The notes beneath the pieces were generated by a model that saw nothing but the letters and a program-made list of their open reading frames with translations, was not told where the DNA came from and made no database searches. From a virus: a DNA stretch of 32,957 nucleotides. The stretch spans positions 1 through 32,957 of IMG/VR virus record IMGVR_UViG_3300027797_000079; one strand, written 5' to 3'. The stretch's first letter is position 1. Every line of letters begins with the position of its first letter. Positions 1 to 32,957 of the stretch are shown piece after piece. Made by a program: the position numbers and the translations under genes.

Positions 1-852
1 GAACTCAATACGTCTGCGTGCGATCTCAGCGTAGTCAGCATTGAGTTCTGCGCCGATGAAGTCACAACCGTGACGCATCGCCACGACTGCGACTGTGCCT
101 GACCCTGTGAACGGGTCTAGCACTAAGTCATTATGTTGACTAGATGCGATTACGCATGGCTCTACAAGTGCTTCGGGCATGACTGCGAAATGCGCACCTT
201 TGAACGGTTTCGTGTTGATAACCCAGACGCTGCGCTTGTTTCGTAGGCCGTCTTGCCTTGTCAGGTTGCTGGTAACGCCTTTGCCGTGAACAACCCTCTG
301 TGTGCCGTTTCGTGTCTCGTGGCCAACGATGACGTTACCTGCTGTTGCACCAGCAGCCTTGCGTTGCGCCCATGTTGCACCAGGTTCAGTTTTGACTGGC
401 TCAGCGATTGCTTTGTGGTTGAAGTAATAGCGTGCAGACTTTGACAACAAGAATACATATTCGTGCGATTTAGTGCACCTGTCGGTCACCGATTCAGGCA
501 TCGGATTCAGTTTCGCCCACACGATATCTTGACGCAACAGCCAACCATCTGCCTGCAACGCCAATGCAACTCGCCAGGGAATACCTGCCAGTTGCTTGCC
601 TGGCAAGTAAGTGTCGCCAAGGTTGAGCCACAGCGTACCGTCGTCTCGCAGCACACGCCTCACTTCAGCAAACACGCTAACCATCTCAGCGACATACGCA
701 TCTGGTGTCTGCTCTAGTCCAATCTGTTTGGTTTCACCATAGTCACGCAATCCCCAGTATGGTGGACTGGTGATACAGGTTTGAACACATTGATCGGGCA
801 ACTCTCGCAATCGCTGGCGCACATCGCCCAGCAAGATCGTCGCATTTGTCAT
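1..852 (-). CDS. DNA adenine-N6/cytosine-N4 methyltransferase, 5' part (split by window edge)
   Basis: Transfers methyl from S-adenosylmethionine to an exocyclic amino group of adenine or cytosine in DNA. Reading leftward from ATG at 852, the protein has the catalytic motif SPPY at residues 29-32 (context TSPPYWGLRDYG) and the cofactor motif DPFTGSGT at residues 246-253. Motif IV before motif I is the beta-class order. SPPY is compatible with either N4-C or N6-A specificity, so the target base is not decided. The start overlaps the resolvase-like gene's stop (ATGA, 852-849). The frame is open to base 1. Across the terminal repeat it continues at 32831 and stops at 32793, giving about 295 aa. 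No restriction enzyme gene is adjacent, so self-protection or epigenetic marking of phage DNA is more likely than a restriction system. Confidence 0.93.
   Translation of the reverse strand, partial: MTNATILLGDVRQRLRELPDQCVQTCITSPPYWGLRDYGETKQIGLEQTPDAYVAEMVSVFAEVRRVLRDDGTLWLNLGDTYLPGKQLAGIPWRVALALQADGWLLRQDIVWAKLNPMPESVTDRCTKSHEYVFLLSKSARYYFNHKAIAEPVKTEPGATWAQRKAAGATAGNVIVGHETRNGTQRVVHGKGVTSNLTRQDGLRNKRSVWVINTKPFKGAHFAVMPEALVEPCVIASSQHNDLVLDPFTGSGTVAVVAMRHGCDFIGAELNADYAEIARRRIEF
4..129. repeat. Terminal direct repeat, left copy
   Basis: These 126 bases recur exactly at 32832-32957, the end of the window. Bases 2 and 3 differ from the equivalent bases 32830-32831, which looks like a contig-edge artefact. 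The repeat lies inside a methyltransferase gene whose frame continues correctly through the joined copies. This supports a circular assembly or a terminally redundant genome. It does not by itself distinguish headful from cohesive-end packaging. Confidence 0.95.
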
Positions 853-1190
853 CGTTCTGTTTCTTTCAATAAGTCAACCCATACACGGCATGTGGTGAGT
901 GCGTACCACTGGTCAACATCTGTTGTACCTCGACGTTTGATGATCACCACACCTGTATCGGCTTTGCTGTTGGCCATTTCCACTTCTAATTCTGCAATGA
1001 ACTCGGCCAGTGTGTGCTTGCCGTGGTTTTTCACTTCAATGCACACACCAGGTACGCCATCAATATCGCCTACGTCGTCGTTCCTACCTGCACCATATGC
1101 ACGTTCTGCATGTATGTAGCCTTTAGTGCGTAGCCATTGCACTGTCTGTCGTTCGGCAGCGTCGCCTTTGCGTTTCTGCGGGTTCATCAT
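849..1190 (-). CDS. PD-(D/E)XK nuclease, Holliday-junction-resolvase-like
   Basis: A 113-aa protein resembling small archaeal Hjc-type resolvases and related phage PD-(D/E)XK nucleases. Such enzymes cut branched DNA made during replication and recombination and help resolve it before packaging. Visible active-site features are Glu13 in the first helix, GDID around Asp42, and the I-E-V-K core with Glu52 and Lys54. It overlaps the cytosine methyltransferase stop by 4 bp and is overlapped by the next methyltransferase start, so it is translationally coupled within the replication operon. Two adjacent ATGs (1190 and 1187) are possible starts. It could instead be a VRR-NUC-like nuclease. The fold call is firmer than the substrate. 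Confidence 0.75.
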   Translation of the reverse strand: MMNPQKRKGDAAERQTVQWLRTKGYIHAERAYGAGRNDDVGDIDGVPGVCIEVKNHGKHTLAEFIAELEVEMANSKADTGVVIIKRRGTTDVDQWYALTTCRVWVDLLKETER

Positions 1191-2641
1191 TCGTCGTTTC
1201 GGGATGTTTCATCTACACATTGGGCCATGAGACTGACTGACTCAACAACAACATGCGACGATTTAGATTCTCCTGCGCGCAAGGCATTTTTAATTTCTTG
1301 ATGTGTCCAGTTCTCCTCTTTCATTGACATCGGTTCAAAAAGATTGGATGAAAAAAGGTGTATTGTTTTTCCTTCGTTGTCGTCTGCACCGCATATTTCA
1401 ACGCTGTTTAAAATGGGAACAGTAGTCATTTCCCTGTCATGGTTGCTGTCTGTTGTGATCAGAATTTTTTTGAGGTGTTTAGCGATGAACCTGGCGACGG
1501 GTGTGGCGACACCGTTGCCGCATTGTTTGTATCTGTGGGTGTCGGCTTGTTCTGTCCCGTCAGATTTCCAGCGGGTATGGTCGTCGGGCCATCCCATGAG
1601 CCTTTCGCATTCCAGTGGTGTGAGCCGACGTACAGCAAGATGATGTTCTATTGGTTGCGCAATAAAATCGCTACTGCTGGCGTGATTGGTACGCAGTGTG
1701 CTAGGTATGGTGTTGATCACATCATTGAGCGCATCGTACATGATTAGTTCGGCGAGCATTGGTACCTGTCCACCACCTGTACCCATGCGCTGTTTAAGCG
1801 TAGGAACAGTGTCAGTATCCATGCGGAAATCGTCGTGACGTGTACCGTCAAACACAAATGGTGGTTGCGGTTGAACAATGGCGTTAGTTGAGTTATGTTG
1901 ACCCTGCCAACCATGACCAAAACCTCTGAGGGTTGACGCAACTTGAGAACCATCTATCTGAGTGGCTTCTCCATCCCGCCATTGACCACCTGAATCAATG
2001 CCTGACGTAGCAGATCGGGCAGCGTCTTGTCGCGCCTTTCGGCCCTTCGCAAAATCCCCTCTGCTGCCTTCGGCGATAGGTAGTAGCGGGTCGGGACATC
2101 GCTCGCTGGTTGCAGGATCAAAGATAGCGACGACAAAAATGCGGCGTCGTCGTTGGGGCACTCCGAAATACTGCGCATCGAGCACTGACCAGTGGATGTC
2201 CACCGCCCCGATGTCAGCCAGCGTGTCGAGGACTGCGCCGAAATCTGCGCCATTATTTGATGAGAGGGCGCCAGGGACATTTTCCCAAACGACGATTCGG
2301 GGGTAAACAGATTTAGTTGCATTTCGCATCTCCTGGATGATTCGTGTGGCTTCATAGAACAATGATGATTTTGTGCCGTCTAACCCTGCACGCTTTCCTG
2401 CTACTGAAAGATCCTGACATGGTGAACCGAATGTCAACACATCACATGGCGGTATTTCTGCACCGTTGACATCTTGAACATCGGACCATTTTGGTACTTC
2501 TGGCCAATGTTTGGCAAGAATGTTTTGACAGTGTTTGTCCCATTCAACCTGAAACACACAGTCGTACATCTCCTGGTCAAACCCCATGTCAAAACCGCCC
2601 ACGCCTGAAAAAAGTGAGCCGTATTTCAGTTTCGTTGTCAT
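1187..2641 (-). CDS. DNA cytosine-5 methyltransferase (first copy)
   Basis: A 484-aa C5 methyltransferase. Motif I is FSGVGGFDMG near residue 11, motif IV is GSPCQDLS with catalytic Cys75, motif VI is ENV at 120-122, and motif VIII is QRRRR at 163-167. A variable target-recognition region follows, then motif IX (RRLTPLECERLMGWP, from about 338) and motif X (CGNGVATPVA, from about 374). The start at 2641 is chosen because MTTKLKYGSLFSG begins the conserved fold and overlaps the WhiB stop by 4 bp; upstream in-frame ATGs would run deep into WhiB. About 84 residues follow motif X in the same frame without recognisable similarity, with an internal Met near residue 405 that could mark a fused small gene. 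The stretch 2322-1954 is also open in the +1 frame (separate entry). Confidence 0.95.
   Translation of the reverse strand: MTTKLKYGSLFSGVGGFDMGFDQEMYDCVFQVEWDKHCQNILAKHWPEVPKWSDVQDVNGAEIPPCDVLTFGSPCQDLSVAGKRAGLDGTKSSLFYEATRIIQEMRNATKSVYPRIVVWENVPGALSSNNGADFGAVLDTLADIGAVDIHWSVLDAQYFGVPQRRRRIFVVAIFDPATSERCPDPLLPIAEGSRGDFAKGRKARQDAARSATSGIDSGGQWRDGEATQIDGSQVASTLRGFGHGWQGQHNSTNAIVQPQPPFVFDGTRHDDFRMDTDTVPTLKQRMGTGGGQVPMLAELIMYDALNDVINTIPSTLRTNHASSSDFIAQPIEHHLAVRRLTPLECERLMGWPDDHTRWKSDGTEQADTHRYKQCGNGVATPVARFIAKHLKKILITTDSNHDREMTTVPILNSVEICGADDNEGKTIHLFSSNLFEPMSMKEENWTHQEIKNALRAGESKSSHVVVESVSLMAQCVDETSRNDE
1954..2322 (-). CDS. Candidate overprinted ORF inside the first C5 methyltransferase (+1 frame)
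   Basis: A 122-aa frame lies wholly inside the methyltransferase gene, shifted +1 and covering its residues about 107-230. A GGAG sequence at 2330-2333 sits 7 nt before the ATG at 2322. The N-terminus (MQLNLFTPESSFGK) and C-terminal half (TRYYLSPKAAEGILRRAER) are non-random, and from memory resemble short phage proteins found with Dcm genes that carry an LSxKAxxGILRRAExR motif. The middle part looks less protein-like. It may be a genuine overlapping gene, a remnant, or a conserved by-product of methyltransferase codon usage. No function is known to me. Confidence 0.45.
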   Translation of the reverse strand: MQLNLFTPESSFGKMSLAPSHQIMAQISAQSSTRWLTSGRWTSTGQCSMRSISECPNDDAAFLSSLSLILQPASDVPTRYYLSPKAAEGILRRAERRDKTLPDLLRQALIQVVNGGMEKPLR

Positions 2642-3012
2642 TCGTCGCCCTCGTCGTTTGTCTCGTCGCCTGTGAGATTCCAGCCCATGATTTTGTCTTG
2701 TTGTCTCCTTTGTCGGTTGCGACATGAGACGCATATGCATGTTGTGGCGTTTCCGCCTGAGATTAGATGTCGGTAGATCTGTCGTTGTCGGCTTGTCATT
2801 CCTGCAGCGAATGCGTACGGCAGTGGGTCTATTGTCGACTCTGCCGCCCAAGCCAAACATTGGTCAAAAACTGTGCACTGTTTGCAATATTCGTTTGCTT
2901 TGTCTTGCTCTGCTTGTCGCATTTCACGGTGCAGTGGCTCAAACATGTCTCGGTTGTAGCCTGTGCCTGGTATCTTACAGTTTGCGTTGTCCATCCAGTT
3001 GAGGTTCACCAT
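2638..3012 (-). CDS. WhiB-like iron-sulfur regulator (replication operon)
   Basis: A 124-aa WhiB-family protein. WhiB proteins bind a [4Fe-4S] cluster and act with the host primary sigma factor; phage copies can dampen host WhiB genes or help exclude superinfecting phages. The four cluster cysteines are Cys12, Cys43, Cys46 and Cys52 in the classic C...CxxCxxxxxC spacing. PYAFAAGM (67-74) stands where WhiB proteins have the G[VI]WGG turn. A second cysteine group follows at Cys94, Cys96 and Cys99 in a basic tail. I chose ATG 3012 because WhiB folds begin just before the first Cys, but ATG 3039 (nine residues longer) is possible and neither has a strong Shine-Dalgarno. It is coupled to the methyltransferase by an ATGA overlap. 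Confidence 0.85.
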   Translation of the reverse strand: MVNLNWMDNANCKIPGTGYNRDMFEPLHREMRQAEQDKANEYCKQCTVFDQCLAWAAESTIDPLPYAFAAGMTSRQRQIYRHLISGGNATTCICVSCRNRQRRQQDKIMGWNLTGDETNDEGDE

Positions 3013-3133
3013 CTCTATGCTGTTGAGTTTGCTTTTCATAGAATGTGATCAACTGGTATAGGAGTGATGCGTCGTCTTGGCCTTTCGGCACGACACGTTT
3101 GAGATATTCGGCTGTCAGGTGATTGATGTTCAT
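2975..3133 (-). CDS. Small hypothetical protein, 52 aa
   Basis: A short frame between the ssDNA-binding-protein gene and WhiB, ending in TAA and overlapping the WhiB start region by 38 bp. It begins MNINHLTAEYLKRVVPKGQD and looks like a small helical, charged protein. It fills an otherwise empty 150-bp stretch in a genome with almost no gaps. I see no strong ribosome-binding site; the ATG sits just after a long hairpin (3141-3178) that could control its access. Function not recognised. Confidence 0.5.
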   Translation of the reverse strand: MNINHLTAEYLKRVVPKGQDDASLLYQLITFYEKQTQQHRDGEPQLDGQRKL

Positions 3134-3140
3134 GTTGAGA

Positions 3141-3178
3141 GCCACCAGCGCCCAGTGGGGGAACTGTGCGCTGGTGGC
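3141..3178 (-). terminator. Long intercistronic hairpin after the SSB-like gene
   Basis: An 11-bp perfect stem (GCCACCAGCGC with GCGCTGGTGGC) is extended inward by a 4-bp CAGT/ACTG pairing after one mismatch. It lies 12 nt below the SSB-like stop codon. No U-tract follows, so it is better read as an RNA-stability, attenuation or weak termination element than as a standard intrinsic terminator. Confidence 0.55.
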
Positions 3179-3189
3179 AGTTCACTTTC

Positions 3190-3591
3190 TCACCAGATGT
3201 CGTCTGCAGCGACTGCAGGTGCACCAGGCTCTAGTTTCGCCTTGTACAACTTCGGTGCATTGAATCCTTTTTGCTTGGGTTCACCGAGTGCAGTGTGCTT
3301 CACTGTGAGTTTGCAACCGAGCAGGCTGCTGATCTTCGCTGCGTTAGCAGCGTCACGGATTGCGGTCACCATCTGACCACGCACCCACAACGACTGCTGT
3401 GTGCCATCAACGTCGAGATCAAAAACCCACACGTGCTTCGGGTCGCCGTTAGACCAACGGCGAATCTCGCCATCCATCTCACGATCTTCAAGTTTGCGTG
3501 CATTGATGACCTTGCCTGTTACGGCATCGCCAACTGATGCGAGTTTCACCGCTGGAAGGCTACTGCCCTGTGCGAGGAAGTCGTCTGACAT
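3190..3591 (-). CDS. Probable single-stranded-DNA-binding protein
   Basis: A 133-aa protein with the look of a small OB-fold phage SSB: an N-terminal VGDAVTGKVI strand region, alternating beta-strand residues with conserved aromatics (HVWVFDLDVDG, LWVRGQM), and an acidic, tryptophan-ended tail (AADDIW). That tail recalls the DDDIPF-type tip that SSBs use to recruit partner enzymes. It would protect ssDNA during replication and recombination. It follows the RecB-like nuclease by 16 bp, a natural recombination pairing. AGGAG at 3599-3603 supports the ATG at 3591. The assignment rests on fold-like features and context, not on a full motif match. Confidence 0.6.
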   Translation of the reverse strand: MSDDFLAQGSSLPAVKLASVGDAVTGKVINARKLEDREMDGEIRRWSNGDPKHVWVFDLDVDGTQQSLWVRGQMVTAIRDAANAAKISSLLGCKLTVKHTALGEPKQKGFNAPKLYKAKLEPGAPAVAADDIW

Positions 3592-3607
3592 TTCGTTTCT
3601 CCTGGTT

Positions 3608-5002
3608 CTATTGGTTGAGTTGTTGATATAACTTGATTGCTTGATCTACAGTCAGCAGGCTGAGTGCCTCGCCGACTGTCGTCCCAGTGCCACCGTTAGA
3701 GATGACTACAGCGAGCGGATTCGGTTGATCTGCCAGCAGTATCATCGCACGTGCGATCTCAAAACGTCGTACGCTCGGTGTGGCAGTGAGCGAGACAGAT
3801 TGGCCTGATTCGCTTGCCTCTTTAGCCCACGCCTCTAAGATCTTACGTTTGGCGGTTGGTAACGCTTTTATTGTACTACGCAGCGCATCAATGTCTGTAT
3901 TATCCATCAGATGCCCTTCGTCTAGTTTCTTCTTGGTACTCCGCTTGCCTTCCTTTGGCTTCTGCTGCACTGGTTGCGGTTCAGGTAGGAACGGCATGCT
4001 GTGCAACGCTTCAGCGGATTCTACGATCTTGGTGATCTTGTCAAGTTCTGCACTGGTCTGATCGTTAGACTGCTTGAACGTTGGCACTTCGTCAGGCCAA
4101 AAAGCAACCAGCGTGTTCATGTGGCCTGCTTCAACGAGTGCACCGACACGTGACTTCAATAGTGCTCGTCGCTCGACGATTGGCTCTGCAGCAGGCGACA
4201 CTGAAACAGGCGCTAATGGCACGAGTTTAGCGACCTTTGGTGTAGATTTCTCAGCGACACGGATAGCCTGCGACAGATCAGCGAGTTTAAGAGCCTCACG
4301 CAGATCAATCTCGTAGAGAGTGCACGTGTCTGACTGTGCAGGCAAGTGTGCGATGTATGCCACATCTAGATCTACGTTCGGCAGTGCTTTGCGTTCACCA
4401 GTAGCGACATCGTACTCAACTGCTGTAGCATACAAGGCCAACTGCACCATGTAGGCGAGCGGCTTGGGTGAGATGGACTTGCCTGTCTTCTTATCCACGG
4501 CGATCAGTTTGCCATCGCTGGTGCGCATGAGGAAGTTGTCACCTGAACCTGCTGCCTCGTAATGATCGTTGACCAGTCGCAGTTCTACCATCTCAGGTAG
4601 GACTTCTAGCCCGAACTGGTCGAGCGTGTCGTACCACGCTTGCATATACGGCAAGAAGTTGCTAGGTACGGCATCTCTACCAAGCATACCTTGGTCTACT
4701 TGTGCGAGCACTTCATGTATCGCAGTGCCTGTGTTCGCTGCACGACTCGCACCACCTGCGTCTAACATCTGCTGTGCGAGATCGTCGAGTTTGCGATCAT
4801 CTGCTTTGTGTGCAGAGGCGAGTTGCATCAGGTCAGGGCGTGCCACTGCACCTGCGACCATCGTGCGCAGTTTCCACTTGGTGAGACCTGTTTGGTTCTC
4901 CAGGTTTTGCCCGTAACTGCTGATACGTGTGTATGGTTTGAGTGAACCGTCTGCTTGTATGATCGTGGGTCTGCCCCAGCGATCTCTGTTGAAGTCTGAC
5001 AT
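3608..5002 (-). CDS. RecB-like PD-(D/E)XK exonuclease
   Basis: A 464-aa nuclease of the RecB/Cas4-like superfamily, likely making or trimming ssDNA ends for recombination-coupled replication. Signature elements are GTAIHE (His96), GSGD (Asp155), IAVDKKTGK (Asp170, Lys172) and the QxxxY helix QLALY (Gln187, Tyr191). Only one cysteine occurs in the catalytic region, so it lacks the four-Cys iron-sulfur clamp of true Cas4. The C-terminal 200 residues form a low-similarity region with a Lys/Pro-rich linker and a helical end. GGGAG six nt before ATG 5002 fixes the start; the longer open frame to 5221 would overlap the muramidase-like gene. The SSB-like gene follows directly. Confidence 0.8.
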   Translation of the reverse strand: MSDFNRDRWGRPTIIQADGSLKPYTRISSYGQNLENQTGLTKWKLRTMVAGAVARPDLMQLASAHKADDRKLDDLAQQMLDAGGASRAANTGTAIHEVLAQVDQGMLGRDAVPSNFLPYMQAWYDTLDQFGLEVLPEMVELRLVNDHYEAAGSGDNFLMRTSDGKLIAVDKKTGKSISPKPLAYMVQLALYATAVEYDVATGERKALPNVDLDVAYIAHLPAQSDTCTLYEIDLREALKLADLSQAIRVAEKSTPKVAKLVPLAPVSVSPAAEPIVERRALLKSRVGALVEAGHMNTLVAFWPDEVPTFKQSNDQTSAELDKITKIVESAEALHSMPFLPEPQPVQQKPKEGKRSTKKKLDEGHLMDNTDIDALRSTIKALPTAKRKILEAWAKEASESGQSVSLTATPSVRRFEIARAMILLADQPNPLAVVISNGGTGTTVGEALSLLTVDQAIKLYQQLNQ

Positions 5003-5024
5003 TGATATCTCCCTTGTTAGTTGT

Positions 5025-5612
5025 TTAGTTGCACTTGATAGACCACGGTGTCCAACCGCATTGACCGTTCTGCTCTCTTGCACTCCACAATCGGTATGCA
5101 AACAGCAGGTTGTTGTATGGGCTGAACATATCGTCAGGGTGACTGAATCCCATCTCTGCCAGCCAGTCAGTGTGTATCTGATTGATCTGTGTGAGGCCTG
5201 CATCGTGTCCATTCCAGGCATCTGTAGTGCAGCGTGATTCTTTCCACATCACACGGCTCAATGTCGGCCATTGTTCTTCACTCCAACCTGCTTGTATCGC
5301 CATGTCGTGGTACTCACCACACTGGCCGTAAATGGCTGGGTCTAATGGTGCAACAGTTGTGCTGGTCGACGTTGTTGATGATGCGCTGAGTTCAGCGGCA
5401 CGATCTGCTTGCTGTTGCGGTGTCAATTCACCAAGTGTGATCGTTGACGGTGTGACTATCGTGGTGGTTGTCGCACTTGGTTGATCTGTGATGAGTTCAA
5501 CGGTGATGACACCGTAGAGTGTCGCTGCGATACCGAGCGGTAGTGCTATTTTCCTGTAGAGCCGAAACCTGATGTGCCTCGTTCGCTGTCGTTGAGTTCT
5601 GCTTGTATCCAT
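5025..5612 (-). CDS. Membrane-anchored lytic-transglycosylase/lysozyme-like protein
   Basis: A 195-aa protein: a strongly basic N-terminus (residues 1-21), one membrane segment (about 21-38), a Ser/Thr/Pro-rich linker (45-90), then an SLT/lysozyme-like domain. Glu125 in the KES motif is the expected catalytic acid, followed by GLTQIN (139-144) and NNLLFAYRLW, typical of transglycosylase SLT domains. The layout predicts a muralytic domain held outside the membrane. GAAAGG before ATG 5612 supports that start even though it overlaps the dUTPase end by 67 bp. It lies in the nucleotide/replication operon, far from the M15 endolysin, so an early wall-remodelling or accessory lysis role is possible. 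Confidence 0.8.
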   Translation of the reverse strand: MDTSRTQRQRTRHIRFRLYRKIALPLGIAATLYGVITVELITDQPSATTTTIVTPSTITLGELTPQQQADRAAELSASSTTSTSTTVAPLDPAIYGQCGEYHDMAIQAGWSEEQWPTLSRVMWKESRCTTDAWNGHDAGLTQINQIHTDWLAEMGFSHPDDMFSPYNNLLFAYRLWSAREQNGQCGWTPWSIKCN

Positions 5613-6394
5613 GTTAGGCCTTTCGTAGTTAGGTTGAATGGGACTATTTGAGCGATACGGTCATTAGGTTCTATAATCTGTGGTTCGTTGCTGATGTTCC
5701 AGCAACATGCGTACAGTTCGCCACGATAGCCAGCGTCAATGACCGACGGTGCGACGAAAAGTTTACGTGAGAACGAACTGCTTCTGCCGAGAATCATGAA
5801 CCACATGTCGTCAGGCAGTTGCACTGCGATCTTAGAGCGCACGTTGGCGAAAGCACCTGCAGGTATGATCAGTGACTTGTCATCACTGTAGTACAGGTCA
5901 AAACCTGCGTCGCCGTCTTTGCCTGGTTTTGGTGCTCTGCCTTCGCCTGACCACTTTGCAACTTGCGATGGTCGACGTGTCAGTGGCATGCCGATGTTGA
6001 GAGCACGCACCACTGCACGCACATCATTGACAACTGCAACTCTGTCTAACGATTCTAGGTGTGACAGCATCGCTGACGTGCGCACCTCAATATCAGTGAC
6101 AACAACAACGATCTTGCCCAGGTCTACTGCTGCCTGCATCTCCATCGGCACACCGATGGTTTTGGTGTCTTTCGGCAGGATTGCGACCACTGCATCACAT
6201 TGTGTCAGTGCGTATTGGTTCACTGCTTGTATCGTTGGGCCGTCAATGCGGTTGGTACTCCACGCTCGTTGTGGTTCGTAGGTCGTATGGCCTGCGCTGA
6301 CTAGCCCAGATTTGATGTACTCGGCTCGTTCATTGAGTGTGCTGCGTGCTGGTTGATCTGTGTGGTCAATAGGTCGTGCGATGTAGATGTGCAT
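5546..6394 (-). CDS. Nucleoside 2-deoxyribosyltransferase-like / dUTPase fusion
   Basis: A 282-aa two-domain enzyme. Residues 1-130 resemble the nucleoside 2'-deoxyribosyltransferase/Rcl group: IYIARPID at the N-terminus, CDAVVAILP (66-74) and a GVPMEMQ segment (81-87) where the family's catalytic Glu sits. Residues 155-282 are a trimeric dUTPase with all five motifs: DAGFDLYYS (162-170), GRSSSF (203-208), the VIDAGYRGEL region (218-227), RIAQIVPF (246-253) and RGTSGFGSTG (272-281). The dUTPase hydrolyses dUTP to dUMP, preventing uracil in DNA. The first domain would cleave or exchange bases on deoxyribonucleosides or their monophosphates. AGAGG 5 nt before ATG 6394 and the stop of the preceding gene 1 nt away set the start. 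Confidence 0.85.
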   Translation of the reverse strand: MHIYIARPIDHTDQPARSTLNERAEYIKSGLVSAGHTTYEPQRAWSTNRIDGPTIQAVNQYALTQCDAVVAILPKDTKTIGVPMEMQAAVDLGKIVVVVTDIEVRTSAMLSHLESLDRVAVVNDVRAVVRALNIGMPLTRRPSQVAKWSGEGRAPKPGKDGDAGFDLYYSDDKSLIIPAGAFANVRSKIAVQLPDDMWFMILGRSSSFSRKLFVAPSVIDAGYRGELYACCWNISNEPQIIEPNDRIAQIVPFNLTTKGLTWIQAELNDSERGTSGFGSTGK

Positions 6395-6395
6395 G

Positions 6396-6569
6396 TCAGC
6401 CTCTGTAGATTCGTACTTTGGTTGGGTTCGGTTTGACGACGACTGTCTTGCCTGGTTGCTCGACGTGTTGCTCAATGTCACTGGTGTCGGCTGCCTGTTG
6501 TGCCAAGTTCAGCGTTGTCGCCAGTGGGAACTTGGGCTGGTAGTGCCAGGTTGATCGTTGTGTGTTCAT
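6396..6569 (-). CDS. Small hypothetical protein, 57 aa
   Basis: A 57-aa protein between the MazZ-like and dUTPase genes. It overlaps the upstream stop by 4 bp (ATGA at 6569) and ends 1 nt before the dUTPase start. GGAG lies 10 nt upstream of this ATG; the alternative ATG at 6578 is only 1 nt from it, too close. Composition is polar with a basic, proline-containing end (VKPNPTKVRIYRG). No domain recognised. Coupling to both neighbours suggests it is truly translated. Confidence 0.6.
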   Translation of the reverse strand: MNTQRSTWHYQPKFPLATTLNLAQQAADTSDIEQHVEQPGKTVVVKPNPTKVRIYRG

Positions 6570-6958
6570 GTTGTCCATACTCCTGCTCTTTTTGCTAAAA
6601 CCATCTTGGCGTAGACTGCGATATCAAACCAGGTGTCGTCTGATGGCAGGTCTCCACGTTTGTGTGCACTGATTGCACGTTCCATCTTGCCGATGAGGTA
6701 GAACAGGCAGCCGAGTTCCATGGCATCTGCGTCTACTATCGGATTGCGGTTAGCCAGTTGGCGCACCTGCTGGCCGACTGCCACCAGGTCGCCACTGCCG
6801 TATTCGCACATCTTGGCGATGGTGGCACTGGCTTCAGTCCTGGCGTGATCTAGCCACCACTGCTCTAGCAGGGCGATATCTCCGTTGGCCACGACAGGTA
6901 TCTCGGTGGCTCTCCGTTGGTCTTTGTCCCCTGCGCTGGTATTTCGGTGGGGTTTCAT
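6566..6958 (-). CDS. mazZ: MazG-like nucleotide pyrophosphohydrolase, MazZ candidate
   Basis: A 130-aa all-helical protein. The block DAMELGCLFYLIGK ... PSDDTWFDIAVYAKM has the E...ExxD-like helix pair of the MazG/MazZ superfamily, which hydrolyses (d)NTPs to NMP and pyrophosphate. It starts at ATG 6958 inside the PurZ stop (ATGA), so the two are coupled. In 2-aminoadenine phages MazZ turns dGTP into dGMP, the substrate of PurZ, and that pairing is what suggests the name. The first ~20 residues are encoded by a copy of a dispersed genomic repeat (6898-6926), so the ancestral protein may have begun near VANGDIALLEQWW. The MazG fold is likely; dGTP specificity is inferred from context. Confidence 0.6.
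   Translation of the reverse strand: MKPHRNTSAGDKDQRRATEIPVVANGDIALLEQWWLDHARTEASATIAKMCEYGSGDLVAVGQQVRQLANRNPIVDADAMELGCLFYLIGKMERAISAHKRGDLPSDDTWFDIAVYAKMVLAKRAGVWTT
6898..6926 (-). repeat. Dispersed ACGGAGA-iteron repeat, copy 1 (inside coding sequence)
   Basis: On the minus strand this is a GACCAACGGAGAGCC core followed 10 bp later by ACCGAGATACC, matching copies at 9333, 26427 and 29776 apart from one change in the second unit. Upstream homology includes a CACCGAAATACC stretch (6931-6952) also present in copy 2. It is translated as the N-terminus of the MazZ-like protein. A shortened derivative, missing one 10-bp unit, lies next to it at 6875-6890 (GGCCAACGGAGATATC). Confidence 0.8.
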
Positions 6959-8013
6959 TGGTTCGCCCAAACGACGGTACGATCTGAAGTACCGAACACC
7001 TTGAACTTGATGCCCAAGTCCTGCTCTTGGCGACTGATCCATTTGAACGCTGGCGAGTGGCGCAGTGTGGCGTAGTCGGTGCATCCAGCAAGCGATGGGT
7101 CAAGGTAGTCGACGAACATGAGGCTGCTGTGCAGGTTGTCGTAGGCGGCAGTGCCGTTGGCATGAATTGCCTGCTGTGCGAGGCTGAAGTCCCAACTGGC
7201 GACACGCCTGATCTTTTTGGTCACCGTGGTACGTTCAGCCTGGATATAGCCACCACTGATCTCGTTTAGTTCTTCCCAATTGGTCTCGTTGTGCATATCG
7301 CCACTGTTGCCAGCCACACGAATAGGGTAAGTGCGGAACACTAACCAGATGTCAGGTTGCTGCAGTGGGGTGATGCCTGCCTGGGCGATGCAGTCAATGG
7401 CTCGACAGTCGCCTGATGTGCAGTGTGGGTAGAACCCTGCGTGCAAGCCGAGGCCATAGCCCTGCGTGCCTTCAATGAGTGTGTGCTGTCCACGTAAGTG
7501 CTGATCTTGCAGAAACCAGGCGGTGTCTTCGCACTCGTACAGTTCGTCTGCGATGCGTGCGGTTCGCATGATGCGGTCTGCTCTCGCTGCACCGATGCCT
7601 TTGCCTGTACTGCCGATGTTGGCGTGCATGTTGCGTGCGGTCTCGGTCTCAATATGGCAAGGGTCTAAGATCGTCGCTGTGTAGTCAATGAGCAGACGGT
7701 CACGCACTGAGAAACCTGCTTCTTCAAGCATGGTGATCTCGTGCTCTAACACGATAGGGTCGATCTCGCTGCCAGCGCCGATGATCAGTCTGCATTCAGC
7801 GTCGACCACTGCAGCAACTGGGATTGTGCGCAATGCCCATACTCTGCCAGTTGCATCAACTGCTGAATGTCCAGCGTTCGGCCCACCAATGCGCACTGCA
7901 TTGTGTACCTTCCTGGTCTGATGAATCTGTGCAGCGACGTGTCCCTTGGCTTCACTGCCGAATTGACCGCCGACGACGACATGAATGTCGCCTAGAGCGC
8001 TGATGGTTGACAT
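6955..8013 (-). CDS. purZ: PurZ-like adenylosuccinate synthetase homologue (2-aminoadenine pathway)
   Basis: A 352-aa member of the adenylosuccinate synthetase family. PurA enzymes carry W-G-D-E-G-K-G in the nucleotide loop with a catalytic Asp; here the loop reads GGQFGSEAKG with Ser20 in that place. Asp-to-Ser replacement at this position is a known hallmark of phage PurZ, which joins dGMP and aspartate to form N6-succino-2-amino-dAMP on the way to dZTP. The catalytic-His segment (GGPNAGHS) and a long GTQGYGLGLHAG segment are retained. About 350 aa is the short, viral length; bacterial PurA is about 430. AGGAG 8 nt before ATG 8013 fixes the start. The MazZ candidate follows with a 4-bp overlap. 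A divergent PurA with another substrate is possible but less likely. Confidence 0.88.
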   Translation of the reverse strand: MSTISALGDIHVVVGGQFGSEAKGHVAAQIHQTRKVHNAVRIGGPNAGHSAVDATGRVWALRTIPVAAVVDAECRLIIGAGSEIDPIVLEHEITMLEEAGFSVRDRLLIDYTATILDPCHIETETARNMHANIGSTGKGIGAARADRIMRTARIADELYECEDTAWFLQDQHLRGQHTLIEGTQGYGLGLHAGFYPHCTSGDCRAIDCIAQAGITPLQQPDIWLVFRTYPIRVAGNSGDMHNETNWEELNEISGGYIQAERTTVTKKIRRVASWDFSLAQQAIHANGTAAYDNLHSSLMFVDYLDPSLAGCTDYATLRHSPAFKWISRQEQDLGIKFKVFGTSDRTVVWANQ

Positions 8014-8165
8014 GGGTGGTTCTCCTTGGTTGTTAGTTTTTGAGTGTGGCGTAGATTGCGAACGTAGGTGGCGTGTGCGTCACGACAAGGTTGGCAGGTT
8101 GCCTCTTTGCGCCTTGCGTGTTTCACGTAGCCAGCATGCGTACCGCATAGGTGGTTTGTTGACAT
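7992..8165 (-). CDS. Small zinc-finger-like protein, 57 aa
   Basis: A small basic protein with a probable metal site: CGTHAGYVKHARRKEATC then CQPCRDAH, giving paired Cys/His ligands. The same pattern (HGT-x-YGY...CxxCRKAH) ends the WhiB protein at 27067-27462, so the two appear to share a module. Similar small proteins are common in actinophages and are unassigned. It overlaps the purZ start by 22 bp. No Shine-Dalgarno is visible; ATG 8174 is an alternative start, and a TATGAT box at 8192-8197 just upstream could give a short-leader transcript. Confidence 0.65.
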   Translation of the reverse strand: MSTNHLCGTHAGYVKHARRKEATCQPCRDAHATYVRNLRHTQKLTTKENHPCQPSAL

Positions 8166-8190
8166 GGCGACCATGTTATCACATGGTGTG

Positions 8191-8198
8191 TATCATAT
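8191..8198 (-). promoter_or_regulatory. Possible -10 box (ATATGATA) ahead of the small zinc-finger gene
   Basis: The octamer ATATGATA on the minus strand matches the boxes at 9203-9210, 26397-26404 and 29659-29666. No convincing -35 is seen. It falls at the end of the upstream coding frame, so it may be chance. Confidence 0.3.
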
Positions 8199-8546
8199 GG
8201 CCTTCATCGGTGTTGGCTGTCCTGCGTGCTTGATGCACCACGCACCTGAGATCGGTATGTGGGTGGTGATCTTGCTGTCGCATTTGGTGCATCGCCAGTG
8301 CGAACTGGTCGACGTTGCGATATCGCCTGGTTGCACATCTTCAAGGGTGAGCCGTTTGGCGATTGCACGCAGGCTGAAGATCGTACTGGCTTTGGTACTG
8401 CCACTGAGTATCGTGTCGTTGCGTGTCTGCTCAATCCAACTGTCGACCAGGTTGATGAGTTGTGCCTCTTCAATGAGTTCGGGCTTGTCTATACCGAATG
8501 CCAACATTGTCTTGATGTTGGCTGGGGTGAATCGTGTGATGTCCAT
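8193..8546 (-). CDS. Hypothetical protein with C-terminal Cys/His site, 117 aa
   Basis: The N-terminal two-thirds are helical and charged (MDITRFTPANIKTML..., RAIAKRLTLEDVQ). The end carries CTKC (about 86-89) and CIKH (about 104-107), a plausible zinc site. AAAGG 8 nt before ATG 8546 supports the start, and it lies 1 nt after the previous gene's stop. There is no HD motif, so it is not the missing DatZ dATPase. Function not recognised. Confidence 0.65.
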   Translation of the reverse strand: MDITRFTPANIKTMLAFGIDKPELIEEAQLINLVDSWIEQTRNDTILSGSTKASTIFSLRAIAKRLTLEDVQPGDIATSTSSHWRCTKCDSKITTHIPISGAWCIKHAGQPTPMKAI

Positions 8547-8547
8547 T

Positions 8548-8895
8548 TCAGTTGCCTTTCGTTGTTGGTCTGCCGAATCGCATTTCATTCAGATAGGTGC
8601 GATGTGCGCTGCTCAGATGTGCATTTGTTGCGAATCCGCCTGGCACGTCTCGGCAGATCGCATTGTAAGTGGCACGTGCACTGCTGACGAGCCACTGCAT
8701 GCCGAACTCAAAAGACTCGCCGCCATCCATATGCGAGTCTGCATCTGATTCAAGATCAAGGTATGCAGACTCAGTGAGTTCTATCACGTAGTGTTTCTTC
8801 AACACCTTGATGATCGTGCCTTCTTCGCAGCCACGCTCAATATGATCTTCATAGAACCTCTTTGGAATCTTGACGGTGACGACTAACTCGCTCAT
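8548..8895 (-). CDS. Hypothetical protein, 115 aa
   Basis: Begins MSELVVTVKIPKRFYEDHIERG and contains an acidic middle (DLESDADSHMDGGESFEF) followed by a helix with SARATYNAICRD. No known domain is visible. Its ATG lies 1 nt past the preceding stop (TGAGATG), so translation is probably coupled. Its position two genes into the purZ operon suggests early expression. Confidence 0.6.
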   Translation of the reverse strand: MSELVVTVKIPKRFYEDHIERGCEEGTIIKVLKKHYVIELTESAYLDLESDADSHMDGGESFEFGMQWLVSSARATYNAICRDVPGGFATNAHLSSAHRTYLNEMRFGRPTTKGN

Positions 8896-8896
8896 C

Positions 8897-9157
8897 TCAT
8901 TCACCAACCTGATTGTTGATGGCGTTGAACACTCCAGCGTTGGTCGCAATCAGTCGTTGCAGTTCCATCACTTGAACCATCATGTTGTTCGCTTGATGCG
9001 TCAATGTTTTTTCAGGTGCGCCATGCAACGATTCCATTGCAGGGTTGTGGAATCGACTGCGCAAATTTTCGATTGCACATTCAAGGTCCAGCAATTGGTT
9101 GTCAATCGCTAGGCGATTCTTGGTGATCGTGTTCTGATTCTTCTCTGAGATGTTCAT
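8897..9157 (-). CDS. Small helical hypothetical protein, first gene of the purZ/replication operon
   Basis: An 86-aa, Asn/Gln-rich, leucine-containing helical protein with possible coiled-coil character (LLDLECAIENLRSRF, MMVQVMELQRLIATN). GGGAG lies 6 nt before ATG 9157, in the same leader (CCAACAAGGGAG) that precedes the gene at 29611. It is the first gene behind the promoter cassette at 9161-9220. No function recognised. Confidence 0.65.
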   Translation of the reverse strand: MNISEKNQNTITKNRLAIDNQLLDLECAIENLRSRFHNPAMESLHGAPEKTLTHQANNMMVQVMELQRLIATNAGVFNAINNQVGE

Positions 9158-9160
9158 TTC

Positions 9161-9220
9161 GGTCTCCCTTGTTGGTGTCGGCTCTTGCCTACCTAAATAG
9201 TTTATCATATCGGATTATAC
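9161..9220 (-). promoter_or_regulatory. Promoter/leader cassette A, driving the purZ-replication operon
   Basis: Reads leftward. 35 bases at 9184-9218 are identical to 29640-29674, and 18 bases of leader with the ribosome-binding site (9161-9178) equal 29615-29632. The shared block holds a -10-like TATGAT (9204-9209); a TATAAT (9214-9219) is unique to this copy. No canonical TTGACA is apparent, which fits activator dependence or a non-standard sigma factor. Confidence 0.65.
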
Positions 9221-9238
9221 ACTCCACTATCAGAGAAC

Positions 9239-9274
9239 GTGACGTTTGTCACATGGGGTGTGACTTTTGTCACA
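9239..9274. promoter_or_regulatory. Paired operator-like palindromes upstream of cassette A
   Basis: Two inverted repeats, GTGAC-GTTT-GTCAC (9239-9252) and TGTGAC-TTTT-GTCACA (9259-9274), have centres 21 bp apart, two helical turns. The first lies about 30 bp upstream of TATGAT. The second promoter cassette has one imperfect copy at the equivalent distance (29696-29709). This suggests a dimeric regulator binding site. Confidence 0.55.
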
Positions 9275-9332
9275 TCACCCCAGCCGAAGCCCCTACACCG
9301 AACCGACCCCACCGAAATAGCCCTCACACCCA

Positions 9333-9361
9333 CAGAGGCCAACGGAGAGCCACGGAGATAC
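9333..9361 (+). repeat. Dispersed ACGGAGA-iteron repeat, copy 2
   Basis: Core CAGAGGCCAACGGAGAGCC followed by ACGGAGATA: two ACGGAGA units 10 bp apart. Similarity to copy 1 extends upstream through CCCACCGAAATA (9308-9319). It lies in the only gap above 300 bp, between the late-gene end and the purZ-operon promoter. Confidence 0.8.
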
Positions 9362-9384
9362 CAACCTGAGGCTCACAGACACGT

Positions 9385-9418
9385 AGCCGTACCGCATTGA
9401 GGCACTAGCGGTACGGCT
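9385..9418 (-). terminator. Hairpin below the last late gene
   Basis: Perfect 11-bp stem (AGCCGTACCGC with GCGGTACGGCT) and 12-nt loop, 62 nt past the stop of the gene ending at 9480. There is no U-tract, so termination could be inefficient or factor-dependent. Location between two transcription units supports a boundary role. Confidence 0.5.
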
Positions 9419-9479
9419 GACACCCGAAAGTGCCACCAGGCGAGCACACCACCACAGCGCTCAAGCCCGATAAGACAGT

Positions 9480-9743
9480 CTATCGCTTACGGCCACCAAC
9501 CTGCACCATGTCACCGACAGCCAGCATCTGCACAGACTTCACCATCTTGATAGGTATGTGCAGCACCGCATCAACATGATCGCACTGCGTACTGGACTGA
9601 CTGATCGTCACATGTCCACGTTTCATGCCTTCCATCAACCAACCGACAGACTGCACTACATAAGCACCATCATCGTCGAGATCATCAACATGCACCCAGT
9701 TCTCACTGCCTGCATGTGCATCATGCCACGTCACCAGCACCAT
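9480..9743 (-). CDS. Hypothetical protein, 87 aa, last late gene
   Basis: The protein reads MVLVTWHDAHAGSENWV then DDDGAYVVQSVGW and GHVTISQS, and ends VLHIPIKMVKSVQML. This pattern matches a small conserved phage/prophage protein type of unknown role that often follows lysis or structural genes. The ATG at 9743 overlaps the phosphoesterase stop by one base (TGATG), so it is coupled. The longer frame to 9770 is disfavoured because it overlaps that gene further. Confidence 0.65.
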   Translation of the reverse strand: MVLVTWHDAHAGSENWVHVDDLDDDGAYVVQSVGWLMEGMKRGHVTISQSSTQCDHVDAVLHIPIKMVKSVQMLAVGDMVQVGGRKR

Positions 9744-10705
9744 CAACACGAGAACTCCTGACCTCGCCACATCGCCCAGCCGTCATCAATCGCCACCTGC
9801 TCATACACGAACCTACCAGTGGCCTCATCATATGGAATCACTGCAAGCCCTTGCTGCCAGTCCTCGTACCGCACCACTGGTCGACCATCAAGATCAATAC
9901 CGCCTCTAGTGCTAGGCACTGCGCCATCAATACGAGCCAGGCATCCAGGTGTCGCAGCCATCACAGTATGCGCACCGTTGTGCGCCTCACGAGTTCGCAC
10001 TGCATACTCACGCCGATGAATGTGACCGTAGATCACACTAGATCGTTCAGTCGCTAGATATTTATGTGCTGTACTTCCACCGCTAGCAACCTTATCGCCA
10101 TGAATGACACGCAGATGCTCGGTAATCCACACACACGCTGCTGGGTAGCCAGCCAGGTACTCGACGTTGTGATCATCTAAACGGCACAGAAACGGCACAC
10201 TCATCACTGGCCATGAATCAGGTGCATCGCCACGTCTGATACCGAATGCAACTGACGCATTGTCGAGCAAGTAGTTAGGTAGCCGTTCTTCGTGATTACC
10301 AGCGAGCCATACGATACGAGCGTTAGGTGCAGCAGATCTCACTTGTGCTGCCATCAGTGCAGCACGATCTATCGTCGCCTGCGTGGTCTGTGCGTACGCT
10401 GGACTCAGCCTGTACTTACCAAGTTCAGGCAGATCAAGGTTATCGCCCACTAGCACGACCAGGTGAGGGTTCGCACGTTTGACGATACGCAACGCTACAG
10501 CGATAGCACGTTCGTCATGTGTCGGCTCTAAGCCGTATTCACCTCGGTAGTAGCCGATCTGCATATCAGGCAAGATAACTGCGCATGGCCATCCTTCTTT
10601 GTTCCTGCCTCGTTTCAGTGGCGGTATCTGTACAGGTGGCGACTGCTGAACTAACGGCCACGCTGGTGCGCTAGTTCGGCGTTTGGTGGTCTCTGATGTG
10701 GTCAT
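9743..10705 (-). CDS. Calcineurin-like metallophosphoesterase
   Basis: A 320-aa member of the binuclear metallophosphoesterase superfamily. Metal-binding motifs in order are PDMQ (46-49), GDNLD (87-91), GNHEE (136-140), HGDK (202-205) and YGHIHR (226-231). PDMQ replaces the usual D-x-H, as in some phage members. Likely substrates are phosphodiesters such as cyclic nucleotides or nucleic-acid ends; I cannot choose. It begins within the small coiled-coil membrane protein gene (35-bp overlap) with GAGG 5 nt before ATG 10705. Placement after lysis genes is common in actinophages. Confidence 0.88.
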   Translation of the reverse strand: MTTSETTKRRTSAPAWPLVQQSPPVQIPPLKRGRNKEGWPCAVILPDMQIGYYRGEYGLEPTHDERAIAVALRIVKRANPHLVVLVGDNLDLPELGKYRLSPAYAQTTQATIDRAALMAAQVRSAAPNARIVWLAGNHEERLPNYLLDNASVAFGIRRGDAPDSWPVMSVPFLCRLDDHNVEYLAGYPAACVWITEHLRVIHGDKVASGGSTAHKYLATERSSVIYGHIHRREYAVRTREAHNGAHTVMAATPGCLARIDGAVPSTRGGIDLDGRPVVRYEDWQQGLAVIPYDEATGRFVYEQVAIDDGWAMWRGQEFSC

Positions 10706-10865
10706 ATAGCCTCGTGTCTAGGGTGTCTACTTTTGACTCTATCCTGTCAAGCGTCGCCATACTACGCCCATGTTGCTCTGTGTTGCGCTTATCAAAACGA
10801 CTGAGAAACCACATCAACGGCCCAGTGATCAACGCTGGTACAGCCAATGCTAGCCATGCAGACAT
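10671..10865 (-). CDS. Small membrane protein with C-terminal coiled coil, holin-like
   Basis: 64 aa: one hydrophobic segment (residues 2-20, WLALAVPALITGPLMWFL), then a charged helix (TLDRIESKVDTLDTRLYDHI). That architecture matches small phage lysis or holin-type proteins. The ATG overlaps the endolysin stop (TAATG). Position directly after the endolysin and below another membrane protein supports a role in lysis. A spanin-like or virion membrane role is not excluded. Confidence 0.65.
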   Translation of the reverse strand: MSAWLALAVPALITGPLMWFLSRFDKRNTEQHGRSMATLDRIESKVDTLDTRLYDHIRDHQTPN

Positions 10866-11449
10866 TAGTTTCTCGCATCTAATGTGGGGAACGCTGCGAG
10901 AGCGTCGACCACTGCCTGCGGTAGTGCATCGCCAGCGAAATATTGAAGATGCCACGCTTCAAAGTTCTTATCTTTAGTGTCAGCGACCTGCCATGAGAAG
11001 CCGTATTTGAGTGCGTTGCTTGTGAGGAAGCCGTCACCGAGTAGCCACTCTAGTCGCTTGCCTGATGCGTTGGCGATATCAATAGCGAGTCCGATGCCGT
11101 GGTTGCTTGTGCCTGGTGTGCCTGCTGGCGCTACGCCTTTCTTCAAGAACCATGTTTGCCCTTGGTAGGTGCGTGTCACTTTCGGTACACGACCTGTATC
11201 TGATCGTTGGTATCGGTTGTTGAATAACGCCATCTGCTCAGATAGCGGTCGGTATGCACCGACGTGTTTGAGTTCTACGTGGTCAAAGTAAGCAGCGAGT
11301 TGCATGCAGTTCCATGCTGTAGCAGCGAGGCGGTGCAGTTTGCCACTCGGTGTATGGATAGTGCGCAGTAGCGACTGGTTGAGTTCGCCGTTTTTAGCGC
11401 CTGCCAGGTCAGCAGGCATGATGATGGGTAGAACTGGGTAGGTGGTCAT
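10865..11449 (-). CDS. Endolysin, M15 D,D/L,D-carboxypeptidase (VanY-like)
   Basis: A 194-aa peptidase that would cut peptide cross-links or stems in peptidoglycan at lysis. The zinc-site motif SNHGIGLAID supplies His117 and Asp124, and EAWH supplies Glu164 and His167, the M15 signature. There is no signal peptide and no separate wall-binding domain, so export probably needs the flanking membrane proteins. It overlaps the holin-like gene upstream (ATGA) and the coiled-coil membrane gene downstream (TAATG), forming a tight lysis cassette. Confidence 0.9.
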   Translation of the reverse strand: MTTYPVLPIIMPADLAGAKNGELNQSLLRTIHTPSGKLHRLAATAWNCMQLAAYFDHVELKHVGAYRPLSEQMALFNNRYQRSDTGRVPKVTRTYQGQTWFLKKGVAPAGTPGTSNHGIGLAIDIANASGKRLEWLLGDGFLTSNALKYGFSWQVADTKDKNFEAWHLQYFAGDALPQAVVDALAAFPTLDARN

Positions 11450-11700
11450 TCTTCATCTTTCGTTTTGTCTTTGAGGCCATTGCTGGCGAGGATACCCGAT
11501 AACGCACCTGTGAGGAACAACATCATCGGTGCTAATAGCGACCATGCAGATTCATCGTTGGGTGAGACTTCTAATGGCTGTACGACGAAAAGCAGTCCGT
11601 AGAGCAGCGCTAACGTCGACGCTACGAAAGTGACAGACAGTGTGATGCCGACTATCAAGATGAGCCTGGCTTTGATCTCGCTGTTGGTTAGTCGTTTCAT
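11446..11700 (-). CDS. Holin-like protein, two membrane segments, 84 aa
   Basis: Hydrophobic segments at about residues 12-40 and 52-74 are separated by an acidic loop (EVSPNDESAW), and the tail is charged (KDKTKDEE). Size, topology and position directly before the endolysin fit a holin, which permeabilises the membrane to time lysis. The start overlaps the stop of the 37-aa lipoprotein gene. No sequence family is recognised, so the role is by position and shape. Confidence 0.7.
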   Translation of the reverse strand: MKRLTNSEIKARLILIVGITLSVTFVASTLALLYGLLFVVQPLEVSPNDESAWSLLAPMMLFLTGALSGILASNGLKDKTKDEE

Positions 11701-11810
11701 TTGGTATCACATCTTGTGGCTGTTGGTTGTTGTTCGCAGTTGTACCTGGTGCGGTCACTGCATCCGCATAGCAACGTTAGCAGAGTCGTCAGTATGATCG
11801 CTGTTTTCAT
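11697..11810 (-). CDS. Tiny predicted lipoprotein, 37 aa
   Basis: The protein begins MKTAIILTTLLTLLCGCSDR: a lysine, a hydrophobic stretch and a lipobox-like LCGC, predicting a lipid-anchored 20-residue mature peptide with two further cysteines. GAGG lies upstream, and the ATG overlaps the stop of the preceding gene. The stop overlaps the next ATG (ATGA both ends). Coupling on both sides makes translation likely. Its place beside the holin and endolysin suggests a lysis accessory, but o-spanins are typical of Gram-negative hosts, so that label is uncertain. Confidence 0.6.
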   Translation of the reverse strand: MKTAIILTTLLTLLCGCSDRTRYNCEQQPTATRCDTK

Positions 11811-12004
11811 GATGTTGTGTCCTCAGGTGGTGGGTTGGTTGTTTCAATGAAAGGAAACTCATCGTCTGTGTCAGGTTCAATCGTAACTGATTCGTTGAAT
11901 CCAGCAAATGTTGTCATGAGCGCATCAATCTCACCCTGTGTCATTGTGCGTTCAATGGTTTCGCCTGTTTCAGCGTTGTGTTCGATTGCTATGAAGTCGC
12001 TCAT
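11807..12004 (-). CDS. Small acidic hypothetical protein, 65 aa
   Basis: An acidic protein (MSDFIAIEHNAETGETIERT ... EPDTDDEFPFIETTNPPPED). Its start overlaps the stop of the preceding fibre-like gene (ATGA). In many phages a short acidic protein with an N-terminal EHNxETGE-like segment follows tail-fibre genes and may be a fibre assembly factor; I only note the resemblance. No domain assigned. Confidence 0.6.
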   Translation of the reverse strand: MSDFIAIEHNAETGETIERTMTQGEIDALMTTFAGFNESVTIEPDTDDEFPFIETTNPPPEDTTS

Positions 12005-12555
12005 GATTTCCTATATCCGTAAATGCGTAATGTGCCAATAATGTTTGAGCCGAATAATCCTGTGATGGTGAATCCTGTGTATGAAGTAGCAGTTCTAACT
12101 ACTCCACCTGCGAATCCACCACCGAGTTGAAAACTGAATTTGCTTGTATAGGTGGTGTCGACTGCGAGAAATGGTGCGTGAATGTCCATTGTGATGTGTG
12201 ATGACTCATTCGCATTCAGCCCAACATATCCAGTCAACCAATATGCTGTGCCGTTCTGATTGTTAAATGAGTTCACGCCTACCGAGTTAGTTGTTTTGAT
12301 TCCATCAAAATGCGCTGTGCCTGCACCACCAGTGAAACTAACCAACGGGAAAGTCGTGAAACCTGCTGTCGTGTAAACGCCTGACCATTCTAATCGATAG
12401 TTGTCATATGTTGAACTGAACACATTGCTGACAGTTGTTGTGACAGCGTTGATGGTCACTTGTGTGATGTACTGCAATGCAGGGTTCGCTGCAAATGTGT
12501 TCATTTCAGCGACGGTTGGTCGTTCACCGACCGAGTAGTTTGCGCGAACGGTCAT
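12001..12555 (-). CDS. Tail surface/fibre-like protein C (third tandem paralogue)
   Basis: 184 aa, beta-rich, Thr/Ser/Gly/Asn-rich. It starts with VGERPTVAEMNTFAANPAL, contains NVFSSTYDNYRLEW, and ends IIGTLRIYGYRKS. The same three landmarks occur in the two genes upstream, so this is one of three tandem copies with diverged centres, the pattern of trimeric receptor-binding or decoration proteins. It overlaps the preceding gene by 4 bp. The longer frame to 12618 would overlap further and lacks the family N-terminus. Confidence 0.7.
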   Translation of the reverse strand: MTVRANYSVGERPTVAEMNTFAANPALQYITQVTINAVTTTVSNVFSSTYDNYRLEWSGVYTTAGFTTFPLVSFTGGAGTAHFDGIKTTNSVGVNSFNNQNGTAYWLTGYVGLNANESSHITMDIHAPFLAVDTTYTSKFSFQLGGGFAGGVVRTATSYTGFTITGLFGSNIIGTLRIYGYRKS

Positions 12556-13118
12556 GCTTGCATCACTCCATATACCGTGATGTTTCCTGATGAGACTGCA
12601 CCTGCTGTTGTTCCCCACCTGATATCACTAACTGAACTGACCACATCATGGCGACCCATATGAGATAACGTCCATATCCCACCTGCCAAATGATATGTAC
12701 CTTGCAGATTGTATTTCGTCGTCGTTGTAGAAACAGCAGGTTGACTGATGTTCATAACGGCACTATTCGGAAAATTAGTTGCTGAAGTGCAACCACCACA
12801 AACATAAAAATATGGGGCGACATTATTATTATTGAATGCACTGATCACTCCTGTCGAATAAGCCTGGTATGCGCCACCTTGATAGTACGAACCACCTGAC
12901 CAGATGCCACTGCTACCGAGTTGAAACCACAGAAACGAGTCAGCAGTTGCAAAATAGTTACTAACCACGATCTTGTAGTTCACATACGTGCTAGTGAAAC
13001 AGTTGGTGATTTGACCTGCGGTGACTGACGCTGACGCAATAAATGAGTCACCCTTGCTGGCGAATGTGTTCAGATCGCTTGCGTTCAGTTGTGCCTGCGT
13101 GAATGTTTTTGTGGCCAT
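12552..13118 (-). CDS. Tail surface/fibre-like protein B (second tandem paralogue)
   Basis: 188 aa. N-terminal QAQLNASDLNTFASKGDSFI, then NCFTSTYVNYKIVVS, then a Gly/Tyr/Asn-rich centre and the end GNITVYGVMQA. It has two closely spaced cysteines (VCGGC), unlike copy C. Landmarks align with copies A and C. A role in host-surface contact is inferred from tail-end position and rapid divergence between copies. Starts 3 nt after copy A's stop. Confidence 0.68.
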   Translation of the reverse strand: MATKTFTQAQLNASDLNTFASKGDSFIASASVTAGQITNCFTSTYVNYKIVVSNYFATADSFLWFQLGSSGIWSGGSYYQGGAYQAYSTGVISAFNNNNVAPYFYVCGGCTSATNFPNSAVMNISQPAVSTTTTKYNLQGTYHLAGGIWTLSHMGRHDVVSSVSDIRWGTTAGAVSSGNITVYGVMQA

Positions 13119-13120
13119 GT

Positions 13121-13687
13121 CTATGGTTTCCTGTATCCGTACACGCTCATGTTGCACACCATTGTTGATCCACTAGCGGTGTACACATCGAAACCTATGT
13201 AGTCGGCATTGTTAGCAATGAATGCACCGCCAAGTCGATTGCAGTTGTTGAATGTGTCAGTTGCTTGCCAGTTGAATGTTGGTCTGCAACTTGTGCGCAC
13301 ATTATTGATTTCAATGGTGGCAGAACATTGTCGTGTGTTCACACCATTGGTGATTTGCACATTGGTTGAGTTCACAGCATTGTTTCCGATAGCACCAGCA
13401 GTCGCCCACACGACACCGTTGTATGCCCAGTTATATGTTGCACCTGTGTATTGACCGCCTGATGTGCGCATACGCAACAACAACGCATCATTGGCGATGT
13501 TAGGTCGCCATGTATCGATCAGGATGCGATAGCGATCAAACTCTGTTGTGAACACCGTTGATGTCAAAATGTTTGCACCAAACGATGTTGATCTTGTATC
13601 TAACCATTTCAAACCATTATTCAACGAATAGGTGTTGAAATTCATCGGTGTGAACCGCTCACCTGTGACATAGTTTCTAATAGCCAT
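13121..13687 (-). CDS. Tail surface/fibre-like protein A (first tandem paralogue)
   Basis: 188 aa. Starts MAIRNYVTGERFTPMNFNTY (the same GER-x-T-x2-MN-x-F/Y landmark as copy C), contains STVFTTEFDRYRILID, and ends MVCNMSVYGYRKP. Four or more cysteines are spread through the C-terminal half. The C-terminal YGYRK is shared with copy C. It starts at the stop of the minor tail protein (1-bp overlap). Likely part of the adsorption apparatus; no enzymatic motif seen. Confidence 0.7.
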   Translation of the reverse strand: MAIRNYVTGERFTPMNFNTYSLNNGLKWLDTRSTSFGANILTSTVFTTEFDRYRILIDTWRPNIANDALLLRMRTSGGQYTGATYNWAYNGVVWATAGAIGNNAVNSTNVQITNGVNTRQCSATIEINNVRTSCRPTFNWQATDTFNNCNRLGGAFIANNADYIGFDVYTASGSTMVCNMSVYGYRKP

Positions 13688-14775
13688 CAGACTTGCCAAC
13701 CGAATCTAGTAACACCCAATGTGCCTGATGCTGAATCCAAAATGAAGTCGTCATAAAAACTGCCATCAGAAAAATATATTGTCCAATCAGTGACATCAGG
13801 TGTGACGCTGGCTCTGAGTCCTTCAATGAATATTCGTTTTGACGTTGCTGATTGGCCAGGCAATTTATATTCAAGCGTGCAAGGTGTACCAACAACTGTG
13901 TACCACATGAATGTGTTGTAACCTGCTGTGGTCGACGCTTTATCTGTGAATGAAAGTTGCCCTGAAATTGTTTCAGGGTCGATCATGATTGTCCCAAGGA
14001 AACGCGCTTGGTTGTCTGCCTGCACCGATGTTCCTAACGAACCTGCCAATGATGTGTATTTTGTATAGGTTTTGATGAATGTTGAGAAGCCAGTCGTATA
14101 GGTTGATTGACCTTCAACCCAATCCACGATAACTCTGTTTGCGCTGACAGTTGTTCCGATGTCTCGTTGTAATTCGTAGTATGGGATGCCTGCTGTGCCT
14201 GATCTGCCGAATGTCGTTTGTGATGTTTTTACGTAACCATATGGGATTGCTTCGATGGTGTTGTGAGTTGCTTGCAGCGTTCCCATTTCACCTGCCATCA
14301 ATAGATTGAAATAATCTAATAGTGTCCCATCTGAACCTGAAGCCGTGTTGGTTGTTGACACCGCTGTAAAAACATCATCTAGGTATGGTGGCTCTAAGCC
14401 GTAAGCCTGCCACTGATCATAAATGTATTGAGTTGGTGACACAGGTGGGAAAGTAGCCGACTGCGCAGTTGCGACATAACTAGCCAGGATTGCTAACGCA
14501 TCAATCCCTGTGATGGTGCAGGTTGCTTCAGCGTCAAGAATACCTTCGTCGAATGTGATGTTTGAAACTAGATATTGACCGATTCCATCTAAATAGATCG
14601 CGTCATCTTTTGCTATCAATCCGCATTGGTTTGTGTTGTTGCGCAATGTGATCGTGATGTGACCACCAACAAAGTCGTCATACATTGATTGTCTGCCTTT
14701 ATCAAAAGACATTGATATAACACTACTGGTGAGCAATGTTGCACCGATAGAAACTGCCCAAGTGTCAGTAGCCAT
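13687..14775 (-). CDS. Minor tail protein (distal tail/hub-like)
   Basis: A 362-aa beta-rich structural protein encoded directly after the tape measure gene, where siphoviruses place distal tail or baseplate-hub proteins. It opens with a domain typical of such proteins (FDKGRQSMYDDFVGGHITIT, DDAIYLDGIGQYLVSNITF), continues with TITGIDALAILASYVAT, and ends in a second beta domain. No protease or hydrolase motif is seen. Start ATG 14775 overlaps the tape measure stop by one base. Structural role likely; exact position in the tail tip inferred. Confidence 0.75.
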   Translation of the reverse strand: MATDTWAVSIGATLLTSSVISMSFDKGRQSMYDDFVGGHITITLRNNTNQCGLIAKDDAIYLDGIGQYLVSNITFDEGILDAEATCTITGIDALAILASYVATAQSATFPPVSPTQYIYDQWQAYGLEPPYLDDVFTAVSTTNTASGSDGTLLDYFNLLMAGEMGTLQATHNTIEAIPYGYVKTSQTTFGRSGTAGIPYYELQRDIGTTVSANRVIVDWVEGQSTYTTGFSTFIKTYTKYTSLAGSLGTSVQADNQARFLGTIMIDPETISGQLSFTDKASTTAGYNTFMWYTVVGTPCTLEYKLPGQSATSKRIFIEGLRASVTPDVTDWTIYFSDGSFYDDFILDSASGTLGVTRFGWQV

Positions 14776-16865
14776 TACAGAATCCCTGTCGGTAGTCTGC
14801 CGTACAAACGCACGTACCGTTGCAATGCTCGCACAACTTCTTGTGGGTCGCTAGACGTGACGCTCACGTTGATCGTTGTCGAGCCGCCACCAAGTTGATT
14901 GTTCGGTATCACTGTCCCTGACTGACCAGGTACGATGATCTCTGGGCCTTCCTCACCAACAACGTAGGGCTGGTTCGCAGAGATCGGGCCTCCGCTAGCA
15001 CGACCAGGTACTGTCGCCCTAAACGCATCTGAGATAAAACTCGGTGAAGTGAAACCGCCAGCGATGTACGGCTGTACCTTCAGCGCTACAGTTCTCGCTG
15101 CTGATAACGCATCAAGAATGGCGTACGCCTCATCAACTTTGCCAGCATCCATCAACGCTAAGATCTCGGTCTGCTTCTCCTCAGGCACGTTACCGAGTTC
15201 TTTGATGTAGTCACCGACTGCTTTGTATACACCGCCCAACTTCTCACGGTATGCATCTACATCTTCCTGCTTGCCAGTGCTAAACGCCTCAGCAGCAGCC
15301 TCTTTCAGTTCAACGAGATCTTCTTTTACGTTGCGCAGTGCAGATTCACGATCAAACAGACCGAGTGTTTCTTTCCACTGCTCAGTCAACTCAAATGCTG
15401 CACCAGTTACATCGTCAATCGCATCGGCTGCATCATCACCTTCTAATGCGATACCAGTGAGCGCTGATGCTGTTGCATCAGTTGCGGTTGTTGCATCCAG
15501 GTTGGCCATCTCCAGGTTGAACAGACCAAAACTGAGGTTTTGAATGTGCGACCAGGTGGCATCTGCCTGCTCGCCAGTCATCTTGGTCGTATCAATATTG
15601 AGACCTAGCGAGTCGTTCAATGCCTCAATGCGTGAGACGCTATCAAATGACGTGTTGGCAACTTTGGATACTGCATCACGGAACGTATCTGCTGGGCCAT
15701 CTAAGTCACGCAGATATTGCGCCATGTCGTCGACGGTGATGCCAACCATGCCCATGGTCTCTAGGAACTCACCAGCGAGAGGATTATCCTCTGCCAGTTT
15801 GCGCAAGTTCTCAGCACGTGCCGCTTTATCGTTCTCTTTGAGAGCCTCAGTGAACTCTACCGTTTTAGCAGTGCCAGATTCTGATTGTGCCTCAAAGATC
15901 TTAGCGATTGCGTACAAGCCGACCAGTGCGATAGCAGCACCACCTGCCATCTTGCCGAATCCGTTGATTGCACCGCTCGCATCAGTGAACCTGTCACGCA
16001 TTTTGATCGCAGAGCCAGCAAGGAACGAAATAGAGCCTGCTACACCGATAACACCTGTACCTACAGCGAGAATCTGACCTGCAGTTTCTTGTATCTCAGG
16101 GTTGATCTCACCTAGTGCGGTTGATAGACCGCTAGCGCCCTCAATCGCCACACCAAACACATCAATGACACCAGCGCCAATGCCCTCTTTCAAGTCACCG
16201 AGTGAGATCTTCAGTTGATCTATCTTGCCTGAGAATGTTTCTGCTTCCTTCTCTGCGAAACCGCCCACTGTGCCTGCGAGCGCTTCCATCGTAGCGTCAA
16301 ACTTGTTACCTTCAGTGTTCGCATAGTCGACCTGAATGCCCATTCTCTTGAGCGCTGTTTGTGAGCCAGTCGCTGACTTGGCCACCGCTTTAGCGGCAGT
16401 GTCCATATCAACGCCCATTTTCTGCGACAAGTCGACCACTAGCGGCGTGATCTTTGTGATCTGATCTTCAGTTAGACCAAACTGTACGAGCAATGACTGC
16501 ATACCGATGATCGCATCACCGTCAGCAGTGGTGATCTTCTGTATGTCTTTGGCTAGTTGTTCAAAACGACCTTGTGCACCATATGCAAACTTGCCTGAGT
16601 TGTCTATTGAGTTGCCGAGTTTGCGTGATTGGAGTTCTGCATCTTCAGCGTCTTTGGCGAAACTGTACAGTGCACTACCTGCGATACCAGCGAATGCCAT
16701 AGCGCCAGCGCCGAACCTAGTGAGTTGAGTACCCACCTTATCCATCTTGTTTTCGGCTTTGCCGAGTTCCTTCTCAGCAGCGTTGCCTGTCTTCTCAAAT
16801 GCACGTATAGCGCTGTCTGCGTTGGCAGAGATGAGAAACTTGAGTTGTTCGGTTAGTGCAGCCAT
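14775..16865 (-). CDS. Tail tape measure protein
   Basis: A 696-aa protein that sets tail length and is ejected during DNA delivery. It has an N-terminal helical, Ala/Lys/Glu-rich coiled-coil region, hydrophobic Gly/Ala-rich segments (AGAMAFAGIAGSALY near 55; ILAVGTGVIGVAGSISFLAG near 265; GGAAIALVGLYAIA near 308), and the common C-terminal block ASGGPISANQPYVVGEEGPE near 630. At about 1.5 Angstrom per residue it implies a tail near 100 nm. It starts at the stop of the gp10-like gene (1-bp overlap). Confidence 0.92.
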   Translation of the reverse strand: MAALTEQLKFLISANADSAIRAFEKTGNAAEKELGKAENKMDKVGTQLTRFGAGAMAFAGIAGSALYSFAKDAEDAELQSRKLGNSIDNSGKFAYGAQGRFEQLAKDIQKITTADGDAIIGMQSLLVQFGLTEDQITKITPLVVDLSQKMGVDMDTAAKAVAKSATGSQTALKRMGIQVDYANTEGNKFDATMEALAGTVGGFAEKEAETFSGKIDQLKISLGDLKEGIGAGVIDVFGVAIEGASGLSTALGEINPEIQETAGQILAVGTGVIGVAGSISFLAGSAIKMRDRFTDASGAINGFGKMAGGAAIALVGLYAIAKIFEAQSESGTAKTVEFTEALKENDKAARAENLRKLAEDNPLAGEFLETMGMVGITVDDMAQYLRDLDGPADTFRDAVSKVANTSFDSVSRIEALNDSLGLNIDTTKMTGEQADATWSHIQNLSFGLFNLEMANLDATTATDATASALTGIALEGDDAADAIDDVTGAAFELTEQWKETLGLFDRESALRNVKEDLVELKEAAAEAFSTGKQEDVDAYREKLGGVYKAVGDYIKELGNVPEEKQTEILALMDAGKVDEAYAILDALSAARTVALKVQPYIAGGFTSPSFISDAFRATVPGRASGGPISANQPYVVGEEGPEIIVPGQSGTVIPNNQLGGGSTTINVSVTSSDPQEVVRALQRYVRLYGRLPTGIL

Positions 16866-17500
16866 CAGGTATACGACCCTACTTCGCCCTTAGCGTACAC
16901 CCAGGTCTGTCTGCCGTTTCTAATAACGTCGACCACTGTGCTACTGATGACAGTGCGCAGTTCTTTGATCGCTCTACCTTCAGCCTGCTGCATACCACGA
17001 TGAAATGGTCGCTTGCCTGGTGTGCCAGGATGCATGACCTTATATCGGAATGTGCCTTTCATGTTCATTGGTGATACACCGCTGTACACGCCATGTGCAC
17101 CGTATGCGATATCTAGATCACGTTGACGTATCATGCGTTGACGAGCAGCACGTGAAATGCCTTTGCCAGTGCCTGTTTTAGCGATCTTAGCGCCAATGAC
17201 GTGTGGCATAGCGCCGTATTCAACCAAGCCCCACGGCCCTTTAGCGTATAGCAACGATGTCGGGTTATGCGTGCCTTTGATGTTGAACCCTAAACTGAGA
17301 GGCTTAGGTTGTTGATCTTTGCGTTTGCGCAGGTTAGACATGCGACGATCTGCACCGATTGCGTTCTCTAGTTTGCCTTCAATGCTGATCTTCAAAGTCA
17401 TTGATGCACGATATACTGCGTCACGTGGTGCTTTTTGCAACGACGTACCCACTTGATGCAATCTGAAAGCGAGATCGTGTGAGGTACGTATATTGGGCAT
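16865..17500 (-). CDS. HK97 gp10-like tail completion/assembly protein
   Basis: 211 aa. The segment GPWGLVEYGAMPHVIGAK followed by HPGTPGKRPFHRGM matches the conserved core of HK97-gp10-like proteins, which take part in head-tail or tail-terminator assembly. The N-terminus is basic and helical. ATG 17500 (MPNIRTSHDLAF) lies just past the upstream stop; the longer frame to 17548 would lie inside the previous gene. Its position between the chaperone-slot gene and the tape measure is unusual, as gp10-like genes normally sit before the tail tube gene. Confidence 0.72.
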   Translation of the reverse strand: MPNIRTSHDLAFRLHQVGTSLQKAPRDAVYRASMTLKISIEGKLENAIGADRRMSNLRKRKDQQPKPLSLGFNIKGTHNPTSLLYAKGPWGLVEYGAMPHVIGAKIAKTGTGKGISRAARQRMIRQRDLDIAYGAHGVYSGVSPMNMKGTFRYKVMHPGTPGKRPFHRGMQQAEGRAIKELRTVISSTVVDVIRNGRQTWVYAKGEVGSYT

Positions 17501-17501
17501 G

Positions 17502-17771
17502 TCAGTCTCGGCTGGACAGCGCTGACAGTAACTGCGTGCCTGGTGCACCGTACACTTCAGCGAGCGCCTTATCTAGATCGCCTTTGTGCAGTGGCGAGAT
17601 CAACGCCACACACCAGGCTGCTAATGCTTTCGGGCCATTCCAGGGGCTAGTTGATCTCCAGTCGTCTGCACCTAGCAGATCAGCGACGGCGACCAGGTGT
17701 GCACCTGTAACGTCGAGATCTGTCCATGAGTTGTCACCCCAAGTGATTCGCCAGTTTCGTAGTTCAGTCAT
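17502..17771 (-). CDS. Putative tail assembly chaperone, 89 aa
   Basis: A small mixed helical protein (ITWGDNSWTDLDVTGAHLV, then PKALAAWCVALI and DKALAEVYGAPG) located between the tail tube gene and the tape measure, the slot used by tail assembly chaperones. I searched its end for a heptameric slippery sequence and an extended frame, and see neither; the next gene begins 1 nt after its stop as a separate protein. The call rests mostly on position. Confidence 0.5.
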   Translation of the reverse strand: MTELRNWRITWGDNSWTDLDVTGAHLVAVADLLGADDWRSTSPWNGPKALAAWCVALISPLHKGDLDKALAEVYGAPGTQLLSALSSRD

Positions 17772-17822
17772 TGCGCCTCTTTCGGTATATGGTTCAGCCT
17801 AGCATATAGGCGGTTGCATTTG

Positions 17823-17844
17823 TAACTGACGCTCAGGTCAGTTA
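17823..17844 (-). terminator. Hairpin at the tail tube gene end
   Basis: Perfect 8-bp stem (TAACTGAC/GTCAGTTA) with a 6-nt loop, overlapping the tail-tube stop codon. No U-tract. It lies in one of the few gaps of the late operon, so it could reduce read-through or stabilise the abundant tail-tube mRNA. Confidence 0.45.
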
Positions 17845-18254
17845 GTGCCGAAAGTGACAGCGCCAGTGATCTGCAACGAGACACTGAACGTCACCAGGTC
17901 TGCGACTGACGATGACACTTCGTAACTTGCTACGAAACACTCACCGCTGATCTTGACCAAGCCAGCAGTTGTGCCTGCTGGTGAGTATTCAAAAGTGCTC
18001 GACGTGGTAGCGCCGAGCAATGCAGCGAGTTGCGTGTTCAGTGTGGAATCCCACTTACCTGACAGGCTGATTGTGTCACCGTTGCGCAGGCCACCAGCGA
18101 ATGTCTTGCTGGCAGCACCGAACGTCGTGGTATCAAGCATGTTGGTGGTGTTTGCAATGCCACCGATGCTGTCAATGTACGAACTGATGTCGACCAGTGA
18201 GCCTGCTGCGTTGTCGAGTTTGAATGCTGAGTTTTTAGCGGCTACGAATGCCAT
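17838..18254 (-). CDS. Major tail tube protein
   Basis: 138 aa, beta-rich and Ser/Thr/Ala/Gly-rich. It has the tail-tube layout: MAFVAAKNSAFKLDN, a long loop MLDTTTFGAASKTFAGGLRN, a strand GDTISLSGKWDS, and SSSVADLVTFSVSLQITG near the end. The gene upstream has the same landmarks, so they are paralogues. Being the shorter form and directly upstream of a hairpin and the chaperone slot, this one is the likely main tube subunit. Short leader with AGGAG-like sequence before ATG 18254. Confidence 0.78.
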   Translation of the reverse strand: MAFVAAKNSAFKLDNAAGSLVDISSYIDSIGGIANTTNMLDTTTFGAASKTFAGGLRNGDTISLSGKWDSTLNTQLAALLGATTSSTFEYSPAGTTAGLVKISGECFVASYEVSSSVADLVTFSVSLQITGAVTFGTN

Positions 18255-18264
18255 GATGTCTCTC

Positions 18265-18987
18265 CTAGAGTCGTGCTAACGATATTTGGGTTGTAAATGA
18301 TGGAGTTGTACCGCCGATGGTGTACGAGATTCGCACGTATCGGTTCACTGTACCTGTGCCGCTAATCCTTGCAGATGTCGCACCAGTGATCGCTGTGAAA
18401 CTGCCTAATGTAGCCCACGTTGAGTTGTTGGTAGAATGCTGAATGATAGCGGTCATTGTTGGTGTCGTACCGCTCGCTGCGGTCACGTGAATCTGTGCGA
18501 TGAAACCATTGCTGGTTGATGCACTGTTGTCTACTGATGTGCCGTTGCCTGTGGCCGTTAGCGCCGTGAGATCGCTAAGGCTGACACCGATCTGTGATGC
18601 TGATGCTGAACCCATCGCCATGCTGAAGGTAACGATGTCTGCCACACTGCTCGACGGTTCAAAACTGATCGTGTTCGCCTGTGTCAACCATGTTGAGTTA
18701 CCTAGAGCGAAACCGTTAGGTGCTGTGCTGGTCACCACACTTGATGATGCAGTGATCGGTGCGGTGACCGTGGCCCACAACGAGCCTGCAGCAGCGGAAT
18801 CGTCAAACATGCCTTCAATGTTGAGCGTGAAGTCCTCTAATCCAGGTACGTATGCCTTGGCAGTGTCTGCCAGGCTTGTAACGTCGAGCATCTCAATAGT
18901 TGCTGATGGCGACACACTGCGCAGATACGCCTGCAATGGAAGTGTGCCGTAGATCAGTTTGGTTTGGTTAGCGTTGATGAATGCCAC
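18265..18987 (-). CDS. Second tail tube protein with C-terminal beta domain
   Basis: 240 aa. Residues 1-128 parallel the major tail tube protein: MLDVTSLADTAKAYVPGLED, LNIEGMFDDS, and SSSVADIVTFSMAMG. Residues about 135-240 are an extra beta-sandwich-like domain (IIQHSTNNSTWATLGSF, RYVRISYTIGG, ending QISLARL), a type often displayed on phage tails or heads. It uses a GTG start with AGAGGA 6 nt upstream. It may decorate the tube at intervals, cap it, or be the main tube subunit. Confidence 0.75.
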   Translation of the reverse strand: MAFINANQTKLIYGTLPLQAYLRSVSPSATIEMLDVTSLADTAKAYVPGLEDFTLNIEGMFDDSAAAGSLWATVTAPITASSSVVTSTAPNGFALGNSTWLTQANTISFEPSSSVADIVTFSMAMGSASASQIGVSLSDLTALTATGNGTSVDNSASTSNGFIAQIHVTAASGTTPTMTAIIQHSTNNSTWATLGSFTAITGATSARISGTGTVNRYVRISYTIGGTTPSFTTQISLARL

Positions 18988-18997
18988 GTGTTGTCCT

Positions 18998-19408
18998 CTA
19001 TGCGTAGACCGTTACCGAGAAGTCACATTCTAAGAATGTGAGACCATCTGAACGTTCTACGGTTCTGATGCTTCTCGCTTCTGAAACTCTTGTATTCAAT
19101 GCTACACCACCGAGGGTGGGGTCTGCTTCTACCGATGTCTTCAACGACTGTGCACCTGTACCAGCCAGGTACGTCTCCAGTTTGACCTGTGCACTGCGAT
19201 CATCGGCTCTACCGACAACCACAGTGACGGTGAACTCAAACATGTCGCTACCTCGTGCCATGGTGGAGTCGTAACCGACACGATCTAGGCTGATGACTGC
19301 ACACGGTGTATACGGTGTGTCAGGTATGAGTTCGTATATGCGTATGCCTGTGAGTGTTTGCAGTTGGGTGGCTAGTCCAGTGCGGAGAGCCGACAGTGCA
19401 GCAGGCAT
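18998..19408 (-). CDS. Tail terminator/completion protein (gpU-like)
   Basis: 136 aa. N-terminal helix LSALRTGLATQLQTLTGIRIYELIPD, then PCAVISLDRVGYD, MFEFTVTVVVGR and C-terminal TFLECDFSVTVYA. This helix plus beta-sheet pattern and its place between the connector and tail tube genes fit the tail terminator family that caps the tail and docks to the head. Overlaps the connector stop by one base. Assigned by pattern and synteny. Confidence 0.65.
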   Translation of the reverse strand: MPAALSALRTGLATQLQTLTGIRIYELIPDTPYTPCAVISLDRVGYDSTMARGSDMFEFTVTVVVGRADDRSAQVKLETYLAGTGAQSLKTSVEADPTLGGVALNTRVSEARSIRTVERSDGLTFLECDFSVTVYA

Positions 19409-20010
19409 CAGACGATCGCTATGATCTTATATGGGGCGATCATTGCTTCTACGTCAGGGTCTACACGGCGCACCATGATCGTGCCGAGGTCACCGAATCC
19501 TGCGACACCGAGTGGCGAGTCGTAGCGTTTGAACTGGCGAGAGGCGAGCAGTACGGTTGCTTCACGGATTGCATCAGGCACTGCAGCCCAGCCCCACCTG
19601 GCTGTCACTTGCACGAGTGGTCGTGAAACCGACGAGATCGGCCATGTGTAATCTAATGCGTTGAGCGTTGTGATCGGTTCGTTTTTGGCGATGCAGTTCA
19701 ATGGCAGTGTGCTGAAGTCTGTGCCGATTGTACGTGTCGCATCGTATGTACCATCATCGTCGGTGTCTACTTGTACGACTAAACCTGTGAGTGTGTAGAT
19801 GTCGTCTACCATCACCTGGTTGCTGTTGCTTGCGATGTAGACACGTGCTGATGCACTGCCATCTGCGTAGAAACGGCGATTACATGCGCCGTCAATGCGT
19901 CGACTTGCTGCCTCTATCGCATTCTCTAGTAGCGTATCGTCAATGGAGTCGGTGATACGTACTGCTGCTTTGAGTTCAGCGAGTGTGCAATATCCGTTGG
20001 TGATGGCCAT
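19408..20010 (-). CDS. Head-tail connector (HK97 gp6-like adaptor)
   Basis: 200 aa. Begins YCTLAELKAAVRITDSIDDT followed by LLENAIEAASRRIDGACNRRFY, the typical helical start of gp6/gp15-like adaptors that form the ring below the portal. A beta-rich centre follows, then the C-terminal helix DAIREATVLLASRQFKRYDS and FGDLGTIMVRRVDPDVEAMIAPY. It follows the small head gene by a 1-bp overlap and precedes the terminator. Confidence 0.82.
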   Translation of the reverse strand: MAITNGYCTLAELKAAVRITDSIDDTLLENAIEAASRRIDGACNRRFYADGSASARVYIASNSNQVMVDDIYTLTGLVVQVDTDDDGTYDATRTIGTDFSTLPLNCIAKNEPITTLNALDYTWPISSVSRPLVQVTARWGWAAVPDAIREATVLLASRQFKRYDSPLGVAGFGDLGTIMVRRVDPDVEAMIAPYKIIAIV

Positions 20011-20273
20011 CAGTTGACCACCAAGATAGACATGGTGTGTGTACCTGAACTTGTGATGGCATGTAACGACGACGTAGGTGGCATATGGAATTGTATATTG
20101 GTCTGACCGTCAAGTTGATAGCCGTTTGAGGCAGTGACAGCGCTATCACCGAGAAACGTATCTGTGCCTCCACCTGCGTCAGAGTGCACTGAGACAAAAC
20201 AACCGTCTGCGTCAGTCTGATGTAGCAACACACGTGTCGTGCCTACTGCCACCTGAGCGCTAGTGATTGGCAC
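20010..20273 (-). CDS. Small beta-rich head-associated protein, 87 aa
   Basis: A GTG-started protein with LLHQTDADGCFVSVHS, TFLGDSAVTASNGYQLDG and a C-terminal LHAITSSGTHTMSILVV. This short beta-fold with an SNGYxL segment recurs in phage head operons and may be a head decoration or fibre domain. It sits between the 69-aa gene and the connector. Function by position only. Confidence 0.6.
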   Translation of the reverse strand: MPITSAQVAVGTTRVLLHQTDADGCFVSVHSDAGGGTDTFLGDSAVTASNGYQLDGQTNIQFHMPPTSSLHAITSSGTHTMSILVVN

Positions 20274-20276
20274 TGC

Positions 20277-20486
20277 TTAGACCTTGCGAGGCTTGGCGGT
20301 TGGTTTCGCTGCGGTCTCTGCAACTGGGTCTACACTCGACGTTTCTGCCTCACTGACTGCTTCAGCATATTTGTTGCTGAGTAGGTCTAATGCGACAGCA
20401 TCAGCGACTTGCATGATCTCGCCACGTTCTGCCCAGGGTTGGCCATCAATCGTGCCTGAAATGGAAACTAACATCTTGATCTTCAT
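20277..20486 (-). CDS. Small protein with Ala/Pro/Lys tail, 69 aa
   Basis: A short folded part (MLVSISGTIDGQPWAERGEI then VADAVALDLLSNKYAEAV) followed by an Ala/Thr/Lys/Pro-rich tail ending KPTAKPRKV. Small proteins of this layout commonly lie directly after actinophage capsid genes; no function is known to me. GAGG 8 nt before ATG 20486. A strong hairpin separates it from the capsid gene. Confidence 0.65.
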   Translation of the reverse strand: MKIKMLVSISGTIDGQPWAERGEIMQVADAVALDLLSNKYAEAVSEAETSSVDPVAETAAKPTAKPRKV

Positions 20487-20505
20487 TTGTGCACCTCAGG
20501 GTTTG

Positions 20506-20543
20506 AACTGGTGCGGTAGCAAGGGGAAACTACCGCACCAGTT
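20506..20543 (-). terminator. Strong hairpin after the major capsid gene
   Basis: A perfect 14-bp stem (AACTGGTGCGGTAG/CTACCGCACCAGTT) with a 10-nt loop, 14 nt below the capsid stop. No U-tract follows on the minus strand. In phage head operons such hairpins after the capsid gene reduce downstream transcription or protect the capsid mRNA 3' end. Confidence 0.7.
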
Positions 20544-20556
20544 ACGAATTTTGTTA

Positions 20557-21747
20557 TCAGGAAGCAGCGCCACCGACGAAACACTTGACTGCACCAGTCT
20601 GATCAACAAGATCAGCGTCGGTGCGGAGTGTCACACGGAATGTGCGCACGCTGTAGTCAAATGCAAAGTCATCAGACACGGCGACTTCAATACCGTTGAC
20701 TTCACGAATGAAGTACGACGGAATGTGGCCGAACACCACTGACTTAGCGCCTGCTGCTGGCGTAGCAACCGAGTCGTTGATGTAGACAGGGAAACCGAGC
20801 AAGTTGTCGACGTTGCCGTTCAAGCCTGGCTCAAAGAGGTAACGGTTCTGTGAGTCTTTCAACTTGCGTGCATTGCTCATTGCGGTTGAGTTCATCATCC
20901 ATGCGTTGCCAGGTTGTGCGGTGTAGACACCATTGACCGAGTAACGGAGATCAATCAAGTTGTCAGCAGTGAACACACCAGCAACAGCAGCAGCGCCAGT
21001 GACACCAGTGGTGGCACGTGTGGCGATACCGTATGGCTTGCTTGAGCCGTCACCAGTGGTCATGTGGCCACGAGTTGCGACACCGATGGCGATACCTGCC
21101 TGGCGAGCCAAGAAGCCAGCAACGTCAACTGCGTTGTCGTTTGCGAGTTCGTTTGACATCTGCACGAGAACGACGTACTTGTACGCACCAAGTGAGGTGC
21201 TGGCAAGCGTCGGGTCGGATGCTGAAGCCTGCGAACCTTCGCCAACGATGGAAGCCGTTGAGAATGCAGTGGACTTCGGGATTACAAGCGATTCGCCAGT
21301 GGTCGTGTTGACAACTGTGGCGAGTCCTCGCACTGGGTTGCCTTGCACCAAGTGCTCGACGATGCGACTGTACACCGAGGTCGGCACGAGGGTTGCGCTG
21401 GACTTGGTGACTGTGCGACGTTCAAAGGTTGCTGCTCGGCGCTCGCCTCGCAACATTGAACGAATCATCGCATCGTCGTCAACTTCTGCCTTGCTTGCAC
21501 CACCGAGATCAGCAGCGACACCAATGGTGCGACGATCTGACTCAATAGCGGCTGCACGCTGTTCAGCATCAGCAATGGTCTTGATGCGCTGATCTTTTTC
21601 GTCGAGATCTGCGTTGATACGGCTGAATGTCTGCGACTCTTCAGCAGTGAGGTCACGGTTCTCAGCGGTAGCGGCATCTAGCAACGCTTTCGCTTCTTCC
21701 CATGCACGTGCTCGCTCTTCAGCGATGATGTCTGTGATCTTGCTCAT
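20557..21747 (-). CDS. Major capsid protein, HK97 fold
   Basis: 396 aa. Residues 1-70 form a charged coiled coil, the scaffolding-like delta domain (MSKITDIIAEERARAWEEAK). The HK97 shell domain follows: SATLVPTSVYSRIVEHLVQG, SLGAYKYVVLVQMSNELAND, TTGDGSSKPYGI, NAWMMNSTAMSNARKLKDSQ, LLGFPVYINDSV and VFGHIPSYFIREVNGIEV. The N-terminal segment is probably removed by the upstream protease, with a cleavage region near residues 75-110, judging from family behaviour. Leader AGGAG lies before ATG 21747 after a 145-bp gap from the protease gene. Confidence 0.95.
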   Translation of the reverse strand: MSKITDIIAEERARAWEEAKALLDAATAENRDLTAEESQTFSRINADLDEKDQRIKTIADAEQRAAAIESDRRTIGVAADLGGASKAEVDDDAMIRSMLRGERRAATFERRTVTKSSATLVPTSVYSRIVEHLVQGNPVRGLATVVNTTTGESLVIPKSTAFSTASIVGEGSQASASDPTLASTSLGAYKYVVLVQMSNELANDNAVDVAGFLARQAGIAIGVATRGHMTTGDGSSKPYGIATRATTGVTGAAAVAGVFTADNLIDLRYSVNGVYTAQPGNAWMMNSTAMSNARKLKDSQNRYLFEPGLNGNVDNLLGFPVYINDSVATPAAGAKSVVFGHIPSYFIREVNGIEVAVSDDFAFDYSVRTFRVTLRTDADLVDQTGAVKCFVGGAAS

Positions 21748-21892
21748 TGGGTATGTCTCCTGGTTAGGTTGTACGGGTATGCAGGTGAAGCCGTGGTATA
21801 CCCGATGGCAAGTCGGTCTGCGTTACTATCGTACACTATCGTTGATGATGCCTGCCATGTGGCTCGCATCTAGAAACGCTAGATATTCAAGG

Positions 21893-23371
21893 TTAGTCAG
21901 TGATGGTTGCGCCTGCAGTGCCTTCGTACGCTGGAAACCCAGTGACGATGGAAACTTCGTGCAAGATGATCTCACGCAACTCACGGCTACGGCCATCAGA
22001 TGACCAACTGTCGCCATTTGTTGGTATCGTGAAGCCGAAACTCATGCTGTGCACATCGCCTCGCTGCATTAAGATGCTGATGTCTTTGCCGTATGATGTT
22101 GGCGGTAGGTCTGCCTCGACCATCAGACCACGTGTGTCTTCAGTGAGTCGCAACGTGCCTGATCTGGTAGATGCGAGCACCTGGTCGCTGTTGTGGTTGA
22201 GATACATGCGTATCTCTTTGCCTGATTGCAGTGATCGTTTGAATGCACCAGGTCTGATCGTTTCAATGAATGGCAACGGTTGGCTTGCAGAGTTGAACAC
22301 AGCAGCGTAGCCACGAAATGTCAACGGTAGCGACGAATCAACTGATGCGCTGGCGATAGATGTGGGTGTGGCACGCACTTCAAAGGTACGGCCTTGTACG
22401 AGTCGCTCTTCAACGTCGACTGCACTGTACGTACCAGTGATCTCAGGCAGTGGCAACTTGATCGTGTTGTTGGCATCACGCAGTTGCAACATGCGCCAGT
22501 ACACTGGCATCACAGATTCACGGTATGACGGCATCATTTCATCTTCATCGTCATGAGCCGTCGCCATTTCTGCAGGCTCGGTCGGTTCTGCAGGTTCGCT
22601 CGGTGCGACTCCAGCAATGAGAGACTCAGGGATAATCCACAACTTGCAGATCGCAGTGGGGTCAATGTCGCCATGTACGAGTTCGCAACCACGCGGGCCT
22701 TCATAGAAAACACAGTTGCTGCACTGCATGCCCTCTGCCATGAACGGCTGTTCGGCCATGTAATGTGCACCGTTAGCGCCACTAGACTGATCAAACTTAC
22801 CGTATGACTCAACGAGAGCCTCAAGCAGTCCGTATTGCATCGTTTGTCTTTCGTTCAACGGATACATTGCGCTACCTTCTTCTCTGATCTCCATATCTGC
22901 AACCTGTTCTCTTGTTGATTCGTATATGTTTTTTGCCCAACTTCTGCCGACATCGCCACCCCACAACGCCCAAGCGATACGACCTGCAGAGGGATAGCCA
23001 TCTTCACCAGGGCTGAACCCTTCAGCATCTTTGTCTATCTCATGCCTGGCAAAGTACGAGACCATGCGACCGATCGTGTCAAGAGTGAGATTGGTGCGAT
23101 TGCTGATGTCTCGTGCACGTGCGACACCGACTGCAGTGCCGCCACGATTGTATTCTTCTCGCCAATCCAGCCCACGTTGCGCCTCTTCAGCCATCGCATC
23201 AGTTGGCTTGTACGAATCTGCACGCACATCAGGCTCTGCGATGTGCAGTGCTGCTAACTGTGCATTGGCTTCCTGCTCAGAATCGTGGCAACCCATAACC
23301 TCACCAGTCTCCGTCTTCACGACGGCCACACCGCTGCAATCAGCGATCTCGGTGCTCAAGTGGTAAGGCAT
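21893..23371 (-). CDS. Multidomain HK97 prohead maturation protease (S78)
   Basis: 492 aa, far longer than the usual 200-250. In order: residues 1-48, a small domain (CSGVAVVKTETGEVMGCH); 50-155, a conserved helical domain (RGGTAVGVARARDIS, SYFARHE, GRIAWALWGGDVGRSWA); 215-250, a four-cysteine domain (Cys217, Cys220, Cys229, Cys242) like high-potential iron-sulfur or zinc sites; an acidic Pro/Glu linker; then the S78 protease from about 350 (GYAAVFN) with LNHN (His393) and HSMSFGF (Ser444 likely nucleophile). It cleaves capsid delta domains during maturation. It starts at the portal stop (1-bp overlap). The front domains are probably scaffolding-like or structural. Confidence 0.88.
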   Translation of the reverse strand: MPYHLSTEIADCSGVAVVKTETGEVMGCHDSEQEANAQLAALHIAEPDVRADSYKPTDAMAEEAQRGLDWREEYNRGGTAVGVARARDISNRTNLTLDTIGRMVSYFARHEIDKDAEGFSPGEDGYPSAGRIAWALWGGDVGRSWAKNIYESTREQVADMEIREEGSAMYPLNERQTMQYGLLEALVESYGKFDQSSGANGAHYMAEQPFMAEGMQCSNCVFYEGPRGCELVHGDIDPTAICKLWIIPESLIAGVAPSEPAEPTEPAEMATAHDDEDEMMPSYRESVMPVYWRMLQLRDANNTIKLPLPEITGTYSAVDVEERLVQGRTFEVRATPTSIASASVDSSLPLTFRGYAAVFNSASQPLPFIETIRPGAFKRSLQSGKEIRMYLNHNSDQVLASTRSGTLRLTEDTRGLMVEADLPPTSYGKDISILMQRGDVHSMSFGFTIPTNGDSWSSDGRSRELREIILHEVSIVTGFPAYEGTAGATITD

Positions 23372-24543
23372 TACAACGGTGGCTCTGCATCTACGCCCAT
23401 AGGTGGCATCGCTTCACTGTTGCCAGCCATCGGTGCACCAGGCAGAGCCATCACGAACTCGTCGCCACCAACATAAGGCTCAAGACCTTCAGTGGCTCGA
23501 CATTCATTCGGTGTACGGATACCAGTCATCACGGCCAACTGGTACGCCTTCAAACGAGTCAGTGTGTCAGCACGTAAGAATGCATCAACATCAAAACGCA
23601 CAAACACATCAGGCGAAAGCAGGCTGGACAGCGCATCTTCAATACGACGCAACCACGGCATCAACGTGTAAGTGACGAAATGCTGACCACTCATCTCAGC
23701 ATTCTGATACGTCTGCGAGTCGCCCTTTGCGCCGATCATGTAAGTAGGCACACGGAATATGCGTGCCACTTGAGCGATCTGCAACTCACGGCTCGCATTG
23801 AGTTCCATATCAGTTGCAGACGTGGTGACTGGTCGCCACTTCAAACCGTTAGTCAATACAGCAGGCCTACGATGTCGGTTGTGTGTAGCCAACCACGTTG
23901 ACTGCAACGTTTTCGCCTGCTCGACAGTGAGATCTGCGTCAGTTTCTAGCACACTGCTCGGTGTACCACCTTCACCATAGAACTGTGCCAGGTGACGTTC
24001 CATCGCCAACGCTAAGCCTATCGTTGTCTTCTGTTCAGCAACTGGTGAGAGACCTTTTACCGCTTGCGGTGGAGTCCACCAACGTGTATGCAACATGCGA
24101 TCAAGCGGTACTTCTCCACCAGCCACCAGGTAATGGCGACCATACATATCAGTGGAGTACACAGAAACGTTACTAGGGTGCAGCGGAGTGAGCGCAACTG
24201 GCGTACTTCCTTCTTTATCAATGTACACGTATGAGTTGCCATACAACGCCAGGCTTGTCGTCATCTGATGAATCAACTCGTACCTGGTGATCGTAGGCGC
24301 AGGGTCGCTAAAATACGATGGTACAGGCATCTTCACAGTGCGATCGCCCACATGTTTGAGCACATGCAACGGTAACGATGCAACACTGTCAGCGATCAAA
24401 CCAACACAAGCCATCACAGCAGAAACCTGCAACGCAGTCTCTTCAGTTACCGTCTCACCAGTCAGATTGGCAGGTAGACTGAACCCTGCCTGCTGTAACG
24501 GTGCAGGTGCGTTGCGTTTCTGAATGCGGTTTAGGTAACTCAC
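23371..24543 (-). CDS. Portal protein, HK97 family
   Basis: 390 aa. Forms the dodecameric DNA gate at one capsid vertex. Family landmarks include VSAVMACVGLIADSVASLPL (41-60), the LALYGNSYVYI segment, RMLHTRWW, GLSPVAEQKTTIGLALAMER, and the C-terminal FRVPTYMIG ... MSGQHFVTYTLMPWLRRIED. It uses a GTG start overlapping the preceding stop (GTGA). Short for the family but complete. Between terminase and protease as expected. Confidence 0.95.
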   Translation of the reverse strand: MSYLNRIQKRNAPAPLQQAGFSLPANLTGETVTEETALQVSAVMACVGLIADSVASLPLHVLKHVGDRTVKMPVPSYFSDPAPTITRYELIHQMTTSLALYGNSYVYIDKEGSTPVALTPLHPSNVSVYSTDMYGRHYLVAGGEVPLDRMLHTRWWTPPQAVKGLSPVAEQKTTIGLALAMERHLAQFYGEGGTPSSVLETDADLTVEQAKTLQSTWLATHNRHRRPAVLTNGLKWRPVTTSATDMELNASRELQIAQVARIFRVPTYMIGAKGDSQTYQNAEMSGQHFVTYTLMPWLRRIEDALSSLLSPDVFVRFDVDAFLRADTLTRLKAYQLAVMTGIRTPNECRATEGLEPYVGGDEFVMALPGAPMAGNSEAMPPMGVDAEPPL

Positions 24544-24680
24544 TTAGCAGCCAAACTAGCGAAAGCGATCAACAAGATACCGCCCACAGCGATGCCAAGT
24601 GGCAAGTACACCATGGCGCAAGCGCTCGCAATCATTGACGCACCAACCGCTTCTAATATTGAGGTGATCTTGTCACGCAT
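24540..24680 (-). CDS. Very small membrane protein between terminase and portal, 46 aa
   Basis: MRDKITSILEAVGAS then a hydrophobic stretch (MIASACAMVYLPLGIAVGGILLIAFASLAAK) long enough for one or two membrane passes. It overlaps the terminase end by 8 bp and the portal GTG by 4 bp, so it is likely coupled and real. Small membrane proteins at this site occur in other actinophages without a known role. Confidence 0.6.
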   Translation of the reverse strand: MRDKITSILEAVGASMIASACAMVYLPLGIAVGGILLIAFASLAAK

Positions 24681-26136
24681 CTGTTGTACTCCATGGGTCA
24701 ATGATCTGTGGTGAAGCGACAGTGTTATTCGCTGCCTCGCTTCTATGATAGGCATGCGCCCACACTGCTAAAGTAGATGCTACTAGGCTAGAGATATCAA
24801 TCGCCATGTCTTTGCGATGCCAAGCCCAAGCCTCACCGAGTGGTCGACGTTTCGCACCAGCGACAGCGGTATCTAGCAGCAACTGTCCACGATGGCGCAG
24901 ATTATCATTGACCACCAAGTCATAGAACAAACCGCACGCCTGTGCAACCTGTCTAGTGGTCGTCATCTGTACTGTGATACCACGTTCGCCCAATATCGGT
25001 ATCATCGTTGCGGCTGCGCCAGCCGAATCAATCACCACTGCACACGGTGACCAGCGCTTCACAAGTTCCTCAATACGACCAGGTAGCCAATTCGTACCAA
25101 TACGATTGTCAATAACCTCGACGTGAGTACGGCCATCATCACGCAGGCCTGATATGGCGATACTGGCAGACATGCGATTAGGTGACACGTCTACTGCTAT
25201 CGCTATCGGGTCAAGCACTGCACTGCGTTCATCTTTGCAGGCCACCCACGCCTCATCACTGATCACTGGGTCTTCAATGCTACGCTCATAGCGTAGATTC
25301 AGATATGCACGTCTGAAGTCTGCCTTCTTCATAGACATGCGGTCAGCAGCGATCGCCTGTTCAGTGATCGTATGTCCTAGTGCTGGCATGCACGAGTACC
25401 ATGTTGCTGGGTCGCTCGCATCGGCATCAGGGTCGGCTGACCATTCAAAGTAGGCGACACCGCTAGTGTTATCAACTAGTGCACGCCCATTGTCTACTTT
25501 GCCATTCAGATACGTCGACTCTGCAGTGCCAGCCGTAGACGTAACCCATAACTGCGGTTGTGTACGTGTTATCATCGCAGGTTTGAACGCCTGCTCTAGC
25601 CTGTCATCAGTTTGTGCGAACGCCTCATCAATCACACCCAGATCAAGCGTGTCACCATGTCCCGACTTCTCAGTCACACTGGCGATGCTGTAGATGCTGC
25701 CGTTGTTCCATATCAGCGCCTCACTGCCGTTGGCCAGTCGTACATCAAAAAGACCTGCAAGTGGCGACTTGTTGAGAATCATCACATGTTCATCTTGCCA
25801 CTTGCGCCTGGCATCGCTGCGAGTTTGCGCCGTGTATGTGATACGTTGCCTGTTGCCGAAACCGATAGCCCTGTGCACCATCACGGCCAGCAGCAGTGTC
25901 GTCTTGCCTGACTGACGTGGCACAGTCAATATCACTTCACGGTACACCAACTGCCCTGTATCAGGGTCTACCTCTAGAGCCACATCAGCAACATATCGCT
26001 GCCATGGCATCAGCGGAGTACCCAGCAGGTTAGCGACCTCAGCGACACGGCCACCGAGTGTTGGTCTGTCGGTGCGTTTAGTTGCGTATTGGGGTGGACA
26101 GTCTAGCGAGTAGGTCGTTGAACTGGTTGTCGTCAT
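24673..26136 (-). CDS. terL: Terminase large subunit
   Basis: 487 aa. ATP-driven packaging motor with an N-terminal ATPase and C-terminal nuclease. Walker A is VPRQSGKT (72-79), Walker B is LGVID plus Glu171, and the coupling motif TSTAGTAES lies near 199-207. The nuclease has the acidic residues Asp316 (AVDVS) and Asp370 (VVIDS). It starts at ATG 26136, 59 bp inside the small subunit gene, with AAGGAA about 10 nt upstream. HNH endonuclease and TerS precede it, the common arrangement in cos-type siphoviruses. Confidence 0.95.
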   Translation of the reverse strand: MTTTSSTTYSLDCPPQYATKRTDRPTLGGRVAEVANLLGTPLMPWQRYVADVALEVDPDTGQLVYREVILTVPRQSGKTTLLLAVMVHRAIGFGNRQRITYTAQTRSDARRKWQDEHVMILNKSPLAGLFDVRLANGSEALIWNNGSIYSIASVTEKSGHGDTLDLGVIDEAFAQTDDRLEQAFKPAMITRTQPQLWVTSTAGTAESTYLNGKVDNGRALVDNTSGVAYFEWSADPDADASDPATWYSCMPALGHTITEQAIAADRMSMKKADFRRAYLNLRYERSIEDPVISDEAWVACKDERSAVLDPIAIAVDVSPNRMSASIAISGLRDDGRTHVEVIDNRIGTNWLPGRIEELVKRWSPCAVVIDSAGAAATMIPILGERGITVQMTTTRQVAQACGLFYDLVVNDNLRHRGQLLLDTAVAGAKRRPLGEAWAWHRKDMAIDISSLVASTLAVWAHAYHRSEAANNTVASPQIIDPWSTTDA

Positions 26137-26386
26137 TAGTGGTCGTTTCCTTGATCATTGCCTCTAGGGTGGCACGTAGTTCACGAGCCACTGCTGCCGT
26201 AGCGAGACCAGCACCCTCGTCGAGTGTGCGAGCCAGCACGATGGCCACTTCAGACAGTGCTGACTTCTTGTCGTTCAGGTCGCCTGCCTGGTGGAGTTTC
26301 AGCAGGTTGGCTCTGACAGCACCCTCAACACTGGTCACTGGCGCTGGTTTCTTTGCTGGTGGTCGTTTCTTTGGTGTCTCAGCCAT
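26078..26386 (-). CDS. terS: Terminase small subunit
   Basis: 102 aa. Begins with a basic, Pro/Lys-rich arm (MAETPKKRPPAKKPAPVTSVEG), then helices AVRANLLKLHQAGDLND and SEVAIVLARTLDEGAGLATAAVARELRA (in part), a pattern seen in actinophage small terminases that recognise the packaging site. It lies directly before and overlapping terL. No Shine-Dalgarno is present: the TATGAT box ends only 11 nt before the ATG, suggesting an almost leaderless mRNA. Confidence 0.72.
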   Translation of the reverse strand: MAETPKKRPPAKKPAPVTSVEGAVRANLLKLHQAGDLNDKKSALSEVAIVLARTLDEGAGLATAAVARELRATLEAMIKETTTNDDNQFNDLLARLSTPIRN

Positions 26387-26396
26387 CGCACTAGCG

Positions 26397-26404
26397 TATC
26401 ATAT
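26397..26404 (-). promoter_or_regulatory. Late promoter -10 box before terS, near-leaderless
   Basis: ATATGATA on the minus strand, the same octamer as in the two promoter cassettes. The expected start of transcription, about 7 nt below the box, would leave roughly 5 nt before the terS ATG at 26386. No clear -35; a GTCAC-containing stretch lies just upstream. Confidence 0.45.
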
Positions 26405-26426
26405 TGTGTGACGAATTGACACGAAA

Positions 26427-26456
26427 GATATCTCCGTGGCTCTCCGTTGGCCTCTG
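26427..26456 (-). repeat. Dispersed ACGGAGA-iteron repeat, copy 3
   Basis: On the minus strand: CAGAGGCCAACGGAGAGCC then ACGGAGATATC, identical in the core to copies 2 and 4. Located 30-60 bp upstream of the terS promoter box. A CTGAAATACCGCC stretch 5' of it (26462-26475) corresponds to the GAAATA flank in copies 1 and 2. Confidence 0.8.
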
Positions 26457-26470
26457 TCATACCTGGCGGT

Positions 26471-26630
26471 ATTTCAGGGAGATTCCCCATCTGAGAACCT
26501 AAGAGAGAGAACGAGACAGGGCTGTGGGGTGTCCCCTGCATATAGAGGGCAGAAAACGATATGCCAGTGCAGGTGGTAGTGCCATCTGTCATTGGTCGAC
26601 TTGCCTGACATCTGCCTGCACCTGATGACA
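26471..26630. other. Structured non-coding stretch between HNH and terS
   Basis: No supported gene. The part from 26560 to 26640 is rich in inverted repeats, for example GGTAGTG near the HNH end pairing with CACTACC about 60 bp below it, and TGTCAT with ATGACA inside. A minus-strand frame crossing it (26335-26631) has no protein-like features. Its position between HNH and TerS makes it a candidate for the packaging (cos) site. Confidence 0.4.
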
Positions 26631-26870
26631 CTACCAGTGCCTGCTCGTGTTCGGCTTGGCTGGTGGTGGTCTGTTGCCACGTCTGCTATTGCACCCCAGG
26701 TGGGCTGGTCTCAGGTTGTTCGGGTCGGTTGGGTGTCCACCCAATGACAGCGGTATCACATGATCTAGGGTGGTAGCACCTGGGTGTCCGCACAGCCAGC
26801 ACACGTCGTTCTGTGCCAGCAGTTGTTGTCGTATTCTGCGCCACGGTCGGCCGTGTCTGCCTGCCGTCAT
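26631..26870 (-). CDS. HNH endonuclease
   Basis: 79 aa. Zinc-ribbon CWLC, then the HNH core LDHVIPLSLGG, NNLRPAHLGCNSRRGN. HNH proteins next to terminase genes often nick or cut at cos with the terminase; homing endonucleases share the fold, but here small size and position favour a packaging role. GAGG 5 nt before ATG 26870 supports the start. Confidence 0.9.
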   Translation of the reverse strand: MTAGRHGRPWRRIRQQLLAQNDVCWLCGHPGATTLDHVIPLSLGGHPTDPNNLRPAHLGCNSRRGNRPPPAKPNTSRHW

Positions 26871-26943
26871 ACGTGCCTCTGATATATGGTAGGGAATCTA
26901 TATGAGTGTCGTTTTTTGTTGGTCTCGGTTGTTCTGCTCGTGT

Positions 26944-26968
26944 GCGCCCCCCATTTAGGGGGGGGCGC
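26944..26968. terminator. GC-rich hairpin between WhiB and HNH
   Basis: Stem GCGCCCCCC / GGGGGGCGC with a 7-nt loop, about 100 nt past the WhiB stop and 74 nt before HNH. No U-tract on either strand. Likely marks the end of the right-hand early operon or structures the packaging region. Confidence 0.55.
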
Positions 26969-27133
26969 GCCACGGCGCGTTTCCGCTGCAATGCGCCGAG
27001 TGCGCCGTGAGTGCGCCGTGGCGCGTTTACATATGCTCGGTTTTGGGGTGGAGTTCTGTGGTGTGTTCATTGCGCCTGGCTGGTTACGGCGCATTCTGCT
27101 GGTTGTTGGTCGAGGGTGCGCCGTGGCGCGTTT
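26966..27133. repeat. Cluster of GCGCC-N2-GGCGC inverted repeats
   Basis: Two exact copies of TGCGCCGTGGCGCGTTT (27012-27028 and 27117-27133) and a variant CGCGCCACGGCGCGTTT (26966-26982). Three head-to-tail TGCGCCG units lie at 26992-27020. The third full copy is inside the 3' end of the WhiB gene. The block is far more GC-rich than its surroundings. It may bind a protein at a packaging or replication site. Confidence 0.65.
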
Positions 27134-27462
27134 TGGCGTTGTCTGCGCCTGGTGTCGGCGTGTGCTTTGCGGCAGTCTAGGCATCGGCAGTGGCGGTATC
27201 GGTAACCGTACACTGTGCCGTGTGTGAATGGTTTCGGTTCGTCTTTTGTTGGTGGTGGTGGGTCGTTGCGCATGGTGCGTCTGGTGTTGGTTGAGAGTCC
27301 GCCGTAGATGCCTGGTAGGTCGTCTGCTTTGTATTGCAGTGCGTAATCGAGGCATTGTTGTCTGACTGTGCATCGTGCGCATATGGCGTATGCTTTCAGT
27401 TGTTCGTCTATGAATATGTCTATTGGCATGCCTAGGCAGGCTGCTTGGTCTCGCCAGTTCAC
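27067..27462 (-). CDS. WhiB-like regulator with C-terminal zinc-ribbon-like tail
   Basis: 131 aa, GTG start. Canonical WhiB: Cys9, Cys28, Cys31 and Cys37 as iron-sulfur ligands, GIYGG turn at 51-55 and a basic STNTRRTMR helix. After a Pro-rich linker comes HGTVYGYRYRHCRCLDC (81-97) and a strongly basic stretch, a module also found alone in the 57-aa protein at 7992-8165. It probably alters host or phage transcription early in infection. It overlaps the upstream stop (GTGA), the last gene of the right-hand small-gene operon. Confidence 0.9.
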   Translation of the reverse strand: MNWRDQAACLGMPIDIFIDEQLKAYAICARCTVRQQCLDYALQYKADDLPGIYGGLSTNTRRTMRNDPPPPTKDEPKPFTHGTVYGYRYRHCRCLDCRKAHADTRRRQRQNAPRRTLDQQPAECAVTSQAQ

Positions 27463-27752
27463 AGTTCGTCTTCTCCGTCTTCAAGTGTTGGTGTGCCTGG
27501 GTTGTCATCTATTGACACTTGAGTGTGATACAGGTCGTGTGCTTCACAACGTTCGCATGGGTTCAGTTTGTTCAGGTGGTAGTGCTTGTAGTCGTCATGT
27601 TCGGTGTAGACGAGATTGTCGGCTATGGCTCGCCATGTGGTGGCGAGTTCTTGCAGTCGTTTGTTTTCCGCTTGTGCTCGTTCTAGCATGGTGAGCAGCA
27701 CTTTCGGGTATACAACTTGGCCGTTGGTTGAGTTTGGTGTGGTTGTGTTCAT
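27459..27752 (-). CDS. Hypothetical protein, 97 aa
   Basis: An N-terminal helix (VVYPKVLLTMLERAQAENKR) with coiled-coil character, then LNKLNPCERCEAHDLYH with a CxxC, then an acidic tail (TPTLEDGEDEL). Starts within the preceding stop (ATGA) and overlaps the WhiB start. No known family. Confidence 0.6.
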   Translation of the reverse strand: MNTTTPNSTNGQVVYPKVLLTMLERAQAENKRLQELATTWRAIADNLVYTEHDDYKHYHLNKLNPCERCEAHDLYHTQVSIDDNPGTPTLEDGEDEL

Positions 27753-28051
27753 TTGCGTGTTACTGGCTTCCAGTTGAGTAGTTCGTCGGTGTAGCAGGCG
27801 ATGTGGTCATTTTGCATGCTGGTGTGTTTGATGATGCGTGTACCGAGGCGTGAGAACCAGCCACTGTCGACGTGGCGGTATTGGCCTCTGAGGTAGGTGA
27901 TAGTGGCGAACACTCTAGTTGTTGGTAGCGGTTTCATTGGTTTCCTCATTCGGTAGTTGTGGATTAGTGGGATTGAGGCGATGAACGCCCAGGTGGACAT
28001 GGTTGCTGCGATATAGGCGAGTTCTTTGATTAAGAGCCAGGTGTGATTCAT
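27749..28051 (-). CDS. Small membrane-anchored hypothetical protein, 100 aa
   Basis: An N-terminal hydrophobic segment (residues about 5-27, IKELAYIAATMSTWAFIASI) predicts a single membrane anchor; the rest is basic and soluble (FATITYLRGQYRHVDSGWF). Start ATG 28051 overlaps the preceding stop (ATGA). Possibly an early membrane-acting protein such as superinfection exclusion; that is speculation. Confidence 0.55.
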   Translation of the reverse strand: MNHTWLLIKELAYIAATMSTWAFIASIPLIHNYRMRKPMKPLPTTRVFATITYLRGQYRHVDSGWFSRLGTRIIKHTSMQNDHIACYTDELLNWKPVTRK

Positions 28052-28374
28052 GGATTGATGTCTTTCATGTTGTGTGCGCCCCATGTTGCGTAGATTGTAC
28101 GCATATTGATTGCGCTGTCTTCGTAGTCCCAGAGTGACCAGCCGTCGGTGTACTCAGTTGGGACAGTTGAAGAGTCAACAGAGCAGACGTACAAGCGCCC
28201 CCATTCAGCCCCGTCGCCGTCGTTTTTGAAGTTCTCAACAAAACCTGTGAGCAGCCAGTGCTGAACCTCGCTCACGGCCTCTGCGAGAGTGTCGTAGGCG
28301 AAAAAGTCTGAATCAATATCAGAGTCGTAGACAGCGAAATAGACCTGGGGCTTTTGCATGGGTGATGTGTTCAT
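28048..28374 (-). CDS. Hypothetical protein, 108 aa, acidic/aromatic
   Basis: Contains VYFAVYDSDIDSDFFAYDT, EVQHWLLTGFVENFKNDG and DGWSLWDYEDSAI; rich in Asp, Tyr and Trp. Acidic early phage proteins of this kind are sometimes host-enzyme inhibitors or DNA mimics, but nothing specific is visible. ATG 28374 lies just past the upstream stop. GGTG-type weak ribosome-binding sequence. Confidence 0.6.
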   Translation of the reverse strand: MNTSPMQKPQVYFAVYDSDIDSDFFAYDTLAEAVSEVQHWLLTGFVENFKNDGDGAEWGRLYVCSVDSSTVPTEYTDGWSLWDYEDSAINMRTIYATWGAHNMKDINP

Positions 28375-28375
28375 C

Positions 28376-28918
28376 TCATGCACCTGCCTTGATGCTGAGC
28401 AGTGCTTCTATTTCTGCGATGGTGAGTGTGATGGTGATGGTTGCGCCTTCACCGAAGCGATTGCTATCACGGTACTGTGTGCGTGATGCAGGGTTGATGT
28501 TGAGTGCTTGGTTGACTCGTTCTGCGAGTTCTTGGCCTGCTGCGTCACGTGTGTAGTAATCAGCGGATTCGTCGACGTTGAGCAGTGCGTTGACTCGTGT
28601 GGCAGTTGCTGCTTTCTTGTCACGGTTGATTTCAGCCCATGCGATTTGCTGGCCAAGACTGGCGACTTCGCTGACTGTCGCAGCGTTGATCTTGCGTGGT
28701 TCGCCGTAGGTCACTACTGCTTGAGCATTGATGTACACTGGTGTGGCCATGAAGTACGTGCGTGTGGTGGTTGAGCCAAATGCCTGTTTGATCTCTTCAA
28801 TGACGATCTCGGTTGGCATGTACATTGCAGTGCTGTTGTTGCTGCAGACCATCTTGGTGCGGTTGATGTCGCTGGTGATTTGCTCGGTGATGAGTTTTTT
28901 TGCTTCTTTGCGGTTCAT
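28376..28918 (-). CDS. Hypothetical protein, 180 aa
   Basis: Begins MNRKEAKKLITEQITSDINR and includes NAATVSEVASLGQQIAWAEI, KAATATRVNALLNVDESADY and a C-terminal ATITITLTIAEIEALLSIK. It looks like a soluble mixed alpha/beta protein. No family recognised. AAGGGAG stands before ATG 28918 in the CCAACAAGGGAG leader also used at 9157 and 29611. Confidence 0.65.
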   Translation of the reverse strand: MNRKEAKKLITEQITSDINRTKMVCSNNSTAMYMPTEIVIEEIKQAFGSTTTRTYFMATPVYINAQAVVTYGEPRKINAATVSEVASLGQQIAWAEINRDKKAATATRVNALLNVDESADYYTRDAAGQELAERVNQALNINPASRTQYRDSNRFGEGATITITLTIAEIEALLSIKAGA

Positions 28919-29082
28919 TTCGTTTCTCCCTTGTTGGTGTGGTATTTGCGGTGGCGCATTGCTTCTACATCTGCGAACTCTTTGCTGGAGTAGGTGATTC
29001 GTTCACCGCAGGTGCAGATGACGGTGTGATGTCCGTCGGCTGGTGCGCCTGTGGACACTACGATGGTGATGTCGTCGTTCAT
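28915..29082 (-). CDS. Small protein with CxC motif, 55 aa
   Basis: MNDDITIVVSTGAPADGHHT then VICTCGERITYSSKEFADVE, followed by a histidine/basic end. The CTCGE segment with nearby histidines could bind a metal, like a half zinc-ribbon. It overlaps both neighbours by 4 bp (ATGA each side), so it is likely coupled. No family recognised. Confidence 0.6.
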   Translation of the reverse strand: MNDDITIVVSTGAPADGHHTVICTCGERITYSSKEFADVEAMRHRKYHTNKGETK

Positions 29083-29345
29083 TTGATTGTTCCGATCTTG
29101 GTGAGTTCCACGGCGAGTTGGTCTACGTAGGAAGTAGTGAGGGTTCTGTCGTTCGCCCAGTTGTTCATTGCTGGTATGACTGCTGGGTTGCGTGCCTCAA
29201 TGATGTCCATGGCTGCGAACTTGATGAGGCGTGTATCTTGATCGTCTCGGCGTTGGCACTCCTGGGCGACTTCCAGCAGTTGCTGGGTGGTGTGGCTCTC
29301 CAGTATTGCGGTCATTGTGCCGATGATGGTGGTGTGTGTGTTCAT
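29079..29345 (-). CDS. Hypothetical protein, 88 aa, helical
   Basis: A mainly helical soluble protein (MTAILESHTTQQLLEVAQEC, IKFAAMDIIEARNPAVIPAM, SYVDQLAVELTKIGT). It starts 5 nt after the upstream stop and overlaps the next start. No domain seen. Confidence 0.6.
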   Translation of the reverse strand: MNTHTTIIGTMTAILESHTTQQLLEVAQECQRRDDQDTRLIKFAAMDIIEARNPAVIPAMNNWANDRTLTTSYVDQLAVELTKIGTIK

Positions 29346-29350
29346 GTTGA

Positions 29351-29611
29351 TCAGGCTCGGTAGTTCAGGTAGAAGGAAGTGAACTCGTAATCTGCCTTGA
29401 TGCGAATGGCGGCTGCTTGGTACCAGTCACGCCATGCCATATCTAGTTCGTATTCGTCGCTGTCTTTGTCATTTTGCACTTCTTGCAGTGTTTGGTATGC
29501 GAACTGCTCGACGGCTAAGGCTTCTTCTGCTTTGAACTTGAGGTCGGCTAGGTGGTTGAGCGCTTCGGCTTCCCATTCTAGGATTGGTGTGGCTGGTGTG
29601 GTGGTGTCCAT
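29351..29611 (-). CDS. Hypothetical protein, 86 aa, first gene of the right-hand early operon
   Basis: A helical, acidic protein (ILEWEAEALNHLADLKFKAE, ELDMAWRDWYQAAAIRIKAD). GGGAG 6 nt before ATG 29611 lies in the same leader as the gene at 9157, directly behind promoter cassette B. First-gene position suggests strong early expression. No family recognised. Confidence 0.65.
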   Translation of the reverse strand: MDTTTPATPILEWEAEALNHLADLKFKAEEALAVEQFAYQTLQEVQNDKDSDEYELDMAWRDWYQAAAIRIKADYEFTSFYLNYRA

Positions 29612-29614
29612 TGT

Positions 29615-29680
29615 GGTCTCCCTTGTTGGTGTTGGCGTTCTTGCCTACCTAAATAGTTTATCATATCGGATTATCCACAA
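29615..29680 (-). promoter_or_regulatory. Promoter/leader cassette B
   Basis: Second copy of the cassette at 9161-9220: 35 identical bases at 29640-29674, including TATGAT (29660-29665), plus the shared CCAACAAGGGAG leader. It drives the small early genes leftward. The TATAAT of cassette A is GATAAT here, so TATGAT is the better shared -10 candidate. Confidence 0.65.
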
Positions 29681-29695
29681 CAACCATTGAACGAT

Positions 29696-29709
29696 GTGGC
29701 GTTTGTCAC
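29696..29709. promoter_or_regulatory. Operator-like palindrome upstream of cassette B
   Basis: GTGGC-GTTT-GTCAC, one mismatch from the GTGAC-GTTT-GTCAC of cassette A, and at nearly the same distance (30 versus 29 bp) from the TATGAT box. Only one copy is present here. Confidence 0.5.
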
Positions 29710-29775
29710 ATAGGGCTTGGCATACCTCTGAGCCTCACCTGGAAGCCACCCTCACTGATATAGCCCAGCCACCAG

Positions 29776-29804
29776 CAGAGGCCAACGGAGAGCCACGGAG
29801 ATAT
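29776..29804 (+). repeat. Dispersed ACGGAGA-iteron repeat, copy 4
   Basis: CAGAGGCCAACGGAGAGCC then ACGGAGATATC, identical in the core to copies 2 and 3. It sits between the PrimPol stop and cassette B, the same relative place as copy 2 has before cassette A. A GATATAGCCCAG flank (29757-29768) corresponds to GAAATAGCCC in copy 2. Confidence 0.8.
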
Positions 29805-29816
29805 CTCCCCTGACCG

Positions 29817-31715
29817 CTAGAGCAGGTACGACTCTATATCATTGTCAGCCTCAGCAGCATCAGCACGCCTGGCTCGGTGGCGCATCGCTGCACGCAGGGT
29901 CGCATTGCTCGCCGTGTAACCGTTCTCAGTCAAAAGCGCTCTCACTTTGCGGCCACTCATGCGTGCATCAATGTTCATATTGTCGAGCGTAGTGACTAGT
30001 TGATCAGTGCCATCAGGTGTCGGTGGCTCGTGTGCGATGTGGAACGTGAACGGGTCATCAGTTATGCGCAGATCTATCTTCTCAGGTATCCAACTCATTC
30101 GTGCCTTGCGTGTCTTCATCTGATATTGGCCTTTGCCTGACTTGCTGAGTTGCCAGACGATATCAACGTCGTCGTTCTTAGCACTGCTACCACGTTGTCC
30201 TTTTTCAACATCTTTGCCTGCATGGTCTATGCGTAAGAACGCTCGGCCTGCCTTCTTCAAGTGGATGCCTGTGTTGCGGTAGAACGCACGCACCGTATCG
30301 GCTTCGTTCTCATCACCTGACACTGCACGCCCGAATGTATCAATGACAACCAGATCTGCAGATACGAGTTCTGCAAGCCTAGCGACCTGCTTGCCACCAG
30401 CCACACTGTCAAGGCTATCTAAGTCAGGCAGCAGTGCGTATTGCAGGTTGCTCAGGTTGTATTCGGGGCCGTAGCCCATAGACTCTAATCGTTCAGCCAG
30501 GTCATCTGGTGTCATTTCATAGTCTAAGTACAGCACACGTCGAGGTTTCTGTGGGTGACCGAATATTGGTGTCCCTGTGGCGATCGCTGCAGATAGGAAT
30601 AGCGACAGCATTGATTTGCCTGTGCCACCAGGTGCGAATATCGCATGTGCACGTGCCTCAGCGATTATCGGCTCTGCCAACCATTCTGCAACTGTGTGAT
30701 CCTGTTCCCAAAAGACAGGCCAATCAATAAGCAATTTGAGCAAGTTGGCATCAGTATCGTCGATCTGACCAGTTGCTGTCACTGCCACTGTTGGCATGAG
30801 TTCATCTATCGTGGGGTGGTCAAATTGGCGCTCGTCTCGCAGTAGTGCACGTGCTGCCTCACTGCGATCGCCACCGTGGTTGCGACATGCGTAGTAGCCG
30901 AACTTGCTGTATGCACCTGCAGGCAACCAGTCAATACTGGAAGTAAACACCACGAGCACATCTTGGTTGCGATAGCCAGTGGTGGCAGATGTGCCTTCTC
31001 TAGGGTTTTTACCTGGTCGAGTCCAGTGGGTCTCACCAGTGGGGTCTGTAGCGCCTTCAGTCCAACCGTCACGCATTAGCAGTTCGTGCCAGGTGGTGCG
31101 ATTGTTGAATCTTGATGCTGGGCCGTCGCCATCATTGCTCAGCGGTGTGGTTGGTTGTTGCGCTGCTGGGTTCTGTATGAGTTCTAACATCCATGCTGGC
31201 ATCGGTGCTGGCTCTACATCTGCAGGCGACATGCCTGGTTGCCACTGGTACAGGTTGCCGTTCGGGTGTATGGTTGGTGGTGCGAGCACTTGGCCACCAT
31301 CGCCTCTGATGTCTATCCCTGCACCGAGTCGTGAACCTGCGTCGTTTCTGATCTCTACGCTTGGCGGTGCGAGCAGGTAGATATGCTGGCCATTGCTGCC
31401 AGTTGTCGCTCGCACTGTCAATGGCAGTGCACCATATCGTTTTTCTAGGTCTCGCAACGTCGACGTGCCTGATTTCGCAGGGTCGTGTTCATCAATATCA
31501 ACAACGATCAAGTTCTGGCCGTTCGGCTGTGGCCCAGTGGCGATACCGATACCGTGGTCGTTGTACAGTCCGTTGTACCAGTTGTGGATTGTGCGTGTGT
31601 TGTTTGTCGCTGCGTGTTGCCACGATGCCATCGGTGGTCGTTTCTGCCCTGGTTTGATTGGCAGTATCCGCCAACCGAGTGCAGCGAGTTCTAGTGCTTG
31701 TTCTTCAGTGTTCAC
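29817..31715 (-). CDS. Bifunctional primase-polymerase / RepA-DnaB-like helicase
   Basis: 632 aa replication protein. The N-terminal prim-pol domain (1-175) has DID (73-75), the GQH of motif II (109-111) and IDIRGDGG (134-141), the catalytic acidic and histidine residues of archaeo-eukaryotic primases. The C-terminal RecA-type ATPase has Walker A GGTGKS (363-368), YLDYE (396-400) and Walker B LVVIDT (455-460), as in RepA/DnaB-like helicases. A winged-helix-like tail closes the protein. It uses a GTG start overlapping the methyltransferase stop (GTGA). It is the only polymerase-type gene visible, so the phage may prime or copy with it and borrow the host replicase. Confidence 0.9.
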   Translation of the reverse strand: MNTEEQALELAALGWRILPIKPGQKRPPMASWQHAATNNTRTIHNWYNGLYNDHGIGIATGPQPNGQNLIVVDIDEHDPAKSGTSTLRDLEKRYGALPLTVRATTGSNGQHIYLLAPPSVEIRNDAGSRLGAGIDIRGDGGQVLAPPTIHPNGNLYQWQPGMSPADVEPAPMPAWMLELIQNPAAQQPTTPLSNDGDGPASRFNNRTTWHELLMRDGWTEGATDPTGETHWTRPGKNPREGTSATTGYRNQDVLVVFTSSIDWLPAGAYSKFGYYACRNHGGDRSEAARALLRDERQFDHPTIDELMPTVAVTATGQIDDTDANLLKLLIDWPVFWEQDHTVAEWLAEPIIAEARAHAIFAPGGTGKSMLSLFLSAAIATGTPIFGHPQKPRRVLYLDYEMTPDDLAERLESMGYGPEYNLSNLQYALLPDLDSLDSVAGGKQVARLAELVSADLVVIDTFGRAVSGDENEADTVRAFYRNTGIHLKKAGRAFLRIDHAGKDVEKGQRGSSAKNDDVDIVWQLSKSGKGQYQMKTRKARMSWIPEKIDLRITDDPFTFHIAHEPPTPDGTDQLVTTLDNMNIDARMSGRKVRALLTENGYTASNATLRAAMRHRARRADAAEADNDIESYLL

Positions 31716-32551
31716 TCGTGCCGCCTGTTGTGCGCTTCTATGATCATACGACCAACATACTCAGCGACTTGAGGCACTACTGCGTTACCTAAGCCTCTAA
31801 GTCTGTCCACCCGATGGGGAATCCCATCAGCCACTCTACCCACATCGGGTTCAGTCGCCCAGCAATCGTGGAGTGATCTAACTGCGCTATCCTGTCTTGC
31901 AAACTCTGCTGTTCGTCCGTAGATCTCAAACTCATCACGCAGTCCTGGATTTCTGTCATTGACGTGTGAGTCGTTGGGAACATCATCACTTTCTGCTCTA
32001 GTTTCCCTTTGTAGCCTTTTTTCTTGATGTTGGCTATGATCGACTTCGCAGTTCCTGTCATGGATGCTGATGCTCTTGGGGTAGGCCACGCAGAGAATCC
32101 GCTCACGTTGATGAGCGGCACCAACGCTGGCCGCTGATATAATCTGCCATTCTGCATCATACCCGATTTCGGTAAGGTCGCCAAGGACTCGGTCGAATCC
32201 CAAAGAGAGATGACCGCGGACATTCTCCAGGATTGCGTATTTTGGTCGTACTGCGCTAATGGCATCTCTAAATGCTGGCCACAAATGTCGTTCATCATTT
32301 TCTCCTTGTCGTTTCCCGAATGCACTGAATGGCTGGCAGGGATACCCTCCAGCGATAACATCTACATACGGCGCTGTTTCCCAGTCAATATTCCGTATAT
32401 CACCAAGGTTGGTAACGTCTGGCCAGTGTTTTTTCAGTACCTGGCATGCGAATGGGTCAATCTCTGAGTGCCATTTGACAGCCATGCCAGCACGCTCAAG
32501 CCCTAGATCAATGCCACCGATGCCACTGAAAAGGCTACCTACTGTCAGCAT
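31712..32551 (-). CDS. DNA cytosine-5 methyltransferase (second copy)
   Basis: 279 aa. Motif I LFSGIGGIDLG (7-17), motif IV GGYPCQPFS with catalytic Cys72, motif VI ENV (109-111), motif VIII HQRERI (147-152), and a short target-recognition region before the C-terminal RLRGLGNAVVPQVAEYVG. AGGGGAAC before ATG 32551 supports this start over ATG 32575. It differs strongly from the first copy, so the two probably methylate different sequences. It overlaps the 81-aa gene upstream by 17 bp and the PrimPol gene by 4 bp. Its +1 frame is open for 168 codons (separate entry). Confidence 0.95.
   Translation of the reverse strand: MLTVGSLFSGIGGIDLGLERAGMAVKWHSEIDPFACQVLKKHWPDVTNLGDIRNIDWETAPYVDVIAGGYPCQPFSAFGKRQGENDERHLWPAFRDAISAVRPKYAILENVRGHLSLGFDRVLGDLTEIGYDAEWQIISAASVGAAHQRERILCVAYPKSISIHDRNCEVDHSQHQEKRLQRETRAESDDVPNDSHVNDRNPGLRDEFEIYGRTAEFARQDSAVRSLHDCWATEPDVGRVADGIPHRVDRLRGLGNAVVPQVAEYVGRMIIEAHNRRHE
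31789..32295 (-). CDS. Candidate overprinted gene inside the second C5 methyltransferase (+1 frame)
   Basis: 168 aa wholly inside the methyltransferase gene, covering its residues about 86-254. AAGGAG (32302-32307) lies 6 nt before ATG 32295. The product looks like a real protein: LAQYDQNTQSWRMS, SLATLPKSGMMQNGRLYQ, WPTPRASAS, and the end LNPMWVEWLMGFPIGWTDLE. From memory, separate phage proteins with this exact landmark order (SW-x-MS, LP-x-SGM, WPTP-x-AS, LNP-x-[FW]VEWLMGFP-x-GWT) are common near Dcm genes. Either this is a true overlapping gene or databases are full of conserved shadow frames. Function unknown. Confidence 0.55.
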   Translation of the reverse strand: MNDICGQHLEMPLAQYDQNTQSWRMSAVISLWDSTESLATLPKSGMMQNGRLYQRPALVPLINVSGFSAWPTPRASASMTGTAKSIIANIKKKGYKGKLEQKVMMFPTTHTSMTEIQDCVMSLRSTDEQQSLQDRIAQLDHSTIAGRLNPMWVEWLMGFPIGWTDLEA

Positions 32552-32780
32552 TGTTTGTTCCCCTATTTTGAGCACGATACGTTGACGGTGCGTGATTAGA
32601 TTCTACCTCATCAGCATGCTCGCTATCATTGTACAGTCTGATCATGTGCAGGCAGATGTCGGGTTCTTCCATCTCAACCAGTTCAGAATCTGATAGTGGC
32701 ATGCCGTCGTGTGTATAGCACACTGGTGGTCCGCACCAACGGTTGCTCATGCCGATCTCTAGCCATTCATTGAAGTTCAT
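32535..32780 (-). CDS. Small conserved-type hypothetical protein, 81 aa
   Basis: MNFNEWLEIGMSNRWCGPPV, then CYTHDGMPLSDSE and an acidic stretch EEPDICLHMIRLY. Small phage proteins with a WCGPxVCYTHDG motif are widespread in actinophages and unassigned. AAGGGG lies 5 nt before ATG 32780 (ATG 32783 is closer to it). It is located between the amino-methyltransferase and the second C5 methyltransferase. Confidence 0.7.
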   Translation of the reverse strand: MNFNEWLEIGMSNRWCGPPVCYTHDGMPLSDSELVEMEEPDICLHMIRLYNDSEHADEVESNHAPSTYRAQNRGTNNADSR

Positions 32781-32792
32781 CATTTCCCCTTG

Positions 32793-32957
32793 TTATTTGA
32801 TTGTTACTGTGTTGAGTATCGGCTGGTCGTGCTCAATACGTCTGCGTGCGATCTCAGCGTAGTCAGCATTGAGTTCTGCGCCGATGAAGTCACAACCGTG
32901 ACGCATCGCCACGACTGCGACTGTGCCTGACCCTGTGAACGGGTCTAGCACTAAGTC
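32793..32957 (-). CDS. Amino-methyltransferase, 3' part (joins the gene at window start)
   Basis: Carries the DPFTGSGT motif and the C-terminal helix again within the terminal repeat, then 12 residues (HDQPILNTVTIK) and TAA at 32795-32793. Joined to the frame ending at base 4, it completes a 295-aa protein. Its stop lies just before the ribosome-binding site of the 81-aa gene. Confidence 0.9.
   Translation of the reverse strand, partial: DLVLDPFTGSGTVAVVAMRHGCDFIGAELNADYAEIARRRIEHDQPILNTVTIK
32832..32957. repeat. Terminal direct repeat, right copy
   Basis: Identical to bases 4-129. See the left copy for meaning. Confidence 0.95.

Follow-up and report, generated by a model that had tools for sequence, protein, structure and literature searches.

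A complete PurZ0-lineage phage genome with a DmtZ-DutZ fusion, a conserved purZ partner and a PrimPol-helicase as its sole polymerase-type gene

The window analysed here, the full 32,957-base record of an uncultured phage (IMGVR_UViG_3300027797_000079), is a PurZ0 and DmtZ-DutZ phage genome that combines the polymerase strategy of cyanophage S-2L with an undescribed, tightly linked gene beside purZ. We think it likely that this complete phage of the PurZ0 lineage makes 2-aminoadenine (Z) DNA by controlling its nucleotide pool and not by means of a Z-selective polymerase. An earlier note on this DNA had proposed a 2-aminoadenine phage equipped with PurZ and a PrimPol and without an HD-type DatZ or DpoZ, and the gene content supports that proposal at the level of sequence. 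In the mechanism that we suggest, the DutZ domain would convert dGTP to dGMP and dATP to dAMP, and the DmtZ domain would take dAMP to adenine or move the sugar-phosphate onto a free Z base. PurZ would convert dGMP to dSMP, aided by a partner protein that is always made with it and that would most likely act as a MazG-type (d)NTP pyrophosphohydrolase, and host enzymes would complete dZTP. With dATP depleted, a polymerase blind to A versus Z (the phage PrimPol, or a host replicase primed by the PrimPol) would copy the genome with Z. The activity of the partner, the copying polymerase and the presence of Z in virion DNA enter this scheme as predictions.

PurZ and the DmtZ-DutZ fusion in a complete genome

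The two ends of the record carry a 126-bp repeat (left copy, bases 4-129; right copy, 32832-32957) with 100% identity between the copies, and a methyltransferase gene that runs from 852 down to 1 crosses the junction and continues from 32957 to 32793. The repeat and the junction-spanning gene together indicate that the genome is complete, so that gene absences from it are meaningful. Bases 1-3 lie outside the otherwise perfect repeat and are probably an assembly error at the end. The junction gene is one of three for DNA methyltransferases (1-852 with 32793-32957; 1187-2860; 31712-32575), two of which are of the C5-cytosine type (PF00145) and one of the N6/N4 type with an SPPY motif, which suggests N4-cytosine as its predicted product. 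There is no clear adenine methylase among them, a pattern that would fit DNA devoid of adenine. A WhiB gene and the closest cultured relatives of the PurZ point to an actinobacterial host.

We assign the product of 6955-8013 (minus strand) to the Ser-type adenylosuccinate synthetases of the phage PurZ0 lineage, with a predicted conversion of dGMP and Asp to dSMP that is carried over from assayed relatives. It matches Adenylsucc_synt in Pfam (E = 1.7e-40) and PHROG 1211, '2-aminooxy adenylosuccinate synthetase' (E = 7e-78), and, as the earlier note had recognised, Ser20 replaces the catalytic Asp of PurA in the motif GGQFGSEAKG; this Ser is invariant in ten aligned phage PurZ proteins. The best match among solved structures is 7VF6, the PurZ0 of Gordonia phage Archimedes (E = 2e-70), those to the PurZ of phiVC8 (2e-32) and of S-2L (1e-17) being far weaker. 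Placement in a PurA/PurZ phylogeny, which the same note had proposed as a check, puts the protein among phage PurZ0: in a quick tree of 91 rows it falls in a 45-row phage clade (SH-aLRT 99) that includes PurZ0 proteins from Wayne, Ghobes, Galactica, Theresita and Olihed, while the PurZ of phiVC8, S-2L and DMU1 lie outside this clade, as do the Ser-type PurZ-like proteins encoded on bacterial chromosomes. Its closest cultured relatives, at ~39-47% identity, belong to Arthrobacter, Streptomyces, Gordonia and Microbacterium phages.

The search for a dATP-removing enzyme led to a different answer from that of the earlier note, which had supposed that dATP is excluded by a host enzyme or by an unrecognised phage gene, such as those for the small proteins at 8193-9157, or that its exclusion is incomplete. 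Its observation that there is no HD-type DatZ held, since the YfbR-like profile (PF12917) had no match in the window genome and 18 relatives while the positive control worked; the suggested substitutes are not supported, as a DmtZ-DutZ is encoded at 5546-6394. The ORF 5546-6481 (minus strand) joins an N-terminal nucleoside-deoxyribosyltransferase-like (NDT) domain to a dUTPase in both Pfam and PHROG. The gene itself probably spans 5546-6394, because its relatives begin at an ATG matching 6394 and residues 1-26 of the AF2 model of the ORF are of low confidence. Its homology to the enzyme assayed from Wayne identifies it as a DmtZ-DutZ fusion, with the DmtZ domain at ~6032-6394 and the DutZ domain at ~5546-5941.

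Both enzymes have been characterised in the fused form of Arthrobacter phage Wayne and the split form of Gordonia phage Ghobes (PMC12884076): DutZ converts dATP to dAMP and dGTP to dGMP, and DmtZ converts dAMP to adenine or moves deoxyribose phosphate onto free Z. The same study reports dutZ in 98 of 98 PurZ0 genomes surveyed (PMC12884076; 2026). The six DmtZ residues examined (Y6, D12, P57, N77, G99 and E103, in Ghobes numbering) are all conserved, without variation, in the window protein and those of its relatives. Since dUTPases filled the list of a VIA search with the whole fusion model (Z up to 18.9), the DmtZ part was examined by a domain profile, which matched NDT, MilB and DNPH1 structures. 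The DutZ domain and 36 other Z-phage dUTPases (37 rows) form one clade (99/91) against an outgroup of 21 canonical phage and bacterial dUTPases, and this clade includes the assayed Ghobes and Wayne enzymes. Homology to those enzymes allows dATP removal and dGMP supply to be assigned to the fusion as predicted functions. We note that Wayne DutZ still prefers dUTP, and that the fusion could act mainly as a dUTPase.

The small upstream proteins were rejected as dATPases because they are poorly conserved in relatives: no homologue of the proteins at 8548-8949 and 8897-9208 was detected in the related contigs used for comparison, and only the C-terminal part of 8193-8588 is kept, at 33-34% identity, in three of them. 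A calcineurin-like metallophosphoesterase (phrog_20266) lies at 9743-10705 in the tail/lysis region; it was rejected as a substitute for DatZ, having no homologue in related PurZ contigs. Between the partner gene and dmtZ-dutZ there is a 60-aa ORF (6396-6578, minus strand) with weak similarity, 24-27%, to ORFs in the same place in two relatives (G001 and G003).

Ser-type PurZ-like genes also occur in many bacterial genomes (L127-L167; for example L127:7950-11852 and L129:9980-12712), with a dCTP-deaminase-like (DCD) gene adjoining in ~21 loci and a deoxynucleoside kinase or an RNase_H_2/AAA protein alongside in some; a defence-system library gave weak matches only to these loci. In a contig of a Candidatus Nitrosotalea MAG (L159:4253-11026), a DUF6378 protein and an ORF of MazG-like appearance, the latter without a Pfam match in the frame scanned, are encoded within ~4-7 kb upstream of a PurZ-like gene; this is perhaps an archaeal virus or a Z-DNA locus.

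Polymerase genes of the window and its relatives

As the earlier note had seen, the only visible polymerase is a PrimPol-helicase (29817-31715, minus strand), in which Pfam finds an AEP Prim-Pol domain (PF09250, E = 2e-40) and AAA_25 (E = 1e-27), and in which all three AEP motifs (DID..H..D) are intact. Its reported lack of DpoZ was confirmed: the family-A polymerase profile (PF00476), for which the positive control worked, had no match in the complete window genome, and no other polymerase emerged when the predicted genes were scanned with Pfam. Without DpoZ, Z specificity must come from the nucleotide pool, and without a Z-selective polymerase the replacement of A may be partial.

This arrangement is shared by a group of environmental relatives. 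Five related PurZ contigs (G001, G002, G003, G004 and G006) likewise combine a PrimPol with a dUTPase and lack PolA, and among 41 further PurZ0 contigs of at least 10 kb, many of them fragments, PolA is present in 15 and missing in 26, with PF09250 in 34. Four PolA-less records, the window and three others (G001, G032 and G050), have end repeats and are complete. In a careful PurZ tree, the 11-row clade of the window (100/97) consists of ten PolA-less members and one short fragment that was not scored; the polymerase state changes a minimum of about six times on this tree, and at least two of these changes are forced by well-supported branches. PurZ0 phages without DpoZ thus form a supported clade of environmental phages. 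The existence of complete PurZ0 genomes without DpoZ matters because the published PurZ0 set came with a matching DpoZ-1, and A-to-Z replacement in that lineage was thereby tied to a selective polymerase (PMC12884076). In PurZ0 phages, DutZ and DmtZ may play the part that DatZ and MazZ have in S-2L.

Which polymerase would copy the genome is a finer question. The chance that the host replicative polymerase does so, with the PrimPol-helicase merely priming and unwinding, falls only a little short of even, and this variant shares the same pool control. Phages of around 33 kb with a single primase-helicase typically depend on the host replicase, and the window genome has this size and make-up. 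PolA-bearing (that is, DpoZ-bearing) PurZ0 phages also carry AEP primase-polymerase proteins, so that the window PrimPol may only prime. Moreover, E. coli given only the Z-cluster genes of S-2L incorporates Z into its DNA with its own polymerases (PMC8342488). Copying by the phage enzyme, on the other hand, is consistent with the intact AEP motifs of the window protein and with S-2L, whose PrimPol is a working polymerase and has been proposed as the sole replicase of that phage (PMC8065100). As the S-2L PrimPol does not discriminate between A and Z (PMC8065100) and the Z-cluster suffices in E. coli, pool control fits the PrimPol and the host replicase alike.

Two further kinds of genome were seen among the contigs compared. 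Three PurZ0 contigs of 32-81 kb (G019, G044 and G045; loci L054, L105 and L106) yielded neither a family-A polymerase nor PF09250. A complete 32-kb relative with a 123-bp end repeat (G007; loci L036 and L037, on the contig of L009) shares with the window a C5 methylase, capsid genes and, of the PrimPol protein, the helicase half; it has no purZ, dUTPase or Prim-Pol domain and is a non-Z sister.

The conserved gene downstream of purZ

Directly after purZ lies a gene (6566-6958, minus strand) for a protein of 130 aa from an unannotated family, a candidate MazG-type (d)NTP pyrophosphohydrolase. The earlier note had taken it for a coupled MazG-like gene and labelled it a MazZ candidate. The coupling stands, as the ATG of the partner ORF overlaps the purZ stop; the MazG-like assignment found no match in Pfam, PHROG or the DUF550 and DUF5664 profiles, and the MazZ label is not upheld, there being no sequence match to MazZ-1/DUF550 or to DUF5664. 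In the window genome and 18 relatives, the DUF550 (PF04447) and DUF5664 (PF18909) profiles matched nothing, whereas their respective controls, S-2L and Wayne, were positive. Alignments of the partner compared by hhalign with Wayne DUF5664, S-2L MazZ and one DUF6378 protein, a single sequence in each case and hence a comparison of low power, likewise gave no match, and membership in any of the three was rejected by profile on that basis. The partner has no sequence match in the PDB, and the best Foldseek PDB match of its model has E = 3.7.

The association of this gene with purZ is nevertheless close to universal. Relatives of the partner were found in 31 of 50,697 phage records (Microbacterium 18, Gordonia 6, Streptomyces 5, Micrococcus 1 and Curtobacterium 1), and the counts for Microbacterium, Gordonia and Streptomyces equal the PurZ match counts of the same genera. 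In the cultured phages examined the partner is the gene after purZ, except in Wayne, where a DUF5664 gene occupies its place. Many loci are near-duplicates, so the locus counts are not independent, but of the 81 loci that PurZ retrieved, 80 have the partner directly downstream (the contig of the exception ends 52 bases after purZ), and purZ lies directly upstream in 68 of 71 and 59 of 62 loci found by two partner alignments. Partner loci without an adjoining purZ are at contig or locus edges, bar one contig (L219/L316) in which purZ is on the other strand within ~2.3 kb. A gene that is near-universal beside purZ and unannotated could be a missing part for building Z-DNA in laboratory bacteria.

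What the protein does is suggested by its residues and its model. An alignment of 45 sequences keeps E52, E81, D108, D112, K49, K91 and R94, a set that would suit a metal-dependent pyrophosphohydrolase, and the AF2 model is helical and confident (pLDDT 88). In a viral library, Foldseek pairs the model with nucleotide-modification-associated, DUF1599 and DUF6378 domains at probabilities of 0.82-0.99 but E values of 0.07-1.1, and VIA returns the MazG-related 2yxh (Z 5.5) and HisE 1yvw (Z 5.3), tied with unrelated helical rows. Together with the assayed DUF5664 hydrolase that sits in the same place in Wayne, these weak fold matches make the partner plausibly a MazG-type (d)NTP pyrophosphohydrolase by function, although it lies outside the MazZ-1/DUF550 and DUF5664 profiles. 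Less probably, at something under one chance in three, it is a subunit or scaffold of PurZ that, for example, channels dGMP or regulates the synthetase and hydrolyses no nucleotide; the near one-to-one linkage, the translational overlap and the lack of an enzyme family match would all agree with such a role, and an extra hydrolase is not strictly required if DutZ already yields dGMP. The conserved residues, the viral-library pairing and the Wayne replacement speak against it, and we continue to favour the pyrophosphohydrolase.

Comparison with known Z-DNA systems

The genome is closest in layout to Wayne and Ghobes, with which it shares a PurZ0-type PurZ, dmtZ and dutZ genes close to it (joined in one gene in Wayne) and the gene order purZ, small gene, dutZ; no DatZ is reported for their PurZ0 lineage (PMC12884076), and the window likewise has none. 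It differs from both in having no family-A polymerase, which in those phages lies near purZ, and from Wayne in having the partner in place of DUF5664; the PurZ proteins of Wayne and Ghobes are only 41-44% identical to that of the window. S-2L (PMC8065100, PMC8342488), by contrast, resembles the window in its replication genes, with a PrimPol as sole polymerase-type gene, no DpoZ, and a PD-(D/E)XK nuclease and a small nuclease in the replication module, but it has DatZ, MazZ and a PurZ-group synthetase where the window has DmtZ-DutZ and a PurZ0-type synthetase. The MazZ-1/DUF550 and DUF5664 pyrophosphohydrolases are like the partner in their place beside purZ and in a plausible dGMP-supply role, and unlike it in sequence and profile.

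That PurZ is a leftover or serves pool manipulation only, with virion DNA of ordinary adenine or a mixture, is improbable: the lack of a Z-selective polymerase and of DatZ would allow it, and Z in the window phage and in other PolA-less PurZ0 phages is a prediction from gene content, but PurZ, the partner and DmtZ-DutZ stay together across strongly diverged genomes with their catalytic residues intact, which is not expected of a relic. Returning to Z-DNA made by pool control, we regard as evenly balanced the wider proposition that PurZ0 Z-phages other than those of Arthrobacter depend on a new Z-pathway protein encoded after PurZ, and that a large environmental branch replicates Z-DNA without a Z-selective polymerase by way of DmtZ-DutZ and that protein. 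A literature search of partial coverage returned no paper on the partner family, or on PurZ0 phages that have a PrimPol only, beyond those cited here.

The remaining genes of the module are shared with relatives. The PD-(D/E)XK exonuclease-like protein is encoded at 3608-5005 (minus strand; the ORF extends to 5221 and relatives begin near 5005), with a PDDEXK_1 match at E = 5.5e-4, under the Pfam cut-off, and 30-55% identity in relatives. Next to it, at 3190-3591 (minus strand), is a conserved replication-module protein without a Pfam match and with 60-67% identity in relatives, and the small nuclease-like protein at 849-1190 (minus strand), which has weak nuclease matches only, adjoins the PrimPol gene in relatives. 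The adenylosuccinate lyase (PurB) step is normally supplied by the host; we also note that one PurZ0 phage, Streptomyces phage Galactica, carries a PurB-like adenylosuccinate lyase of its own, gp75 (L041:12335-13720).
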